Position numbers and translations under genes: made by a program. The notes beneath the pieces were generated by a model that searched no databases, was not told where the DNA came from, and saw only the letters and a list, made by a program, of their open reading frames with translations. 64,000 nucleotides of DNA from Xanthobacter aminoxidans (lineage in GTDB: Bacteria > Pseudomonadota > Alphaproteobacteria > Rhizobiales > Xanthobacteraceae). Of the stretch, positions 1-64,000 are shown piece by piece; positions within the stretch are counted from its first letter, which is position 1, and every line of letters starts with the position of its first letter. The stretch covers positions 1 through 64,000 of the forward strand of contig NZ_JAMJXC010000025.1 of the NCBI RefSeq assembly GCF_023571765.1, given 5' to 3'.

Positions 1-1
1 A

Positions 2-175
2 GCCCAGCGTGTCGAGGTCGCGGACGGCGAGGTTCGGATCATGGGATCGAAGACCCAGCTGCTTCAGGCGCTGGTGTCGGGCGGCGGCGTAAGCGCAGTG
101 CCCACTCAGGGACTGAAGTGGCGGAGACGGAGGGATTCGAACCCTCGAGACCCTTTTGGGGGTCTGCTCATTTAG
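2..175 (+). CDS. Probable site-specific serine recombinase, C-terminal end only
   Basis: An open frame enters from the left edge and stops with TAG at 173-175, so only about 57 C-terminal codons are visible. The stretch RVEVADGEVRIMGSK followed by a leucine-rich LLQAL and a terminal KW resembles, from memory, the end of large serine recombinases common in Bradyrhizobium-type genomes. No catalytic domain lies in the window. The last 18 sense codons lie inside the tRNA-Ser gene, on its opposite strand, as often happens when an integrase gene sits at the attachment site of its own element. Family assignment rests on the C-terminal tail alone and is therefore moderate; a chance open frame is the alternative. 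Confidence 0.5.
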   Translation, partial: AQRVEVADGEVRIMGSKTQLLQALVSGGGVSAVPTQGLKWRRRRDSNPRDPFGGLLI

Positions 176-210
176 CAAACGAGTGCCTTCAGCCTCTCGG
201 CCACGTCTCC
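119..210 (-). tRNA. tRNA-Ser (anticodon GCU), CCA encoded
   Basis: Read on the minus strand, a 7-bp acceptor stem GGAGACG/CGTCTCC closes the molecule and a discriminator G precedes an encoded CCA (TGG at 119-121 on the plus strand). The anticodon loop TTGCTAA gives anticodon GCU, which reads serine codons AGC and AGU. A long variable arm (GACCC/GGGTC type pairing) and the T loop TTCGAATC are typical of class II tRNA-Ser. Its 3' end faces the recombinase remnant, the usual orientation for integration at a tRNA 3' end. Confidence 0.93.
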
Positions 211-355
211 AGCGCTCCCCTCCTATGCCGGACCGCTGCGACCTTTGCAAGGCGTGCCGGCTACCGGCATGTGAGCTTCTCCCCGTCAAACGTGCGGGGC
301 TGCACCGGAACCCTCACGCCTTGGGCGGCCCGAAAGGGTGCAAGGGACGGGGGAT

Positions 356-2335
356 TCACACCATGGCGCGAATCTCGGCCGCCAACGCGTCGAACACGCC
401 TCCCCAATCTCCCGCTTTGGTCTGCCGGAACAGGCGCACGCTGGGAAAGAACACACTGCGTTCGCCGGAATATCCCCAACGCCAGTCGGGCACAGCCCGC
501 AAAGCCGCAAATGCAGGGAAGGCCCGCGCACCGCAGAGATGGATCAGCGCCGTGTCGCTTGAGACGACCAGATCGAGGTGGTGGAGCACGCCGACCGTAT
601 CGAGGAAAATACCGTCCGCGTTGAAGCCGTTGCCGAGCTGGAAGATCGAGTCGGCAAACGGCACCTGCCGAAGCTGCTCGGTGCCCTCTCCATGCTGGAG
701 GCTCACGAGTCGGACGCCCGGCAGTCTGGCCAGCGGCTCGAACTCCGCCAATGGAATGGAGCGGCCCACGTCGACAGCCCGTGACGGGTTGCCCTGCCAG
801 TTGATGCCGATCGTAAACGTCCCCTCCTCCCGCACCCATCTCCACTTCGCGATGCGATCGGCCGGTGCCGTGAGATAAGGCGCCGCCGGCCATTTCGTGG
901 GATCCGGCTGGAGCAGGAGCGGCAGACTGCCGGCTGGAATCCAGCGCACGCCCGGCTGTGTGGTGTCGATCTCCGAGAGGTTGCCCACCACGGTCACACG
1001 CGCGTCGAGGTTCCGCATCAGCGGCACCAGCCCGGGACGCGTCAGCAGCACCGTGCGGATGCCGCCGTCGGCCAGCAACCGCACCAGCCGGCCGAAAAGC
1101 AGCTCATCTCCGATGCCCTGTTCACCGACGACCACCAGCAGTTCCGGCCGCTCCTGCCCATCCCACCGGATGAAATCCAGCGGCCGGTAGGGCGGAGGCA
1201 GAAGGTGCTCGCGCGATTCGTAGGCGGCCCATCCCCGCTCCCAGCGCCCGCGCGCGAGTTCATCGGCCGCGGTCATGAAACGGCCGTTGGGCTCCTGGGG
1301 ATCCAATTCAAGGGCTGCGTCCAGGGCCGGACGGATCTCCTCCGTCCGGCCAAGATCGGCGAACAGCCGGGCGCGCGTCACATGAGCCGGTGCAAGGCCG
1401 GGATCGATGGCGATGGCGCGCTCCACATCGGCCAGCGCACCGGCGAAATCTCCTTCCGCCCGGAGCACCTCGGCCCGGTGCCCACGGAAAAGAGCCGCCT
1501 CGGGCGATTGCGCGAGCGCGAGGTCGCATTGCGCGAGGGCGGCGGGAAACTCCTCCAGATGCCGCAGCACGAAAACGAGCACTTCGCGCGCCTTCATGTC
1601 CTTGGGGTCTCGCTCCAAGGCAGCGAGAAAGCAGTCGCGCGCCTCGCGCAGCTGCCCGCTGGCCATGAGGCTCCGGCCCTTGATGACGTAGCCCTCCCCT
1701 GCCCTTGGGGCGAGCCGGATCGCCTGCGTCGCGGCATTGGCCGCCTCGCTCTGGCGATCGAGTGCAAAGAGCGTCGACGCCTTGTCCGTCCAGAATCGCG
1801 CCTCGCCCGGACGCTGGGAGATGAGGATGTCGAGATCCTTCAGCGCGGCCTCCGCCCGGCCGAGCCGCTGCAAGGCAACCGAGCGGTTGGCCCGTGCCTC
1901 GACCGATTTTGCGTCGATCTCCAGAACCCGGTCATAGCGGGCCACCGCCTCTTCGAGGCGATCGAGCCGCGCCAGTGTGTTGGCCGCGAGATAGTGGGCC
2001 TCCGAGAGGCCCGGATCGAGTTCAGCCGATTTCTCGAACGCGCCGAGGGCGCGGTCCCACTTCTCCTCGGCCTGATAGACCGCGCCCATGATGAGCTGGG
2101 CGTGCGGGTTGGACTTGTGGCCGTCCCGCGCCTTGCGCGCGACCGCGTGGGCCTCCTTGGGCCGGCCGGACTGGAGAAGCGCCAGCGTGAGCAGGCGCGC
2201 GACCTCGAAGGAATTCGGCGCGTCGCGCAGGATCGCACGGTAGATGGGGATCGCCTGATCGAGGCGCCCCTCCCGATGCAACGCCCCAGCGTGCGCGAGG
2301 TCGGCCCGGAAATCCTTCTGCATCGCGCCCCCCAA
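356..2335 (-). CDS. TPR protein with C-terminal glycosyltransferase-like (GT-B, heptosyltransferase-type) domain
   Basis: The 659-residue product begins with about ten tetratricopeptide repeats (roughly residues 8-340) recognisable by recurring A-Y/F-x-A and D-P/R-P spacing, for example EKSAELDPGLSEAHYLAAN. From about residue 395 a Rossmann-like domain starts with VVGEQGIGDELLFG, and near the end VVSSDTALIHLCGA matches the sugar-nucleotide region of GT9/GT41-like enzymes. Such TPR-GT proteins occur in alphaproteobacteria and are often near polysaccharide or flagellar genes, but their targets are mostly unknown. No signal peptide is seen, so it is probably cytoplasmic. The first ATG-frame start is used; a second Met four codons on (2323) is equally possible. 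Confidence 0.75.
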   Translation of the reverse strand: MGGAMQKDFRADLAHAGALHREGRLDQAIPIYRAILRDAPNSFEVARLLTLALLQSGRPKEAHAVARKARDGHKSNPHAQLIMGAVYQAEEKWDRALGAFEKSAELDPGLSEAHYLAANTLARLDRLEEAVARYDRVLEIDAKSVEARANRSVALQRLGRAEAALKDLDILISQRPGEARFWTDKASTLFALDRQSEAANAATQAIRLAPRAGEGYVIKGRSLMASGQLREARDCFLAALERDPKDMKAREVLVFVLRHLEEFPAALAQCDLALAQSPEAALFRGHRAEVLRAEGDFAGALADVERAIAIDPGLAPAHVTRARLFADLGRTEEIRPALDAALELDPQEPNGRFMTAADELARGRWERGWAAYESREHLLPPPYRPLDFIRWDGQERPELLVVVGEQGIGDELLFGRLVRLLADGGIRTVLLTRPGLVPLMRNLDARVTVVGNLSEIDTTQPGVRWIPAGSLPLLLQPDPTKWPAAPYLTAPADRIAKWRWVREEGTFTIGINWQGNPSRAVDVGRSIPLAEFEPLARLPGVRLVSLQHGEGTEQLRQVPFADSIFQLGNGFNADGIFLDTVGVLHHLDLVVSSDTALIHLCGARAFPAFAALRAVPDWRWGYSGERSVFFPSVRLFRQTKAGDWGGVFDALAAEIRAMV

Positions 2336-2380
2336 TGGCGTGTGTGGTACGTCCGCGAGGTCGCGCGATCCGGGCTGCCC

Positions 2381-3094
2381 TCAGGTGCGGGCGCGCTGGC
2401 CGAACAGGATGCTCTGGGCTTCCTTGTCCTTCGAGAGGTCGTGCTTGGCGCGCTCCTCCTGGTTCACCGCAAGGCCCCGCTGCACCGCGGGCCGGGCGAG
2501 CACGCGCTCCAGCCACGCCTTGAGGTGGGGAAATTCCTCGATGTGCTGGCCCTGCCGCTCCCACAGCTTGGCCCATCCGATGCAGGCGATGTCGGCGATG
2601 GAATAGTCGCCGGCGAGATACTCCCGGTCCTTCAGGCGCGTGTTCATGACGCCGTAGAGCCGGTGCACCTCGTTGGTATATCGCTCGACCGCGTAGGGAA
2701 TCTTTTCCGGCGCGTAAATGCGGAAGTGGTGCGCCTGCCCGGCCATGGGGCCGAGGCCGCCCATCTGCCAGAACAGCCACTGCTCCACCTCGACCCGCTT
2801 GCGTTCGTCGGAGGGGTAGAACTGCCCGGTCTTGCGGCCGAGATACTGGAGAATGGCACCCGACTCGAACACCGAGATGGGCGCGCCGCCGGGGCCGTCG
2901 GGATCGACGATGGCGGGCATCTTGTTGTTCGGGGAGATGGCGAGGAAGTCGGGCTGGAACTGGTCGCCCTTGCCGATGTTCACGAGCTTCACCGTATAGG
3001 GAAGCCCGCACTCCTCAAGCATGATGCTGATTTTGTAGCCGTTAGGCGTCGGCCAGTAATAAAGCTCGATCGGCGAAGACTCGACTGCGGCCAT
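2381..3094 (-). CDS. Glutathione S-transferase family protein (YfcG/GstB-like disulfide reductase)
   Basis: The product has an N-terminal thioredoxin-fold GST domain (IELYYWPTPNGYKISIMLEE, then the cis-proline KMPAIVDPD and the ESGAILQYL glutathione-gamma-glutamyl site) and an all-helical C-terminal domain with DYSIADIACIGW, the N-capping box. The YWPTPNGYK start with Thr and Asn is typical of the YfcG/YghU class, which reduce disulfides with glutathione rather than conjugate. Two consecutive ATGs occur at 3097 and 3094; GGAGGG is well spaced only from the second, so 3094 is preferred. The longer open frame upstream is not needed. About 237 residues, normal for the family. Confidence 0.88.
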   Translation of the reverse strand: MAAVESSPIELYYWPTPNGYKISIMLEECGLPYTVKLVNIGKGDQFQPDFLAISPNNKMPAIVDPDGPGGAPISVFESGAILQYLGRKTGQFYPSDERKRVEVEQWLFWQMGGLGPMAGQAHHFRIYAPEKIPYAVERYTNEVHRLYGVMNTRLKDREYLAGDYSIADIACIGWAKLWERQGQHIEEFPHLKAWLERVLARPAVQRGLAVNQEERAKHDLSKDKEAQSILFGQRART

Positions 3095-3187
3095 CATGCC
3101 CTCCCTGCGGCCTGTGCCGCCGCTTCGGTAAGACGTAGACACCCCCCGGTGTCGGGGCAAGGGGGGACCACCGAAGGCGCCCGCCTC

Positions 3188-3661
3188 CTAGGCCAGAACG
3201 ATCTTGAAGCCCTCGTGGGAGTTCGAAAAGCCGAGCCGGCGGTAGAATCGGTGCGCGTCGGTGCGCAGCTTGCTGGAGGTGAGCGCGAGCGTCGCCGCGC
3301 CTTCCGCAGCGGCCTTGTCGATGGCGAAGCGCACCATGGCCTCGCCGATGCGCCGGCCGCGCAGGCTTTCGTCCACCTGCACCGCCTCGATAAGCGCCCG
3401 CTTTGCTCCACGCCCCGGCAGGCTGGTCACGAACATCAGCTGGAACGTGCCCACGACACGCCCGTCCAGTTCTGCCGCGTAAAGGCGCGCCCGCGGATCG
3501 TCCGCGATGGCGGCAAAGGCGGCGCGATAGTGATCCAGCGCCTCCGGGGCGGTTGTGTCGCCGTGGCCGCCCAGCGTGTCGGAGGCGAATAGCGCCACCA
3601 GCGCGGGAAGGTCCTCGGTGCGGGCCTCGCGGATCTGGAGGCCGCCGGGCTCGGGCGTCAC
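3188..3661 (-). CDS. GNAT family N-acetyltransferase
   Basis: A 157-residue acetyltransferase of the GNAT fold. Visible features are the beta4 strand with AVQVDESLRGRRIGEAMVRFAI, which carries the R/Q-x-x-G-x-G/A acetyl-CoA loop, and HRFYRRLGFSNSHEGF near the C terminus, typical of small-molecule acetyltransferases. The start is a GTG whose bases overlap the TGA stop of the upstream glycosyltransferase (GTGA at 3658-3661), so translation is very probably coupled. The substrate is unknown; coupling to a membrane glycosyltransferase leaves open a role in modifying a sugar or lipid-linked precursor, but this is inference. Confidence 0.82.
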   Translation of the reverse strand: MTPEPGGLQIREARTEDLPALVALFASDTLGGHGDTTAPEALDHYRAAFAAIADDPRARLYAAELDGRVVGTFQLMFVTSLPGRGAKRALIEAVQVDESLRGRRIGEAMVRFAIDKAAAEGAATLALTSSKLRTDAHRFYRRLGFSNSHEGFKIVLA

Positions 3662-5190
3662 CGGCACAGCGGATCGTCCGGCGGGAGAATGGTCATCTGC
3701 CAGTCGCTCCAGCGGTGGGGATTCATCCACGGGGACCACCATTTCACCGACACTTCGATGGTATTTTGATCCGCCGGCGGCAGGAGCAGCTTGGGCAGGC
3801 CGTTGAAGATACCGGTGACGCGGGCGCAGCCGGTGGTGGGGCGGGACGGCGGCCGGTACTGGTTCTCGCGCACGATGACGACCCGCGCGCCGGGAATGGC
3901 CGCCCTGAGCCGGCCGGCGGACGTGCGGTCGTCGGCCACGAGGGTCGGCGCGTCGCCGAGCTTGTTCGCCACCGCCACCTGGAGCTTGTAGAGCGGCTCG
4001 GCCGCGATGCAGCGCCCGCACAGCCGCGGATCGGGCCACAGGGGCACCACCATCCGCGAGATCATGATGCCGCCGCTGACCACCGCCAGCAGGGTGAGAT
4101 AGATCCACATCCGCGGACGCCAGCCGCCGAGCCGTTCCAGCTCGGCGAACAGATAGACCGGCAGCAGCAGCAGGAAGACGTGGAAATAGCGGTCGCGCAG
4201 GCTCGCGGTGCCCATGGCCAGCGTCGAGGCGAAAGTGACGACGATGCCAATGACGATGATGGACCGCAGCACGCGCCGTGCCGCGCCCCGCTCGGGGGCG
4301 TCGGGCGTGGCCCCATCGCCGCGATTGTAGGGAAGGAACACCAGCGCGACGACCAGCACCAAAGGCAGCACATAGCCGAACAGGGCACCGACCATGGTGG
4401 AGACCACCGCGTCCCATCCCGCGCCGGTGATGCCGATGGTCTGGGCCGTGGCCTCGGCCACGTTCTGGCCGTAGTGCCAGAGGGCAAAGCCGTAGATGCC
4501 GAGGGGCACCGCCGCCACCACGAACGTGACGAGAAGGCGGGGGTCGAGAATCACCTTCCGGTACGTCGGCTCCAGCAGGCAGGCCACCAGCAGCACGCCG
4601 ATGAAGGCCACGAAGCCGAACTTGCCGAGCGTGCCGGCGGCAATCCACAGGCCGAGCCCGGCATAAAGGCCAAGGCTGCGATGGCGGCTCAAAGCCATCA
4701 CCGTGAGGAAGGCGCCGGCGATGGCGACGATCATCACGTTGGAATGGGTCAGGATGCGATGGCTGTGATAGCCGAGCACCCAGATGAACGAGAGCGAGAA
4801 GGTGGCGAGCGCTTGCAGACGCGGATCGGCGATCATCCGCCGCGCCACCCGGTAGACCAGCATGGCGCAGGCGAACAGCAGCGTGTAGCGCAGCACCGCG
4901 AAGGACAGGGTGCCGACGCCGAGCACCCGCTGCAGGGCCCACAGGAGCCAGTCGAACAGCGGCGGGTTGCGCGGGACGTACGACAGCTGCAGCGACTGCA
5001 CCATGTAGCTCTCGATGGCGTCGTCCGCGTTCACCGCGATCTCGAACACCACCGCGATGACCGCATGCAGCACCATCCAGAGGCCGACGATGAAGGCGAC
5101 GCCTTCGGGCCGGGCCCAGAAGGGAACGGCCCCCTGCGCGCCAGCCGCTGCGGGCGCGGACGCATCCCTGTCGAGATAAGTGTCGGTCAC
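3658..5190 (-). CDS. Membrane glycosyltransferase, GT39/ArnT-like
   Basis: About 510 residues with roughly ten hydrophobic segments between residues 25 and 360 and a C-terminal soluble part. The first loop holds a DD pair followed by E (NADDAIESY) and then RNPPLFDWL, the acidic motif and substrate loop of the GT-C, PMT/ArnT superfamily that uses polyprenyl-phosphate sugars at the periplasmic face. A GTG at 5190 preceded by GAGGAG with five-base spacing is chosen over the longer frame to 5241. The downstream acetyltransferase overlaps by four bases. The acceptor (lipid A, protein or glycan) cannot be told from sequence. Confidence 0.83.
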   Translation of the reverse strand: MTDTYLDRDASAPAAAGAQGAVPFWARPEGVAFIVGLWMVLHAVIAVVFEIAVNADDAIESYMVQSLQLSYVPRNPPLFDWLLWALQRVLGVGTLSFAVLRYTLLFACAMLVYRVARRMIADPRLQALATFSLSFIWVLGYHSHRILTHSNVMIVAIAGAFLTVMALSRHRSLGLYAGLGLWIAAGTLGKFGFVAFIGVLLVACLLEPTYRKVILDPRLLVTFVVAAVPLGIYGFALWHYGQNVAEATAQTIGITGAGWDAVVSTMVGALFGYVLPLVLVVALVFLPYNRGDGATPDAPERGAARRVLRSIIVIGIVVTFASTLAMGTASLRDRYFHVFLLLLPVYLFAELERLGGWRPRMWIYLTLLAVVSGGIMISRMVVPLWPDPRLCGRCIAAEPLYKLQVAVANKLGDAPTLVADDRTSAGRLRAAIPGARVVIVRENQYRPPSRPTTGCARVTGIFNGLPKLLLPPADQNTIEVSVKWWSPWMNPHRWSDWQMTILPPDDPLCR

Positions 5191-5294
5191 GGGGCACTCC
5201 TCATCAGCGCCTCTATACCGGCGTGCCGCCTGCTGCGCCACCGCGTGGGGCGCGGGGCTGCGGCGGCCAGCGATGCCGGAACGGCCGGGGAAAA

Positions 5295-5585
5295 CTAGAG
5301 GGTTTCGAGCACGATGAAGCGCTCGCGCCCGCCGGCGGCCAGCGCCGCCTCGGAGACCTCATGCACCAGCATTTCATCGACGCGGGCACCGGCCGGGCCG
5401 GCGCGACACGCCGCGAGCATGGCCTCGACCACGTCCGGCGGACCTGCGAAAACCGCCTCCACGGCACCGGAACGGCGGTTGCGCGCGAAGCCGAGGAGAC
5501 CGCGCCCCTCCGCCTCCCGCGCGCACCAGGCGCGATAGCCGACCCCCTGCACCCGCCCGCGCAGCATCACATGGACATAGCGCAT
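5295..5585 (-). CDS. acyP: Acylphosphatase
   Basis: The 96-residue protein carries the family signature GRVQGVGYRAWC near residue 10, with the phosphate-binding loop and catalytic arginine, followed by LLGFARNRRSGAVEAVFAG containing the catalytic asparagine. It hydrolyses the carboxyl-phosphate bond of acylphosphates in the cytoplasm. It ends six bases before... the start side lies next to eipB: its ATG (5585) is just downstream of the eipB stop at 5592, so the two genes probably share a transcript. Size and motif order are normal. Confidence 0.92.
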   Translation of the reverse strand: MRYVHVMLRGRVQGVGYRAWCAREAEGRGLLGFARNRRSGAVEAVFAGPPDVVEAMLAACRAGPAGARVDEMLVHEVSEAALAAGGRERFIVLETL

Positions 5586-5591
5586 GGGCGC

Positions 5592-6413
5592 CTATTCCGT
5601 GCAGGCGCCGGGCGGGTTCAGCGCCTCGAACGAGGCCATGGCGCCGACCAGGGCGAAGCGGCCATAGTCGATCTTGAGGCTGCCGACGACGCCATTGTCA
5701 TAGAGCGAGAAGCTCATGACATAAGCGGGCGTGCGATCCACGCCGCCCTCGTCGAAATAGCTGATGGTGACGGGATAGAAAGTGCGCCCGGCGAGCGTCG
5801 CCTTGGCGGGCGCCGCGAGGCGGGTCTCGTCGGTGCTGGGACGGCCGATGACGGCCAGCGTGTCGAACACCTTCTGCGGGTCGGTCGCGCCGTCATAGAC
5901 CTTGGCCTGATAGACGCTTTCCCCGGCCGCGGCCGCGGCCAGCACCTTCTTCACGTGCTCGGTGGGCATCAGGATGTCGCCCTTGAGGGTGAAGGTGGCC
6001 GACTCGGGCTTGGTGACGACGACCCGCAGGGCCGGCGGCTCCTGCCGCTCGACATTGGCCTCAAGCTCCAGCCCGTCGTCGTCGCCGCCCTGGGTGGTCG
6101 CCAGGAAACGATAGGTCTTGCCGGTGCCGTCCTCCCAGGCCTTGGAGGTGACGGTCTGCCGCAGCGGTTCGCCACCGGTGGAGGCGGCGCTCTGCTGGCT
6201 GGTGACGGTGGTGTAGCCGGCGCAGGCGTCGCCGGTGATCTCGTAGCGAATCTCGCCGTTCATCTCCTCGAGCTGGCCCGAGGGCTTGGAGCCGTCGAGG
6301 GAGAGGCGGTAGGTCGCCTTGTGCGGCAGCAGGTTCACCGCGCCGGCGGGCAGCGCGGAGAAGCACCACAGGCCGGCCATCGTCGCCGCGGCGAGGCGCA
6401 AATGCTTGGTCAT
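5592..6413 (-). CDS. eipB: EipB-like periplasmic envelope integrity protein (DUF1849)
   Basis: A 273-residue protein with a Sec signal peptide (MTKHLRLAAATMAGLWCF... cleavage near PAGA-VN). The mature start NLLPHKATYRLSL and the paired cysteines, one in GDACAGY and one five residues before the end in PGACTE, match EipB of Brucella, a beta-spiral periplasmic protein whose two cysteines form a disulfide and which protects the cell envelope. The family is restricted mainly to Rhizobiales-type alphaproteobacteria, which helps place the organism. It is followed by acyP on the same strand; the RidA gene on the other strand diverges from it. Confidence 0.85.
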   Translation of the reverse strand: MTKHLRLAAATMAGLWCFSALPAGAVNLLPHKATYRLSLDGSKPSGQLEEMNGEIRYEITGDACAGYTTVTSQQSAASTGGEPLRQTVTSKAWEDGTGKTYRFLATTQGGDDDGLELEANVERQEPPALRVVVTKPESATFTLKGDILMPTEHVKKVLAAAAAGESVYQAKVYDGATDPQKVFDTLAVIGRPSTDETRLAAPAKATLAGRTFYPVTISYFDEGGVDRTPAYVMSFSLYDNGVVGSLKIDYGRFALVGAMASFEALNPPGACTE

Positions 6414-6545
6414 GTCTCAACTCCTTCCGGGCGTCCGGCGCGGACAACGCATGCGTGCCGCCCGCTTATCGCGTTGCTTGCGCCGGCGCGGCTCTTCGGC
6501 GAAGAGGATGGCTTAATTGCGCGCTGCATATGGCAGGAGGCCATC

Positions 6546-7010
6546 ATGACTTCATCCGTCGAAAAGAAGCTCGCCGAACTCGGAATCACTTTGCCGAGCC
6601 CCAAGCCGCCCATCGCCAATTATGTGCCGGCGGTGCGCACCGGCAACCTGCTGTTCATTTCCGGGCAGGTTTCCATCGACGGTGAAGGCAAGATCGCCAC
6701 CGGCAAGCTCGGCGCCGGCGTCAGCATCGAAGCCGGACAGGCTGCCGCGAAGCTCTGCGCCATCAACATCCTCGCCCAGGTGAAGGCCGCCATCGGCGAC
6801 CTCGACAAGGTGGTGCGGATCGTGAAGCTCGTCGGCTTCGTCAATGCCACGGGCGACTTCACCGACCATCCCAAGGTCGTCAACGGCTGCTCGGACTTCT
6901 TCGTCGAGGCGCTGGGCGACAAGGGCCGACATGCGCGCTCGGCCGTGGGCGTCTCGGGCCTCCCCTTCGATGCCTCGGTGGAAGTCGAAGCCATCGTCGA
7001 GATCGCCTGA
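6546..7010 (+). CDS. RidA/YjgF family protein
   Basis: A 154-residue member of the YjgF/YER057c/UK114 family. It has the LLFISGQVSIDGEG strand, the NILAQVKAAIGDLDKVVRIVKL helix-strand and the conserved arginine in HARSAVGV that binds the carboxylate of imine or enamine intermediates. Family members deaminate reactive 2-aminoacrylate-type compounds. The ATG at 6546 follows AGGAGG directly, so the much longer upstream frame is rejected. This longer-than-RidA subgroup often accompanies other genes; here ugpQ follows after 12 bases and the two are likely co-transcribed. Confidence 0.9.
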   Translation: MTSSVEKKLAELGITLPSPKPPIANYVPAVRTGNLLFISGQVSIDGEGKIATGKLGAGVSIEAGQAAAKLCAINILAQVKAAIGDLDKVVRIVKLVGFVNATGDFTDHPKVVNGCSDFFVEALGDKGRHARSAVGVSGLPFDASVEVEAIVEIA

Positions 7011-7022
7011 GCGGAGAGACCC

Positions 7023-7772
7023 ATGGGAGACCTGAGCTGGATCACCGCCCGCCCGGTCGCCCATCGCGGCCTGCACGACAAGGCGCGCGGCATCATCGAG
7101 AACGCCCTGTCGGCCGCCGAGGCGGCGGCCGACGCGGGCTATCCCATTGAGCTGGATATCCAGATCAGCGCCGATGGCGAGGCCGTGGTGTTCCACGACT
7201 TCACCCTTGATCGCCTCACGGCGGCCAAGGGCGCGGTCTCGGCGCTCAGCGCTGCGGAACTGGGGCGCACGGCGCTGGCGGGCACGCCGGACACGATTCC
7301 CACGCTCGCCGACTTCCTCGCCCGCGTCGGCGGGCGGGTGCCACTCTTCATCGAGATCAAGAGCGCATTTTCCGGCGACACGCGGCTGGTGGCGCGGGCG
7401 GTGGAGGTGCTCAAGGGCTATGGCGGCAAGGTCGCGCTGATCTCCTTCGACCCGCAGATGCTGGCCGAGGCGAAGGCCCGGGCGCCGCACATTCCGCGCG
7501 GCATCATCGCCCAGGCCCGCTATGACGGCGCCCACTGGCCGGGCATGACGCCCGAGCGCGCGCGGATGCTGGCGGACATGGATCACCATGCCTCCAGCGG
7601 CTACGATTTCATCACCTATCACTTCACCGATCTGGAGCATCCGGCGCTGATCGCGGCCCGCGCGCGCGGCGTGCCCGTGACCGCCTGGACGGTTCGCAGC
7701 CCGAATGAGGCCGCCCGCGCGCTGGCAGGGGCCGACCAGATCGTCTTCGAGGGCTTCACGCCGCAGGGATAG
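7023..7772 (+). CDS. ugpQ: Glycerophosphodiester phosphodiesterase
   Basis: The 249-residue cytoplasmic enzyme shows the GDPD signature: VAHRGLHDKARGIIENA with the HRG and E/N metal- and substrate-binding residues, then ELDIQISADGEAVVFHDFTLDRLT with the E-x-D and H-D pair. IEIKS supplies the next metal ligand. It releases glycerol 3-phosphate from deacylated phospholipids. No signal peptide is present, as for UgpQ rather than GlpQ. It follows the RidA gene closely and precedes the FemAB-like gene by 64 bases. Confidence 0.9.
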   Translation: MGDLSWITARPVAHRGLHDKARGIIENALSAAEAAADAGYPIELDIQISADGEAVVFHDFTLDRLTAAKGAVSALSAAELGRTALAGTPDTIPTLADFLARVGGRVPLFIEIKSAFSGDTRLVARAVEVLKGYGGKVALISFDPQMLAEAKARAPHIPRGIIAQARYDGAHWPGMTPERARMLADMDHHASSGYDFITYHFTDLEHPALIAARARGVPVTAWTVRSPNEAARALAGADQIVFEGFTPQG

Positions 7773-7836
7773 GGGCGTAAATCTGCGGCGTCCTGTCGCG
7801 GTGGTCAGGCTCTGCCGCAATGCACACTTAAGCTCG

Positions 7837-9009
7837 ATGCCCGACGCCCACATCCGCATCCTGCCCAACCTGTCCGAGATCAAGGCGGCCGAATGGGACG
7901 CCTGCGCGGCGGGTGGGGCGGCCCGCCCCGAACCGTTTGTGAGCCACGCTTTCCTCTCCGCTCTGGAGGAATCCGGCTGCGCCGCCGCGCGCACCGGCTG
8001 GCTGCCGCAGCACCTCGTGCTCGACGGGCCGGACGGCAAGGCCGCGGCGGTCTGCCCCGCCTATCTGAAGTCCCATTCGCGCGGCGAATACGTCTTCGAT
8101 CAGGGCTGGGCCGACGCCTATATGCGGGCCGGCGGCGAATATTACCCCAAGGTGCAGGTGGCGGTGCCCTTCACCCCCGTCACCGGCCGGCGCCTCCTTC
8201 TGAAGGATCCCGACGATCCGGTGGGCCGGCTGGCGCTGGGCGCCGGCATCAAGCAGCTGGTGCGGCTGCGCGGCGCCTCCTCGGCCCATGTGACCTTTTC
8301 CACCGAGGAGGAATGGGAGGAGCTGGCATCCCTCGGCTTCCTCAAGCGCACCGACCGGCAGTTTCACTGGACCAATTCGGGCTACGCCACCTACGACGAT
8401 TTCCTCGCCGAACTCGCCTCGCGCAAGCGCAAGGCGCTGAAGAAGGAGCGGCGGGAGGCCATCGCGGAGGGCATCTCCATCGAGTGGCTCACCGGCAAGA
8501 CCCTGACGGAAGAGGCCTTCGACGCCTTCTTCATGTTCTATCTCGACACCGGCGGCCGCAAATGGGGCACGCCCTATCTCAACCGCCAGTTCTTCCAGCG
8601 CGCCGCCGAGCGGATGGCCGACCAGATCCTGCTGGTGATGGCGCGGCGGGACGGGCGCTACATCGCCGGCGCCCTGAACTTCATCGGCGCCGAGACGCTC
8701 TATGGCCGCTACTGGGGCGCGGTGGAGCACCACCCCTTCCTGCATTTCGAGGTCTGCTACCATCAGGCCATCGACTATGCGATCGCCACCGGCCTCAAGG
8801 TGGTGGAGGCCGGCGCGCAGGGCGAGCACAAGCTGGCGCGGGGCTATCTGCCCAAGGCCACCTATTCCGCTCACTACATCGTGCACCAGGGCCTCGCGGG
8901 GGCCGTCGCGCAGTATCTGGAGCGCGAGCGCACCCATGTGGAGGAGGATTCGGCCGTACTGACCGAGCTCGGCCCCTTCCGGCGGTGCTTGGAGGAAGAG
9001 CAGGACTGA
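7837..9009 (+). CDS. FemAB-like GNAT-fold protein (DUF482, peptidogalycan family)
   Basis: About 390 residues. The family features are an N-terminal region with PFVSHAFLSALEESGCA, the block WTNSGYATYDDFLAELASRKRKALKKERREA and a C-terminal GRYWGAVEHHPFLHFEVCY followed by EAGAQGEHKLARGY. These are hallmarks of PF04339, proteins with two GNAT-like folds distantly related to FemAB aminoacyl transferases and proposed to act in peptidoglycan or other aminoacyl transfer. The reaction is not established. The ATG at 7837 (MPDAHIRILPNL) is chosen because the homology begins there; upstream codons are spacer. The Anbu gene follows after a likely own promoter. Confidence 0.85.
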   Translation: MPDAHIRILPNLSEIKAAEWDACAAGGAARPEPFVSHAFLSALEESGCAAARTGWLPQHLVLDGPDGKAAAVCPAYLKSHSRGEYVFDQGWADAYMRAGGEYYPKVQVAVPFTPVTGRRLLLKDPDDPVGRLALGAGIKQLVRLRGASSAHVTFSTEEEWEELASLGFLKRTDRQFHWTNSGYATYDDFLAELASRKRKALKKERREAIAEGISIEWLTGKTLTEEAFDAFFMFYLDTGGRKWGTPYLNRQFFQRAAERMADQILLVMARRDGRYIAGALNFIGAETLYGRYWGAVEHHPFLHFEVCYHQAIDYAIATGLKVVEAGAQGEHKLARGYLPKATYSAHYIVHQGLAGAVAQYLERERTHVEEDSAVLTELGPFRRCLEEEQD

Positions 9010-9070
9010 AGGCCCAAGGCGGCCTCACGCTTCCGTTCCCCCTCTTTCCCACGCGACATCATCCGCCCGG

Positions 9071-9100
9071 TTGCCCGGCTCACGGGCGGGTCGCTATAGT
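9071..9100 (+). promoter_or_regulatory. Possible sigma-70 promoter for the Anbu gene
   Basis: TTGCCC at 9071-9076 and TATAGT at 9095-9100 are separated by 18 bases and lie 26 bases upstream of the ATG. Fit to the housekeeping consensus is fair; no experimental support. Confidence 0.35.
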
Positions 9101-9125
9101 CCCCCCGCCAATTTGGGGACAGGCG

Positions 9126-9896
9126 ATGACGTATTGCTGTGGGGTTCTGGTCCGGGACGGTCTGGTGCTGATCGCCGACACGCGGACCAATGCGGGCCTC
9201 GACAACATTTCCACCTTCCGCAAGCTCCACATCTTCGAGGAGCCGGGCCATCACGTGCTGGGCCTTGCCACGGCTGGCAACCTGTCCGTCTCCCAGTCGG
9301 TCGTGAGCATGCTGCACGAGGGCGTGGAGGATCACGAAGTCGGGGAGCGCAGGCAGCTGCGCGACTGCCGGACCATGTTCCAGGCCGCCCAGCTCGTGGG
9401 CACCGCCATCCGCCAGGTCCACAAGGTCAACGGCGCCTTCATGGAGCAGTCGAACGTCAGCTTCGACGTGTCCTTCCTGCTCGGCGGCCAGATCGCCGGC
9501 GACAGCCTGCGGCTCTACATGGTCTATTCCGCCGGCAATTTCATCGAATGCACGCAGGACACCCCCTTCCTGCAGATCGGCGAGCACAAATACGGCAAGC
9601 CGGTGCTGGACCGCGCGGTGAACTACGACATGGAGATTTCCGAGGCGCTGAAATCGAGCCTCATCTCCATGGATTCCACCATGCGCTCCAACCTCGGGGT
9701 GGGCCTGCCCATCGACGTGATGGTGGTGACGCCGGATTCGCTCCGCTCCGAGCTGATCTATCGCATCGAGCCCGGCGAGCCCTATTTCCACGATCTGCGG
9801 GAGCGCTGGTCGGCCGCGCTGCGCTCGGCCCACGCCTCTATCCCCAAGCCCCCCTACCTCAAGAACGGCCGCCCGCGGGTGGTCAACGAGGCCTGA
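9126..9896 (+). CDS. Proteasome-type protease (Anbu / BPH family)
   Basis: The 256-residue protein starts M-T-Y-C-C-G, so removal of Met exposes the Thr nucleophile expected of N-terminal-nucleophile hydrolases. The DGLVLIADTRTNAGLDNI strand with Asp and the FRKLHIFEEPGHH segment are typical of Anbu, the ancestral beta subunit related to HslV and the 20S proteasome. Purified Anbu proteins form open helical rings; proteolysis has been weak or unproven. In many genomes Anbu sits with transglutaminase-like, alpha-E and ATP-grasp genes; none of them is next to it here. A strong hairpin lies just after the stop codon. Confidence 0.9.
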   Translation: MTYCCGVLVRDGLVLIADTRTNAGLDNISTFRKLHIFEEPGHHVLGLATAGNLSVSQSVVSMLHEGVEDHEVGERRQLRDCRTMFQAAQLVGTAIRQVHKVNGAFMEQSNVSFDVSFLLGGQIAGDSLRLYMVYSAGNFIECTQDTPFLQIGEHKYGKPVLDRAVNYDMEISEALKSSLISMDSTMRSNLGVGLPIDVMVVTPDSLRSELIYRIEPGEPYFHDLRERWSAALRSAHASIPKPPYLKNGRPRVVNEA

Positions 9897-9918
9897 GGCA
9901 AGCTCAGGCCGAATGAAA

Positions 9919-9942
9919 AAGGGCGCCCCAGCGGGCGCCCTT
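9919..9942. terminator. Hairpin terminator between convergent genes
   Basis: Ten paired bases (AAGGGCGCCC with GGGCGCCCTT) enclose the loop CAGC. It lies between the Anbu stop and the ppiB stop, and has A residues on the left and T-rich sequence on the right, so it can serve both directions. Confidence 0.75.
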
Positions 9943-9972
9943 CTCATTTTCAGCGGCCTTGATGGCCAAACT

Positions 9973-10434
9973 TCAGGCCGCCTTGGGGGCGAGCTTGGCG
10001 GTGACGATCTTGTCCGGATCCTTCACGGGCTCGCCGCGCTTGATCTGGTCGATGTTCTCCATGCCTTCGATCACCTCGCCCCACACCGTGTACTGGCGGT
10101 CGAGGAAGCGGGCGTCGGTGAAGCAGATGAAGAACTGGCTGTCGCCGGAATCGGGGTTCTGCGCGCGGGCCATGGAGCAGGTGCCGCGGACGTGGGGCTG
10201 GGCGTTGAACTCCGCCTTCAGCTTCTTGCCCGAGCCGCCCATGCCTGTGCCGGTCGGATCGCCGGTCTGGGCCATGAAGCCCTCGATCACGCGGTGGAAC
10301 GGCACGCCGTTGTAGAAGCCCTGGGAGACCAGCTCCTTGATGCGGGCGACATGGCCGGGGGCCAGATCGGGGCGGAACGCAATGGTCACCGGGCCCTTGG
10401 TGGTTTCGAGGATCAGGACTTCATCGCTCATCAA
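9973..10434 (-). CDS. ppiB: Cytoplasmic peptidyl-prolyl cis-trans isomerase (cyclophilin)
   Basis: A 153-residue cyclophilin without a signal peptide. Catalytic and binding residues are present in VPFHRVIEGFMAQTGDPTGTG (the FHR arginine and FMxQ-G-D) and SQFFICF. It accelerates proline isomerisation in cytoplasmic proteins. The second cyclophilin gene, with a signal peptide, lies just upstream on the same strand, 92 bases away, a pair seen in many alphaproteobacteria. Confidence 0.93.
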   Translation of the reverse strand: MMSDEVLILETTKGPVTIAFRPDLAPGHVARIKELVSQGFYNGVPFHRVIEGFMAQTGDPTGTGMGGSGKKLKAEFNAQPHVRGTCSMARAQNPDSGDSQFFICFTDARFLDRQYTVWGEVIEGMENIDQIKRGEPVKDPDKIVTAKLAPKAA

Positions 10435-10526
10435 TCTCTTCCTTCACAGGCGGCGCACCGGGCGCCGGTCGGGGGAATCGTTTCCGCCGGCTGAGCCGAT
10501 CGGAGGGGGTGTCTTCTGGCCGGTGC

Positions 10527-11087
10527 TCACTTGGCGTCGGCGGCGACCTGCATCTTCACGATCTTGTCGGGGTTGGACACCGAACCGCTGGAGCCGGAAC
10601 CCTTCTTGATCTTGTCGATGAACTCCATGCCCGACACCACCTGGCCCACCACGGTGTATTGGCCGTTCAGGCTCGGGGTCTCGTCGAACATGATGAAGAA
10701 CTGGGAATTGGCGCTGTTGGGCGAGGACGCGCGCGCCATGCCCACCACGCCGCGCTTGAACGGCACGTTGGAGAATTCCGCCGGCAGGTTCGGATACTTG
10801 GAGCCGCCGGTGCCGTTGCCATACTGGCCGTCGCCGGTCTGGGCCATGAAGCCGTCGATGACGCGGTGGAACGGCACGTTGTTGTAATAGCCCTCGCGGG
10901 TCAGCAGCTTGAGCCGCTCCACGTGCTGCGGGGCAAGATCGGGGCGCAGGGCAATGACGACGCGGCCATAGGGCGTGTCGAGATAGAGCGTGTTCTGCGG
11001 GTCCGGCTTAGTCTGGGCCGCCGCCGGCAGCGCGAAGGCGAGCACGACGAACGCTGCGGCGAGGAAGCGGCCGAAAAGGCGCGTCAT
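10527..11087 (-). CDS. Periplasmic peptidyl-prolyl cis-trans isomerase (cyclophilin)
   Basis: The 186-residue product starts MTRLFGRFLAAAFVVLAFALP with a clear Sec signal peptide ending AAA-Q, then a full cyclophilin domain: VPFHRVIDGFMAQTGD and SQFFIMFDE. It is the exported counterpart of the cytoplasmic cyclophilin next door. The ATG at 11087 follows a GGGAGAG ribosome site; the longer frame to 11177 would bury the signal peptide and is rejected. The domain resembles its neighbour, so the two may derive from a duplication. Confidence 0.9.
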   Translation of the reverse strand: MTRLFGRFLAAAFVVLAFALPAAAQTKPDPQNTLYLDTPYGRVVIALRPDLAPQHVERLKLLTREGYYNNVPFHRVIDGFMAQTGDGQYGNGTGGSKYPNLPAEFSNVPFKRGVVGMARASSPNSANSQFFIMFDETPSLNGQYTVVGQVVSGMEFIDKIKKGSGSSGSVSNPDKIVKMQVAADAK

Positions 11088-11157
11088 AAGGGTCTCTCCC
11101 GGAAAGCCCCGGCCTCGGGGCGGTTTGGCCGCATGGACGCGGCGGCAAATGAGGGCG

Positions 11158-11667
11158 CTATCGCTTGAACTTGGCATCGAGCCGCGCCAGCACCTGCGGC
11201 GGCACGAAGGCGGAGACGTCCCCGCCCATGGACGCGATCTGCCGCACGAGAGTGGCGGTGATGGGGCGCACGCGGGGCGAGGCGGGCAGGAAAACCGTCT
11301 GGATGCCCGGCGCCAGCGTGCCGTTCATGCCGGCCATCTGCATCTCGTAGTCGAGGTCCGTGCCGTCGCGCAGGCCGCGGATGAGCAGCGTGGCGCCGAG
11401 CCGCTGGGCGGTCGTGATGATGAGATTGTCGAAGGTGACTGCCTCGAGCGTCGCGTTCTCCTCCGCCGCCACCGGCCCGCACACCTCGCGGAGCATGGCG
11501 AGCCGCTCTTCGGCGGCGAACAGCGGCGCCTTGCCGGGATGGATGCCCACCGCCAGCACCAGCCGGTCGGCAAGGCGGCAGGCGGAGCGCACCACGTCCA
11601 GATGGCCGTTGGTGAGCGGATCGAAGGAGCCGCCATAGATGGCGGTGCGCAGGGTATGTTCGCTCAT
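11158..11667 (-). CDS. coaD: Phosphopantetheine adenylyltransferase
   Basis: The 169-residue enzyme transfers AMP to 4'-phosphopantetheine, the penultimate step of coenzyme A synthesis. The nucleotidyltransferase motif T/HxGH appears as [13 protein letters not shown], and the C-terminal ISSTxxR-type motif as [31 protein letters not shown] is also characteristic. The ATG at 11667 ([13 protein letters not shown]) fits the family; a TTG 33 bases upstream is unlikely. It lies upstream of the periplasmic cyclophilin on the same strand with a 70-base gap. Confidence 0.95.
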
Positions 11668-11756
11668 GCGGCCTGTCTTCAGCCTGTTCTGATCCCGCAA
11701 GGCCTAGCCTTGCGGGCGCCGGGACGCAATGGGGGGCGGGAAAGCCCCCTCCCCGC

Positions 11757-12473
11757 TCAGACCTCGAACGAGCCGCCGCTCTCCGGCACCACCACCTTCA
11801 CGGGGTGGCCCTTCAGCGCCTCGACGAAGGCGGAGGCATCGGGCACCAGGATGGGGAAGGTGCCGTAGTGGATCGGCACCACGATCTCCACGCCCGGCAG
11901 GAAGCGCTTCACCGCCAGCGCGGCGACCTCCGGCCCCATGGTGAAGCGGTCGCCGATGGGGATGAACACCACCTTCGGCGCGTGGATCTCGCACAGTAGG
12001 GCCATGTCGGAGAAGATGTCCGTGTCCGCCATGTGCCACACGGTCGGCTCGCCCGGCGCCTTGATGATGAGGCCGGTGGGGTTGCCGAGATACTCGGAGG
12101 GCGCCGCCGGGCCGCCGGAGGAATGGTCGGCGCGCACCATGGTCACGCTGAAGCCGCCGAGGTCGAGCTTGCCGCCGGTGTTCATCATCTGCGGCGCATT
12201 ACCGGCGCCCTTGGCCGAGAGGTAGGCGCACAGCTCGGGATTGGCCACCACCGGCAGGGTCCGGCTGGCGTCGGCGGCGTCCTCCACCAGCGAGAGCGTG
12301 TCGCCGATATGGTCGCCGTGGCCGTGGGTGAGCAGGATGTGCGTCACCCCGCGCGAGGCATCCTCCACGGTGGAGCGGAAGCTGGGGTTGCCGGTGAAGA
12401 AGGGATCGATGAGGACGGCCTTGTCGGCGAAATCAAGCCGGAAGGCGGCGTGGCCGTACCAGGTGATCTTCAT
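11757..12473 (-). CDS. Metal-dependent hydrolase, metallo-beta-lactamase fold (UPF0173)
   Basis: The 238-residue protein opens with MKITWYGHAAFRLD and carries the metal-binding LTHGHGDHIGD motif, the later VRADHSSGG histidine and a TDIF(S)D aspartate, all typical of the UPF0173 branch of the metallo-beta-lactamase superfamily. The substrate of this branch is not known. Two metal ions are expected in the active site. The gene stands alone between coaD and ccdA. Confidence 0.9.
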   Translation of the reverse strand: MKITWYGHAAFRLDFADKAVLIDPFFTGNPSFRSTVEDASRGVTHILLTHGHGDHIGDTLSLVEDAADASRTLPVVANPELCAYLSAKGAGNAPQMMNTGGKLDLGGFSVTMVRADHSSGGPAAPSEYLGNPTGLIIKAPGEPTVWHMADTDIFSDMALLCEIHAPKVVFIPIGDRFTMGPEVAALAVKRFLPGVEIVVPIHYGTFPILVPDASAFVEALKGHPVKVVVPESGGSFEV

Positions 12474-12587
12474 GGGATTGCCTCTGGTGGCTTCATGCGT
12501 GCGCGGGATGGTCCGGCATGGCGCCGGCGCGCGAGGAAGGGTTCGGGGCGCGGAGTATCCCGGAAGCCCCGCGAACGCGCAATCTCC

Positions 12588-13319
12588 TCAGCCGATGGTG
12601 GACAGCGAGGGGAAGGTCTCGATCAGCCAGTAGCTCGCATGGGCGATCCAGCCGGACATGAAGGCGATGCCGGTGAGGACAAGCAGCGCGCCCATGGCCT
12701 TCTCCACCATCGGGAGCATCTTGCGCATGTGGACGAGGCCGCGCAGGAACGGCCGCACGGCGAACGCCGCCGCGAGAAAGGGCACGCCCAGCCCCAGGGA
12801 GTAGATGGCCAAAAGGCCCGCCCCCTTCGAGACGGTGGCCTCCGACCCCGCCACGGCGAGGATGGCGCCCAGCACCGGGCCGAGGCACGGCGTCCAGCCG
12901 AAGGCGAAGGCGAGGCCCATCACGAAGGCGCCCCACAGCCCCGTCGGCGCATGCACATGCGCCCGCGCCGTGCGGTGCAGCAGGTGAATGCGGAACACGC
13001 CGAGGAAGTTCAGCCCCATAATGATGATGGCGATGCCGGCGATGATGGACAGCACATCGAGATGGGCGCGCAGAAGGTCGCCGATGGCCGAGGCCCCCGC
13101 CCCCAGCGCCACGAACACCACGCTGAAGCCCGAGACGAACAGCGCCGCGCCGACCAGCGCCCGCCGCTCCACCTCCTTCACCGGCTCCGCGCCGGCAAGG
13201 TCCTCCAGCGTGCTGCCGCCGAGAAAGCACAAATAGGGCGGCACCAGAGGCAGGACGCAGGGGGAGACGAAGCTCGCAAGGCCGGCGAGGAAGGCGGCAG
13301 GCAGGGTCACGTCGGCCAT
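12588..13319 (-). CDS. ccdA: Cytochrome c biogenesis / thiol transporter CcdA
   Basis: A 243-residue inner membrane protein with six predicted transmembrane segments. Each half contains one of the redox cysteines, in FVSPCVLPLVPPYLCFLGG and in FGWTPCLGPVLGAI, arranged as in CcdA/DsbD-beta. It carries electrons from cytoplasmic thioredoxin to periplasmic thiol proteins for cytochrome c maturation. The start at 13319 is followed by MADVTLPAAFLAGLASF. It diverges from the YcjF-like gene; the 182 bases between them should hold both promoters. Confidence 0.92.
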   Translation of the reverse strand: MADVTLPAAFLAGLASFVSPCVLPLVPPYLCFLGGSTLEDLAGAEPVKEVERRALVGAALFVSGFSVVFVALGAGASAIGDLLRAHLDVLSIIAGIAIIIMGLNFLGVFRIHLLHRTARAHVHAPTGLWGAFVMGLAFAFGWTPCLGPVLGAILAVAGSEATVSKGAGLLAIYSLGLGVPFLAAAFAVRPFLRGLVHMRKMLPMVEKAMGALLVLTGIAFMSGWIAHASYWLIETFPSLSTIG

Positions 13320-13501
13320 TCTTGGGTCGCGGCTCTCTTCTGGTGGATGGGAACGCCCCTATTTGCGCTCCTATTGAAGCCCCGCGTCGGCCGGGGCAAG
13401 CCACACATCGCCGCGCTCGCCGGCTTGTGAGCGGCGGCCATACCCCCTGCCGTGCGTCCCCGGCCCTTGCGGGCGCCGCAATTCGGGGACATCTCAAGGG
13501 A

Positions 13502-14515
13502 ATGAGCGACGAGCGCACTTCCCCCCGGCGACCGCAGGTGTTCCGCCTTGACGAGGCGAACATCACCCTGGCCCCGCCCGAGATGGCGGAGGTGGAAGCC
13601 GCCCTGCCCGTTCCTGTGCCGGTGAAGCCGAAGCGCGGCTGGGGCCTGTCCCTTGCCGGGCTGTTCTGGTCGGCCCTCGGCGGCGTGCTGAGCCTTGCCG
13701 CCTATGTGGGGCTGAGCAAGCTGGTCGAAGACCTTTATGCCCGCGCCCCGTGGCTCGGCTGGGTGGGCATCGGCGTCACCGCCCTCCTGCTCATCGCCGC
13801 CGTGCTGATCGTGGCCCGCGAGGTGGCGGGGCTCTCGCGGCTGGCCCGCCTCGACGACATCCGCGACCGCGCCGAGCGCGCCCTGGCCGAAGACGACCGG
13901 CCGCTCGCCGAAGGCGTGGTGAAGGACGTGCTCAAGCTCTCCTCTCACGCGCCCACCCTCGCCCGTGCGCGCATGGATCTGGAAGGGCATCTCTCCGGCA
14001 TCATCGACGGCGCCGATCTCGTGCGCCTCGCCGAGCGCACGCTGCTGCCGTCGCTGGATTCGCAGGCGCGGCAGATGGTGTCGGACGCCGCCCGCAACGT
14101 CTCCGTCGTCACCGCCGTATCGCCGCGCGCGGTGGTGGACCTCGCCTTCGTGCTCTACAGCGCCGTGACGCTGATGCGCCGGCTCGCCTATCTCTACGGC
14201 GGGCGTCCCGGCACGCTCGGCACGTTCCGCCTCGTGCGCCATGTGCTCGGGCACCTTGCCGTGACCGGCGGCATGGCGGCGGGGGACACGCTGGTGCAGC
14301 AGCTCGTCGGTCAGGGCCTTGCCGCGCGCCTCTCCGCCCGGCTGGGCGAGGGCGTGGTCAACGGCCTGCTCACGGCCCGGCTCGGCCTTGCCGCCATCGC
14401 CGTGACGCGGCCGCTGCCCTTCACCGCTTTGCCCGCCCCGCGCCTCGCGGACGTGGCCACGGGGCTGATGCGCAAGGCGGAGGAGGAGGAAGCGGTCGTC
14501 TCACGCCGGCAATAG
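13502..14515 (+). CDS. YcjF-like inner membrane protein (TIGR01620, DUF697)
   Basis: The 337-residue protein has a charged N-terminal tail, two transmembrane helices at about residues 47-68 and 82-104 (SLAGLFWSALGGVLSLAAYVG; WVGIGVTALLLIAAVLIVA) and a helical C-terminal DUF697 domain with LAVTGGMAAGDTLVQQLVGQG. It matches YcjF, which in many proteobacteria is encoded next to the nucleotide-binding YcjX. No ycjX is in this window, so the partner is absent or elsewhere. Its last 15 bases overlap the 3' end of the convergent hypothetical gene. The role is unknown. Confidence 0.85.
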   Translation: MSDERTSPRRPQVFRLDEANITLAPPEMAEVEAALPVPVPVKPKRGWGLSLAGLFWSALGGVLSLAAYVGLSKLVEDLYARAPWLGWVGIGVTALLLIAAVLIVAREVAGLSRLARLDDIRDRAERALAEDDRPLAEGVVKDVLKLSSHAPTLARARMDLEGHLSGIIDGADLVRLAERTLLPSLDSQARQMVSDAARNVSVVTAVSPRAVVDLAFVLYSAVTLMRRLAYLYGGRPGTLGTFRLVRHVLGHLAVTGGMAAGDTLVQQLVGQGLAARLSARLGEGVVNGLLTARLGLAAIAVTRPLPFTALPAPRLADVATGLMRKAEEEEAVVSRRQ

Positions 14516-15085
14516 GTGTCGCGGCAGCGCCTCGGGTGTGTAGGTGACGGGCCGGTTGCGCCAGATCATCTCGGCGGTGGGCCACACCACGAAAGCCCCC
14601 AGCGCACCCAGGAACAGAGCGAAGGCCCATTCCTGCTGCAGGATGGCGAAGCCGAAGACCGCAAGGAGGCCGGCGAGCGCGGCAAGGCCGGCCGCAACCA
14701 TCATCCAGAAGCGCAGCGGCGCATATCCGCCGCGGCAGCGGGGCGTCGCGGCCGAGGCGGACAGCGCCCGGTGCAGGGCCCGGACGAACGCCGCATAATC
14801 CTCCCGCTGGTCGCGCACGCCGGTGAGGGAGATGCGCGAGGCGGAGCCCGCCTTCAGACGCGTGCCATCGCGCCCGGCGATCTCCATCTCGAAGCTCGGC
14901 GCGGCGAACTTGGCCGGCAGGAAGCGCAATTGCACCGAGGTGATGTCCGCCAGCCTGAGCCGGCCCTCGCGCGGGCCGATGCTCCAGAGCAGCGCCTCCG
15001 GCACCAGTTCCAGCCGCACGCCCGCGCCGCCGAGGCGGGGCAGATGCGCATAGACGATCGTTCCAGCGGGATATGTGGCCGTCAC
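14501..15085 (-). CDS. Hypothetical membrane protein with N-terminal PH-like region and two C-terminal helices
   Basis: A 194-residue protein not assigned to a named family. Residues 1-110 look like a beta-rich, pleckstrin-homology-like domain (WSIGPREGRLRLADITSVQL). Two hydrophobic helices follow around residues 126-150 and 156-175, ending with WPTAEMIWRNRP. The GTG start overlaps the TGA of the CoxE-like gene (GTGA, 15082-15085), indicating translational coupling with it. Its 3' end overlaps the convergent ycjF-like gene by 15 bases. No function can be assigned; association with the VWA protein is the best clue. Confidence 0.7.
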   Translation of the reverse strand: MTATYPAGTIVYAHLPRLGGAGVRLELVPEALLWSIGPREGRLRLADITSVQLRFLPAKFAAPSFEMEIAGRDGTRLKAGSASRISLTGVRDQREDYAAFVRALHRALSASAATPRCRGGYAPLRFWMMVAAGLAALAGLLAVFGFAILQQEWAFALFLGALGAFVVWPTAEMIWRNRPVTYTPEALPRHLLPA

Positions 15086-16254
15086 GTCAGCTCCCGCATG
15101 GCTGTGTCGATGCCGTGCACGGTGAGGGGGAACATGCGGCCTTCGAGGATGTGGCGCACGAGGCGGATGGATTCCGTATAGCCCCAATGAGGCTCCGGGA
15201 CGGGGTTCAGCCACACGGCCTTGGGATAGGTGGTGAGCAGGCGTTCCAGCCACAGCTTCCCCGGCTCGGCATTGTTGTGCTCCACCGAGCCGTTGGCGAA
15301 CGTGATCTCGTAGGGGCTCATGGAGGCATCGCCCACGAAGATCAGCTTGTAGTCGTGGCCGTAGGTGTGGAGCACGTCGAACAGGGGGATGCGCTCGGAG
15401 GCGCGGCGGGCATTGGATCTCCACACGCTCTCATAGACGCAGTTGTGGAAATAGAAGTGCTCCAGGTGTTTGAACTCCATGCGCGCGGCGGAGAACAGCT
15501 CCTCCACCTGCTCCACATGCCAGTCCATGGAGCCGCCCACGTCGAGGAACAGCAGCACCTTCACCGCATTGCGCCGCTCCGGCCGCAGCTTCACGTCGAG
15601 ATAGCCCTGGCGGGCGGTCTCGCGGATGGTGCCGTCGAGGTCCAGTTCGTCGGGGGCGCCGATGCGGGCGAACTTGCGCAGGCGGCGCAGGGCCACCTTG
15701 ATGTTGCGGGTGCCGAGTTCGACCCCGTCGTCGAGATCCTTGAACTCGCGCTTGTCCCACACCTTCACCGCGCGGAAGTTGCGATTGCCGTCCTGGCCGA
15801 TGCGCACGCCCTCGGGATTGTAGCCATAGGCGCCGAAGGGCGAGGTGCCGGCGGTGCCGATCCACTTGGAGCCGCCCTGATGGCGCCCCTTCTGCTCCTC
15901 GAGCCGCTTCTTGAGCGTCTCCATCAGCTTGTCGAGGCCGCCCATGGCCTCGATCTGCGCCTTCTCCTCGTCGGTGAGGTGCTTCTCGACGAGCTTGCGC
16001 AGCCACTCCTCGGGGATGGACTGCCCCTCTTCGCCCAGCGCCTGCTCAAGCCCCTTGAAGCAGCGGCCGAACACCTGGTCGAAACGGTCGAGGTGGCGCT
16101 CGTCCTTCACGAGGCTCGCGCGGGCGAGATAGTAGAAGGCGTCCACCTGCCGGCCGGCCACGTCGCGGTCCATGGCCTCCATGAGGGTGAGATATTCCCG
16201 CACCGAGACCGGCACGCCTGCGGCCTTGAGCGCCTCGAAGAAGGCAATGAACAT
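15082..16254 (-). CDS. VWA-domain protein, CoxE-like
   Basis: The 390-residue product begins MFIAFFEALKAAGVPVSVREYL and has a C-terminal von Willebrand A-like domain, with FLDVGGSMDWHVEQ in the place of the MIDAS D-x-S-x-S motif (D-V-G-G-S here, so the first serine is replaced). This layout is typical of CoxE/YeaD-type VWA proteins that work with a MoxR-type AAA+ ATPase in assembly or activation of metalloenzymes. No MoxR gene is adjacent in the window. The start at 16254 fits homologue N termini; the frame extends to 16389 without support. It is coupled by a GTGA overlap to the hypothetical membrane protein. Confidence 0.85.
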   Translation of the reverse strand: MFIAFFEALKAAGVPVSVREYLTLMEAMDRDVAGRQVDAFYYLARASLVKDERHLDRFDQVFGRCFKGLEQALGEEGQSIPEEWLRKLVEKHLTDEEKAQIEAMGGLDKLMETLKKRLEEQKGRHQGGSKWIGTAGTSPFGAYGYNPEGVRIGQDGNRNFRAVKVWDKREFKDLDDGVELGTRNIKVALRRLRKFARIGAPDELDLDGTIRETARQGYLDVKLRPERRNAVKVLLFLDVGGSMDWHVEQVEELFSAARMEFKHLEHFYFHNCVYESVWRSNARRASERIPLFDVLHTYGHDYKLIFVGDASMSPYEITFANGSVEHNNAEPGKLWLERLLTTYPKAVWLNPVPEPHWGYTESIRLVRHILEGRMFPLTVHGIDTAMRELT

Positions 16255-16398
16255 CGCGCCCTGACCCTTCCAACGCGGTATGTCGCGGAGCCGTTTCGCC
16301 CACCGGGAACGGATCATAGCGCGCCCGCTCACCGCCACGCAAAATCGCCGGCCGAGCGCCTCCCGCCAAGTGACACCGCCAAAAATCACACTGAAAAA

Positions 16399-16430
16399 GA
16401 AAATGCCCCGGCACCGGCCGGGGCATTTTC
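16399..16430 (-). terminator. Strong hairpin terminator after the export lipoprotein gene
   Basis: A 13-bp perfect stem (GAAAATGCCCCGG with its complement) encloses a six-base loop. It has runs of A and T at its base and lies 43 bases downstream of the stop of the leftward export gene. Confidence 0.85.
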
Positions 16431-16472
16431 TTGTCTGGAGAGGTGCCGCCGCCCTTGTGGCGGCGGAAATCC

Positions 16473-17675
16473 TCAGTTCAGGCCGTAAAGGTTGTTGTTG
16501 GTGCTGGACATGCTTTCCACGGTCAGCGCGCCGAGGAGCACGAGGTTCAGCAACTTGGTGAGTTCCACCGAACCGGCGTTGCCGATGTAAAGGACGTCCT
16601 TGTCCCGCATGGGCACCTTGGTGGAGAGCAGGTAGCCCGTCGGCTCGCGGAAGTTCACCTGGTAGATGGTGGCGATCCGCTTCTCGGGGAGGTTCGAGAC
16701 ATCCACACCCATCCGCTCCAGCGTGGTGCGGTTCTCGATGCGGAACAGGAAGGCCGACTGCGGGTCCGCCTGCGCATCCACGAGGCCCGACGCCTTGGCC
16801 ACCGCCTCGCTGAGGCTGATGGCGTCGTTGTCGAAGTTGAACTGCCCCTGCTTGCCGGTCGCGCCGAAGGCCAGGAAGGTCCGTGGGCGGCTGAAGATGT
16901 AGATGGTGTCTTCGGGCTGCAGATAGACGTTGTTCGCGGGCTCGCGCACCAGCCGGTTGAAGCTGATGGTCGCCTCGCGGCCGCCGCGCTGCAGGGTCAC
17001 GAACAGGTCGTAGCCCTTGCTGGAGGTGGCGCCGCCGCGGCTCACGGCGTCAAGCACGCGCTCACCCGTGGGGGTGAGGGGGAAGCGCACCGGCGCGCTC
17101 ACTTCACCGATGACCGTCACCGAATTGGAGCGCTGGGACTTCACCGAGACCACCGCCTGGGGCTCGATGGCGCGATTGCGCAGGCGATCGACGATTTCCT
17201 TCTCCACCTGCGCGGGCTGCAGGCCGGCCGCCCTCACCTGCCCGGCATAGGGCACGGAGATGTTGCCGTTGACGTCCACCGTCTGGGTGGGGATGTCGAC
17301 GAAATTACCGGCGCGCGAGGCCGCCTCGGCAGGGATGAAGAGGCCGCCCGAGGAGGCTTCGAAGATCGACACGCCGATGATGTCGCCGACGCCGATCTTG
17401 ATGTCCGGCACCGGACGGCGATCGTTGCGGAACGTGCCGATCAGGCCCTGGGAGTCCATCGTCGAGAGCACGCTGACCACCTGGGCGGTCAGCGGCACGA
17501 GCTTGTAGCTCAGGCCGTCCGTGTCCTGCGCCGAGGGGTTGGTCACCTCGACCGAATAGGGCCCGGATGCGGGAAGGAGATTGCAGCCGGCCAATGCGAC
17601 GGACACGGCGACCGATACGGCCATCCCCGTCACGCGACGGAACCGTCCAAGCCAATTTTCGGTGGCAAAAAGCAC
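16473..17675 (-). CDS. Polysaccharide export lipoprotein (Wza/OPX family)
   Basis: A lipobox VALAGC follows a basic stretch RFRR, so the mature protein is a lipid-anchored outer membrane component. The PES domain PDIKIGVGDIIGVSIFEA and two SLBB-type repeats (NSVTVIGEVSAPVRFPL; FLAFGATGKQGQF) identify an outer membrane polysaccharide export protein that forms the exit channel for capsule or exopolysaccharide. No Wzc or biosynthesis genes are adjacent. The start is uncertain: GTG at 17675 with a GGGGG site is chosen because it leaves the basic n-region before the hydrophobic core; an ATG at 17624 is an alternative. Confidence 0.88.
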   Translation of the reverse strand: MLFATENWLGRFRRVTGMAVSVAVSVALAGCNLLPASGPYSVEVTNPSAQDTDGLSYKLVPLTAQVVSVLSTMDSQGLIGTFRNDRRPVPDIKIGVGDIIGVSIFEASSGGLFIPAEAASRAGNFVDIPTQTVDVNGNISVPYAGQVRAAGLQPAQVEKEIVDRLRNRAIEPQAVVSVKSQRSNSVTVIGEVSAPVRFPLTPTGERVLDAVSRGGATSSKGYDLFVTLQRGGREATISFNRLVREPANNVYLQPEDTIYIFSRPRTFLAFGATGKQGQFNFDNDAISLSEAVAKASGLVDAQADPQSAFLFRIENRTTLERMGVDVSNLPEKRIATIYQVNFREPTGYLLSTKVPMRDKDVLYIGNAGSVELTKLLNLVLLGALTVESMSSTNNNLYGLN

Positions 17676-17874
17676 TGCCAGAACCCCCGTGGGATGCGTG
17701 CTTCTACCTAACACGAGGGGGCAGGAGAGCATATTGCAGGGCAGCACGGAAATGGCTCAACGACGCCGCTTCCACCGCCTCTGTGGCTCATCGGCCACAT
17801 GAAAAACCGTACTTAGGTAGGGCTGGATCGAGGGGAAAAGGTTAATGCTGCCAATGGGCTGCTAGTCTCGCTTT

Positions 17875-17922
17875 TTGCAAGCGGCGACGCAGCCGCGACT
17901 CAACACGCACGCACGCTTGCAA
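17875..17922. repeat. Inverted repeat with nested hairpin downstream of the phosphatase gene
   Basis: TTGCAAGCG at 17875-17883 is matched by CGCTTGCAA at 17914-17922, with a smaller GCGGC/GCCGC stem nested near the left arm. It lies 20 bases after the phosphatase stop. No T run follows in the direction of transcription, so a terminator is possible but not convincing. Confidence 0.35.
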
Positions 17923-17941
17923 TGCAGCGCCACCGTCGCGC

Positions 17942-18700
17942 TCAGGTTGCGATGAGGAAGCGGTCCGCGCCCTCAAGCACCAGGCAGGTCAGATGGCCGG
18001 TGGCATAGGCGCCGGTGTCGATGTTGATCCGGTTGCTCAGAACTTCCGGGTCCTTCATGGGCGTGTGCCCGTGAACGATGCAGTGGCCGAACCAGTCCGG
18101 ATGATCCAGGAACTCCCGCCGGATCCACATCATGTCCTCGCGGCTCTGCTCTTCCAGCGGGATGCCCGGGCGCAGGCCGGCGTGGACGAACGCGTAGTCG
18201 CCGCAGACGAAATAACTGGTGAGCTGGCGCAGGAACGAGATGTGCTCGGCGGGCACGGCGGCGCGCCACTCGTTCCAGAGCCGGGCCTCGTCCGCACCGG
18301 CGGCGGGACGCACATAGGAGAAGACGGTCTCAAGCCCGCCCATGCGCAGCCAGCGCGAGAAGGACTCCTGCGACAGCAGGGATTCGAGCATCACCGCTTC
18401 ATGGTTGCCGGAGATGCAGATGGCCTTGTGGTCCTTCTGCCGCTGCATCAAGGCATCCAGCACGCCGGACGATTGCGCGCCACGGTCCACATAGTCGCCG
18501 AGATAGACCTCGACGCAGTCCGGGCCGGGGTGAGCGGCCATGTCCTCGTCGATAGCGGCCTGGAGCGCGGTGAGCAGGTCGAGACGGCCGTGGACATCGC
18601 CGACGGCATAGATGCGCATATGGTCCGGGACGAGCGGAATGGCCGGGTCGCGATAGTGTTCTGTCACGGTGCTGTTCGGGCGGATCTTCAGCATCGTCAT
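17942..18700 (-). CDS. Serine/threonine-type metallophosphatase
   Basis: The 252-residue protein contains the phosphoprotein phosphatase signature series: GDVHGRLD, GDYVDRGAQSSG, GNHEAVML and later HGHTP, which bind two metal ions. This matches the bacterial PPP group (PrpA/PrpB and the symmetrical diadenosine tetraphosphatase relatives), so it may dephosphorylate proteins or nucleotides. It is cytoplasmic. The start at 18700 gives a 27-residue leader before MRIYAVGDVHG; an internal start at that Met is possible. The gene diverges from cobD across a 170-base gap. Confidence 0.87.
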   Translation of the reverse strand: MTMLKIRPNSTVTEHYRDPAIPLVPDHMRIYAVGDVHGRLDLLTALQAAIDEDMAAHPGPDCVEVYLGDYVDRGAQSSGVLDALMQRQKDHKAICISGNHEAVMLESLLSQESFSRWLRMGGLETVFSYVRPAAGADEARLWNEWRAAVPAEHISFLRQLTSYFVCGDYAFVHAGLRPGIPLEEQSREDMMWIRREFLDHPDWFGHCIVHGHTPMKDPEVLSNRINIDTGAYATGHLTCLVLEGADRFLIAT

Positions 18701-18843
18701 GTCCGCAACATCCCTGCTGGTGTCAATGCCCCCGCACGAACCACTGGCAAGCCCCTAATATAACGCACAAGTTCGATTCTGGCGATCTTTTAGTTGCAGC
18801 GCAACAACAACAAGACACACAGACGTGAAGCCGTGCAATAATT

Positions 18844-18858
18844 TACCGCAGTGCGGTA
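18844..18858. promoter_or_regulatory. Perfect palindrome just upstream of cobD
   Basis: TACCGCA-G-TGCGGTA is a perfect 7+1+7 dyad lying 12 bases before the cobD ATG, directly before the GGGGGAG ribosome site. It could be an operator or a hairpin affecting ribosome access. Confidence 0.45.
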
Positions 18859-18870
18859 GCGGGGGAGAGA

Positions 18871-19836
18871 ATGACGTTCGAGCTTGCGGCACTGGCGGTC
18901 CTTTTCGAGGCCCTGCTGGGGTATCCGGCCGGACTCGTGCGGCGGATCGGCCATCCCGTGATCTGGATCGGCCGCCTCATCCTTGCACTGGATCACCGGC
19001 TCAACCGGCCGGGATTCGCCCCCGGCCGGCGGCGCCTGATGGGTGTCGTTACGGTAGCACTGGTGCTCGCGGCGGCCGCCCTCCCGGCCCTCGCGCTGGA
19101 GGTGGCTCTGCGTGCCCTCCCCTTCGGGCTGCTCATCCTTGGGCTGGCAGGGTCCAGCCTCATCGCGCAGCGCTCCCTGCACTGGCATGTGGCGCGGGTT
19201 GCCGACGCACTGGAGACCGGCAGCCTTGATGCCGCACGCGAAGCCGTCGGCCATATCGTGGGCCGCGATCCGCAGACGCTGGACGCCTCGGGCGTCGCCC
19301 GCGCCGCCATCGAGAGCCTTGCGGAGAATTTCTCCGACGGCGTGGTGGCCCCGACCCTCTGGCTGAGCGTGGCAGGCCTTGCAGGGGGCGCCGCCTACAA
19401 GGCGCTCAACACAGCCGACAGCATGATCGGGCATCTCACCGAGCGTCATGCGGCCTTCGGCTGGGCGGCCGCGCGGGCGGACGATTACGTGAACCTGCCG
19501 GCCTCGCGCCTTGCGGGAATGCTCATCATCGCCGGCGCGGCACTGACGCCCGGCGCCCATCCCCGCCATTCCTATCGGGCCATGCTGCGCGACGCCCCGC
19601 GCCACCGCTCCCCCAACGCCGGCTGGCCGGAGGCGGCCATGGCCGGCGCGCTCGGGCTGCGACTGAACGGCCCGAAGGTCTATGCCGGCGTGCTCACGCA
19701 GGACGCTTACATGGGCGACGGCCGGCGCGAGGCGACAGCGCAAGACGTGCGCATGGCGCTGAAGGTCTACCGTCGCGCGGACGCCCTGATGATCCTGCTG
19801 GTGCTGGCCGGCGCGGGCGTGACCCTACTGGTTTGA
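18871..19836 (+). CDS. cobD: Adenosylcobinamide-phosphate synthase CobD/CbiB
   Basis: The 321-residue membrane enzyme joins the aminopropanol-type side chain to adenosylcobyric acid in cobalamin synthesis. It begins with a hydrophobic helix containing LLGYPAGLVRRIGHPVIWIGR, the conserved G-x-P-x-x-HP(V)-x-W/M-G motif, and contains ESLAENFSDGVVAPTLW and YKALNTADSMIGH, both diagnostic of CbiB/CobD. GGGGGAGAGA precedes the ATG. It converges with cobQ, leaving only four bases between stop codons. Together with cobU, cobO and cobQ it covers the late, post-corrin steps. Confidence 0.94.
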   Translation: MTFELAALAVLFEALLGYPAGLVRRIGHPVIWIGRLILALDHRLNRPGFAPGRRRLMGVVTVALVLAAAALPALALEVALRALPFGLLILGLAGSSLIAQRSLHWHVARVADALETGSLDAAREAVGHIVGRDPQTLDASGVARAAIESLAENFSDGVVAPTLWLSVAGLAGGAAYKALNTADSMIGHLTERHAAFGWAAARADDYVNLPASRLAGMLIIAGAALTPGAHPRHSYRAMLRDAPRHRSPNAGWPEAAMAGALGLRLNGPKVYAGVLTQDAYMGDGRREATAQDVRMALKVYRRADALMILLVLAGAGVTLLV

Positions 19837-19840
19837 GGGC

Positions 19841-21295
19841 TCAGCGCGCCAGCGCCAGCAGACGATCGAGGTCGAGATGGGCGGCGAGATGGGCCGCGAG
19901 CGCATCCAGCGTTGCCTCAACACCGTCCTCATAGGCGATGCCGCCGCCCGCCCCGCCCAGCCGGCCGAGCACGGCGGCGCGGAAGACATCGGAGGCGAAC
20001 AGGCCATGCACATACGTGCCGGCAACGCGGCCCGAGGCGGAGCGCGCGCCCTCCGGCCGCCCATTCGCGAGATGGCCGAACGGCCGCTCGCAATCGGCGC
20101 CGTGGGTTGCGCCCATGTGCATCTCATAGCCGTGGAAGGGTGCGCCCTCGGCGGTGCCGCGCACCTCCTCAAGCCGCTTCTCGCCGGTCAGCACCGTGTG
20201 GACGTCGAGCAGGCCGAGGCCGCGGGCGATCCGGGCCTCGCCCTCCACGCCCTCGGGATCGGCAATGGTCTGCCCCAGCATCTGGTAGCCGCCGCACAAA
20301 CCCATGACTGCCCCGCCGCGCCGGGCGAAGGCAAGGATATCGTGGTGGAGGCCCCCGGCCTTCAGTGCCGTGAGGTCGGCGATGGTGGCCTTGGAGCCGA
20401 TCAGCAGCACCAGATCGGTATCGAGCGGCAGGCTCTCATGTGGGCGGACGCGGCGCACCTCGACGCCCGGCTCGGCATCGAGCGGATCGAGATCGTCGAA
20501 ATTGGAGACGTGGGGCAGGATCGGCACGGCGATGCGCAGCCGCGCCCCGGCCTTGGGCGGCGGCGGCGCGGACAGGGCGAGCGCATCTTCCGCCGGCAGG
20601 CGGGCCGCATCGGGAAAGTGCGGCACGAGGCCCAGCGCCTCCCAGCCGGTGAGACGCGCGATCAGATCCATGCCGGAGGCGAACAGCGCCGGGTCTCCCC
20701 GGAAGCGGTTGACGATGAAGCCGCGGATCATGGCCGCGTCGGCCGGGTCGATCACCGCCTTTGTCCCGGCAAGGCTGGCGATGACGCCCCCCCGGTCGAT
20801 GTCGCCGATGAGCACCACCGGCACGTCCGCCGCCCGCGCGAAGCCCATGTTGGCGATGTCGGCAGCGCGCAGATTGACCTCGGAGGCGCTGCCCGCCCCT
20901 TCCACCAGCACGAGGTCGGCCTCGCCCTTGAGCCGGGCGAAACTGTCCAGCACGGCCGGCATGAGCGTGGGCTTGAGGGACTGGTAGGCGGCGGCCTTGG
21001 CCGTGCTGTGGACCTGCCCCTGCACCACCACCTGCGCGCCGGTCTCACCCTGCGGCTTCAGCAGCACCGGGTTCATATGCACGCTCGCGCGCACCCGCGC
21101 GGCCCGCGCCTGAAGCGCCTGCGCCCGGCCGATCTCCCCGCCGTCCGCCGTCACCGCGGCATTGTTGGACATGTTCTGCGGCTTGAACGGCCGCACCTTG
21201 AGACCGCGCATCGTGAAGGCGCGGGCGAGGCCGGCGACGATGAGGGACTTGCCCACATCCGAGCCGGTGCCCTGGAACATGAGGGCGCGGGCCAT
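19841..21295 (-). CDS. cobQ: Cobyric acid synthase
   Basis: The 484-residue amidase adds four amide groups to adenosylcobyrinic acid diamide using glutamine and ATP. An N-terminal P-loop-like domain ([20 protein letters not shown], then [13 protein letters not shown]) is followed by a class I glutamine amidotransferase domain with the nucleophile in [12 protein letters not shown] and the histidine in HGLFASD. Length is normal. It overlaps the cobO stop by one base and is the last gene of the leftward cobU-cobO-cobQ operon. Confidence 0.95.
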
Positions 21296-21927
21296 CAGAA
21301 CTCGATGCCCGCCTGCGCCTTCACCCCGGCGGCGAAATGGTGCTTCACCAGCCCCATCTCCGTCACGAGATCGGCGGCGGCGAGAAGCTCGGGCTTCGCA
21401 TTGCGTCCGGTGACGACCACGTGCAAGCCGGGGCGCCGCGCCGTGAGGGTGGCCACCACCTCGGCGAGGTCGAGATAATCGTAGCGCAGGGCGATGTTGA
21501 GTTCGTCAAGGATGAGGAGGGAGATGGTCTCGTCCGCCATGAGCTCGCGGGCCTTGCCGAAGGCGCGGGCGGCGGCGGCCTTGTCGCGGGCGAGGTCCTG
21601 CGTCTCCCAGGTGAAGCCCTCGCCCATGGTGTGCCAGCTCACGCGATCACCGAAGGCCTGAAAGGCGTCCTGCTCGCCCGTCTGCCAGGCCCCCTTGATG
21701 AACTGGACCACGCCGACCCGTCCGCCACGCCCCAGCATCCGCAACGCAAGGCCGAAGGCCGCCGTGCTCTTGCCCTTGCCGGGGCCGGTATGGACGACGA
21801 GCAGGCCCTTCTCGATGGTCTTTTCGGCCACCTCCTTGTCCTGCACCGCCTTGCGCTTTTCCATCTTGGCGCGGTGGCGGGCGGCGGCGGTCTCATCGAC
21901 GGAGGACGGGGGGACGGGATCGCTCAC
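21295..21927 (-). CDS. cobO: Cob(I)yrinic acid a,c-diamide adenosyltransferase CobO/BtuR
   Basis: The 210-residue enzyme attaches the adenosyl group of ATP to the corrinoid cobalt. The P-loop [22 protein letters not shown], the VVQFIKGAW strand and [17 protein letters not shown] with its acidic pair are all diagnostic of the CobA/CobO/BtuR family. The start overlaps the cobU stop by four bases (21924-21927), and its stop touches the cobQ start, so the three genes are tightly coupled. Confidence 0.95.
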
Positions 21928-22475
21928 GGCGTCACTTCCTTCACGGTCAGGGGCAGGCCGGCCACCACCAGCACCACCTTGCGGGCGCGGACGGCGAGGC
22001 GCTGGTTGAGGAGGCCGGCGGCGTCACGGAAGCGGCGGGCCAGCGCATTGTCGGGGACGATGCCGAAGCCGACCTCATTGGCGACGCAGATGGTCGGCCC
22101 CGGCCGGGCGGCAAGGGCGGCGTCCAGCGCCGCCGCCTCGGCGTCGAGGTCGTGGTCGGCGAGGAGATGGTTGGTGAGCCAGAGGGTGAGGCAATCCACC
22201 AGCACCGGCCGATGCGGCGGAAGCGCGCCAAGCGCGGCGGCGAGATCGAACGGCGCCTCAACCGTCTCCCACCCCTCGCCCCTTCGGCCGCGATGCTGCG
22301 CGACGCGCGCCTCCATCTCGGGGTCAGGCTGGCCGCCATAGCCGAGCTGGGCCGTGGCGACATAGGTCCAGGGGCCGGCATGGCGCACGGTCTCGCCTTC
22401 CGCGAACCGGCTCTTGCCGGAGCGGGCGCCGCCGAGGACGAGAACGAGATCGCAGGCCGAAGCAGCCCCCGCCAT
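21924..22475 (-). CDS. cobU: Bifunctional adenosylcobinamide kinase / guanylyltransferase
   Basis: A 183-residue enzyme that phosphorylates adenosylcobinamide and then adds GMP. The P-loop DLVLVLGGARSGKSRFAE is near the N terminus, followed by YVATAQLGYGGQPDPEMEARVAQHR with the histidine that carries GMP in the family, and VLVDCLTLWLTN. The ATG at 22475 is chosen because the P-loop begins ten residues later; the open frame to 22745 has no homology in its extra part. Also called cobP in aerobic organisms. First gene of the cobU-cobO-cobQ unit. Confidence 0.93.
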   Translation of the reverse strand: MAGAASACDLVLVLGGARSGKSRFAEGETVRHAGPWTYVATAQLGYGGQPDPEMEARVAQHRGRRGEGWETVEAPFDLAAALGALPPHRPVLVDCLTLWLTNHLLADHDLDAEAAALDAALAARPGPTICVANEVGFGIVPDNALARRFRDAAGLLNQRLAVRARKVVLVVAGLPLTVKEVTP

Positions 22476-23314
22476 CAGGCGCGCACCATGGCCGGCACGC
22501 CGAGGCACCGGTGTGAGGCGCGGCTTGCGCGGCCGGTCCGGCACAGTCTCATCACGTCTCCTCCCCGCCACCGCCGGCGAAACAGCCGCGACTATAGGCA
22601 TGGGTTCCCCGCCCGCAAACCGACGCCACGGTGAATGCCAGGCGCGGGGATACCTCCGCCAACACCACCGCCGCGCCCCTCCCATCCCGATCGGCCGGAC
22701 GAGGCAGGGAAAGCTTCGCGACCCCGTCTGGCGGGTCGGGCGCACTCCAAATCACTTTAAGAGAATGATATTTTTCATATAAATCAGTTATTTATGGTTA
22801 ATATTTAACGTTAACTTTCATGGCTGGACGCAAGGGGCGTCACGCGAAACTTGTATTTCATTATAAAAATCAATAAATTAATGAATAAATCTGATAGTAT
22901 GTGGTTTTTTAATACCTCTTAACATATTACATTAACACATCCACTTATTCCAATATCATATTGATAAATAATGATTTTTTGATTAAGGGAAAATATTCCT
23001 GCCAATGCCAACAGCCCGCCCAGTGACGGGAGAGACGTGCCCTCCCCTCCCGCACTCCGTTGTTCCGTGATGTCTGCTGGTGTTGGCTCGGCAAGGGCGC
23101 TCCAGCCCCTGCCCTTCCTCTCGAGGCGTTGACCGGCAACGCTGCAAGCGCTTACAGCTGGGCGCGACCGCTTGTATTCGCGGGCCGATGCGATGTTACG
23201 GGCAAAACGGCGCTGCCGCTGCCCGTAGAGGTGCCTTTATACCAATATTCAGGTGTCAGACTTTGTGAAACGGGCGCCCGTCCCAGCACCGGAGCGGCTG
23301 AGCCGCCCCGCCCC
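22476..23314. other. 839-base gene-free region with a very AT-rich core
   Basis: No convincing gene is present on either strand. The part from about 22755 to 22985 is strikingly AT-rich; by hand count 22861-22980 contains only about 23 G or C in 120 bases, against roughly two thirds GC around it. It holds several TTAA(C) tracts, including the palindrome TTAACGTTAA at 22805-22814. The right part (23000-23310) returns to normal composition. It contains an imperfect inverted repeat around 22999-23016 and 23077-23094, and small palindromes ACGGGCGCCCGT (23270-23281) and GCGGCT-G-AGCCGC (23294-23306) close to the hldD stop. Confidence 0.6.
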
Positions 23315-24328
23315 TCACCCTGCGGTGTTGCGCGGCTTCAGATGGCGGTTCACATAGGCCGAAACGCCGTCCTCAAGCGACGTAAACGGCCGGGTGAAGC
23401 CCGCCGCGCGCAGCTTGGAGACGTCGGCCTGGGTGAAATACTGGTAGGCCTTCTGCAGGCTCTCCGGCATGTCCACGTAGGTGATGTTCGGCTCTTTGCC
23501 GAGCGCGGTGAACACTGCCGTCGCGAGATCCGCGAAGGAGCGCGCCTCGCCGGTGCCCACATTGAAGATGCCGGACACGTCCGGGCTCTCCAGCAGCCAG
23601 CGCACCACTTCCACGCAGTCGCCCACATAGACGAAGTCGCGCAATTGCCCGCCATCCGTATAGCGCGGGTCGTGGGACTTGAAGAGCGTCACGCTCTCCC
23701 CCGCCTCGGCGTTCGGATAGATCTTATGCACCACCGAGCGCATGTCGCCCTTGTGGGCCTCACCGGGGCCATAGACGTTGAAGAAGCGCAGGCCGGCAAA
23801 CTGGGGCGGCCGGGGCCGCCCTTCGGCGATATCAGCCATGATGCGGCGATCCACGAACAGCTTGGACCAGCCATAGGGATTGAGCGGCGCGAGCGCGGCG
23901 AGATCGGCCCCCGCCTCGGAATCGCGGAAGCCCGAGGTGCCGTCGCCATAGGTCGCGGCCGAGGAGGCGAAGATCAGGCCCAGCGCCTTGCGTGCGCACA
24001 GGTCCCAGAGGTCGAGCGTCGCGCGGATGTTGCGGGCGACGATCTTGTCGGCGTCGCGTTCGGTGGTGGCGGAAATGGCGCCCATGTGCACCACCGCGGC
24101 CAGCCGCCCGCCTTCCTTCTCCACGAAGTCGTTGATCGTCTCGGGACGGATGACGTCATGGAGCGGGATGTCGGAGATGTTGCGCCATTTGGGGCCGTCT
24201 TCCAGCCAGTCGGCCACGACCACGCGATAGCCGTCTTCCGCCGCCGCGCGGGCGATGTTGGAGCCGATGAAGCCCGCGCCGCCGGTGACGAGCAGAAGGT
24301 CACGACTCAACGCCACCGATCGGGTCAT
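23315..24328 (-). CDS. hldD: ADP-L-glycero-D-manno-heptose-6-epimerase
   Basis: An extended short-chain dehydrogenase of about 337 residues that epimerises ADP-heptose for LPS inner core synthesis. It shows the NAD(P)-binding LLLVTGGAGFIGSNIARA, the catalytic Y-x-x-x-K in YGWSKLFVDRRI and FNVYGPGEAHKGDMRSVVHK, a stretch specific to HldD. The start is ambiguous between ATGs at 24337 and 24328; homology begins just after the second. It lies downstream of waaF and waaC on the same strand, so all three probably serve heptose addition to lipid A-Kdo. Confidence 0.9.
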   Translation of the reverse strand: MTRSVALSRDLLLVTGGAGFIGSNIARAAAEDGYRVVVADWLEDGPKWRNISDIPLHDVIRPETINDFVEKEGGRLAAVVHMGAISATTERDADKIVARNIRATLDLWDLCARKALGLIFASSAATYGDGTSGFRDSEAGADLAALAPLNPYGWSKLFVDRRIMADIAEGRPRPPQFAGLRFFNVYGPGEAHKGDMRSVVHKIYPNAEAGESVTLFKSHDPRYTDGGQLRDFVYVGDCVEVVRWLLESPDVSGIFNVGTGEARSFADLATAVFTALGKEPNITYVDMPESLQKAYQYFTQADVSKLRAAGFTRPFTSLEDGVSAYVNRHLKPRNTAG

Positions 24329-24416
24329 AGCGGGCATCCCATCCGTTCCACCGGGCGCAGGATGTGCCACACACGCCGACACCTTGTCCATCTCGACCGT
24401 GGCCGAAACGCCAGTA

Positions 24417-25418
24417 TCAGGTTGCCGCGCCCAGTCTGCCGAGCGCCTGCCAGACCTCGGCGGCGGAGATGTCGGAAAGGCAGGGCGGCCCCTCGATGGT
24501 CTCGGGCGCGATGCGGCAGCGGGCCTTCTCGCAGGGCGCGCAATCGCGCCGTGCCTTCAGTTCCGTGACGCAGGGGCCGAACAGGCCGGTGAGCACCGAG
24601 TTGGTGGGTCCATAGAGACCGACGGTCGGTACCCCGTAGGCCGCGGCAAGATGGCCGAGGCCGGTGTCGACCGTCACCACGCCCGCTGCCCCGGCGATCT
24701 CAGGGGCGAGCCCCTCCAGCCCCTGGGGCGGCAGCAGGCGCACATTGTCCTGCCCGGCAGCGATGGCCTCGGCGCGGGCGCGCTCTTCGGCGCCGTGGGC
24801 GAACAGGCGCACCTCCACCCCCGCCAGCGCCGCCAAGGCGCGCCAGCCGTCGAGGGTCCAGGTCTTGGTCGGCCACGTGGTGCCGTGCAGGAAGACGAGA
24901 TAGGGCACGCCGCCGGGGGCGGGCCGCAGCCCCGTGTCGGCGGGCAGATCGTCGAGCCCATAGCCGAGCGCCGCCGCGAACAGCTTCCGAAGACGCACCG
25001 CCATGTGCTCCACCTCGGGCACATGATGGCGCGTGCCATAGAGCAGGCTGGCCAGCCCTTCGCGCGCGCTCGCCCGGTCGAAGCCGTGGCGCGGGCCGCG
25101 GGCGAGCGCCGCGACGGCAGCACTCTTCATCAGCCCCTGACCGTCGATGACGAGATCGTAGGGCTCGGCCGCCAGCGCAGACCGCACGCGCATTGCCTCC
25201 CCACCCGAAAGCGCAGCGAGCGGCCGGCGCGACAGGCGGCGGAGCGGAACGGTGATGGTGCGGCGGACGGCGGGATGGAGCCGGGCGACCGGCGCGAAAG
25301 CCTCCTCCACCGCCCAGTCCACCGTCAGCCCGGGCACGCGGGCGGCGGCGTCCGTCAGCGCGGGGAAGGTGTGGACCACATCCCCCAGCGACGACAGCTT
25401 CACCAGCAGCAGCTTCAT
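24417..25418 (-). CDS. waaC: Lipopolysaccharide heptosyltransferase I
   Basis: A 333-residue GT9 enzyme that transfers the first heptose to Kdo-lipid A at the inner face of the cytoplasmic membrane. The N-terminal VKLSSLGDVVHTFPAL, with its acid/base aspartate, and the C-terminal VTVDTGLGHLAAAYGVPTVGLYGPT identify WaaC. The tail has a cluster of cysteines (CAPCEKARC) seen in many heptosyltransferases. Its start overlaps the waaF stop by four bases. hldD follows. Confidence 0.92.
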   Translation of the reverse strand: MKLLLVKLSSLGDVVHTFPALTDAAARVPGLTVDWAVEEAFAPVARLHPAVRRTITVPLRRLSRRPLAALSGGEAMRVRSALAAEPYDLVIDGQGLMKSAAVAALARGPRHGFDRASAREGLASLLYGTRHHVPEVEHMAVRLRKLFAAALGYGLDDLPADTGLRPAPGGVPYLVFLHGTTWPTKTWTLDGWRALAALAGVEVRLFAHGAEERARAEAIAAGQDNVRLLPPQGLEGLAPEIAGAAGVVTVDTGLGHLAAAYGVPTVGLYGPTNSVLTGLFGPCVTELKARRDCAPCEKARCRIAPETIEGPPCLSDISAAEVWQALGRLGAAT

Positions 25419-26437
25419 CGGCGCATTTGCTCGGCCGCGGCCAGCACGTCCTCGGCGGCGATGCCTTCAAGGCACGCCAGCGTCTTGAGCGGGCATTCCC
25501 GCTTGTGGCAGGGCCGGCACGGCAAATCGCGGGAGACCACCCGGGCGAAGGGCGAGGCCGGGGGCGTCATCTTCTCGGACGACGCGCCGTAGATCACCAC
25601 CAGCCTGCGGTCGAAGGCGCCGGCGATGTGCATCAGCCCGGAATCGTTGGAAATCACCACGTCCGCCCCCGCGAGGATGGCGGCGGCCTCGATGAGGGTG
25701 GTGCGGCCGACGAGATTGTCCACCGGCACGCCGGCCGTCTCCTCGATGGCGCGCGCGGCTTCGGCATCCTTGGGCGAGCCGAGGATGCGGATGCGATAGC
25801 CGTCCTTCACCGCCAGTGCGGCAAGCGCCGCGAACTTCGCCGCCGGCCAGCGTTTGGCAGGGCCGTACTCGGCACCTGGGCAGAGCACCATCACCGGCCC
25901 CTCGCCGGCGAGGGGATATTTGGCGGCGGCAACATCCACGGCGCCATCGGGCAGCATCAGGCGCGGACGCGGCGCGCGGGCGATGGAGCCCGGCGGCAGG
26001 CCAAGGGCGACGAAGCGGTCCAGCGTGCGGGCGGTCTTGCGGTCGGGGTCGGGGCGCGCGTCGGTGAGAAGGGCGCTGCGCAGCTCCGCGCGATAGCCGA
26101 CACGCTCGGGAATCTCGGCGGCGAGCGGAACGATGGCGGCCTTGAACGCCCGCGGCAGGATGATGGCCTTGCCGTAGCCTTCGCCGCGCAGGGCGCGTCC
26201 CGCCTTCCAGCGGGCGAGCAGGCCGAGTTCGCCATGGCCCAGCCCCAGCGGGATGGTGCGGCGAACGCCGGGGATCATGCGGGCGACGGGAAGGGAGGCG
26301 GGCGGCGCCAGCACATCGATGGGCCGGCCGGGCTCGCGCAGGCGCAGCACGTCCACAAGGCTCGCCGCCATAACCATGTCACCGACCCACGAGGGGCCGA
26401 TCAGCAGGAGCGGCGAGACTGAACCAAGGGCACGCAT
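25415..26437 (-). CDS. waaF: Lipopolysaccharide heptosyltransferase II
   Basis: The 340-residue GT9 enzyme adds the second heptose to the LPS core. Motifs are LLIGPSWVGDMVMAASL near the N terminus, CPGAEYGPAKRWP in the middle (ADP-heptose binding) and VISNDSGLMHIAGAF toward the end. The C-terminal CRPCHKRECP cysteine cluster is usual for WaaF. It is the first of three coupled genes waaF-waaC-hldD. Genes for making the sugar itself (hldE, gmhA, gmhB) are not in the window. Confidence 0.92.
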   Translation of the reverse strand: MRALGSVSPLLLIGPSWVGDMVMAASLVDVLRLREPGRPIDVLAPPASLPVARMIPGVRRTIPLGLGHGELGLLARWKAGRALRGEGYGKAIILPRAFKAAIVPLAAEIPERVGYRAELRSALLTDARPDPDRKTARTLDRFVALGLPPGSIARAPRPRLMLPDGAVDVAAAKYPLAGEGPVMVLCPGAEYGPAKRWPAAKFAALAALAVKDGYRIRILGSPKDAEAARAIEETAGVPVDNLVGRTTLIEAAAILAGADVVISNDSGLMHIAGAFDRRLVVIYGASSEKMTPPASPFARVVSRDLPCRPCHKRECPLKTLACLEGIAAEDVLAAAEQMRR

Positions 26438-26537
26438 GCGATAACTCGCGGGGTGGAACGCCCCGCGTCATGACAAGGCGGACCCGCCGCGTCAAGCACG
26501 CTGGCCCGGACGCGGCGGTCGTTGAGGGAGCGAAAGC

Positions 26538-27008
26538 TCAGGCGGTCGGACGGATCTTCTCGACCGAAGACTTGATCGGCTCGGACGAGTCCGCGGCGAC
26601 CTTCTGCGCGAGGGCGGACAGATCCTTGGCCTGGCCGGTCAGCGTCTCGAACTGCTTGCGCACGTGGCCGGTGGAGAGTTCCACGGCCTCGGCGAGCGTC
26701 TTGGCCGTCAGGAGCGAATTGAAATAGTCGAACGCCGAGTTCACGTTCGATTGAACCGCCTCGAGCACCTTGGCATTGTACTGGGCCACGCCCTTGGAGG
26801 CGGTGGTGGCGCTTTCCTCGAGGGCGGAATTCACCTGCTCGGCGGCGGCCTTCAGCTTGCCGTAGTTCTCGCGGTAGGCGGCGAGACCCTTTTCGGCGAT
26901 TTCGCGCACGGCCGGCGGCACTTCGACGGCCGGAACGGCATGAGTCGAGAACGCCTTTTTCGCCGCCTCGATCTGATCCTGATAAGCCTTGATGAAGGTG
27001 TCGTTCAT
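26538..27008 (-). CDS. Phasin family protein
   Basis: A 156-residue, highly helical acidic protein with the phasin 2 layout: FIKAYQDQIEAAKKAF at the start, VREIAEKGLAAYRENYGKLK and then NSAFDYFNSLLTAKTLAEAVELS, which is the family core. Phasins coat polyhydroxyalkanoate granules. The ATG at 27008 follows GAGGATGAC; the frame upstream to 27116 is not supported. A second, different phasin gene lies upstream on the same strand across a 242-base spacer that includes an inverted repeat. Confidence 0.88.
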   Translation of the reverse strand: MNDTFIKAYQDQIEAAKKAFSTHAVPAVEVPPAVREIAEKGLAAYRENYGKLKAAAEQVNSALEESATTASKGVAQYNAKVLEAVQSNVNSAFDYFNSLLTAKTLAEAVELSTGHVRKQFETLTGQAKDLSALAQKVAADSSEPIKSSVEKIRPTA

Positions 27009-27165
27009 GTCATCCTCGGAAACGGGGCATGGCGATCCGTGCCGAGGCGCATTGCTGCAGTGCCACCAGAATGAAACGCGACGCGCAGCGCCGTGCAACG
27101 CTTGCATTCCGGACATTCTAGGTGAGCTGTGTTTACCCCGACGATAGGGTTATACAGCAGTAAAC

Positions 27166-27196
27166 GTGCAGCGCAAAATGAAATTCTGCGCTGCAC
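27166..27196. promoter_or_regulatory. Inverted repeat between the phasin genes, TGC-rich
   Basis: GTGCAGCGCA (27166-27175) and TGCGCTGCAC (27187-27196) form a perfect ten-base dyad around an 11-base AT-rich spacer. It is upstream of one phasin gene and downstream of the other. TGC/GCA-rich sites are known targets of the PHA regulator PhaR, so an operator is possible; a terminator is the alternative. Confidence 0.4.
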
Positions 27197-27250
27197 AAGT
27201 CAAGCTTTCGCGCGCACCGGGGGTACGCGCGGACCGGTAGAGTAATCCCG

Positions 27251-27793
27251 TCAGCCCTGCTGGTTGGGATCGGTGGCCTTGGCCGCGGCCGCCTGGGCTT
27301 CGCGCACCGCGGTCTCGCCCACCGTCTTCAGGTCCTGGGCGACGGCCTGGGCGCTCTGGGCGGCGGACGCGGCGAGGGCCTTCAGGCGCTCGGCGAGGGT
27401 GCGGGCGTGCTCGTCCATGGTGCGCACGGCGTTCTCGCCGAGGGCCTTGGCGTCGTCGCCGAAGGCCTTGGCCTGCTCGGAAACGGTCTTCAGCTGGTTG
27501 GTGAGAAACTCGGCCTGCAGGCTCATCATCTCCTGCGGGCTCTTGGCCGCGACCAGCTTGTGCAGGAAGTCGAAGCTCGCCTCGACATTGGCTTCCATCA
27601 GCCCGATGGCCTTCTGGCGGAAGTCCTTGATGTTGGAGCGAACCTCCTCGATATGGCCTTCGCTCTCGCCGACCGTCTCACGCGCATTCTGGAACAGCGT
27701 CTCGAACGCCTGGCGAGCCTGCGCCACATTCTTCTCGGCAATGGCACGCATTTCAGGGGGCAGCTCCAGCTCCGGACCGAACTTCGTCGTCAT
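27251..27793 (-). CDS. Phasin family protein (second copy)
   Basis: A 180-residue helical protein with LPPEMRAIAEKNVAQARQAFETLFQNARE and ANVEASFDFLHKLVAAKSPQEMMSLQAEFL, the central phasin motif. The C-terminal third is an alanine-rich amphipathic helix of the sort that binds granule surfaces. GGAGGAGA precedes the ATG at 27793 with good spacing. It is clearly divergent from the other phasin, so the pair is not a recent duplication. Likely role: surface protein of PHA granules. Confidence 0.88.
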   Translation of the reverse strand: MTTKFGPELELPPEMRAIAEKNVAQARQAFETLFQNARETVGESEGHIEEVRSNIKDFRQKAIGLMEANVEASFDFLHKLVAAKSPQEMMSLQAEFLTNQLKTVSEQAKAFGDDAKALGENAVRTMDEHARTLAERLKALAASAAQSAQAVAQDLKTVGETAVREAQAAAAKATDPNQQG

Positions 27794-27996
27794 GGCCGTC
27801 TCTCCTCCGGGTGTCGGGCGGCGCAAGCCACCGCACAGCGACCGATCTTAATCTACGGTAGTGCCGCTTCGCCAATATGAATGGCAGGCGCGCGGCGAAG
27901 TTGCACTGACGTTAATCAATGGCGGTGAGAATATGAGCCGGCGGGGTGGTCCCGCCTTTGTTCCCTCCTCCTCCGCAAGGTGCGATCCTGCAAACG

Positions 27997-30399
27997 ATGA
28001 CGCAGCACCACGGCAGCCCGGACGACCCGTCTCTCCTCTCCGGGGAGAGCGTGGAGGCCATCGCGTCCGCTCTTCCAGGCGCGGAGGCGGTGCTGGCGCC
28101 CCTCGCGCGGCAGGAATTCGTCTCCTTCCTTCTTGATCTCGGCACCGGGCGCATGCTGGCGGCGACGTCGGCGGCCGCCCGGCTTGCGATCGCGCCCGGT
28201 GAACCGGCACCCGAGCCGGTGATGACGGCGGCCACCCGCCTCGCCCGGCGCACCGCCGCCGGCTTCGGCGTGGCACGGCTGCGCCTGCCGGGCGACCTCT
28301 CGCCCCGCACCCTGCGCTTTGCCGCCCTCGCTTTGCCCTCCGGCCCCGCCATCCTGTTCGCGGACCCGGCCGCATTCGCGCCCGCCCCGCCCTCGCCTGC
28401 GCGCCCCGCGGCGGCTCCGGCCGTGCCGGCGGCGCTGCGCCCGCTTCTGGCCCAGCCGCTGCGCGTGACGTGGGAGAGCGATGCGGACGGACGCCTGCGC
28501 GCGCTGTCCCCCCTGTTCGCGGCGGCGCTCGGCAGCCGCTCCGGCACCTTCCTCGGCGCGAGCTTCGCGGAGCTGGAGCGTGACGGACACCTGACCGACG
28601 CCGACGCGCTCATCGACGCCATGGCTTCGGGCGAAAGCTTCACCGAGCGCACGGCGACGGTGCCGCCGGTGGGCGTCGAATCCCCGCTCGATCTCAGCCT
28701 CGGCGGCGCGCCGCTGTTCGATGCGGAGCGCCGGCTCAAGGGCGTGCGCGGCTTCGGCATCGTTTCGGCGGCGGAGACGCCTCTTCCCCTGCCGCCGAAA
28801 GCGCCGCAGGCGAGCGCACCGGCCCCTCAGCCCCCGGTCGCCTTCGGCCGCAACGTGGTACCGCTCCGGCAGGGCAGCCTGTCGCCGCAGGAAAGCTCCG
28901 CCTTCCGCGAGATCGCCCGGACCCTGGCCGCGGCCATCGAGGACTGGCCGAGGATTCCGCCGGACACCCATCCGCCCGACCAAATGGACGCCGCATACGC
29001 CGAGCCCGAGCCCCCGCCCGCCTCCGGCGACGAGGCGGAATTGCTGGACAAGCTCCCGGTGAGCCTGCTGGTGCAGCAGGAAGGCGAGCTGGTGCACGCC
29101 AACCGGGCCTTTCTCGCCCTGACCGGCTGGAGCGGGCTGGACTCGCTGGCGGAGGCCGGCGGGCTTGAGCGGGTCCTCTCCCGCGAATCCGGCGCCCTCC
29201 ATGTGCTGACGCCCGACGGAGCCCGCCTGCCGGTGGAAGTGCGCCTCGTCGCCGCGCCGTTCCTCGGCCGGCCGGCGCTGATCCACGTCATCCGCGCCCT
29301 CGACACCACCGACGACGACCGCGAGGCCCGCGCGAGTGCCCGCCGCGCGGCGCTCGACATGGTGCCCTGGCCGGTCTTCCTGCTGGAGATGGACGGCACC
29401 ATCCGCCTCGCCAATTTCGCGGCGGCCGAGCGGCTGGGCTTTCCGGCCCATGACCTTGCCGGCGAGCCCTTCACCATCGCCGTCGCCCCGACCGACCGCG
29501 CCGACGCCGTGGCCACCCTCGACCGCGTGCGGGACGACGGGGCCTCCGCGCAGGTCGCGCTCGCTCTCCGCAATCGCGAGGGCGAGATGCTGCCGGGGCT
29601 GGCGGCCGTGACCCGCGCCGGCGCCGAGGACCAGATCCTGTGCGTCGTCATCGGTCCCGTGCCGCAGCAGCCCGAGCCGGCACCGATGGCGGTGCCCGTT
29701 GCGGTGCCCGAACCGGAACCCGTGGTGAACCTCCTGCCGCGCCTCGCCGGCCGCCTGCGCGCCGGGCTCGAAGGCCCCATGGCGATCCTGCGCGAAGCGC
29801 CCGCCGAGGCCCTGAGCGATCCGCTGCGGGACGCCCTGAAGTCCCTCAACGCCACCCTCGACGACCTCAACGCCCTCTCGCAGCCGGCCCAGACGGCGGA
29901 AGCCGTCACCTGCGACGTGTCGGCGGCGGTGCGCGCCGCCGTGGCCGCGCTTCTTCCGGCCGCCCGGCGGCGGCGGCTGGCGCTGCGCCTCGACGACGCC
30001 GGAGGGGTCACGGCCCTGGCCGCCGAAGCCCCGCTCGCGGAACTCGTGGCAATGCTGGTGGAAGAGGCCGTGGCGGCCACGCCGGCCGGCGGCGCGGTGG
30101 CCGTCTCGGTCTTCGCCGAGGACGAAGGTGATGGAGGACCGCGCGCCAAGGTGCAGCTGAGCGATGCCGGCGCGGGCCTTGACGCAACGGCGGCTGCGGC
30201 GGCCCTCGATCCGCTATCCGGCCTCTCGCCGGACGACCGCTTCGCTGCGGACGGGCGCCCACTGCGTCTGACCCGCATGGCGGAAGCTGCGCGGGCGCTG
30301 GGCGGGTCACTTGAGATCGATCCGGTCGGGATGTCTCAGGCCGGTGAAGACCTGGGCCGGCGTCGCGGCATGATCGCGCGGCTCACCTTGCCCGCCTGA
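27997..30399 (+). CDS. PAS-domain protein with degenerate histidine-kinase-like C terminus
   Basis: About 800 residues, rich in Ala and Pro, with no signal peptide or membrane helix. PAS-like domains lie near residues 347-440 (LPVSLLVQQEGELVHANRAF) and 450-555 (WPVFLLEMDGTIRLANFAA). A region from about 575 resembles a dimerisation helix (LLPRLAGRLRAGLEGPMAIL), but there is no histidine where the H-box should be. The following ATPase-like part retains only traces (LVEEAVAATPAGG for the N box, LSDAGAGLD for the G1 box). It looks like a PdhS/DivL-type sensor that lost kinase chemistry. ATG 27997 is preferred; GTG 27946 is an alternative. Confidence 0.72.
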   Translation: MTQHHGSPDDPSLLSGESVEAIASALPGAEAVLAPLARQEFVSFLLDLGTGRMLAATSAAARLAIAPGEPAPEPVMTAATRLARRTAAGFGVARLRLPGDLSPRTLRFAALALPSGPAILFADPAAFAPAPPSPARPAAAPAVPAALRPLLAQPLRVTWESDADGRLRALSPLFAAALGSRSGTFLGASFAELERDGHLTDADALIDAMASGESFTERTATVPPVGVESPLDLSLGGAPLFDAERRLKGVRGFGIVSAAETPLPLPPKAPQASAPAPQPPVAFGRNVVPLRQGSLSPQESSAFREIARTLAAAIEDWPRIPPDTHPPDQMDAAYAEPEPPPASGDEAELLDKLPVSLLVQQEGELVHANRAFLALTGWSGLDSLAEAGGLERVLSRESGALHVLTPDGARLPVEVRLVAAPFLGRPALIHVIRALDTTDDDREARASARRAALDMVPWPVFLLEMDGTIRLANFAAAERLGFPAHDLAGEPFTIAVAPTDRADAVATLDRVRDDGASAQVALALRNREGEMLPGLAAVTRAGAEDQILCVVIGPVPQQPEPAPMAVPVAVPEPEPVVNLLPRLAGRLRAGLEGPMAILREAPAEALSDPLRDALKSLNATLDDLNALSQPAQTAEAVTCDVSAAVRAAVAALLPAARRRRLALRLDDAGGVTALAAEAPLAELVAMLVEEAVAATPAGGAVAVSVFAEDEGDGGPRAKVQLSDAGAGLDATAAAAALDPLSGLSPDDRFAADGRPLRLTRMAEAARALGGSLEIDPVGMSQAGEDLGRRRGMIARLTLPA

Positions 30400-30437
30400 G
30401 CCTGCGAAGGTGTTCAACCACCAGTCGGGTGGTATCC

Positions 30438-30462
30438 GCACAATGGAACTACTCCATTGTGC
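30438..30462. repeat. Perfect hairpin downstream of the PAS protein gene
   Basis: GCACAATGGA pairs fully with TCCATTGTGC around the loop ACTAC. It is 38 bases after the stop. A T run is missing, so it is either a weak terminator or a protein-binding dyad upstream of bfd. Confidence 0.5.
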
Positions 30463-30563
30463 TGGCAAAAGCCTGTCTGAACGGCCCTCGACCCACCATG
30501 TCGCATATGTACGGAGTTGACGGGTCCGGCCGTCCTCTGCGAAAAATGCAATAGAAACAAGTT

Positions 30564-30580
30564 TTTAGAAGCCTTCCAAG
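30564..30580 (+). promoter_or_regulatory. Candidate iron control element (Irr box) upstream of bfd
   Basis: TTTAGAA-GCC-TTCCAAG resembles the ICE consensus TTTAGAA-N3-TTCTAAA with two mismatches in the right half. It lies 18 bases before the bfd ATG, a position suited to repression by Irr when iron is scarce. Confidence 0.5.
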
Positions 30581-30598
30581 TTAGCTTCGGGCCGTGCC

Positions 30599-30832
30599 AT
30601 GATCGTTTGTTCATGCAACGTCTTTTCAGACCGGCAGGTGCTTGATGCGCTTGCGGGAACCCCATTGCGCTCCCCCAGCGAAGTTTATCGCTGCCTCGGC
30701 TGCTCGCCCCAGTGCGGACGCTGCGCCCGGACCATCCGCACGCTGATGGATCAGGTGCAGGCGCACGATTGCGGTGCCTGTGCGGACGAATGTCCTGTTG
30801 CGGGACTTACCGGAATGGTCGCCGCCGAATAA
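30599..30832 (+). CDS. bfd: Bacterioferritin-associated ferredoxin
   Basis: The 77-residue [2Fe-2S] protein starts MIVCSCNVFSD and carries the cluster ligands C4 and C6 plus C39 and C42 (CGRC). Bfd delivers electrons to bacterioferritin to release stored iron. Two further cysteines sit in RCLGC just before. The C-terminal tail adds CGACADEC (C58, C61, C65), three cysteines that the short E. coli protein lacks. The bacterioferritin gene follows after 127 bases. No good Shine-Dalgarno sequence precedes the ATG. Iron regulation is likely, given the Irr-like box in front. Confidence 0.9.
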   Translation: MIVCSCNVFSDRQVLDALAGTPLRSPSEVYRCLGCSPQCGRCARTIRTLMDQVQAHDCGACADECPVAGLTGMVAAE

Positions 30833-30899
30833 GCTTCCTAAAAGGGTGCCCGAACGCCCGGCGAACAACCGGCGGTGTGGTCGGGTACCTTGCCACCAC

Positions 30900-30916
30900 A
30901 TTAGAATTAGTCTAAC
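30900..30916 (+). promoter_or_regulatory. Candidate iron control element (Irr box) upstream of bfr
   Basis: ATTAGAA-TTA-GTCTAAC has the same 7+3+7 architecture as the ICE consensus, with three mismatches, and lies 43 bases before the bfr ATG. It is the second such site in this locus. Confidence 0.45.
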
Positions 30917-30959
30917 GCTTAATCCAAACTAACTGTCCTTACGGCATCAGGAGCTGAGA

Positions 30960-31442
30960 ATGAAGGGCGATCCGAAGGTTATTGAATACCTCAATCGGGG
31001 CCTGCGCTCTGAGCTGACCGCCATCAATCAGTACTGGCTCCATTACCGGATGCTCGACAATTGGGGCTACAAGGCGCTGGCCAAGAAGTGGCGCGCCGAG
31101 TCCATCGAGGAGATGGTGCACGCGGACAAGTTCACCGACCGCATCCTGTTCCTCGACGGCTTCCCGAACATGCAGGTGCTCGACCCCCTGCGAATCGGCC
31201 AGGACGTGAAGGAAATCCTCGACTGCGATCTCGCCGCCGAGCTCGATGCCCGCGCCCTCTACCAGGAAGCGGCCGCCTACTGCCAGACGGTGAAGGACTA
31301 TCCGAGCCGCGACCTCTTCGAGGAGCTGATGGCGGACGAAGAAGGCCACATCGACTTCCTTGAGACCCAGCTCGACCTCGTGTCCAAGCTCGGCCTCCAG
31401 CTGTACGCCCAGCACCACATCGGCGAGCTCGACGAGGACTGA
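30960..31442 (+). CDS. bfr: Bacterioferritin
   Basis: A 160-residue haem-containing ferritin that stores iron as a 24-mer. Ferroxidase ligands are visible as E18, E51, H54, then further glutamates in the D-E-E-G-H motif around residue 126, and M52 provides the haem ligand. [12 protein letters not shown] is the classical N terminus. AGGAG stands eight bases before the ATG. It forms a functional pair with bfd upstream, and a strong terminator follows. Confidence 0.96.
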
Positions 31443-31470
31443 TCCTCCTCCGCCCGTCCGATACCAACGC

Positions 31471-31498
31471 AAAGCCCGGCTCTCACGCCGGGCTTTTT
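31471..31498 (+). terminator. Rho-independent terminator of bfr
   Basis: AAAGCCCGGC and GCCGGGCTTT form a ten-base stem with a six-base loop followed by five T residues, 29 bases after the bfr stop. Confidence 0.9.
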
Positions 31499-31687
31499 GC
31501 TTTGTGAGGCCCGATAGTCTGGAGAAAGTATAAACTGGCCCCACTGCGCGCAAAGCGTTTCGGAATTAGATGATTTCCAATGTTTCCGGGCTCACGGCCT
31601 TCTTCATTGACCCTTCGTAACGCGCCGGGCTAGCCAATTCTCCATCGTCTTGTCGTGCTCGCTCCGAGCCCGCGTGTGGGGATTTCA

Positions 31688-32713
31688 ATGGGTCGCTTTC
31701 ATCTCTTGCGCAGCCTTCTCGCCGGTGGCGCACTGCTTGTCGCGGCGCAGGGCGCCACCGCGCAGCAGGTCGTCAACGTCTACACCACCCGCGAGCCCGG
31801 GCTGGCCGCTCCCCTGTTCGAGGCCTTCACCAAGGCCACGGGCATCGAGGTGAAGAGCGTCTTCATCAAGGACGGCCTCGCCGAGCGCGTGAAGGCGGAG
31901 GGCGCCAGCTCCCCCGCCGACGTGCTGATGACCGTGGACGTGGGCAACCTGCTCGACGTGGTGGATGCCGGCGTCACCCAGCCGGTGACCTCCCCTGCCC
32001 TCTCCGCTATTCCCGCGAACCTGCGCGATCCGGCCGGCAACTGGTATGCCCTCTCCCTGCGCGCCCGCCTCGTCTATGCGGCGAAGGATGAGGTGAAGCT
32101 CTCCGCCATCACCTATGAGGACCTCGCCGACCCCAAGTGGAAGGGCAAGATCTGCATCCGCTCCGGCCAGCACCCCTACAATGTGGGGCTGGTGGCGGCC
32201 TACATCGTCCATCACGGTGAGGAGAAGGCCGAGGCCTGGCTGCGCGGCCTGAAGGCCAACCTCGCCCGCAAGCCCGCCGGCGGCGACCGCGAGGGCGCCC
32301 GCGACATCCTCGGCGGCATCTGCGATCTGGCGGTGGGCAATTCCTACTATGTGGGCCTGATGCGCTCGGGCAAGGGCGGTGCCGACCAGAAGAAGTGGGG
32401 CGACGGCATCAACGTGCTGCTCCCCACCTTCCAGGGCGGCGGCACCCATGTGAACGTCTCCGGCGCCGCCGTGGCCAAGAACGCGCCCCACAAGGACGCC
32501 GCCGTGAAGCTGCTGGAATTCGCCATCTCCCCGGAGATGCAGGCGATTTATGCCAAACAGAACCTGGAATATCCGGTGATCGCAGCGGCCGAGGTCGATC
32601 CCATCATCGGCGCGCTGGGGCCGCTCAAGGTCGATCCCATCCCGCTGGTGGACATCGCCAAGAACCGCAAGCGCGCCAGCGAGCTCATCGACAAGGTCGG
32701 CTTCGACAACTGA
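31688..32713 (+). CDS. Fe(3+) ABC transporter substrate-binding protein (FbpA/FutA-like)
   Basis: The 341-residue protein has a Sec signal peptide (MGRFHLLRSLLAGGALLVAA, cleavage after ATA-Q), and the mature start QVVNVYTTREPG is typical of ferric-binding proteins. The adjacent tyrosines in GNSYYVGLM correspond to the iron-coordinating pair. It would capture ferric iron in the periplasm. The ATG at 31688 is favoured over a start 33 bases earlier. A two-domain permease follows after six bases. The location next to bfd-bfr fits an iron-related neighbourhood. Confidence 0.88.
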   Translation: MGRFHLLRSLLAGGALLVAAQGATAQQVVNVYTTREPGLAAPLFEAFTKATGIEVKSVFIKDGLAERVKAEGASSPADVLMTVDVGNLLDVVDAGVTQPVTSPALSAIPANLRDPAGNWYALSLRARLVYAAKDEVKLSAITYEDLADPKWKGKICIRSGQHPYNVGLVAAYIVHHGEEKAEAWLRGLKANLARKPAGGDREGARDILGGICDLAVGNSYYVGLMRSGKGGADQKKWGDGINVLLPTFQGGGTHVNVSGAAVAKNAPHKDAAVKLLEFAISPEMQAIYAKQNLEYPVIAAAEVDPIIGALGPLKVDPIPLVDIAKNRKRASELIDKVGFDN

Positions 32714-32719
32714 TGGCCG

Positions 32720-34441
32720 ATGGCTGAGACCGCATTGACCGGCGAGCCGCGCGCGACGCGGCTCCGCCTCCCCCGCCACCTCTCCCCGCTCCTTCTGGCG
32801 TCGGGATTGGTGGCTCTTTTCGTTCTGCTGCCCCTACTCGCCCTCGCCGGCATCGCCGCGCGCGGGTCGGGCGACATGTGGCCCCACCTCATCGCCACCG
32901 TGCTGCCCGATGCGCTGGCCGAGACCGGCCTGCTGGTGCTCGGTGTCGGCGTGGTGACGCTGGTGGTGGCCGTGCCGTGCGCCTGGCTGGTGGCCACCTG
33001 CACCTTCCCCGGCCGCTCGGTGCTGGAATGGGCGCTGCTGCTGCCGCTGGCCGTGCCGGGCTACATCGTCGCCTTCTCCTATCTCGACGTCCTGCACCCC
33101 CTCGGGCCGGTGCAGGAGGCGCTGCGCGCGATGCTCGGCATCGCCAGCCCGCGCGGCCTGCGCCTGCCGGATGTGCGCTCCACCGGCGGCTGCATCCTCG
33201 TGCTGTCGGCGGTGCTCTACCCTTACGTCTACCTCTCGGCGCGGGCGAGCTTCGTGCTGCAGTCGGCGGCGGCGCTGGAAGTGGCGCGCACGCTGGGCGC
33301 CAGCCGCTGGCGTGCCTTCCTGCGCATCGGCCTGCCGCTGGCCCGCCCGGCCATCGTGGCGGGACTGACGCTGGTGCTCCTCGAAGTGCTGGGCGACATC
33401 GGCGCCTCCGAATTCCTCGGTGTGCGCACCCTCACCGTCTCCATCTATTCCACCTGGGTGAACCGCTCGAACCTGCCGGGCGCGGCACAGATCGCCCTGG
33501 TCATGCTCGCCCTGGTCCTGGGGCTGATCCTGCTGGAGCGATGGGCGCGGCGCGCCCGGCGGTTCGTCGCCACCGGCTCGGCCCGGCCACAGGCGCCGCT
33601 GCGGCTGACCGGGCTTCAGGGCCTCGCCGCCGCCGCCTTCTGCGCCCTGCCGGTCATGCTCGGCTTCCTGGTGCCGCTGCTGCACCTCTCCATCTCGGCG
33701 GCGCGGCGGATGGCGGAGACCGGCTTTCCCAACCGAATCCTCGGAGAGGCCGCCACCACCGCGGCCCTCGCCGCCGGCACGGTGACCCTCGCCCTCGGCC
33801 TCGGCCTCGTGGTGGCGCTGGGGCAGCGGCTGACGCGCGCGCCGCTCGCCTCCGGCTTCGCGCGGGTGGCGAGCCTCGGCTATGCGGTGCCCGGCACCGT
33901 GCTCGCCGTCGGCCTGCTCAGCCCCCTCGCCGGCTTCGACAACATGCTGGACGCCGCGATGAAGCAGGCCTTCGGCATCTCCACCGGCCTCCTGCTGTCA
34001 GGATCGGGGGCCGCGCTGGTGGCGGCACTCGCCATCCGCTTCCTCGCCATTCCGGTCGGTGGCATCGAGGCGGGATTCGCCAAGCTTTCCCCGCATCTCG
34101 ACATGGCCGCCCGCAGCCTCGGCTCGTCGCAGCCGCGCACCGTGCGCCGGGTGCTGCTGCCGCTGCTGCGGCCGGCCCTCGCCACCGCCGCCCTGCTGGT
34201 GTTCGTCGATGCCATGAAGGAGCTGCCGGCCACCCTGCTGCTGCGTCCGCTCGGGTTCGAGACACTGGCCACCCACGTCTATGGGGAGGCGGCGCGCGGC
34301 ACCTATGAGGACGGAGCGCTGGCGGCGCTGGTGATTCTCCTCGTCGGGCTGGGGCCGGTGATGCTTCTAGCCCGCATGTCCTCGTCCGCCCTTGCCGCTT
34401 CGGCTGACGGCACGCGCGGCAGCGCCTCGGCCCGCGACTGA
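32720..34441 (+). CDS. Iron ABC transporter permease (FbpB-like, two fused domains)
   Basis: The 573-residue protein has about twelve transmembrane helices in two halves. Each half has the EAA loop used to contact the ATPase: EVARTLGASRWRAFLRIGLPLARP in the first and DMAARSLGSSQPRTVRRVLLPLLRP in the second. This is the fused layout of FbpB and ThiP. It starts seven bases after the substrate-binding protein gene. No ATP-binding subunit gene follows; AsmA comes next, so the ATPase must be encoded elsewhere or be shared. Confidence 0.88.
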   Translation: MAETALTGEPRATRLRLPRHLSPLLLASGLVALFVLLPLLALAGIAARGSGDMWPHLIATVLPDALAETGLLVLGVGVVTLVVAVPCAWLVATCTFPGRSVLEWALLLPLAVPGYIVAFSYLDVLHPLGPVQEALRAMLGIASPRGLRLPDVRSTGGCILVLSAVLYPYVYLSARASFVLQSAAALEVARTLGASRWRAFLRIGLPLARPAIVAGLTLVLLEVLGDIGASEFLGVRTLTVSIYSTWVNRSNLPGAAQIALVMLALVLGLILLERWARRARRFVATGSARPQAPLRLTGLQGLAAAAFCALPVMLGFLVPLLHLSISAARRMAETGFPNRILGEAATTAALAAGTVTLALGLGLVVALGQRLTRAPLASGFARVASLGYAVPGTVLAVGLLSPLAGFDNMLDAAMKQAFGISTGLLLSGSGAALVAALAIRFLAIPVGGIEAGFAKLSPHLDMAARSLGSSQPRTVRRVLLPLLRPALATAALLVFVDAMKELPATLLLRPLGFETLATHVYGEAARGTYEDGALAALVILLVGLGPVMLLARMSSSALAASADGTRGSASARD

Positions 34442-34578
34442 CCGGCGCGCCGGCCCACCCCGAAGCCCCCAGCCATCAAAGAGACACAGAGCCCGCTAAA
34501 GGTGCGGCCACGATCCAACGTGGCCTCAGGCGTCGCGCGCATCGCCCCGCCTGCTCCCTCGGAGACCTCTGTATCTTC

Positions 34579-36495
34579 ATGCTGCGTGTCGGCCAGAACA
34601 CCCGCCGGGCCGGGCTCATCGCTGCATCCGTGCTGGGCGCGGGAGCCGCGCTGCTGCTCGTCGCCATGGCGGTGCTGCCTTTCCTGGTCCCGGCCGCCGA
34701 GCTGCGCCGGGTGGCGGCGCAGGCGCTTGCCGGCTCCACCGGCCAGAAGGTGGAGATTCTCGGCGAGCCGTCGATTCGCCTCTTCCCCTCGCCGCGCGTG
34801 GTGCTCGGCAAGGTCAGCTTCCCGCTCCCCGCCGGCCAGTCGCTCGATGCCGAGAACGTGGTCACGCGGCTCGACCTGCTCCAGCTCGTCGCCGGGCGGG
34901 TGGCCGTGAACGACGTGATCGTCGAGCATCCGACCCTCGTCCTCACCGGCGAAGGCATGGCGCCCGCCCTCGGGATCGCGCCGGTGCTCGCCGCCACCGA
35001 CCGGCCGGAGCTGCGCATCATCGACGGCACCATCGCCTGGCGCTCCAGCAGCGGCCTGACCCGCGAACTGGTGAGCGGCATCACGGCGAGCCTCGACCGG
35101 GTGCTCGACCGCGCCGGCATCGCCGTCGCCGTCCAGTTCGACTGGCGCGAGCAGCCGGTGAACGCGACGCTGTTCATCGACGACATCACCGCCTTCATGG
35201 CCGGCACACCGGCGCCCATGCGCGTGACCGTGGCGACGGACGGCGCCAAGGCCCGCTTCCACGGCCGCGCCGCCCTCGGCAAGGCACCCACCATGGACGG
35301 CGCGGTGACGGCGGACGCCGATTCGCTGCGTGACCTGTTCGACTGGGCCGGCATGGAAGCGCCCACGCGCAGCGGCTTCGGGTCCTTCTCCCTCGCCTCC
35401 CGCCTGAAGTTGGAGAAGGGCGAGGTGGCCCTGACCGAGGCGAGTGTCGATCTCGACGGCAACCGCGGCGATGGCGGCCTTCTGGTGAAGGTCTCCGGCC
35501 CGCGCCCGCTCATCCAGGGCACGTTCGCCGCCGATCACGTCACGTTCGCTCCCTACGGCGCCATGCGCCTGACCGGCGGCGAGCGGCAGGGGTGGGACCG
35601 GGGGGCGGTCGATCTCTCCGCCCTCGGCGCCTGCGACCTCGACCTCAGGCTTTCGGCGGCCCGGGTGGACGTGGGCGACACCGCGCTCTCCACCGTCGCC
35701 GCCAGTGCCGTTCTGACCGCCGGCCGGCTCGTGCTCGCCGTCGGCGAAGCCCATGGCTGGGGCGGCGTGCTGCGCGCGTCCCTGACCCTCGCCCCCGCTC
35801 CGCCCGACGCGGCCGCCCCCCAGGCCCGCCGTTCGGCGGGCGCGGAGCTGCGGCTTGAGGCGGAAGCGAACGATGTGGAACTCGCCCGCGCCCTCGACGA
35901 CATCGGCGGCTTTCGCCGCATCGACGGCACCGGGACACTTCAGCTCGACGTGACGGGGGCCGGGCGCAGCATCCAGGACATTGCCGCGAACCTTCAGGGC
36001 AGCGCGGCTCTGAGTGCGGCCAACGGCTACCTCAACGGTTTCGACGTGGCGCAACTGCTGCAGCGCATCGAGCGGCGGCCCCTCTCCGCGGCCAGCGACT
36101 GGCGGGGCGGACGCACCGCCTTCACCGAACTCAACGGCCGCATCGCCATCAGCGACGGTGTGGGCACGGTGGAGGAGCTGGTCATGCGCGGCCCGCGCGC
36201 GCAGATCGACATGACCGGCTCGCTCTCCATCGCCCAGCGCGCGCTGGATCTCGCCGGCCACGCCGCGCTGCCGGCGACCAAGGGCGCGAAGACCGGCGCC
36301 ATCGACCTGCCGTTCAGCGTCCGTGGGCCGTGGGACGAGCCGAGCATCATGGCTGACCCGCTCAGCCTCATCGAGCGCTCCGGCGCGGCGCTGCCGCTGC
36401 TGGAGGCGGTGAAGGCCCGTTCTGCCGCCCCCGCCGCTGAGCGGGCGATGGATGGCGGCGCGGCTGCGAACCCGCAGCAGCCTCCGGCGAACTGA
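34579..36495 (+). CDS. AsmA family protein
   Basis: The 638-residue protein has one N-terminal membrane anchor (LIAASVLGAGAALLLVAMAVLPFLV) followed by the AsmA region, with GQKVEILGEPSIRLFPSPRVVLGKVSF, and a C-terminal AsmA_2 domain (LQGSAALSAANGYLNGFDVAQLLQ). AsmA-like proteins are periplasmic, beta-groove proteins now linked to phospholipid movement to the outer membrane. It stands alone between the iron permease and the convergent IalB gene, with a shared terminator. Substrate is inferred from family only. Confidence 0.88.
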   Translation: MLRVGQNTRRAGLIAASVLGAGAALLLVAMAVLPFLVPAAELRRVAAQALAGSTGQKVEILGEPSIRLFPSPRVVLGKVSFPLPAGQSLDAENVVTRLDLLQLVAGRVAVNDVIVEHPTLVLTGEGMAPALGIAPVLAATDRPELRIIDGTIAWRSSSGLTRELVSGITASLDRVLDRAGIAVAVQFDWREQPVNATLFIDDITAFMAGTPAPMRVTVATDGAKARFHGRAALGKAPTMDGAVTADADSLRDLFDWAGMEAPTRSGFGSFSLASRLKLEKGEVALTEASVDLDGNRGDGGLLVKVSGPRPLIQGTFAADHVTFAPYGAMRLTGGERQGWDRGAVDLSALGACDLDLRLSAARVDVGDTALSTVAASAVLTAGRLVLAVGEAHGWGGVLRASLTLAPAPPDAAAPQARRSAGAELRLEAEANDVELARALDDIGGFRRIDGTGTLQLDVTGAGRSIQDIAANLQGSAALSAANGYLNGFDVAQLLQRIERRPLSAASDWRGGRTAFTELNGRIAISDGVGTVEELVMRGPRAQIDMTGSLSIAQRALDLAGHAALPATKGAKTGAIDLPFSVRGPWDEPSIMADPLSLIERSGAALPLLEAVKARSAAPAAERAMDGGAAANPQQPPAN

Positions 36496-36533
36496 CAGCG
36501 CCCGCACCAGACAGAACGCAAGTGGAAACGAAA

Positions 36534-36559
36534 AAGGCCGGCGCGTTGGCACCGGCCTT
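36534..36559. terminator. Terminator between convergent AsmA and IalB genes
   Basis: AAGGCCGG pairs with CCGGCCTT around a ten-base loop; A5 lies on the left and TTAAA on the right. It sits between the two convergent stop codons, so it may act in both directions. Confidence 0.7.
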
Positions 36560-36586
36560 AAATCCTGTTTGCCTGCGGCAGGGCAA

Positions 36587-37156
36587 TCAGCCCTTGAGGC
36601 TGGCCTGCATGGCGGCGCCGAGGCCCTTGAACGAGAGCGGCAGGATGACCGGACGGCGCGAACCGTCCTCGAACACGATCTCACCCTTGCCGGAGCTGGC
36701 CTTGAGCGCCGTCAGCTGATCCTGCGTCAGCTCGGTGGAGGCAACGCAATGCTGGCCGCAGCGCTTGAAGGTCAGCACCACATCCGCGACGCCGGGAACC
36801 TTCAGGGAGACGTTGGACGGCAGCCACACGCCGGGCGGGGTGAGGACGATGAGACGCACCGGCCCACTCTTCTCGGCCCGCACGGCGACGTGGGCGAGGA
36901 TATGGGCGAGGTCGGGGGTCTGCAGCGTCTGCACCGCCTCGCAGCCGCGCTTGTCGTCCTTGCCCTTGCAGCGGACGGTCCAGTCGTCGTGCACCGAATG
37001 GGTCTCGGTGGGATCGGCAGGAGCAGCAGCAGGCGCAGCGGCCGGAGCCGGCGCGGCGGCCGTCTGGGCGGCGGCGGGAAGGGCGAAGGCCGAGGCGGCA
37101 AGGACAGCAGACAGGAGCGAGAGACGGAAGGAGGGGATGAGACCGGTAAGCGCCAT
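36587..37156 (-). CDS. Invasion associated locus B (IalB) family protein
   Basis: The 189-residue protein has a signal peptide (cleavage near AAAQ-TA), an alanine-proline linker and an IalB domain starting HSVHDDWTVRCKG. Four cysteines, in VRCKG, RGCEAV and the CGQHC pair, are conserved in the family and probably make disulfides. LPSNVSLKVPG is another family hallmark. The name comes from Bartonella, but members are widespread in free-living alphaproteobacteria, where the role is unknown. Confidence 0.88.
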   Translation of the reverse strand: MALTGLIPSFRLSLLSAVLAASAFALPAAAQTAAAPAPAAAPAAAPADPTETHSVHDDWTVRCKGKDDKRGCEAVQTLQTPDLAHILAHVAVRAEKSGPVRLIVLTPPGVWLPSNVSLKVPGVADVVLTFKRCGQHCVASTELTQDQLTALKASSGKGEIVFEDGSRRPVILPLSFKGLGAAMQASLKG

Positions 37157-37362
37157 CTTTTACGTCCTCTCAATCGCACCCGCGCCCCGCAGCGGTGCCT
37201 CGCCGGGACATACCGACACCGGCCCCGCGAGGCAACGCAAATCGCGGCGGGACACCCCCTGACACTGGGGAAGGCGGCGCCCAAAGCACCGTCCCGCGGG
37301 GACAGCCCGACGCGACAATGGTATCGAATTACAGGATGCCGCACGCCCCGGCGTCTGGGCGT

Positions 37363-39657
37363 TCACCCCCGCGCCCTGTCCTCGCGCCGTACGGCCACCG
37401 CGGCCAGAACACGCTCTGGTGTCGCCGGAGCGTCGAGCTTCACGGGACCCGCGCCCGGAAGGCCGGCGATGGCGTCGCGGATGGCCAGCCACACCGAGAT
37501 GGCGAGCATCAGCGGCGGCTCGCCCACCGCCTTGGAGCGCAGCACCGTCTCCTCCGTGTTCGGCTTGTCGAGCAGGTGGACGTTGAGCACCGGCGGCACG
37601 TCGCGCGAGCCGGGGATCTTGTAGGTGGAGGGGCCGCGCGTGGCGAGGCGGCCGTTGGCGTCCCACTTCAGCTCCTCGCAGGTGAGCCAGCCCATGCCCT
37701 GCACGAAGGCCCCCTCGATCTGGCCGATGTCGATGGCCGGGTTCAGCGAGCGTCCGCAATCGCCCACGATCTCGGCCCTGAGCACCCGCACCGCGCCGGA
37801 GAGCGTATCCACCGCCACCTCGGCGGCGGCGGCGCCGTAGGTGTAATAATAGAAGGGCCGCCCTTCCGACTTCGCCATGTCGAAGTGGATCTTCGGCGTC
37901 TTGTAGAAGCCGGTGGCAGAGAGCGGCACGCGCTGCTGCCACGCCATGTGCGCCGCCTCGCGGAACGAGAGGCTGCGGTTGCCCACGCTCACGCTCCCCT
38001 CGGCGAACACCACGTCCTCCACCGCCGCATCGAAATGCGCCGCGACCACGCCCGCCATGCGGCCCCGGATCTCCTTCGTCGCGATCAGCGCCGCCATGCC
38101 GTTGAGGTCGGAGCCCGAGGAGGCGGCGGTGGGCGAGGTGTTGGGCACCTTGGCGGTGCTGGTTGCGGAGACGCGCACATGGTCGAGCGGAATGCCGAAG
38201 GCGTCCGCCACCACCTGCGCCACCTTCACGAACAGCCCCTGCCCCATCTCCGTGCCGCCGTGGCTCAGGTGGACGGAGCCGTCCGTATAGACATGCACCA
38301 GCGCCCCGGCCTGGTTCAGCGTCGTCAGGTTGAAGGAGACGCCGAACTTGATGGGCATGGTGGCGAGGCCCTTGCGGATCACCGGGCTCTGCGCGTTGAA
38401 GGCGTCGATTTCGGCGCGCCATGCGGCAAGGTTCGCCTTGGCGTCGAGGTGGGCCATGGCCTCCTCGATCAGGCTGTCCTCCACCTCCTGCCCGTAGGGC
38501 GTGATGTTGCGCGGGGCATCGCCATAATGGTTGGCGGCCCGCACGGCCTCGATGGGCTTGCCGAGGTGGCGGGCGATCTCGTCCATCACCGCCTCGATGG
38601 CGAGCATGCCCTGCGGCGCGCCGAAGCCCCGAAAGGCGGTGTTGGAGACCGTGTTGGTCTTCACCAGCACACCGCGGAAGCGGGTCGCCGGGATGAAATA
38701 GCAATTGTCCGCGTGGCACAGGGCGCGCGAGACGACGGCGGGCGAAAGGTCCGCCACATTGCCGCAATCGGCGGCGAATTCCATGTCGAGCCCGGAGATG
38801 CGCCCCTCCGCATCGAAGCCAGCCTCCCAACGGACGCGGAAGGGATGGCGCTTGCCGGTGGCTTCCATATCCACCTCGCGCGGCAGGCGCAGCTTCACCG
38901 GCTTGCCCGCATGGTGGGCCAATAGGGCGGCGATAGCGGCGATGATGGTGGCCTGACTCTCCTTGCCGCCGAAGGCGCCGCCCATGCGCCGCACCTCCAC
39001 CGTCACCGCCGCGAATGGCAGGCCCAGCACATGCGCGACGCCGTGCTGCGCCTCGGTCGGATGTTGCGTGGAGGAATAGACCAGCATGTCCCGGTCCTCG
39101 CCGGGGATAGCGATGGCGATCTGCCCTTCCAGATAGAAATGATCCTGCCCGCCGCACCGCACCTCGCCGGAGAGGCGAAGAGGCGCACCGGCCAGCGCGG
39201 CCGGCACATCGCCCCGCCCCACCTGCTGGTCCGGCGCGACGCGGGCGCCGGCCGCATAGGCCGCATCGAGATCGAGCAGCGCGGGCAGCGCCTCATATTC
39301 CACCCGCACCAACGCCGCGGCAGCGCGGGCGGCATCGAGGGTCGGCGCGGCCACGGCGGCCACGGGATGGCCCACATAGTCCGCCTCGCCCGCCGCCAGC
39401 AGCGGCTCACCGGTGCGGATGGGGGCGATATCGTTGACGCCGGGAATGTCGCCCGCCGCCACCGCCACCACGCCCGGCAGAGCGCGAGCAGCCGAGAGGT
39501 CGATGGAGACGATGCGGGCGCGGGCATGGGGGCTCAGCACCAAAGCCGCGTGGAGCAGGCCGGGCGGCTCCGGCATGTCGTCGAGATAGATGGCGCGGCC
39601 GCTCACATGGGCGTTGGCGCTCTCGTGGCGGGCGGGGACATGGACGGCGCGGGTCAT
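37363..39657 (-). CDS. xdhB: Xanthine dehydrogenase, molybdopterin-binding subunit
   Basis: The 764-residue large subunit carries the molybdenum cofactor. Diagnostic stretches are MGGAFGGKESQATII (cofactor binding), FRGFGAPQGMLAIE with the substrate-binding arginine, GGTEMGQGLFVKVAQV and KAVGEPPLMLAISVW with the catalytic glutamate. It hydroxylates hypoxanthine and xanthine or a related heterocycle. It overlaps xdhA by four bases. The XdhC chaperone, normally needed to insert the cofactor, is not encoded downstream in the window. Confidence 0.93.
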   Translation of the reverse strand: MTRAVHVPARHESANAHVSGRAIYLDDMPEPPGLLHAALVLSPHARARIVSIDLSAARALPGVVAVAAGDIPGVNDIAPIRTGEPLLAAGEADYVGHPVAAVAAPTLDAARAAAALVRVEYEALPALLDLDAAYAAGARVAPDQQVGRGDVPAALAGAPLRLSGEVRCGGQDHFYLEGQIAIAIPGEDRDMLVYSSTQHPTEAQHGVAHVLGLPFAAVTVEVRRMGGAFGGKESQATIIAAIAALLAHHAGKPVKLRLPREVDMEATGKRHPFRVRWEAGFDAEGRISGLDMEFAADCGNVADLSPAVVSRALCHADNCYFIPATRFRGVLVKTNTVSNTAFRGFGAPQGMLAIEAVMDEIARHLGKPIEAVRAANHYGDAPRNITPYGQEVEDSLIEEAMAHLDAKANLAAWRAEIDAFNAQSPVIRKGLATMPIKFGVSFNLTTLNQAGALVHVYTDGSVHLSHGGTEMGQGLFVKVAQVVADAFGIPLDHVRVSATSTAKVPNTSPTAASSGSDLNGMAALIATKEIRGRMAGVVAAHFDAAVEDVVFAEGSVSVGNRSLSFREAAHMAWQQRVPLSATGFYKTPKIHFDMAKSEGRPFYYYTYGAAAAEVAVDTLSGAVRVLRAEIVGDCGRSLNPAIDIGQIEGAFVQGMGWLTCEELKWDANGRLATRGPSTYKIPGSRDVPPVLNVHLLDKPNTEETVLRSKAVGEPPLMLAISVWLAIRDAIAGLPGAGPVKLDAPATPERVLAAVAVRREDRARG

Positions 39658-41069
39658 AGCGCCTCCAACTCGAGTGGCACGCCGGGGCGCGTGGTGGCGA
39701 TGTGGAGGCGGCGCACCAGATTGGCGGCGGCGGCGGCGCGATAGGCGGCGCTGGCGCGATGGTCGGAGAGCGGCGAGAAGTCAGCAGCGAGGGCTGCCTC
39801 GATGCCTTCGGGCGGCGCATCGGCCCATAGGGCGCCGGTGAGCAAGGTTTCTAGCGTCCGCGCACGCTTCACTCGGTCTGCCATGCCGCCGAAGGCCGCC
39901 GCGAAAGACATCATCCGTCCACCGTCCACCCGCAGGCGAAAGGCGCCGAGCAAGGTGGAGATGTCCTGATCGAACCGGCGGGAGAGCTTCCAGGCGAAGA
40001 GCTGCTCGCCCTCCGCAAGGCGCGGCAGGCGCAGCGCCGCGATCACCTCGTCCGGCGCGAGCGCGGTCTGGCGATAGCCGGTGAGGAAATCCGCGACCGC
40101 CATGGGGCGCACCCCGGACGGGCCGGCCAACTCCACCTCCGCATCCAGCGCCAGCAGCACCGGCAGCGTGTCGCCCACCGGCGAGGCGGTGCCGAGATTG
40201 CCGCCGAAGGTGCCCATGGTGCGGATCTGCCGCGAGCCGATGCGGCGGATGAGGGCGCCGAACGCCGGGAAGGCCGCCTCCACCGTCTCCAGCCCCTCCG
40301 CATAGGTGACGGCGGCGCCGAGCACCAGCACTTCGCCCTCCCACGCGATCCGCTTCAGCTCGGCGACGCGACGGGTGGAGAGGACGAGGGGGAAGCCCTG
40401 CCGCTTCTTGGCGGGGATGAGGCCGAGGTCGGTGGCGCCGGCGATCAGAACCGCGTCCGGATAGGCGCTGCGCAGCGCCACCAGCTCCGAAAGGGTCTGC
40501 GGCACGAGATGCAGTTCCCCCCGTGCCGCGATGCGGGTGTTGGGCTCCGGCGGAACGGACACAGGCTCGGTCACCGCCGGCGCGGCGCAGAGCGCGCGGG
40601 CGGTATCGACGATGGGGCGATAGCCGGTGCAACGGCAGAGATTGCCGGCCAGCGCCTCGTGGATGTCGGCATCGCCCACCGGCGCATCGCCTGTCCGCTC
40701 CTGCGCAAGGGCGTAGAGCGACATGACGATGCCCGGCGTGCAGAAGCCGCATTGGGTGCCGTCGCTCTCGGCCAGCACGGTCTGGACGGGATGGAGGCCG
40801 GACGGGCCAGCAAGCCCCTCCACCGTCTTCACCTCGGTGCCGTCGATCTGGGAGAGCAGCAGGATGCAGGAATTGGCGACCTGCCACCGCGCCGCCCCGT
40901 TGTCCTGCCGCCCAATGGCGATGGTGCAGGCGCCGCAATCGCCTTCCGCGCAGCCTTCCTTGGTGCCGGTGAGGCGGCTGCGGGTGCGCAGGAAGTCCAG
41001 CACCGTCATGGAGGGGGCGGCATCCGCCACCTCGATCCGCTCGCCGTTCAGGACGAAGGCGATGGCCAC
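39654..41069 (-). CDS. xdhA: Xanthine dehydrogenase, FeS/FAD subunit
   Basis: The 471-residue subunit has two [2Fe-2S] domains, C40-x4-C45-x2-C48 in GCAEGDCGACTIAIG and the later GFCTPGIVMS with NLCRCTGYRPI, followed by a FAD domain (LIAGATDLGLIP; TFGGNLGTASPVGD). Electrons pass from molybdenum through these to NAD. The GTG start at 41069 has GGGAGG eight bases before it and lies inside the upstream permease end, so the genes are coupled. The much longer frame upstream to 41348 is a shadow of the permease. Confidence 0.92.
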   Translation of the reverse strand: MAIAFVLNGERIEVADAAPSMTVLDFLRTRSRLTGTKEGCAEGDCGACTIAIGRQDNGAARWQVANSCILLLSQIDGTEVKTVEGLAGPSGLHPVQTVLAESDGTQCGFCTPGIVMSLYALAQERTGDAPVGDADIHEALAGNLCRCTGYRPIVDTARALCAAPAVTEPVSVPPEPNTRIAARGELHLVPQTLSELVALRSAYPDAVLIAGATDLGLIPAKKRQGFPLVLSTRRVAELKRIAWEGEVLVLGAAVTYAEGLETVEAAFPAFGALIRRIGSRQIRTMGTFGGNLGTASPVGDTLPVLLALDAEVELAGPSGVRPMAVADFLTGYRQTALAPDEVIAALRLPRLAEGEQLFAWKLSRRFDQDISTLLGAFRLRVDGGRMMSFAAAFGGMADRVKRARTLETLLTGALWADAPPEGIEAALAADFSPLSDHRASAAYRAAAAANLVRRLHIATTRPGVPLELEAL

Positions 41070-41073
41070 GCTT

Positions 41074-41850
41074 TCAGCCTCCCGCGCTCTGGGACGAGCG
41101 GAAGGCCCAGGCCACCATGCGCCGCTCGAACACGGCGAAGATCGCGTACATGAGGATGCCCTGGATGGCGAGGGAGATGAGCCCGGCGAACACCAGCGGC
41201 ATCTGGAAGTTGGAGCCCGCCTGCACCATGAGATGGCCCACCCCCGCATTGGCGCCGATGGTCTCGGACACCACCGCGCCGACGAAGGCGAGCGTGATGC
41301 CCACCTTGAGCGCTCCGAAGAGATAGGGCCCGGTGCGGGGAATGCCAACCTTGCGCATGATGTCGAGCTTGGAGGCGCCGAGCGCGCGCAGCACGTCCTC
41401 CAGTTCCGGCTCTGTGGTGGCGAGGCCGGTGGCCACGTTCACCACGATGGGGAAGAAGGAGATGAGGAAGGCGGTGAGGATGGCCGGCACCTCGCCGATG
41501 CCGAACCACATGATGAGGATGGGCACCACCGCCACCTTGGGCACGGAATTGAACCCGATCATCACCGGATAGAGCCCGCGATAAATCGTGCGCGACCAGC
41601 CCACCACCACCCCCAGCGCGATGCCGAACACCACCGCGATGGCAAAGCCCGCCATGGTGGTCCACAGGGTGACGAAGGAGTTCTTCAGCAGCGGCCACCA
41701 GTATTTCACCATGGCAGCGAAAATCTCGGTGGGCGCGGGCAGGATGAAGGTATCGATCTTGAACAGCCGGCAGGCCGCCTCCCAGATCACGAACAATGCG
41801 ACGGTGAAATAGACGGGGGCGAGGTTCTCAACGGAGAGCTTTTTCATCAT
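41074..41850 (-). CDS. ABC transporter permease (NitT/TauT/SsuC type)
   Basis: A membrane protein of about 258 residues with six helices and the EAA-type loop ELEDVLRALGASKLDIMRKVGIPRTGP. It belongs to the permeases for nitrate, taurine, sulfonates and thiamine-precursor-like compounds. It starts with MMKKLSVENL directly after the ATPase stop and ends overlapping the xdhA start. Position within one unit with xanthine dehydrogenase suggests it imports the heterocycle oxidised by that enzyme, though this is an inference from context. Confidence 0.88.
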   Translation of the reverse strand: MMKKLSVENLAPVYFTVALFVIWEAACRLFKIDTFILPAPTEIFAAMVKYWWPLLKNSFVTLWTTMAGFAIAVVFGIALGVVVGWSRTIYRGLYPVMIGFNSVPKVAVVPILIMWFGIGEVPAILTAFLISFFPIVVNVATGLATTEPELEDVLRALGASKLDIMRKVGIPRTGPYLFGALKVGITLAFVGAVVSETIGANAGVGHLMVQAGSNFQMPLVFAGLISLAIQGILMYAIFAVFERRMVAWAFRSSQSAGG

Positions 41851-41851
41851 C

Positions 41852-42634
41852 TCACGCCGCCTGCCGCACTTCGGCGATCTTGTTGCGCAGCTCGTGGACC
41901 AATCCGGTGAACTCGGCCCGGTAGCAGACATCGAGGTCGCGCGGCCGGAGGAACGGCACCTGCCGCGTCTCCACGATACGGCCGGGGCGCGCGCTCATGA
42001 CGTGGATGGTGTCGGCGAGGAAGGCCGCCTCACGCAGATCATGGGTGACGAGGATGACGGTGAAGCCGAATTCCTGCCAGAGGTCGCGCAGCACGCACCA
42101 CAATTCCTCGCGGGTGAAGGCGTCCAGCGCGGCGAAGGGCTCGTCCAGCATCAGCAGCGCCGGCTGGTGGATGAGCGAGCGGCAGAGCGAGGCGCGCTGC
42201 TGCATGCCGCCGGACATCTCCCAGGGAAAGCGGTCGGCAAAGGCGCCGAGGCCCACCACATTGAGCAGCGCCATGGCCTTGTCCTGAAACGCGGCCTTGT
42301 CGCGGGAGAAGCGGCGGCGATAGGGCTCGACGATCTCCAGCGGCAGCATCACGTTCTGCAGCACGGTGCGCCACGGCAGGAGGTTGGCGTGCTGGAAGGC
42401 CATGCCCGCCACCTTCACCGGCCCCTTCACCTCCGCGCCATCGATGGAGACGGTGCCGGAGGTGGGGCGGATGAGGCCGGTCACGAGCTTCATCAGCGTG
42501 GACTTGCCGCAGCCCGAAGGCCCCACCACCGCCGCGAACTCGCCCTTGCGCACATTCAGCGTGGTGCCGGCCAGCGCCGTCACCGGGCCGGTGCGGCCGG
42601 GATAGGTCAGGGTCACATTGTCGAGGACGATCAC
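41852..42634 (-). CDS. ABC transporter ATP-binding protein (NitT/TauT/SsuB type)
   Basis: The 260-residue ATPase has Walker A GPSGCGKST, the Q-loop MAFQHANLLPW, the signature MSGGMQQRASLCRSL, Walker B LLMLDEPFAALD and the switch histidine in LVTHDLREA. The GMAFQ and VLVTHDLREAAFLAD pattern is typical of the SsuB/TauB group. One base separates its stop from the permease start. The substrate-binding protein gene lies upstream, beyond a 202-base gap carrying a repeated palindromic element. Confidence 0.92.
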   Translation of the reverse strand: MIVLDNVTLTYPGRTGPVTALAGTTLNVRKGEFAAVVGPSGCGKSTLMKLVTGLIRPTSGTVSIDGAEVKGPVKVAGMAFQHANLLPWRTVLQNVMLPLEIVEPYRRRFSRDKAAFQDKAMALLNVVGLGAFADRFPWEMSGGMQQRASLCRSLIHQPALLMLDEPFAALDAFTREELWCVLRDLWQEFGFTVILVTHDLREAAFLADTIHVMSARPGRIVETRQVPFLRPRDLDVCYRAEFTGLVHELRNKIAEVRQAA

Positions 42635-42699
42635 GGGGAGGCCTTTCGGTTCGGCGCGGCCACTCCCCGGACAAGCGACACCGCAGGTGGAGCGCCGAT

Positions 42700-42791
42700 C
42701 CGGGGTCCAGGGGAAAAGCCGGCGAAGCCGGCGATCGCCCCGGCGGCCTCAGGTCAGGTCGCCTTCGGCGATCCCTTGCGCTGGACCCCGG
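42700..42791. repeat. Mosaic palindromic intergenic element
   Basis: CCGGGGTCCAG (42700-42710) and CTGGACCCCGG (42781-42791) are perfect inverted arms. Between them are a GCCGGC-GAA-GCCGGC hairpin and a GGTCGCCTTCGGCGATC stretch. Such GGGTCCAG/CTGGACCC elements look like the short dispersed palindromic repeats of alphaproteobacterial intergenic DNA. It separates the substrate-binding gene from the rest of the transporter unit. Confidence 0.6.
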
Positions 42792-42836
42792 CTCGCATTC
42801 CGCTATCGCTGCATGCGTCCGGGGTACGAAATCGCG

Positions 42837-43844
42837 TCACATCTTCCGCTCACTCGCCGGCGGCAGGTACTCGCTGGTGAAGATGTCCGCCGCCGTGGGC
42901 TTGGCCTTGAATTCGTAGGTGATGCCCACCTGGTCGATGGACTTCGCCAGACGCGCGGGGTCCACGTCGCCCGTACCGTTGGCCTTCACCCAGTCGGTGA
43001 CGATGTTGTCCTTCAGCGCCATTTCGAGGCGGGCCAGCTCGATGGCCTCGTCGGCCGTCTCGTTGCGCTTCATCACGGACTTGATGGCGCTCTTGGGATC
43101 CTTCGCCGTGTCGATGATGCCCTTGATGGTGGCCTTCACGAAGCCCTTCACCACCTCGGGATGGGCCTTGCCGAAGTCGGGGTTCACCATGATGGCGTTG
43201 CCGTAGAGCACGAGGCCGTGCTTGGACATGAGCATCACCGCGATGTCGTCCGCCGGCACGCCCTTCTGGCGCAGGTTGAAGAAGGAGGAGAAGGAGAAGC
43301 CGGTGATGGCGTCCACCTTGCCGTCGGCCAGCATGGGCTCGCGCACGGGGAAGCCGATGTTCTCGATCTTCACCTTCTCGGCGTCGATGCCGTTCTCCTT
43401 CACGAAGGCCTTCCACTGGGCGAAGGCGCCGTCCGGCGCGGGGGCGCCGAGGATCTTGCCCTCGAGGTCCTTCGGCTTGGTGATGCCGGTCTTCTTCAGG
43501 CTGACGATGGCGAAGGGCGGCTCGTCATAGACCATCTGGACGGCGGTGACCTTCTTGTCCGGGTTCTGGTCCCGGAACTTCATCAACGAGTTGATGTCGA
43601 AGAAGCCGATGGGATAGGTGCCCGCCGCCACACGCGCGATGCCGGCCACCGAGCCGGGGCCGCTGTCGATGGTCACGTTGAGCCCCTCGGCCTTGTAGTA
43701 GCCCTTGTCCAGCGCCACGAAATAGGGGGCGGACGGCCCCTCGAACTTCCAGTCGAGCGCGAATTTCACGTCGGTCTCAGCCAGCGCGGGCGCCGCTGCC
43801 AGGGTGGCGAGAACGGCGGCGAACACGGAACGCATCAGGCCCAT
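42837..43844 (-). CDS. ABC transporter substrate-binding protein (NMT1/THI5-like)
   Basis: The 335-residue protein has a signal peptide ending ALA-E and a mature start TDVKFALDWKFEGPSAPYFVALDKGYY, which is the NMT1/THI5 pattern (D-W-x-P...G-Y). Family members bind thiamine precursors, nitrate, aromatic or heterocyclic compounds. The ATG at 43844 follows GAGGAG with good spacing. It is the first gene of the unit with ATPase, permease and xdhAB, so a purine or similar ring is the likely ligand. Confidence 0.9.
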   Translation of the reverse strand: MGLMRSVFAAVLATLAAAPALAETDVKFALDWKFEGPSAPYFVALDKGYYKAEGLNVTIDSGPGSVAGIARVAAGTYPIGFFDINSLMKFRDQNPDKKVTAVQMVYDEPPFAIVSLKKTGITKPKDLEGKILGAPAPDGAFAQWKAFVKENGIDAEKVKIENIGFPVREPMLADGKVDAITGFSFSSFFNLRQKGVPADDIAVMLMSKHGLVLYGNAIMVNPDFGKAHPEVVKGFVKATIKGIIDTAKDPKSAIKSVMKRNETADEAIELARLEMALKDNIVTDWVKANGTGDVDPARLAKSIDQVGITYEFKAKPTAADIFTSEYLPPASERKM

Positions 43845-44096
43845 GAAAAAGCTCCTCGGTTTCGCTGCCGTGGACTGCAACCGCCATGCCAGCGGCCCCG
43901 CACGCCGTAGCGGCAGGCCACGGGCGCCCGGACCGTCGCGGATCGGCCACTGCCGCACGATGAGGCAGGCAGCCTCTGCCCTCAAGATCGGCAGATTGCT
44001 TAGGCCATGAGCAAACTGCGCTCTTCCCACCCTGCTGGACAGATCCCGCCGCCTGGGCCACTCCATTGATGACGAATGCCGACAAGCGGAGGGGCC

Positions 44097-45275
44097 ATGG
44101 CACGGCGGGTGCTGCTCACCTGGGAACAGGGCGCGGGGTTCGGCCACACCATCCAGCTCGCGCGGCTCGGCCGGCGGCTCACCGAAGCGGGTGCGGAGGT
44201 GGCGGCCGCGGTGCGCCACCTGCAGAATGCCGGGCCGCTGGCCGAGGCTGGCATCCGCCTGATGCAGGCGCCGCCGTGGCCCGCCCCTGCCCCGCGCGCT
44301 GGCGACCAGATCCCGGCCTCGGCGACGCTGACCGACAGCCTCGCCCGTGTCGGCCTGCGCGATCCCGACAGCGTGCGCCCGGTGCTGCACGCGTGGCGCG
44401 ACCTGATGGATGTGGAGCGGCCGGACCTGATGGTCTGCGACTATGCCCCCCTCGCCGGCCTCGCCGCGCGCGGGCGCTGCCCGGTGATGCAGGTGAGCAC
44501 GGCCTATTGCCTGCCGCCGGCGGACCTCGAAGCCATGCCCGTGTTCCACGATTTCATGCCGTCCCAGCATCCGGATGGCGAAGTGGTCGCGGCGGTCAAC
44601 ACCGCGCTGGCGGATACGGGCCTTGCCCCCATCGACCGCATCGGCGCGCTCTTCACCGGCGATGACGCCTTCGTGCGCAGCTTCCAGCTGCTCGATCCCT
44701 ATGCCGACCTGCGCAGCCGACAGGCGGAAGGCCCGGTGATGACCGAGGCCATGCGCGAGGCGTCCCCCGATGCCCGCACCGTCTTCGCCTATGTCCACAC
44801 CGACGTGGCCTCGCGACCGGACATAGCCGCCGTGCTGATGGCGCTGGCCCCACGGCTGGAGATCTTCGTGCCGGGCGTCGACCCCTCCTGGCTCGCGCCG
44901 CTCTGGGCGGCCGGGGCCATCGTGCATGGGCGGCCTGTGTCCATGGCGGAGGCCATGACCCGGACCCGCCTGCTGATCCATCAGGGCAGCGCCGGGGTGG
45001 CGGCGGATGCGCTGGCGGCGGGCGTGCCGCAAGTCACCTTCTCGGTGCATGTGGAACACTGGCTGAACGGCGAGGCGCTTGCCGCCGCCGGGCTCAGCCG
45101 CAATTTCCCGCTGTTCCATCCCGATGCACGGGTTGCGCCGGAGCCGGTTCTGGCCGCGCTGGAAGACAGGGACATGGCCATGATCGCCGCGGCGGCCGGC
45201 CGGATGCACCGGGCGGAACTCGCCGCCCGCGATCCGCTGGACGCACTGACGGCGCGCTGCCGCGCGCTGCTCTAG
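44097..45275 (+). CDS. Glycosyltransferase, GT-B fold (UDP-glycosyltransferase-like)
   Basis: A 392-residue protein starting MARRVLLTWEQGAGFGHTIQLARL, the G-x-G-H-x-x N-terminal loop of MGT/UGT-type glycosyltransferases. A C-terminal donor site is visible as LLIHQGSAGVAADALAAGVPQV, equivalent to the HxGxxS/A motif. GGAGGGG precedes the ATG at 44097. It stands alone; neither acceptor nor donor can be predicted. The C-terminal FecR gene converges with it. Confidence 0.82.
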   Translation: MARRVLLTWEQGAGFGHTIQLARLGRRLTEAGAEVAAAVRHLQNAGPLAEAGIRLMQAPPWPAPAPRAGDQIPASATLTDSLARVGLRDPDSVRPVLHAWRDLMDVERPDLMVCDYAPLAGLAARGRCPVMQVSTAYCLPPADLEAMPVFHDFMPSQHPDGEVVAAVNTALADTGLAPIDRIGALFTGDDAFVRSFQLLDPYADLRSRQAEGPVMTEAMREASPDARTVFAYVHTDVASRPDIAAVLMALAPRLEIFVPGVDPSWLAPLWAAGAIVHGRPVSMAEAMTRTRLLIHQGSAGVAADALAAGVPQVTFSVHVEHWLNGEALAAAGLSRNFPLFHPDARVAPEPVLAALEDRDMAMIAAAAGRMHRAELAARDPLDALTARCRALL

Positions 45276-45281
45276 GCTAGC

Positions 45282-46322
45282 TCAGTAGCCGATCGGCCCG
45301 CCGCCACCACCGCCGATAGGTCCACCGCCGCCCCCTCCCCCGCCGCCACCGGGGAAGCCCGGAAAGCTCGGGATATTCGGGAAGGTCGGCAGGTTGGGGA
45401 AGCTCGGGAAGCCGCCACCGCCGCCATAGCCGCCGGGAAAGCCGCCGCCACCGCCACCGTAGCTATAAGGCGGCGGGGTGACGGGAATGACGACGTTGCC
45501 CTGGTTCTGCTGGGAGGCCTGCTGGGCGATGGTGTCCGCCTCGCCCTGAAGCGCGGTATTCACGGACCGGCAGGTCGCCGCCGCGAGGTCCATGGTGGTC
45601 TGCCCCTGCACCGGCACGCCGCACGGATGGCTGGACCCGCGGTCGAGGCCGGTCGTATCCGCGACCGGGCCGCGGCGCCCGCCGGTCTGGCCGGTCTGGC
45701 TGCGGGTCTGGGCGATGACCGCATCGATCTGGGCCTGCGACACCCGCACCGGACCGCTCATGCCGCCGCGCCCGACCGTGACCATGAAGCCGGGCCGGCG
45801 GATGACGATCGTCTCCCCACCCGGCCCCACCACGGTGAGGGTACCGAACTGGAGAATGGCCTGGGTCTCGCCGTCGCGGTGGATGATGGCCGCGACGCCG
45901 CCACGGATGCCGATGGTCGCCACCGGCGTCTTCACCTCGGCCCCGCCGGTGTGGCTGGCATTGCCACCGACGAAGCGCGCCGCGCCCTTGGTGAGGGTGA
46001 GCGCCATGGAGCCGGCCTTGGCGTTGGGATCATAGACGAACTCGTCGATGACGAGGTTCGAATTGGGGCCGATGTTCAGCGTGGTCTTGTCCACGAACAG
46101 GACCTGCACGCTACCGGCGGAGCTGGTCTCGATGCGCTCGCGGTGGATGATGCTGGAGCCGAGCTCCAGCGTCCGCACGCCTGACCCGGCATTGCCGGTG
46201 GAGCGGGGATTGACCGCGGCGGCCGTGCCGACGCTGTTCTGCGCAAGGGCCGGGCCGGTGGCGGCCACGATGGCGAGGGAGGCGACCGAAGCCAGGAGAC
46301 GGGCGGGGGTGCTGATGGGCAT
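45282..46322 (-). CDS. Secreted FecR-domain protein with glycine-rich tail
   Basis: The 346-residue product has a signal peptide (MPISTPARLLASVASLAIV, cleavage at ALAQ) and a FecR domain (LELGSSIIHRERIETSSAGSV; LTKGAARFVGG; VKTPVATIGIRGG). Here FecR is fully exported, not an anti-sigma factor with a cytoplasmic tail. The last 60 or so residues are Gly/Pro/Phe-rich with repeated FP-x-x-P and poly-Gly stretches, suggesting a surface or extracellular tail. It begins 13 bases after the TPR-barrel gene and is surely co-transcribed. It may be a cargo of that barrel. Confidence 0.83.
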   Translation of the reverse strand: MPISTPARLLASVASLAIVAATGPALAQNSVGTAAAVNPRSTGNAGSGVRTLELGSSIIHRERIETSSAGSVQVLFVDKTTLNIGPNSNLVIDEFVYDPNAKAGSMALTLTKGAARFVGGNASHTGGAEVKTPVATIGIRGGVAAIIHRDGETQAILQFGTLTVVGPGGETIVIRRPGFMVTVGRGGMSGPVRVSQAQIDAVIAQTRSQTGQTGGRRGPVADTTGLDRGSSHPCGVPVQGQTTMDLAAATCRSVNTALQGEADTIAQQASQQNQGNVVIPVTPPPYSYGGGGGGFPGGYGGGGGFPSFPNLPTFPNIPSFPGFPGGGGGGGGGGPIGGGGGGPIGY

Positions 46323-46335
46323 GATGCGTTGCTCC

Positions 46336-47727
46336 TCAGAACCGCACGTTCGGGCCGATGGAAACGCTGAAATTGTCGAACGCATAGTTCGGCAAGGTCG
46401 AGGTGGACCAGCTGTACTGGACCTGCGTCAGCAGCCCCCACTGCTCGTGGACCGGAACGTCCAGCGCGAGGCCGACCCGGTACTGGTTGTCCTGTTCAGT
46501 GATGAACCGGGTGATGAACGGGTTGGGCGCGTCATAATTGTAGCGCGTGTAGCCGACACTCGGGATGACGATCCAGCGCTTCACGCCCCATAGGCCCTGG
46601 AACTCGAACGGCAGCGCGAGGTCCACCGCAAAAGTGTTGTAGGAGTACCAGGGCAGGTCGCCCGAGGCGTCGTTGTAGGAGAGCCGCGCGCGCCAGCGCC
46701 AGTCGTCGGTGATGCGGCCGAAGGCGTTGCCGCCCACCGTCCACATCTCGCCGCTCTGGAACGACGCGGTGGGATAATCCTGCGACGACTGGTAGTCGCG
46801 CTGGCGGATCTCCGCGAAGGGCTCCAGCCCGAACCAGGCGCTGAACGGCAGATAGAGCGAGACGCCCGCGCCGTAGGTGCCGAGATAGCCGCTGCTGCCC
46901 AGCGCCACGCCGCCCGCAAGCACATAGGCGCGGATGGACGAGCCCGGCAGAGCGTCCGGCGCCAGCGCGAAACGCGGGCCGGTGTTGAATTCGGCGAAGC
47001 CCAGGTTCAGCTGCTGCAGCTGGAACTGCTGCGAATAATAGAGATTGAGGTTGGTTTCCCAGACATCGCCGCGCTGGTTGCCGAAGTCATAGACGTGGCG
47101 GATGGAGGCGAGCGCGAAGGCGTTGCCGTCCGCCTGCGCGGCCGCGCTCGGCGGCAGCAGAGCGCCCACGTCCTGCCCGATCACGAGGCGGCTGGAGGGG
47201 CCGTAATTGGCGTTGGACTGGTAGCGCACGCCCACCTGCCCGTAGACGCTCCACTGGTTGGTGGAGAGGCGGCGGTCGATCTCCACCAGATAGGCGGCGA
47301 TGTTGTCCCGCTCCTGCCCGGTCAGTTCCGGCGACTGGGCGATGGGCTCGAAATAGGCGCGCGCGGATTCATAGGAGCCGAGCCGGTAATAGAGCCGCGC
47401 CAGCTCGAGGCGCACGCGCACCAGCTTGGGATTGTAGAAGAGGATGCGCTCGTAGACGCCGATGGCGGCCTCGTAGTCGCCCACCTCAACCGCGCGCCGG
47501 GCAAGGCGGAAGGCCAGCTCCACGTCCGCCGGACGCTTCATGGACTGGTCGAACAGGGTATTGAATTCAGGGTCGGAGTCCGCCAGCACGGTCTGCTGCG
47601 CTGCCAACGCGGGTCCCGCCAACACGCTCAGCGCCACAGCCAGCACGATGCCGCGCACGGACGCCCTCGCCCCCAAGCTACCCCTGCTCGGGTCCGCAAC
47701 CCGAGTATTGTACCGCTTCACCAGCAT
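46336..47727 (-). CDS. Outer membrane TPR-beta-barrel protein, Slam-like (surface lipoprotein assembly modifier)
   Basis: About 463 residues. A signal peptide ends ALAA, an N-terminal TPR region (VELAFRLARRAVEVGDYEAAIGVYERILFYNP) covers roughly residues 50-130, and the rest is beta-barrel-like with alternating aromatic strands, ending in a C-terminal phenylalanine (SVSIGPNVRF), the BAM recognition signal. This N-TPR/C-barrel layout is that of Slam proteins that move cargo across the outer membrane (type XI secretion). The ATG at 47727 is chosen for signal peptide placement. Confidence 0.8.
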   Translation of the reverse strand: MLVKRYNTRVADPSRGSLGARASVRGIVLAVALSVLAGPALAAQQTVLADSDPEFNTLFDQSMKRPADVELAFRLARRAVEVGDYEAAIGVYERILFYNPKLVRVRLELARLYYRLGSYESARAYFEPIAQSPELTGQERDNIAAYLVEIDRRLSTNQWSVYGQVGVRYQSNANYGPSSRLVIGQDVGALLPPSAAAQADGNAFALASIRHVYDFGNQRGDVWETNLNLYYSQQFQLQQLNLGFAEFNTGPRFALAPDALPGSSIRAYVLAGGVALGSSGYLGTYGAGVSLYLPFSAWFGLEPFAEIRQRDYQSSQDYPTASFQSGEMWTVGGNAFGRITDDWRWRARLSYNDASGDLPWYSYNTFAVDLALPFEFQGLWGVKRWIVIPSVGYTRYNYDAPNPFITRFITEQDNQYRVGLALDVPVHEQWGLLTQVQYSWSTSTLPNYAFDNFSVSIGPNVRF

Positions 47728-47869
47728 GCCTGACCATCCGGCTTGTGCTGGCAAGGCCCCGCCCCTTGCCCATGCAGCGATCCTTACCATTGCGGGTGCC
47801 GGAAGGGGATTCCGAGCGCCGGACAAGCCAAGGATTCATGCGCATTTCCGTGACGTAAAAGCATTTTTG

Positions 47870-47885
47870 CCACAGGCGCCTGTGG
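47870..47885. promoter_or_regulatory. Perfect 16-base palindrome
   Basis: CCACAGGC-GCCTGTGG is fully self-complementary and preceded by a T run. It lies midway between divergent genes, 143 bases from the TPR-barrel start. Confidence 0.4.
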
Positions 47886-47975
47886 GACGCGCCACGATCA
47901 TACCGCCACGCAATCCTGTCCTCGCAATTCGCACGACAGCGCGCCTGGGACCGCCCGAACCCCTCGCATTTTTAG

Positions 47976-47991
47976 ATTGCACGGATGCAAT
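47976..47991. promoter_or_regulatory. MarR-like operator candidate upstream of the dioxygenase gene
   Basis: ATTGCA-CGGA-TGCAAT is a perfect 6+4+6 dyad, 87 bases before the ATG. TTGCA half-sites with such spacing are typical of MarR-family operators, which often control quinone-responsive dioxygenase operons. Confidence 0.45.
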
Positions 47992-48078
47992 GAACGTCCA
48001 CTTTCATTCCATCGATTCTTGCATAGATTGATCTCAACGGCGGCCTCGGTGCCGCCCAGAGGATCAAGGAGCAGACCC

Positions 48079-49011
48079 ATGCGCAGCATCGGACTTCACC
48101 ACGTCACTGCCATCGCCGGCCCGGCCCGTCGCAATCTGGACTTCTACACCCGCACCCTCGGGCTGCGGCTGGTAAAGAAGACCGTCAATTTCGACGATCC
48201 CGGCACCTATCACTTCTATTTCGGCGACGCCGCCGGCTCGCCCGGCTCCATCCTCACCTTCTTCCCCTGGGAAGCCGCCGGCACCGGCCGGGCGGGCGTG
48301 GGCGAGACGCAGGAGACCGCGTTCCGCATCCCGGAGGCGGCGGTGAGCTACTGGACCGAGCGCCTCATCACCGCCGGCCTTTCGCCGGACCTGCCGGAGA
48401 AGCGTTTTGGTGAGACGGTGATCGCGTTCAAGGACCCGGACGGGATGCGCATCGCCCTCGTCGGCATCCCCGGCATCGAGGCCGAGCCCGCCTGGGCCGG
48501 CGGCGAAGTGCCGGAGGCGCACGCCATCCGCGGCATGCATTCCGTGACCCTCCTGCTGAAGGAGGCCGGCGCCACCGCGGACATCCTCACCGACGTGTTC
48601 GGCTTCGAGGAGGTCGGGCGCGAAAGCACCCGCATCCGCTACCGGGCGCCGGGCGTGGCCGTGGGCGGCATCGTGGACATCCGCGAGGCCGGCGGCTTCC
48701 TCTCCGGTCGTCAGGGACGCGGCAGCGTCCACCACATCGCCTTCCGCGCCACTGACGACGCGGCGCAGGCCGAGATGGTGGAGAAGCTGACGGCCCGCCA
48801 CGGCCGCCACGTCACCGAGCAGAGGGACCGGAACTACTTCCGCTCCGTCTACTTCCGCGAGCCCGGCGGCGTGCTGTTCGAGATCGCCACCGACGATCCC
48901 GGCTTCGCCGTGGACGAGGCGCCCGAGCATCTCGGCGAGGCGCTGAAGCTGCCGGCCCAGTACGAGGCGCACCGCGCCGAGATCGAGCGGGTTCTGCCGC
49001 AGGTCGCCTGA
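48079..49011 (+). CDS. Ring-cleaving dioxygenase of the VOC superfamily (MhqO-like)
   Basis: A 310-residue, two-domain glyoxalase-fold protein. The start IGLHHVTAIAGPARRNLDFYTRTLGLRLVKKTVNFDDPG is diagnostic for the MhqO/LinE-like group, and metal ligands are visible as H in LHHVT, H in GSVHHIAF and E in GGVLFEIATD. MhqO-type enzymes cleave or detoxify hydroquinones. GGAGC precedes the ATG at 48079. The alpha/beta hydrolase gene follows after 68 bases, the usual mhqO-mhqD pairing. No MarR-type mhqR gene is in the window. Confidence 0.88.
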   Translation: MRSIGLHHVTAIAGPARRNLDFYTRTLGLRLVKKTVNFDDPGTYHFYFGDAAGSPGSILTFFPWEAAGTGRAGVGETQETAFRIPEAAVSYWTERLITAGLSPDLPEKRFGETVIAFKDPDGMRIALVGIPGIEAEPAWAGGEVPEAHAIRGMHSVTLLLKEAGATADILTDVFGFEEVGRESTRIRYRAPGVAVGGIVDIREAGGFLSGRQGRGSVHHIAFRATDDAAQAEMVEKLTARHGRHVTEQRDRNYFRSVYFREPGGVLFEIATDDPGFAVDEAPEHLGEALKLPAQYEAHRAEIERVLPQVA

Positions 49012-49079
49012 GAGGACAGGCCCGACACCCCATCATCGCCCGGCCGCACCAGCGGCCGGGCCGGAAAGGAACTGCCCCA

Positions 49080-49742
49080 ATGACCACCGTTCCTGATGCG
49101 CTTGCCGCCCCCGCGCGGAGCGCCCTCTCCTTCACCCACCGCTTCGTGCCCGCCACCGATCCCGCGGCGGCGCCGCTGCTGCTGCTCCACGGCACCGGCG
49201 GCGACGAGAACGATCTCATCCCCCTCGGCCGGATGCTCTCGCCCGGCGCGGCGTTGCTGTCGCCCCGCGGCAAGATCAGCGAAGGCGGAATGCCGCGCTT
49301 CTTCCGCCGGCTGGCGGAAGGCGTGTTCGATGAGGAGGACGTGGTGCGGCGCGCCCACGAGCTGGCCGATTTCATCGGCGAGGCGCGCGCCGCCTATGGC
49401 CTTGCCGCCCCGGTAGCGGTGGGCTTCTCCAACGGCGCCAACATCGCCGCGGCCGTGCTGATGCTGCGTCCGGACGTGCTCTCCGGCGCGGCCCTGCTGC
49501 GGGCCATGGTGCCACTGGCGAACCCGCCGGCGGGCACCCTTCCGGGAACGCCGGTGCTGATGCTCTCGGGCGCCGCCGACCCCATCGTGCCCGCGAACAA
49601 CGCGGCCCGGCTGGCTGCCCAGCTGGAGCAGCGGGGCGCCCGCGTGGAGCACCGCACGCTGCCGGGCGGCCATGGCCTCACGCCCACCGACATGACGGCC
49701 ATGCGCGACTGGCTCACGCGGACCGGCGCGGCGGCGGCCTGA
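49080..49742 (+). CDS. Alpha/beta hydrolase, phospholipase/carboxylesterase family (MhqD-like)
   Basis: The 220-residue hydrolase has the nucleophile elbow GFSNGAN (Ser in G-x-S-x-G), oxyanion HGTGGDENDLIPL near the start, an Asp in GAADPIV and a catalytic His in GGHGL. This triad and size fit the dienelactone-hydrolase-like carboxylesterases next to MhqO-type dioxygenases, thought to act on quinone-derived products. It is the second gene of the pair. Confidence 0.88.
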   Translation: MTTVPDALAAPARSALSFTHRFVPATDPAAAPLLLLHGTGGDENDLIPLGRMLSPGAALLSPRGKISEGGMPRFFRRLAEGVFDEEDVVRRAHELADFIGEARAAYGLAAPVAVGFSNGANIAAAVLMLRPDVLSGAALLRAMVPLANPPAGTLPGTPVLMLSGAADPIVPANNAARLAAQLEQRGARVEHRTLPGGHGLTPTDMTAMRDWLTRTGAAAA

Positions 49743-49758
49743 GGCTCAGCGCGCCGGT

Positions 49759-50544
49759 TCAGCGCGCCGGCTTGGCCGAAGCCGTGCCGCCGCCACCGCC
49801 CTGCTTCGCCGCCGCGATGATGGCGGGCGCCAGGGCCTCGGCGAGGCAGGCGTAGCCGGCGTCATTCATGTGAAAGCTGTCCCACGACAGGGTGCCGCGG
49901 AAACCCTTCGGGTCTTCCGCGGCCCACTGCTTCATCATGGCGTAGCGGCGCAGCAGCGGCACGCCGCGCGCCGAGGCCGCCGCATTCACCGCCGCGACGA
50001 ACGCCTCATAGCGGGCGAGATCGTTGATGCCGGGGAAATACTGCTGGTCGATGACGACCACCGCCGCGCCCGACGCCGCGATGGCGGCGAGGCCATCGGC
50101 AACCGTGGCGCGCAGCCGGGTCGGATCGCCGCCGAAGATCACGTCGTTCGTCCCCACCTGCCACAGCACCAGTTGAGGCGCCGGCTGGGTCTGCACGAGC
50201 GACTTGAGGCGCGCCAGCGTGGACGGCCCGGTCTCTCCCGAGACGCCGGCATTCACCATGGCGACCCGCCCTTCGCCCAGTGCCGCCGTCAGGCGGTGGG
50301 CGAGCTGGCTCGGATAGTTGGTGTCGCCGCTCGATGCGCCCACGCCTGCCGTGGTGGAGGAGCCGATGGCGAGGATGCGCAGGGGCTGGCCCTCCCTGAG
50401 CGCCTTGACGCCGGCAGGCATGGACAGCGCTGGCGAGGGCCGCGCCGTGCAGCCCGCGGCATTGGCGGCATTCGGCCCGCCGGCAACTAGGAAACCGCCC
50501 AGAACGGCGAGCAGCGGGACCGCAAGGAAACGAAGGCAGCGCAT
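49759..50544 (-). CDS. Secreted SGNH/GDSL hydrolase
   Basis: The 261-residue protein has a signal peptide (MRCLRFLAVPLLAVLGGFLVAG, cleavage near ANA-A) and the SGNH blocks: AIGSSTTAG with the nucleophile serine, VNAGVSGETG, GTNDVIFG with the oxyanion Asn and DSFHMNDAGY with the Asp-His pair. It is an esterase or lipase of the cell envelope; substrate unknown. A 13-base direct repeat (TCAGCGCGCCGG twice, 49746 and 49759) duplicates the stop region. The ATG at 50544 removes 60 unsupported residues. Confidence 0.86.
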   Translation of the reverse strand: MRCLRFLAVPLLAVLGGFLVAGGPNAANAAGCTARPSPALSMPAGVKALREGQPLRILAIGSSTTAGVGASSGDTNYPSQLAHRLTAALGEGRVAMVNAGVSGETGPSTLARLKSLVQTQPAPQLVLWQVGTNDVIFGGDPTRLRATVADGLAAIAASGAAVVVIDQQYFPGINDLARYEAFVAAVNAAASARGVPLLRRYAMMKQWAAEDPKGFRGTLSWDSFHMNDAGYACLAEALAPAIIAAAKQGGGGGTASAKPAR

Positions 50545-50677
50545 GGGGAAGGACCAATCCGGAAGAAACGGCGCCCGCCGGACGGACGCCGGGGCGGATT
50601 GAACCCAAGGCGCGCGCGACGTCAACAGCAAAGCTCCAAGGGGCGCCTCAACCGGCCGCGCCTCACTCCGCCGGACC

Positions 50678-52354
50678 TCACTCCGCCGCGCGCATGGGGG
50701 ATGCCCCCTCTTGCGGCCGCCCATCCGCCTTCACCCGGGGATCGGCCCAGCGACCCGCCTCGATGTCGGCGATCTGCCGCGAGACGTCGCGCACCACCTT
50801 CCGGGAGAAGGGGCCGAGATGCATGTAGAACAGCGCCAGCGAGAGCAATTGCTCCAGCCTGTCCAGCCGCTTGAGCCCGCGCAACGCCACCGGCCAGATG
50901 TGCACCGCCGCCCGCGGATGGCGCCAGGTGACGGTGGCGAGCACGCCGAACAGCCGTCCGAGATCGGCGACCATCTGCCTGACGTCGATGGGCGCCGGCG
51001 GGGCCGGCAGCTCGGCCGCGGCGGGCGGCTTGGTCGCGGCAACCGCCCCTTCCTGCCGCCCGACGAGTTCAGAAAGCCGGCGGATGCGGCCGAAGAAGGC
51101 GCGCGGGGCATAGACCCGGGCATAGACCTCGCGGTAGCGCCGCAGCACGTCGATGCGCGGCTCCAGCGTCGCGAAATTGAGGCCGGCGCCGGTCTGATCC
51201 CCGTGGCGGAAGTCCTCTTCCTTGATCGGGAACATCCGCCCTTCCCGCTCAAGCCGGCGGGAGAGCTGGGTATCGGGAAGCGCGTAGAGCAGGCCCAGCG
51301 AAACCACCGGGATGGCCGCCTCCTCGATCAGTTCCGCCATGGCGTCCGCCGCGTCGGGGGACTCATTGTCGAAGCCGACGATGAAGCCCGCGATCACCAC
51401 GATGCCGGCGGCATAGATCCGGTGGACGCTGGCGGCGATGTCGCGCTTGGTGTTCTGCTTCTTCTGCGTGGAGCGCAGGACCTCGGGATCGGGGCTCTCG
51501 ATGCCCACGAACACCAGATAAAACCCGGCCTCAGCCATCTGATCCAGCAGCGCGCTATCGTCCGCGAGGTTGAGCGAGGCCTCGGTGGAGAAGTGGAACG
51601 GGTGGCCGTGCGCCCGCTGCCATTCGATCAGGTGCGGCAGGAAGGCCTTCACCGCCTTCTTGTTGCCGATGAGATTGTCATCGACGAAATCCACATGGCC
51701 GCGATAGCCGAGCGCGTACAGCGCATCCAGCTCCGCCAGCATCTGCGCCGCTGTCTTGGTGCGCGGCACCCGGCCGTACAGCTCGATGATGTCGCAGAAC
51801 TCGCAGGTGAAGGGGCAACCGCGCGAGAACTGCACGCCCACGAACAGATAGTCCGGCAGGTGGAGCAGATCGAAGCGCGGCACCGGCGTTTGGGTCACGG
51901 CCGGCCGCTCTTCGGGCGTGGTGATGAGGCCGGAGCGGGCACCGCTCTCCCAGGCTTCGACGAAAGCGGAGAGCGTCGCCTCCGCCTCGCCGAGGACACG
52001 GAAGTCGGCGGCCGCATAGGCTTCGGGGCTCGAGGACACGTCCGGTCCGCCCACCACCACCACCTTGCCCGCCGCCTGCATGGCAGCGACGGCGGTCAGC
52101 GCCTCCTGGCGCTGGGGCAGCATGCCGCTGACGAACACCACGTCCGCCCATTCGAGATCAGCCGGGTCCAGCGCACGGGCGTTCAGGTCGCACAGGCGCG
52201 CCTCCCAGTGCGCCGGCAGAAGCGCGGCGACGGTGATGAGGCCCAGAGGCGGCGCCATGCAGCGCGCGCCCTTGAGCCGCGCCAGCTCCAGATTGCGCCA
52301 GAAGCTGTCCTGCGCAAACCGCGGATAAAGTAACAGTACCCGGACGCTCGACAT
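50678..52354 (-). CDS. B12-binding-domain radical SAM protein
   Basis: The 558-residue protein has an N-terminal Rossmann-like B12-binding domain (VRVLLLYPRFAQDSFW; the usual D-x-H-x-x-G is not seen) and a radical SAM domain with the cluster motif C180-x3-C184-x2-C187 (GCPFTCEFC), then EASLNLADD and FVGIESPDPEVL. The C-terminal part (DUF4070-like) is helical. Layout resembles the class B methyltransferase-like proteins and, more distantly, hopanoid methylase HpnP and BchE. The reaction is unknown. The start at 52354 is preferred to an ATG at 52378. Confidence 0.85.
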   Translation of the reverse strand: MSSVRVLLLYPRFAQDSFWRNLELARLKGARCMAPPLGLITVAALLPAHWEARLCDLNARALDPADLEWADVVFVSGMLPQRQEALTAVAAMQAAGKVVVVGGPDVSSSPEAYAAADFRVLGEAEATLSAFVEAWESGARSGLITTPEERPAVTQTPVPRFDLLHLPDYLFVGVQFSRGCPFTCEFCDIIELYGRVPRTKTAAQMLAELDALYALGYRGHVDFVDDNLIGNKKAVKAFLPHLIEWQRAHGHPFHFSTEASLNLADDSALLDQMAEAGFYLVFVGIESPDPEVLRSTQKKQNTKRDIAASVHRIYAAGIVVIAGFIVGFDNESPDAADAMAELIEEAAIPVVSLGLLYALPDTQLSRRLEREGRMFPIKEEDFRHGDQTGAGLNFATLEPRIDVLRRYREVYARVYAPRAFFGRIRRLSELVGRQEGAVAATKPPAAAELPAPPAPIDVRQMVADLGRLFGVLATVTWRHPRAAVHIWPVALRGLKRLDRLEQLLSLALFYMHLGPFSRKVVRDVSRQIADIEAGRWADPRVKADGRPQEGASPMRAAE

Positions 52355-52599
52355 CGCCGCCCCTATCGCCGCCCACATGATTCGCAGATGACCATAGGGC
52401 GGTTGCGGGACCGTGTCATCGCAACGGACCATGTGGCGTCAAGGGCAAGCTGGATCGCGGCCACGGCTCGCGCGGCCACGGACACGTCAGGCGCGCTTTC
52501 CCCCCGTTTGATCGTCGGCCGAGATGGCCCCGTCGCGCACAGGATGGGTCGGCGCCATATGGGCATCGAGATGGGAGATCATGCCTACCCCCATCTACC

Positions 52600-54006
52600 C
52601 TATATCTTTATTTCCTCAAGAAATAACGGGAAGTGCGCCGCGATATCGTCGACTTCCATGATGTGATAAATGTTGAATCTGTAGGCTGGCCCAAGGTCGA
52701 CCTCCGGGGGCGTAAAGGGAAAGGCCAGATTGCCGGCGGTCGACATGCGCCCCTCGAACCCCAGATGCAGCAGATATTGCTTTGTCGTCCGCATCACTTG
52801 CATGGCGCGGTCCGGGTTTGGCGCGAGACACTCGCCGAGTATGAAGACTTCATGGGGCGAAGGGGGCGCGCCATCGACGTCGAGCGGACGGACGCCGTCG
52901 ATGCCGTACAGGCGGAACGCGAGCTGGTAGTCCTCCGGCGCGTTCTCGCACACGAGGTCACGCACCACTTCCTTGATCCGGTCCACGACCCCCGCGATGT
53001 GGAGGATGAAGTTGGGATCCGCCGCTGCGCACAGCAGCACGGCCCGCGACCCGACCGCCACGGCCCCCTCCAGCTTGATGGTCTGGCGCGAAGCGGGGCG
53101 AAAGTCCGCGCCGGAGACGCGGGTGCGCCGCGCGTCCAGCGCCTCGAAGCGGGCGTTGGAGAGATCGACCGCCCCGGCCGGTTCGCGGATGGTGAAAGGG
53201 TCTGCCTGTTCATAGAGGCTGTGGCCGGCCACAGAGGCCGGGGTGGCGGCGCGCTCGGGGTTCATGCTTTCAAGCTCGAACCCGTCGCGATCTATCGTTG
53301 CCAGGATCGCATCGCGACCGCCGGGTCGGCAGCAAATGGACGCACATTCGACGATTTTCGCCATGTGGATCGCCAGCCCCACCGGAAGGCCGGCCATGAT
53401 CGGCAAGGCGGAGAAAATTCCGGTATCGCATGCGCGGCCGGCGATGATCACGTCGGCGCCGGACTGCAGGGCGCGCTGAAAGGCCTCCACACCCATTTGC
53501 CCGACGATGTGAGCGGCGGCGTCCACATCCGCCTCTGTGAGGTCGGGCATGGTATCCACCGGCCTGATACGGCCTTCGCGCAACGCCGCCTTGACGGCGG
53601 AGCGGGAAATGTCGGCGGGCATGTATGCAAGCGTGAAAGACAGGCCGTCTTCCGCCGCGATCTCGCGCACCAGCTCCAGCGTGCCTTCCAGATGCGGCGC
53701 GGCGCCCGCCGATCCGGCAGAGCCGATCACCAGCGGGACGCCGAGCTGCCGGGCGCCGCCAAGAACCCGGCGCAGATCCTGCTTCGTACTGGTCCGGGAT
53801 GTGGCCATCTTCCCGCTGCCGAGATAGGCGGGGCCAATGTCGATCGACCCCATGTCGCACCCGATCATGTCCGGCCGGCGCGCAAGGCCGGCCTCGAATG
53901 CCGCTGCGGGAATGCCATAGCCGAGCTGGCCCGACGCCCCGAGGATGCGGATGCTGCGCCGACGGCCGGACGCGATGTCGTCGAGAAGGGTGCCGATGCC
54001 GTTCAT
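52600..54006 (-). CDS. AtuA/DUF1446 family protein
   Basis: The 468-residue protein belongs to the acyclic terpene utilisation AtuA family (DUF1446): SIRILGASGQLGYG near the start, DMIGCDMGSIDIGPAYLG, VIAGRACDTGIFSALP and ILHIAGVVDRIKEVVRDLV. AtuA is required for citronellol-type degradation in Pseudomonas, but its reaction is unresolved. It overlaps the DUF4387 gene by four bases; the two are found together in many catabolic loci and may form one enzyme. Last gene of a seven-gene leftward unit. Confidence 0.88.
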   Translation of the reverse strand: MNGIGTLLDDIASGRRRSIRILGASGQLGYGIPAAAFEAGLARRPDMIGCDMGSIDIGPAYLGSGKMATSRTSTKQDLRRVLGGARQLGVPLVIGSAGSAGAAPHLEGTLELVREIAAEDGLSFTLAYMPADISRSAVKAALREGRIRPVDTMPDLTEADVDAAAHIVGQMGVEAFQRALQSGADVIIAGRACDTGIFSALPIMAGLPVGLAIHMAKIVECASICCRPGGRDAILATIDRDGFELESMNPERAATPASVAGHSLYEQADPFTIREPAGAVDLSNARFEALDARRTRVSGADFRPASRQTIKLEGAVAVGSRAVLLCAAADPNFILHIAGVVDRIKEVVRDLVCENAPEDYQLAFRLYGIDGVRPLDVDGAPPSPHEVFILGECLAPNPDRAMQVMRTTKQYLLHLGFEGRMSTAGNLAFPFTPPEVDLGPAYRFNIYHIMEVDDIAAHFPLFLEEIKI

Positions 54007-54305
54007 AGGTCGATTCCAAGCAGCGGCGCGTGCTGTTGGGCGCCGTAGACGTCACGGTCGCCGGGATCCCCCGACATCACCTTTCGGGGGATCGATATCT
54101 TGATGGCCAGCGCCGGACGGTAGATGTGGACGGCGACCCGCTCCAGCGCTTCGCCATAGCGCCGCGCGACCTCCGCGCGCAGCGTTTCAGCCGCGGCGGC
54201 CACGTGGTTGAATCGGTCCTCGTCGGGAAAGACGAGGTCGAAGGTCAGGACCAGCGGCCCGGCATTCTTGCTCCGCAGAACGGAGACCATTTGATCGAGC
54301 CGCAT
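54003..54305 (-). CDS. DUF4387 family protein, partner of AtuA
   Basis: A 100-residue protein matching DUF4387 (VSVLRSKNAGPLVLTFDLVFPDEDRF; IYRPALAIKISIPRK). The family is commonly found next to DUF1446/AtuA genes or fused to them and is suspected to be a small subunit or a regulatory component. It starts 22 bases after the flavoprotein gene and overlaps atuA by ATGA. No catalytic residues can be named. Confidence 0.85.
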   Translation of the reverse strand: MRLDQMVSVLRSKNAGPLVLTFDLVFPDEDRFNHVAAAAETLRAEVARRYGEALERVAVHIYRPALAIKISIPRKVMSGDPGDRDVYGAQQHAPLLGIDL

Positions 54306-54327
54306 GCGCCTGTCTCCGGCTGGTCGA

Positions 54328-55770
54328 TCAGTTCACGCCGACGGCGTGACGACCGGCGATCCGGCCGAAGACGGCCCCCCGCAGCACCGAGGTCGCCCCA
54401 GTATACCGGCCGTAATAGATTCCCATGGTCTCTCCGGCCGCGTAGAGATTGGCGATGGGCTGGCCGTCGTGGTCGACCACCTGGGCGTTGGCGTTGCAGC
54501 GCAGCCCGCCGAAGGTGAAGCAATTGGCCGAGCTGATCGGCCACGCCCGGAACGGCCCCTGAGAGAGGGGCAGCGCCCAGTTCGACTTTGGCGGCGAAAT
54601 GCCCTCGGTCGCGAGCCCGTCGCACTCGAGCGGCTTGAACGTGCCCGGCCGCGTCGCCGCGTTGAACGCCGCCACCGTCGCGGCAAGTTTCTGCGGCGGG
54701 ATGTCGAGCTGGCGCGCGAGGCCTTCCAGCGTGTCCGCCGTGAACGGCTTCTTGTCGCTCCGCACGGTGCGCTGCCAGTTCGGCACATCGTCCAGCCGCG
54801 CGTCGCAGATCACATAGGCAGTCCCGCCCGGCAGCCGCCCGATCAGGCGTGCGATGTTTTCATAGATCGTATCCACAGTGCCCGACGCCTCATCGACGAA
54901 GCGCTGGCCGTCGCGATCAACCAGGATGCCATAGGGAAACACGAAGACGATGGGCTCGGACTGGCCCGATCGCGGGTCGATGGGCTCGGCGTGGTACTCG
55001 GTGTAGTCGCCGCAAGGCGCCGCTCCGGCTTCGAGGGCCATCTTGATGCCCTCGCCGCGATTGTAGTATCCGCCCCGGGCAACGGGACGGATATAGCGCG
55101 CCTGCGCCCCATAGTAGCGCGCCTGCATCTCCGAATTGCCTTCGAACCCGCCGCAGGCGAGCACCACCTTGCCGAGGAAGCGGCGCATGCCGTCCCCCGT
55201 CTGCGCCATGATCCCGGTGACCGACCCATCCTCGGCCCGCACGAGGCCGCGCGCGCTGGTCTCGTAGTGGAAGTCGACGCCGAGCTTCTCGGCGGTGGCG
55301 GCAAGCGCCTCAACCAAAGCGAGGCCCCCGCCCACCGGGCAGATGCGGGTGGTGGAGGAGGTGATGAGATACGTCGCCATGTCGGAGAATTTGATCCCGG
55401 CGCTCCGAAGCCAGGAGAGCGTCGGGCCGGCCTCCCGCGCGAGCGTCGAGATCACTTCCGGATCGGTGAAGGAGAGCGCCTTCACGATGGGGGACCAATC
55501 CGCATAGGGACGGCCGGTCTCGGCGATCAGCGACGGATCGAGGTTCCACCCCGCATTCTGCATGAAGTGCTCTTCGAAGTCGTCGGAGACCTCGTTTTCG
55601 TTCTTCATGCGCATGAAGGCTTCGGTCCAGCGCGTATTGCCGCCCCGCTCCTCGATGCAGGAGCGCTCAAGGACGGCCACGCGGCGACCGGTCTCCGCGG
55701 CGGAGACCGCGGCGGACAAGCCCGCAATGCCGCAGCCGACAACAACGACGTCGTAAGCGTGCTCGATCAT
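54328..55770 (-). CDS. FAD-dependent dehydrogenase, TcuA/fumarate reductase-like
   Basis: The 480-residue flavoprotein starts YDVVVVGCGIAGLSAAVSAAETG, the dinucleotide-binding fold for FAD, and continues with LERSCIEERGGNTRW. ACGGFEGNSEMQARY and the C-terminal LYAAGETMGIYYGRYTGATSVLRGAVFGRIAG are characteristic of the fumarate reductase/succinate dehydrogenase flavoprotein family, with closest resemblance to tricarballylate dehydrogenase TcuA. It probably oxidises a polycarboxylic acid. It overlaps the aldehyde dehydrogenase gene by four bases. No TcuB-like electron transfer partner is present nearby. Confidence 0.85.
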   Translation of the reverse strand: MIEHAYDVVVVGCGIAGLSAAVSAAETGRRVAVLERSCIEERGGNTRWTEAFMRMKNENEVSDDFEEHFMQNAGWNLDPSLIAETGRPYADWSPIVKALSFTDPEVISTLAREAGPTLSWLRSAGIKFSDMATYLITSSTTRICPVGGGLALVEALAATAEKLGVDFHYETSARGLVRAEDGSVTGIMAQTGDGMRRFLGKVVLACGGFEGNSEMQARYYGAQARYIRPVARGGYYNRGEGIKMALEAGAAPCGDYTEYHAEPIDPRSGQSEPIVFVFPYGILVDRDGQRFVDEASGTVDTIYENIARLIGRLPGGTAYVICDARLDDVPNWQRTVRSDKKPFTADTLEGLARQLDIPPQKLAATVAAFNAATRPGTFKPLECDGLATEGISPPKSNWALPLSQGPFRAWPISSANCFTFGGLRCNANAQVVDHDGQPIANLYAAGETMGIYYGRYTGATSVLRGAVFGRIAGRHAVGVN

Positions 55771-57242
55771 AGCTTGACCGCGAACGGATCGCGCTCCTCG
55801 TTGGAAAAATCGATCATCACGTTGCGAATGCTGGTGAATTCATCGAGCGCCACTTCGCCGCGCTCGCGCCCGAAGCCGCTCTCCTTGAAGCCGCCGAAGG
55901 GCGCCTGGACCGCGACCGCGCGATACGTATTGACCCAGACCGTGCCGGCCCGGATGGACCGGGAAACGCGCATGGCCCGTTGCAGGCTCTCCGTCCACAC
56001 GCCGGCGGCGAGGCCGTAGCGGGTGTTGTTGCCGATCTCGATCGCCTCTTCCTCGGTATCGAACGGCAGGATCGACAGGACGGGGCCGAACACCTCCTCC
56101 TGGGCGATGGTCATGTCGTTCCGGACATCCTTGAAGATGGTGGGCTGCACGAAGAAGCCCTTTCCGAGCCCCGGGCCTTCGGCGGCGCCACCGCCGGCGG
56201 CGAGGGTCGCGCCGTCGCGCTTGGCGGCGTCGATCATGCCGAGGATGCGGGCGAACTGGGGTTCGTTGGCCGCGGTGCCCATCTCGGTCGCGGGATCGCA
56301 GGGATCGCCGAGCCGGATGCGGCTTGCGCGCTCGACCAGCGTCTCCACCACCTGATTGTAGACGCCGCGCTGGACCAGCAGGCGCGATCCGGCGATGCAG
56401 GTCTGGCCGGTGGCGGCGAAGATGCCGGCCAGCGCGCCGATGATCGCCTTCTTGAGGTCGGCATCATCAAAAATGATGTTGGGCGACTTGCCGCCCAGCT
56501 CCAGGGTGGCCGGCACCAGGGCCCGGCCCGCCACGGCCGCGATCTCGCGCCCCACGCCGGGGCTGCCCGTGAAGCTCACGCGGTCGATCCGGCCCGAGGC
56601 CAGCAGCGCCTTGCCGACCCGCGCGTCCCCGGTCACGACATTGACGACGCCGGGCGGAAAGCCTGCGGCCTCCACCAGTTTCGCGAACTCCAGCGTGGTC
56701 GCCGACGCGTGCTCGGAGGGCTTGATCACCACGCAATTGCCGGCGGCCAGAGCGGGGGCGAGCTTGTTGGACAGGAGCCCCATGGGGGAGTTCCAGGCGG
56801 TGATCAGCACGCACACGCCGATGGGATCGCGCACCGTGTAGTCCAGCGTGTCGCGCTGATCGAGCGGGATGGTCTTGCCCCAGAGCTTGTCCGCATAGCC
56901 CGCGAAGAAGCGATACTGCCGCGCCGCGAACAGCATCTGGCTCTGCGTCTCGCGGATGACCTTGCCGTTGTCCGTGCTCTCCAGCCGGCCCATGCGCGGC
57001 GCGTCTGCGGCCAAGAGGTCGGCGAGCTTGTTCATCAGCCGCGCGCGCTCGGCGCCGGAGGTCTTGGACCAGTGGGTCTCGAACGCCGTGCGGGCTGCCG
57101 CGATGGCGTCCGCCACCTGCTGGTCGCTGGCCTGCGCCAGCGAAGCCCATTCCTCGCGCGTGTAGGGGTTGATGGCGGGAAAGCGTTCCTGCCCCGGTTC
57201 TTCGACCCATTGGCCGTTGATGAAGAGCTTGTAGTGCGTCAT
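55767..57242 (-). CDS. NAD(P)-dependent aldehyde dehydrogenase
   Basis: The 491-residue enzyme shows N151 in TAWNSPMG, E248 in TLELGGKSPN and the catalytic C282 in ATGQTCIAGSR, with FGPVLSILPF and KESGFGRE toward the C terminus. It oxidises an aldehyde to its acid; the substrate is not evident. The ATG at 57242 is preceded by GGAG with six-base spacing. It lies in the same leftward operon as the flavoprotein and hydroxyacid dehydrogenase genes. Confidence 0.92.
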   Translation of the reverse strand: MTHYKLFINGQWVEEPGQERFPAINPYTREEWASLAQASDQQVADAIAAARTAFETHWSKTSGAERARLMNKLADLLAADAPRMGRLESTDNGKVIRETQSQMLFAARQYRFFAGYADKLWGKTIPLDQRDTLDYTVRDPIGVCVLITAWNSPMGLLSNKLAPALAAGNCVVIKPSEHASATTLEFAKLVEAAGFPPGVVNVVTGDARVGKALLASGRIDRVSFTGSPGVGREIAAVAGRALVPATLELGGKSPNIIFDDADLKKAIIGALAGIFAATGQTCIAGSRLLVQRGVYNQVVETLVERASRIRLGDPCDPATEMGTAANEPQFARILGMIDAAKRDGATLAAGGGAAEGPGLGKGFFVQPTIFKDVRNDMTIAQEEVFGPVLSILPFDTEEEAIEIGNNTRYGLAAGVWTESLQRAMRVSRSIRAGTVWVNTYRAVAVQAPFGGFKESGFGRERGEVALDEFTSIRNVMIDFSNEERDPFAVKL

Positions 57243-57282
57243 GCGAAACTCCGGCGATGTCCTGGATGCGTTTCGAGGCCGG

Positions 57283-58338
57283 TCAGACGTGACCCGCTGC
57301 GAACATCTGTCGTGCGACCTGCGAGTCGGGCAGGAAGGGGTGGGCGGCGGTGATCTGGTTGATGGGCGCGCCGGCGAGCCAGGCGCGCAGGTTCTCAATC
57401 GTCTGCCCGTAGAAGATCTCGTAGTTCGCCTCCGTGACGAACCCGATGTGCGGCGTGGCGACCACGTTCGTGAGCGTTCTGAACGGGTGATCCTTCGGCA
57501 GCGGCTCGATCTCGAACACATCGAGCCCGGCGCCGCCGATCCGGCGCTCCAGGAGGGCGCGGACAAGCGCCTCCTCGTTGACGATCTGGGGACGTGCCGT
57601 GTTGATGATGACGGCATCCCTCTTCATCGCCGCAAGCTCCGCGTCACCGACGAGACCGAGCGTCGCATCCGTCAACGGCATGTGGATCGTGATCACGTCG
57701 GACATGCGGAACAGATCGGACTTGGACACGCATTCCACCCCGTGGGGCGCGGTGCGCTCGGGGGTCAGGTTGGGGCTCCAGGCAACGACCTTCATTCCCA
57801 GGATCTGGCCGATGCGGGAGACGGGAATGCCCATGTTGCCCAGGCCGACGATGCCAAGGGTGAGCCCCGCGAGGTTGCGGCCGAGACCGATCTGCCAGCC
57901 GCCCGCGCGCAGCGAGGCGGTTTCCTGGGGCATGTGGCGCGTCAGCGAGAAGATCAGCGCCCAGGTCACCTCCACGGTGGTCTGGTGCAGGGCATCCGTC
58001 GCGCACACGAAGATGCCCCGCGCGTCGGCGGCGGCAAGGTCGATGGAGCGGGCATTGCGCATGCCGGTGGCCAGGATCACCTTCAGGTCGGGCAAGGCGT
58101 TGATGACCTCCGCCGGAAACGCCGTCCGCTCGCGGATGCGCATGACCGCATGGAAGCCACGCAGGCGCCGGACCAGATCCTCGGACGTCGCCACGTGATC
58201 CGAGAACGCAACCGTCTCCACGCCGGCAATGGCGCCGTGGGGCCAGAACCGCGCCGCCACGCCCTGGTAGTCGTCGAGGATTGCCACCCGGAAAGGATTG
58301 GGGACGCTGCTCTTGGGATGAGGGCTCTTCTCGTTCAT
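57283..58338 (-). CDS. D-2-hydroxyacid dehydrogenase family protein
   Basis: The 351-residue NAD-dependent dehydrogenase has the Rossmann motif LGIVGLGNMGIPVSRIG and the catalytic set: Arg in NTARPQIVNEEAL (the usual G is replaced by P), Glu in DVFEIEPLP and His in VATPHIGFVT. It interconverts a 2-oxo acid and a D-2-hydroxy acid, and the substrate is not known. Forty bases separate it from the aldehyde dehydrogenase gene, and the PrpF-like gene lies just upstream. Confidence 0.9.
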   Translation of the reverse strand: MNEKSPHPKSSVPNPFRVAILDDYQGVAARFWPHGAIAGVETVAFSDHVATSEDLVRRLRGFHAVMRIRERTAFPAEVINALPDLKVILATGMRNARSIDLAAADARGIFVCATDALHQTTVEVTWALIFSLTRHMPQETASLRAGGWQIGLGRNLAGLTLGIVGLGNMGIPVSRIGQILGMKVVAWSPNLTPERTAPHGVECVSKSDLFRMSDVITIHMPLTDATLGLVGDAELAAMKRDAVIINTARPQIVNEEALVRALLERRIGGAGLDVFEIEPLPKDHPFRTLTNVVATPHIGFVTEANYEIFYGQTIENLRAWLAGAPINQITAAHPFLPDSQVARQMFAAGHV

Positions 58339-58393
58339 CGATACCCCTTGTCAGATCTCAGCTCGCGGGCCTTCGCTCCAGCGTGAGCGCGAT

Positions 58394-59545
58394 TCAAACC
58401 CGGCCTCCGCCGGCTGCCATGCCGATGTGCCCGGGCACCCAGACCCGGCCGTCGAACAATCGCCGCGCGGTCCGGTAGAAACTGCCGCTGCGCACCTGCC
58501 AGCCGTCCGGTGTCGGCACCACGTCGGCATCGACCGTCAGCACACCGGCGGGCATCGCCAGCCGCATGGGTCCCGCGGAGCGTTCCGGCCGGCGGCATTC
58601 GGCGACGACCGACCCATCCATCTGCGCCGCGGCCGCCGCGCAGAGCGAAATGGTGAGTGGCAGCGCACGGTGCGGCTGGCCGTTGGAGATGGCTCGGATG
58701 ACGAGGTCGCCTTCGGCGCCGGCCTTCGCGGATGCGACGAAACAGATGAAGGGGATGACGGGGATCCGCCGCGCGGCTTCGGGATCTGGCGCGATGCCCA
58801 TTGCGACCGATGCCGTACAGCGGATGGCATCGAGCCGGGCAAGAATGTCGGCGCGTGCGTCCAGCTCCTGGGGTGCCTCGTGGCCCGTGAGGCCCACGTC
58901 TTCAGCCCGCACGAAGACGGCCGCATTGGCCGCATCCACCATGGAGACCTCGATGCGTCCCAGGCCCGGCACATCCAGCACGTCGCGCACGGCTCCGGTG
59001 GGGAGCAGCCTGCCGGTCGAAGCCCCGCCCGGATCGATGAAATCCAGCCGGATGGGAGCACCGGTCCCCCCGACGCCGGGAATGGCCAGATCGCCGTCGA
59101 ACCGCGCACACCCGTCCTCGACGGGAAAGGTGGCATGGATGAGCTTGCTGGTGTTGGTGTTGAAGATGCGGACCCGCGCCTCGTCGTCTTCCGGCGGGGC
59201 GAGCATCATCTCGTCCATTGCGAATGGCCCGACGGCCGAAGTCATGTTCCCGCAATTGCCGCTGTAGTCGACGCGCGACGCGCCGATCGCGACCTGCGCG
59301 AAGGTGTAGTCGACATCCGCGTCCGGCCGCTGGGAGGGCCCGACCACGCAGACCTTGGAAAGGGAGGAGAGACCTCCCCCCATTCCGTCCAATTGCCGCC
59401 CGTAGGGATCCGGGCTCCCCATGGCCGCCGCGAACACTTCGTCCCACGTCGCCCGATCAGGAGGCAGATCGCGCGCGTGGAACATGAGCGCCTTGCTCGT
59501 GCCGCCACGCATGAAAACTGCTGGAATGGAACGCTGCGCGGCCAA
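58394..59545 (-). CDS. PrpF-like isomerase (AcnD-accessory / DUF453 family)
   Basis: The 383-residue protein begins IPAVFMRGGTSKALMFH and contains VDYSGNCGNMTSAVGPFA and RIFNTNTSKLIHATFPV, all typical of PrpF, a diaminopimelate-epimerase-fold enzyme that moves the double bond of methylaconitate; relatives isomerise 4-oxalomesaconate or similar unsaturated acids. The start is a TTG at 59545; no ATG fits. It is the second gene of the leftward unit. Together with the lyase across the divergent region, it hints at a branched tricarboxylate route. Confidence 0.88.
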   Translation of the reverse strand: MAAQRSIPAVFMRGGTSKALMFHARDLPPDRATWDEVFAAAMGSPDPYGRQLDGMGGGLSSLSKVCVVGPSQRPDADVDYTFAQVAIGASRVDYSGNCGNMTSAVGPFAMDEMMLAPPEDDEARVRIFNTNTSKLIHATFPVEDGCARFDGDLAIPGVGGTGAPIRLDFIDPGGASTGRLLPTGAVRDVLDVPGLGRIEVSMVDAANAAVFVRAEDVGLTGHEAPQELDARADILARLDAIRCTASVAMGIAPDPEAARRIPVIPFICFVASAKAGAEGDLVIRAISNGQPHRALPLTISLCAAAAAQMDGSVVAECRRPERSAGPMRLAMPAGVLTVDADVVPTPDGWQVRSGSFYRTARRLFDGRVWVPGHIGMAAGGGRV

Positions 59546-59633
59546 AGCCCTACTCCCCGATCCACACCCCTGCCCGCCGCCCGCGCATCCTTACGCCCGG
59601 ACGACATCGAACCTCACGACCTGCGCGCCGCCA

Positions 59634-60845
59634 TCACACCTTGAGGAGACGGCACTTCGGATCCTTCTGCGCGGGAAACGCCGCCTCTTTCGAAACGGTG
59701 TCCACGAACTTCAGGAGATCCCAGGGGTCTTTCGATTCAGCCGGGGTCTTGCCGACGAACCGGTAGATCTGGCGCACCACCATGCCGTCCCCGCGGATGA
59801 AGCCATCCTTCGTGGACATGTCGTTGATGGGCATCTTTCGCATGGCGGCGAGCACGTCCGCGGTCTGATCCGTATTGGCGGCCTGCAGGCCTTTGAAATA
59901 GTGGATCAACGCATTGTAGGTGCCGGCATGCCCGACATCCGGCGGGCGGCCCGTCAGCTTGCGGAAGCGATCGGAAAAGGCGCGGGTCTCCGGATTGAGG
60001 TCCCAGTAGAAGGGCGCGGCGACCGGCATGCCCTGGATACCCTGCGGCCCCACCGCCTTCAGGTCGGAGTGGAAGGCGAACGGGGCGACCGGACGCATCG
60101 TCTTCACAATTCCGAAGTCGACGCACTGGCGCAGAAGGTTCACGAAGTCCTGCCCGAAAGTCACCACCCCGAGAACCTCCGCCTTGGAAGCCTGGGCGGT
60201 GAGCAGATGGGACGCGAAATCGGCCTCGCCCACCGGCGGGCGTGAGGTTCCCAGCACGGCGCCGCCCGCAGCCTTGATCAGAGGGGAGGCCTCGTCCTCC
60301 ATGATGCGGCCGCCCGCATAGTCGGAGACAATGAAGTACCAGGTCTTGCCGCTGGTCTTCATTGCCATCTCGACCGTAAGCCGGACGATGGTGCGCGCCG
60401 TCCAGTTCCAGACGATGGCGTTGGGGGAGCAGTCCTGCTCGATCAACACGTCCGTCGAGGCATTCTGGACGATGTTGATCTTGTTCTTGTCGGCGGCAAG
60501 CTTCTGCACACCGAGCGCGACCGCGCTATTGGTCAGGCCGGTGATGAGGCCGACCCCTTCGATGTCGTACCATTTGCGTGCGATGGAAAGGGCGAGGTCC
60601 GGCTTGTTCTGGTGGTCGCCGCTGACGATCTCGATAGGGCGTCCAAGCACCTTGCCACCGAAATCCTCGACCGCCATCCGGGCCGCGATCGTCGTGCCAT
60701 TACCACCGAGGTCGGAAAAAACCCCCGACATGTCTTCGAGCACGCCGACCTTTATGGGCTGCTGCATCTGTGCGTGCGCCCGCCCCAGGCCAGCACCAGT
60801 CAGTGCCAGCGCACCGCCAAACAAGACTGTTCGCCGCGAGACCAT
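59634..60845 (-). CDS. ABC transporter substrate-binding protein (branched-chain amino acid/amide type)
   Basis: The 403-residue periplasmic protein belongs to the Leu/Ile/Val-binding fold (IKVGVLEDMSGVFSDLGGNG, then ARKWYDIEGVGLITGLTNSAVA). The signal peptide MVSRRTVLFGGALALTGAG contains a twin-arginine-like SRRTVL. GGAGG lies six bases before the ATG at 60845, and a GTG two codons earlier is less likely. No permease or ATPase genes are next to it, so the transporter proteins are probably encoded elsewhere. First gene of the leftward unit. Confidence 0.9.
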   Translation of the reverse strand: MVSRRTVLFGGALALTGAGLGRAHAQMQQPIKVGVLEDMSGVFSDLGGNGTTIAARMAVEDFGGKVLGRPIEIVSGDHQNKPDLALSIARKWYDIEGVGLITGLTNSAVALGVQKLAADKNKINIVQNASTDVLIEQDCSPNAIVWNWTARTIVRLTVEMAMKTSGKTWYFIVSDYAGGRIMEDEASPLIKAAGGAVLGTSRPPVGEADFASHLLTAQASKAEVLGVVTFGQDFVNLLRQCVDFGIVKTMRPVAPFAFHSDLKAVGPQGIQGMPVAAPFYWDLNPETRAFSDRFRKLTGRPPDVGHAGTYNALIHYFKGLQAANTDQTADVLAAMRKMPINDMSTKDGFIRGDGMVVRQIYRFVGKTPAESKDPWDLLKFVDTVSKEAAFPAQKDPKCRLLKV

Positions 60846-61158
60846 CGACACCTCCCTGTAGGCGCGGCGTGTTGTTCTGACATTTGGTGGCTGGAGCCCT
60901 CAATGGGAGACTCGCGGACGCCGACCATCCCTTGGGACGGATCCGGCGCAGCCACGCAAACGCTGCCGCTACCATTATTGCTGTCGCCGCATCCATGTGC
61001 GGATGGCCAAGTCAGTCCCATGCCGCCCTCAAACTGTCAACAGTTTTCCGAAATTGCCGACAGGCGGGACTGGATCATGCTGTTTTTGAGCGTTTCTCCA
61101 TGGCTGATTGTCTGCAAGGTACGAAGCATGCCAACGCCCCCGCGCCGCAGGGCGCCCC
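60846..61158. other. Intergenic region between the GntR gene and the substrate-binding gene
   Basis: About 313 bases with no convincing gene. It contains the candidate operator listed at 61031-61046 and presumably the promoter of the leftward catabolic unit. Confidence 0.6.
61031..61046. promoter_or_regulatory. GntR-type operator candidate, copy 1
   Basis: AAACTGT-CA-ACAGTTT is a perfect 7+2+7 dyad upstream of the leftward unit. A near-identical sequence lies at 62033. The TGTnnACA core fits FCD-type GntR regulators. Confidence 0.65.
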
Positions 61159-61914
61159 TTAATAGGAACGCTGCTGTCGCCGCGTCTCGCGGGGCGAGGC
61201 GGCAGAGGCCTGGATCGAGGAGAGGGCATTCAAGCGCGCATTGCGAATGTGCCGCCGCATGCAGCCTTCGGCGGCATCCGGGCTCCGGCTGAGGAGCGCG
61301 GCCAGAATTTCCCGATGCTCGCCGAATGCCTCCTTGGCCCGGCCGGGCTGAGCGCTCGCCCTCAGCCGGTGCAGGCGGAGCTGATAGTAGAGACCATCCA
61401 GAAGAAGGCGCTCCAACTGCTCACAACGGGCACCCTTGATGATGGCGAAATGGAAGTCATCGTCGCCGACACCCTGATGATAGGCCTGCCCGGGCGAAAT
61501 ATCCTGCTGCCGGCCATGCTCCTCCAGAAGATCGCCCAGTGCCGCAAGCTCGGATGTGGTCATATGTTCCGCAGCAAGCCTTGCCGCCATCCCCTCCAAG
61601 GCCTCGCGGACGATGAAAAGCTGCGACACTTCTTCCGGACGGAAGTCGATGACACGAATGCCGATGCGGGGCGTGCGCATCACGAGGCGCCCCTCAAGGC
61701 GGCCCAGCGCCTCGCGAAGGGGACCCCGGCTGATGCCGAGCTGGCGGGCGAGCTCCGATTCGGACAGGCGCTGGCCCGGCAGGTATCGACCTGACGTGAT
61801 GACCTGCACCAGCTTCACGAAGGCCTCTTCCGCCAGCGAGGTCAAGGCGATGGGCTCAATGGCACCGGGCCCCGACTGAGGGTCGGAATGAAGCGGAATC
61901 GGCCGGGTGGCCAT
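61159..61914 (-). CDS. GntR family transcriptional regulator, FCD subfamily
   Basis: The 251-residue regulator has a winged helix-turn-helix (residues 30-95: RLSESELARQLGISRGPLREALGRLEG) and a C-terminal FCD ligand-binding domain (FIVREALEGMAARLA; DDDFHFAIIKGARCEQL; FGEHREILAALLSRSPDAAE) with the aspartate/histidine metal site. It is the evident local regulator, lying between the leftward catabolic unit and the rightward lyase unit, both preceded by the same operator-like dyad. Confidence 0.92.
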   Translation of the reverse strand: MATRPIPLHSDPQSGPGAIEPIALTSLAEEAFVKLVQVITSGRYLPGQRLSESELARQLGISRGPLREALGRLEGRLVMRTPRIGIRVIDFRPEEVSQLFIVREALEGMAARLAAEHMTTSELAALGDLLEEHGRQQDISPGQAYHQGVGDDDFHFAIIKGARCEQLERLLLDGLYYQLRLHRLRASAQPGRAKEAFGEHREILAALLSRSPDAAEGCMRRHIRNARLNALSSIQASAASPRETRRQQRSY

Positions 61915-62032
61915 GGTTGCACCTCACGCGTTGAAGGGCACCCCTGCTGACAGGACTGCCGATAATTTTTGCTGAAAACACCATATCATCCCGGCAGACA
62001 TTGAAGAAGCGCGCGCAGTCGGTCCAAACCCA

Positions 62033-62048
62033 AAACTGTTGACAGTCG
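62033..62048. promoter_or_regulatory. GntR-type operator candidate, copy 2
   Basis: AAACTGT-TG-ACAGTCG repeats the first copy in reverse orientation with only the last two bases changed. It lies 55 bases before the lyase ATG and 119 bases before the regulator gene start, placed to control both. Confidence 0.65.
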
Positions 62049-62103
62049 TCAGTATCCGGGTCTAGCTGAAGGCCAATGCCCCTGCCGCGGCGAGAGGAAA
62101 CGG

Positions 62104-62973
62104 ATGCGATCCGCGCTCGTTCTAAAAAACCTGGTTGCCCGCAGGGCGGCCATCACCGTGCCCGGCACGGCGAATGCCATGTTCGCACGGGTGATCGAGA
62201 ACCTCGGCTTCGACGCCATCTATGTCAGCGGTGCGGGCATCGCCAACATGGCGCTGGGCGCGCCGGACATCGGCCTGACGACCCTGACGGAGGTCGCGGA
62301 GGCAACGGCCGCCATCGCGGACGCCGTCTCCCTGCCGATCATCGTGGATGCCGACACCGGCTTCGGCAACGCGGTCAACATGGTGCGGACCATCCGCATG
62401 CTGGAGCGCGCTGGGGCGGCAGGTATCCAGATCGAAGATCAGGTCTTTCCCAAGAAGTGCGGGCACTTCTCGGGCAAGGAAGTGATCCCGACCGGCGAAA
62501 TGATCCAGAAGATCAAGGCGGCGGTCGATGCGAGGGTCGACGGCGATATCCAGATCATCGCCCGCACCGACGCCGCCGCGGTGGAAGGCTTCGACCGCGC
62601 GATGGAGCGCGCCCATGCCTTCATCGAAGCGGGCGCCGACATGACCTTCGTCGAAGCGCCCGTGACGGTGGAGGAGCTGGCGCGCATCCCGCGCGAACTT
62701 CCCGTGCCGCAGATCGCCAACATCGTCTTTGGCGGCCGCACGCCCGATCCGGGCCGCGAGCAGCTCGGGCAGATGGGCTTCTCGCTGGTGCTCTACGCCA
62801 ACGCCGCTTTGCAGGCGGCGCTGAAGGCCTCCTACGAGGTTCTGGAGGCGCTGAAGCGGGAGGGATCGCTCGCCAGCGTCAGCCACCGGCTCGCCACGTT
62901 CGATGAACGCCAGAAGGCCGTCGCCAAGGATCATTGGGACGAACTGGAGAGCCGCTACAGCGCCCTTCCCTGA
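62104..62973 (+). CDS. Isocitrate lyase/PEP mutase superfamily lyase
   Basis: The 289-residue enzyme is a TIM barrel of the PEP mutase/isocitrate lyase superfamily. Visible are metal and substrate residues D82 and D84 in VDADTGFG, E111-D112 in QIEDQ and the active-site KKCGH loop (117-121), which contains C119 typical of true C-C lyases such as methylisocitrate lyase and dimethylmalate lyase. It would cleave a 2-hydroxy acid to pyruvate, succinate or similar pieces. It starts a rightward unit with a substrate-binding protein 85 bases later. Confidence 0.9.
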   Translation: MRSALVLKNLVARRAAITVPGTANAMFARVIENLGFDAIYVSGAGIANMALGAPDIGLTTLTEVAEATAAIADAVSLPIIVDADTGFGNAVNMVRTIRMLERAGAAGIQIEDQVFPKKCGHFSGKEVIPTGEMIQKIKAAVDARVDGDIQIIARTDAAAVEGFDRAMERAHAFIEAGADMTFVEAPVTVEELARIPRELPVPQIANIVFGGRTPDPGREQLGQMGFSLVLYANAALQAALKASYEVLEALKREGSLASVSHRLATFDERQKAVAKDHWDELESRYSALP

Positions 62974-63058
62974 GGCAGGGAACCCGCCGGCCCATTTGCG
63001 ACGACGCGTGCAGAGGCCTCGATCAACAAGAGGCCCAACCACATCTGGGAGGACGAAA

Positions 63059-64000
63059 ATGATCTCGGCCACGAGGCGCGTATTCCTGAGTGCCGCCGGC
63101 ATTGCGCTGCTGGCCTTCGCATCCCCCGCATGCGCGCAGAACCCGAAGCTGCGTGTCGGCGGCACACCGAACTACGGCCCGGTCCTGCCGATCATGGCGG
63201 CGGAGAAGCTCGGCCTGTTCAAGAAGGCGGGCGTGGACGTCGAATTCTCCGGCTACCAGGGTGGCAGCGCCTCCATGGAGGCGCTCGCGGCCGGTGAAGC
63301 CGACATCGTCAACTTCATTCCCCCGGGGCTGGCGCTGGCCAGGGCACGGGGCGTGAAGGCGAGGATCATCAGCGCGGGCACCATCACGCCACGCGGATGG
63401 TGGGTCATGTCGCGCGAGGATTCCTCCATCAAGACGATCAAGGATCTCGTGGGCAAGAAGGTCGGCACCAGCTCGCCCGGCGCCGCCACCGATTTCTTTG
63501 CCCTGTGGGTGGAGAGCCAGTCGGGCGGCACCTTCACGCGCGTTCCCGTCGGCGGCTCGGGCCTCATTCCGAACCTCACCGCAAAGAATGTGGATGCCGT
63601 GGTTGCCTTCCCGCCGGTGTCCTACCGCATCGCCAGCTCGGGGCTGGGACGCGTGGTCGTCGACCTGGGCACGGCCATGAAGCCCAATGTCCCCGACGTG
63701 TGGGTCGCCTCCGACGAGGCGATCGCGAAAAAGCCCGAAGCCGTCAAGAAATTCCTCGCCGCCTTCTACGGTGCAGTCCGCTACATGCAGGAAAACCGGG
63801 CATGGACGGTCAAGTTCATCGATGAGGCCACGAAGTTCGGCGAAGCTGTCGCCGGCGAAGAGTTCGACAATACGGTCAAGGGGCTCTCCGCCGACGGCGC
63901 GTTCAAGGAGGAGTGGGTTCAGGAATCCCTCAATCTTGCGACGCTCGCCGGGATGAAGGAGCTGCCACCGGCAGCCTCGCTCTACACCACCGAGTTCGTG
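63059..64000 (+). CDS. ABC transporter substrate-binding protein (NMT1/SsuA type), 3' end cut by window
   Basis: The frame from the ATG at 63059 runs open through the window end (314 codons, no stop). GGGAGG precedes the ATG by six bases. The product has a signal peptide (cleavage near ACAQ-N), a mature start LRVGGTPNYGPVLPIMAAEKLGLFKKAGVDVEF and YQGGSASMEALAAGEADIV, typical of NMT1/SsuA-like binding proteins. It is co-directional with the lyase gene. Permease and ATPase genes are expected just beyond the window. It is unlike the branched-chain-type protein of the leftward unit. Confidence 0.88.
   Translation, partial: MISATRRVFLSAAGIALLAFASPACAQNPKLRVGGTPNYGPVLPIMAAEKLGLFKKAGVDVEFSGYQGGSASMEALAAGEADIVNFIPPGLALARARGVKARIISAGTITPRGWWVMSREDSSIKTIKDLVGKKVGTSSPGAATDFFALWVESQSGGTFTRVPVGGSGLIPNLTAKNVDAVVAFPPVSYRIASSGLGRVVVDLGTAMKPNVPDVWVASDEAIAKKPEAVKKFLAAFYGAVRYMQENRAWTVKFIDEATKFGEAVAGEEFDNTVKGLSADGAFKEEWVQESLNLATLAGMKELPPAASLYTTEFV

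Follow-up and report, generated by a model that had tools for sequence, protein, structure and literature searches.

Which acid is broken down by the catabolic genes that lie at the right-hand end of the window (the whole 64,000-nucleotide stretch analysed), and does a described pathway account for them? The initial annotation named the gene set correctly: nine full open frames gave Pfam matches above cut-off, and the two binding proteins are indeed different, one being LivK-type by Pfam and the other, beyond the nine proteins that the Pfam scan covered, NMT1/TauA-like by inspection (Table 1). Gene content, families, conserved residues, the relation to CmlAB and the placement and conservation of the operator were all computed. 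The placing of the locus at 52600 to 64000 holds for its content but not for its right-hand end, which is near 66406; the contig continues to 66571, and past the end of the binding protein gene at 64024 there are three further frames, up to 66406, that look by sequence like a permease, an ATPase and a permease. The stop of the DUF4387 gene and the start of the AtuA gene overlap by 4 bases, and the aldehyde dehydrogenase starts at the ATG at 57242 rather than with the longer open frame. No LIV permease adjoins the LivK-type binding protein. Among the nine proteins scanned with Pfam there is no CoA-transferase or ligase family, no citramalyl-CoA lyase family and no hydratase family, and no hydratase gene was seen on the contig stretch.

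Table 1. Positions of the genes and operator-like sites of the locus
Feature	Position	Strand	Basis or remark
AtuA/DUF1446 protein, CmlA-type citramalate lyase large subunit	52600..54006	-	phmmer, AlphaFold, Foldseek
DUF4387 protein, CmlB-type small subunit	54003..54305	-	phmmer
FAD dehydrogenase (FAD_binding_2), TcuA-like paralogue	54328..55770	-	Pfam, NF006130
Aldehyde dehydrogenase (Aldedh)	55767..57242	-	Pfam Aldedh 564.9 bits
D-2-hydroxyacid dehydrogenase family protein	57283..58338	-	Pfam 2-Hacid_dh_C 184 bits
PrpF-family isomerase, Mii-like	58394..59545	-	TTG start, alternative ATG 59512
LivK-type (Peripla_BP_6) substrate-binding protein	59634..60851	-	Pfam 294.1 bits; GTG start, alternative ATG 60845
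Operator-like palindrome AAACTGTCAACAGTTT	61031..61046	.	In front of minus-strand operon
GntR/FCD regulator	61159..61914	-	Pfam FCD + GntR
Second operator-like site AAACTGTTGACAGTCG	62033..62048	.	55 bases upstream of ICL-type lyase gene
ICL-superfamily C-C lyase (PEP_mutase/ICL)	62104..62973	+	Pfam; Gln237 at Arg241 position of methylisocitrate lyase
NMT1/TauA-like substrate-binding protein	63059..64000 in window, gene end 64024	+	By inspection

Carbon-carbon cleavage had been assigned to a single lyase. The AtuA/DUF1446 and DUF4387 proteins match both subunits of a solved citramalate lyase, CmlA and CmlB, and the locus therefore holds two unrelated C-C lyases, of which this pair is the second. 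The AtuA/DUF1446 protein matches 9erq_A over its full length (phmmer E 5.8e-109), with 184 of 445 aligned residues identical to CmlA (41%) and 56 of 58 family invariants kept, and its AlphaFold model (pLDDT 90.9) is matched by Foldseek to 9evf_A with TM values of 0.92 and 0.94. The product of the adjacent gene matches 9erq_B (E 8.1e-18), sharing 38 of 96 aligned columns with CmlB. The PDB entries concerned are 9erq, 9evf (complex of citramalate lyase, ADP and pyruvate, released 2025-10-08). Both subunits are present here, and the pair may cleave citramalate itself; it differs from the solved enzyme in standing with a PrpF protein and an ICL-type lyase. Within open-licence papers, searches on DUF4387/DUF1446, CmlAB and the parts and neighbours of the gene set gave no description that we recognised of the pathway or of a CmlAB enzyme, and no known pathway covering all members was found, in line with the annotation, which knew of no described pathway for the set.

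The other lyase keeps the catalytic set of its superfamily (D55, D82, D84, E111, KKCG, R154, E184 and N206), including the Mg aspartates, K-[KR]-C-G loop and R158 of the branch with a catalytic Cys, and it shares with PrpB all catalytic residues checked. It differs from PrpB at the positions of Arg241 and Thr212 of the E. coli enzyme, which we take to be the defining features of a 2-methylisocitrate lyase, R241 presumably contacting the third carboxylate; here they are Gln237 and Val208. Gln occupies the 241 position in 19/19 lyase relatives examined, but Arg241 is retained in the lyases of two loci with a similar gene set (L134/L138). The best NCBIfam model is prpB, yet TIGR02317 gives 300.6 against a cut-off of 354.4, which is not reached. 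The best solved match (phmmer) is the petal death protein (PDP), and 3fa3, a chain named 2,3-dimethylmalate lyase, scores 161.7 bits, below both PDP and MICL. With the PDP/2,3-dimethylmalate lyase branch the window lyase has in common the K-C-G loop, the Mg residues and the absence of Arg at 241, where PDP has Tyr instead of Gln; at the T212 position PDP has Ile and the window lyase Val. In a tree from which L046 (without the catalytic motif) and four of the 19 tallied lyases (L149-L152) were left out, the window lyase falls outside the MICL/PrpB branch and has no supported joining with PDP, itself a long branch on an open fork; this tree and that of PrpF are quick ones with long branches and SH-aLRT support only.

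The PrpF-like isomerase has the catalytic residues Lys64 and Cys98. Its best solved match is 3-methylitaconate isomerase, Mii (3g7k, E 2.6e-82), which we take to be from E. barkeri, and its identity is 45% to Mii, with which it also shares the NTNT segment, as against 38% to SoPrpF. In the tree, however, it belongs to a 28-row clade (SH-aLRT 95) that contains neither Mii nor SoPrpF. The top NCBIfam model is 4-oxalomesaconate tautomerase (NF033377, 318 against a cut-off of 440), followed by prpF (TIGR02334, 273.8 against 440.55), neither cut-off being reached, and no Mii model is among its NCBIfam matches. Taken together, the Gln at the Arg241 position and a PrpF nearer to Mii suggest a branched dicarboxylate over a tricarboxylate, and so point away from the tricarboxylic acid that had been offered as one form of the substrate.

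The flavoprotein exceeds the cut-off of the TcuA model NF006130 by 1 bit (370.2 against 369) and gives 215.9 bits on a second TcuA model, TIGR02485, with a cut-off of 372.55. Relatives pass NF006130 widely (534 and 559 bits), which favors a tricarballylate-like substrate for this step. An FAD enzyme of TcuA type is also what the locus shares with tcuABC, presumably the tricarballylate operon, from which it differs in having no TcuB and in having a GntR regulator. The flavoprotein is 58-62% identical to those adjoining PrpF in L126-L129, and the aldehyde dehydrogenase 66-67% to the one adjoining flavoprotein, lyase and PrpF in L134/L138, with no match in 55 AtuA loci. Relatives of the hydroxyacid dehydrogenase occur in 8 of these 55, directly behind AtuA in L045 and L049 (63-69%).

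Across the 5.8-Mb genome the exact palindrome core ACTGTYRACAGT occurs just twice, both times at the locus: one copy precedes the minus-strand operon and the other the lyase gene. The same site in relatives is found next to genes for the lyase, CmlAB, the flavoprotein, MmgE/PrpD or transporters, and many of these relatives have it in the interval that separates the lyase from the CmlAB or transporter genes. Relatives of the GntR/FCD regulator (37-52%) are present in 12 of 19 lyase loci, and the palindrome is found in 12/12 lyase loci with the regulator and 1/7 without it, in a tally that counts related loci separately and consists mostly of loci among which the motif was first noticed. At four further lyases (56-61%), the exact core is found in none and a relaxed form in one, leaving the operator absent at three of the four, which lack the regulator; L151 has a copy with 2 mismatches about 110 bases upstream. 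In a scan of ten genomes the exact core turned up at 5 places, spread over 4 of them: one each in G393 and G308 within the clusters studied, another in G308 about 19 kb from the studied cluster, and one each in G292 and G108 on contigs with no lyase match. A FadR-type pattern had 0 matches. With two exact sites, a conserved placement and the association with the regulator, the locus looks like a real regulon with a shared operator at both promoters.

The combination of lyase, PrpF, CmlAB, flavoprotein and regulator is found again in several families, whereas transporters, aldehyde dehydrogenase and hydratases vary between loci (genes of the relatives and of the genome stretches come from an in-house codon-usage gene caller, with rough starts and some genes missed). 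The AtuA sample comprises 55 loci of unequal length, 22 of which reach 21 kb. DUF4387 is present in 54 (coverage at least 60%) and PrpF in 10, all 10 with the lyase; 'ICL' was counted in 17, one of them L046. AtuA/DUF4387 stands without PrpF or lyase in 38 of the 55 (9/22 among loci of at least 21 kb), and PrpF, lyase and flavoprotein stand without AtuA in other fetched regions, so that the gene set is modular. Within the genus (14 genomes), no lyase relative above 46% was found outside the source genome, and DUF4387 occurs in two genomes, the second having, of the queries used, only the AtuA/DUF4387 pair (34-39%); by this scarcity the locus is sporadic. The proposal of one catabolic unit, with families for import, dehydrogenation, isomerisation and retro-aldol cleavage, thus gains from the shared operator and the recurring core, and is half undercut by the separate occurrence of its parts.

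Elsewhere in the genome, a prpBCD methylcitrate-cycle cluster lies on contig C7 (PrpB and PrpC over cut-off, PrpD 915 of 950 bits), and a tcuAB pair on contig C76 has a stronger TcuA (716.6 bits) beside the only TcuB match in the genome; with these in place, a propionate-cycle reading and a plain tricarballylate operon were set aside. MmgE/PrpD proteins give 6 matches, of which the 4 in fetched stretches were compared. As orthologues of the relatives' MmgE/PrpD that might be the missing hydratase, three candidates were rejected at 33% identity or less, as was the C7 PrpD, with no match at E 1e-10.

We lean towards reading the locus as a regulon through which a branched (alkyl-substituted) 1,4-dicarboxylate is broken down without coenzyme A. 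Counting for it are the CmlA/CmlB matches, the kept lyase residues and Gln241, the operator, the lack of a CoA-transferase or ligase, a PrpF whose closest solved chain is Mii, and prp and tcuAB genes placed elsewhere. Counting against it are the lack of a hydratase on the contig stretch, two lyases in one pathway, the TcuA score of the flavoprotein, the top NCBIfam model of PrpF, the Arg241 lyase in L134/L138, transporters and aldehyde dehydrogenase that are not conserved, and the operator missing at three of four further lyases. A tricarboxylate route, in which the TcuA-like enzyme would oxidize a substituted tricarballylate to an aconitate, PrpF would isomerise this and the ICL-type lyase would cleave the hydrated product, appears unlikely: the NF006130 scores fit it, as do L134/L138, where flavoprotein, PrpF and aldehyde dehydrogenase join an Arg241-type lyase, but the Gln in the window lyase and all 19 relatives, the Mii-like PrpF and the stronger TcuA with TcuB on C76 do not, and CmlAB is left without a role. 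Methylaconitate is a substrate of Shewanella PrpF (PMC5690661), which also favors a tricarboxylate.

Somewhat more doubtful still is the idea that exogenous methylitaconate or dimethylmaleate is degraded through the lower part of nicotinate fermentation, with CmlAB serving a side branch to citramalate. That part runs from 3-methylitaconate through dimethylmaleate and dimethylmalate to propionate and pyruvate, and the best solved matches of PrpF and lyase, Mii and PDP, would suit it, with methylcitrate-cycle genes available for the propionate; however, the nine proteins include no hydratase or nicotinate-type families, and 3fa3 ranks below PDP and MICL. Independent catabolic modules standing side by side, with no common pathway, would explain the loci in which the two halves occur apart and the differing transporters, but are improbable, as many relatives have the operator placed between the lyase and either CmlAB or transporter genes, and its exact core is nowhere else in the genome. 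Hardly to be expected is a variant of the propionate (2-methylcitrate) cycle that employs PrpF together with a PrpB-like lyase, a reading to which the ranking of the prpB and prpF models lends itself, since both models fall below cut-off, the lyase lies outside the MICL/PrpB branch, no citrate-synthase or aconitase family is among the nine proteins scanned, and prpBCD is on C7.

For the branched dicarboxylate, we infer both the substrate and the order of steps. Import of the diacid would fall to the ABC genes that follow the lyase gene, and perhaps also to another transporter, represented here by its LivK-type binding protein alone. The aldehyde and hydroxyacid dehydrogenases may carry out oxidation upstream or adjust stereochemistry, the TcuA-like flavoenzyme would yield an unsaturated branched diacid, and the PrpF/Mii-like isomerase would shift its double bond from the itaconate to the maleate type. 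A hydratase, in relatives of the MmgE/PrpD or aconitase family and with no counterpart on the contig stretch, would then give a 2-alkylmalate, and the two lyases would cleave alkylmalates to pyruvate and a short acid, CmlAB acting on citramalate-like and the ICL-superfamily lyase on dimethylmalate-like or R-alkylmalate-like substrates. Propionate, where it is a product, could feed the methylcitrate cycle encoded elsewhere in the genome. The putative binder of ACTGTYRACAGT is the GntR/FCD protein, which an acid of the pathway would release from the site.

An itaconate/methylsuccinate route via CoA esters (PMC12290011) likewise cleaves branched C5-dicarboxylates towards pyruvate, and its cluster has an MmgE/PrpD protein, as do relatives of our locus; it differs in the CoA-transferase and citramalyl-CoA lyase families, absent among our nine scanned proteins. 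More tentatively, the locus may represent an undescribed CoA-independent branched-dicarboxylate route, mostly of Alphaproteobacteria to judge by the named relatives, in which two unrelated lyases form pyruvate (CmlAB, which binds ADP, and a Gln241-type subfamily, new within the ICL superfamily), with interchangeable hydratases and transporters and a conserved GntR/FCD operator. If true, such a route would assign to CmlAB, a pair that until lately went by DUF1446/DUF4387, a function in bacteria like Microvirga and Bosea, and it would call for caution before 'acyclic terpene utilisation' or 'methylisocitrate lyase' is accepted as a label, with the operator and the Gln241 mark as direct handles for finding and testing the regulon.

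The genes that the initial annotation had named here as an uncharacterised catabolic locus are present in the last 11.4 kb of the window, as judged from reading frames and Pfam. The GntR/FCD gene lies upstream of the minus-strand run on the same strand, with the lyase gene divergent from it, and 4-base overlaps join the ALDH and flavoprotein genes and the DUF4387 and AtuA genes. The contig extends past the window, to 66571. On the far side, the locus is adjoined by a long frame that resembles, by inspection, a B12-binding-domain radical SAM protein.

Features of the locus by position in the window; the minus-strand run reads from the binding protein to AtuA
Feature	Position	Strand	Remark
Radical SAM-like frame	50678-52432	-	adjoins locus
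AtuA (DUF1446)	52600-54006	-	minus-strand run
DUF4387	54003-54305	-	minus-strand run
Flavoprotein		-	minus-strand run
ALDH		-	minus-strand run
Hydroxyacid dehydrogenase		-	minus-strand run
PrpF-like isomerase	58394-59545	-	minus-strand run
Binding protein		-	minus-strand run
Operator	61031-61046		perfect 16-base palindrome
GntR/FCD regulator	61159-61914	-	
Operator copy	62033-62048		two mismatches
ICL-type lyase	62104-62973	+	
Binding protein-, permease-, ATPase-, permease-like frames			downstream of lyase, named by inspection

Sequence and predicted structure together identify AtuA/DUF4387 as a putative citramalate-lyase-type pair, the one unit of the set that a very recent structure has allowed us to name. 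In phmmer searches AtuA matches CmlA (9erq_A; E 5.8e-109; 184 of 445 aligned residues identical) and DUF4387 matches CmlB (9erq_B; E 8.1e-18), and CmlA itself agrees with 56 of the 58 invariant columns in an alignment of 24 AtuA family sequences. The AtuA model (pLDDT 90.9) has a single PDB match at E <= 0.001, 9evf_A (TM 0.92/0.94), entitled 'Citramalate lyase - ADP - pyruvate complex'. This predicted identity fits the observation by Kronen and Berg that a gene for a DUF1446 protein follows that of methylaspartate ammonia-lyase, in an account that did not settle what becomes of citramalate (PMC4682846). In enterobacteria this DUF1446 gene may encode the citramalate lyase which their account could not place.

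The ICL-type lyase does not, by the tests made on its predicted sequence, come out as a PrpB. It aligns with retention of D58, D85, D87, E115, the K-C-G loop, R158, E188 and N210 of E. coli MICL; what D58, E115 and the Mg pocket do is described in PMC7609661 and PMC11982470. Relative to MICL, T212 is replaced by Val and R241 by Gln, and Gln stands at the latter position in all 19 relatives checked (56-64%), compared with Arg in two MICL chains and in the PrpB of the same genome. In MICL, R241 and T212 have a role in binding the third carboxylate. The window lyase and 15 relatives form a clade (SH-aLRT 99) separate from the MICL/PrpB branch; the best solved match of the window lyase is petal death protein, and no characterised member of the subfamily was found. 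The PrpF-like isomerase retains Lys64 and Cys98, which align with K73 and C107 of Shewanella PrpF (PMC5690661), and is closer to 3-methylitaconate isomerase (Mii; 45%, 163/360) than to Shewanella PrpF (38%, 140/365), with neither falling inside its clade of 28. Its top-scoring NCBIfam model, 4-oxalomesaconate tautomerase, is under the cut-off.

The genome holds a 2-methylcitrate cluster on contig C7 (PrpB 416.7 and PrpC 697.1 bits, both above cut-off; PrpD 915 of 950 bits) and tcuAB on C76 (TcuA 716.6 bits; TcuB 465 bits, above the CitB cut-off, with 480 bits against a cut-off of 524 for another TcuB model), and therefore neither known pathway needs the window set to explain it. A second PrpF (35% identity) adjoins an amidase on C5.

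The putative operator pattern matches twice in the 64 kb against 0.10 expected, and not one of 100 shuffled sequences gave as many. In the whole genome (5,823,613 bases) ACTGTNNACAGT has exactly two occurrences, both at this locus; because its reversed control likewise counts two, it is informative by position, not by number. A relaxed form turns up 21 times in the 1.19 Mb of 75 relative loci, where 10 runs of Markov sequence gave 2.7 (0-6). At 12 of the 15 clade lyases it lies within a span that reaches from 130 bases inside the called start to 250 bases ahead of it. Eighteen of 19 mapped sites (14 loci) adjoin a lyase, transporter, DUF4387-AtuA, GntR, flavoprotein or MmgE/PrpD gene. The only exception, L049:9103, is an exact core with an amidase-like gene on one side and an unidentified one on the other; its locus has AtuA and the hydroxyacid dehydrogenase and no lyase. 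All 12 of the 19 lyase loci with a relative of the window GntR carry the relaxed site, as against one of the seven without (on a 3.9-kb contig); among four later-examined lyases it occurs in one, solely where GntR is present. The sole exact core in one 5.6-Mb genome (G393) lies between AtuA and the lyase. Other exact cores occur at a distance from any lyase. The catabolic gene set is real and apparently co-regulated.

Its distribution is sporadic. Scanning GTDB genomes for AtuA gave 55 loci, in which tblastn at 60% coverage detected PrpF in 10, the lyase in 17 (16 with the catalytic motif), the flavoprotein in 10, MmgE/PrpD in 9, hydroxyacid dehydrogenase in 8, GntR in 11 and ALDH in none. MmgE/PrpD proteins may be 1,4-dicarboxylate dehydratases, decarboxylases, epimerases or isomerases, according to PMC12290011. 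Every PrpF-holding locus also has the lyase (Microvirga 3, Bosea 2, and one each from Bradyrhizobium, Kiloniellales, Tepidamorphaceae, Rhizobiaceae and an unplaced alphaproteobacterial MAG), and among the 22 loci of at least 21 kb PrpF is present in 9 and the lyase in 13; class-wide, any PrpF match occurs in 73 and an AtuA match in 37 of 385 genomes. From the PrpF side, 20 regions were taken: one AtuA region and, of the 23 best hits in genomes other than the window's, all but G301, G038, G290 and G200 (19). They gave PrpF calls in 18, the lyase in 10 and the flavoprotein in 10. L126-L127 hold lyase (61-62%), PrpF (48-49%) and flavoprotein (62%), and betaproteobacterial L081/L084 hold AtuA, an aconitase-family protein, flavoprotein and lyase. 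A TcuA-like flavoprotein, ALDH (66-67%), an Arg241-type lyase, SDR, PrpF and GntR occur in L134 (G308:C1:281500-300500) and L138 (G216), a related cluster with additional thiolase and AMP-binding ligase genes; G308 has a second exact operator core ~19 kb away, at C1:278118.

The enzyme kinds are known, and no description of their combination was found in the literature searched. The sequence analysis establishes the families and the operator pattern. Reading the chemistry from the gene families, we infer a route in which the flavoenzyme would oxidise the imported substrate, giving an unsaturated branched diacid, the PrpF/Mii-like enzyme would shift the double bond, an enzyme encoded off the contig stretch would hydrate the product, and CmlAB and/or the Gln241-type lyase would cleave it to pyruvate and acetate or propionate; roles for ALDH and hydroxyacid dehydrogenase are guesses. 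As substrate class, a branched 1,4-dicarboxylate is more likely than a tricarboxylate. In two betaproteobacterial loci (L066, L072) AtuA/DUF4387 immediately follows a gene of CoA-transferase family III, possibly a CoA-linked version. In L047 and L055, from Acetobacteraceae MAGs, the pair stands beside an amidase-like gene and one for a deaminase-like amidohydrolase, both named by inspection, and beside a histidine kinase identified with Pfam, in place of PrpF and the lyase; because these neighbours differ, CmlAB-type lyases may serve further pathways.
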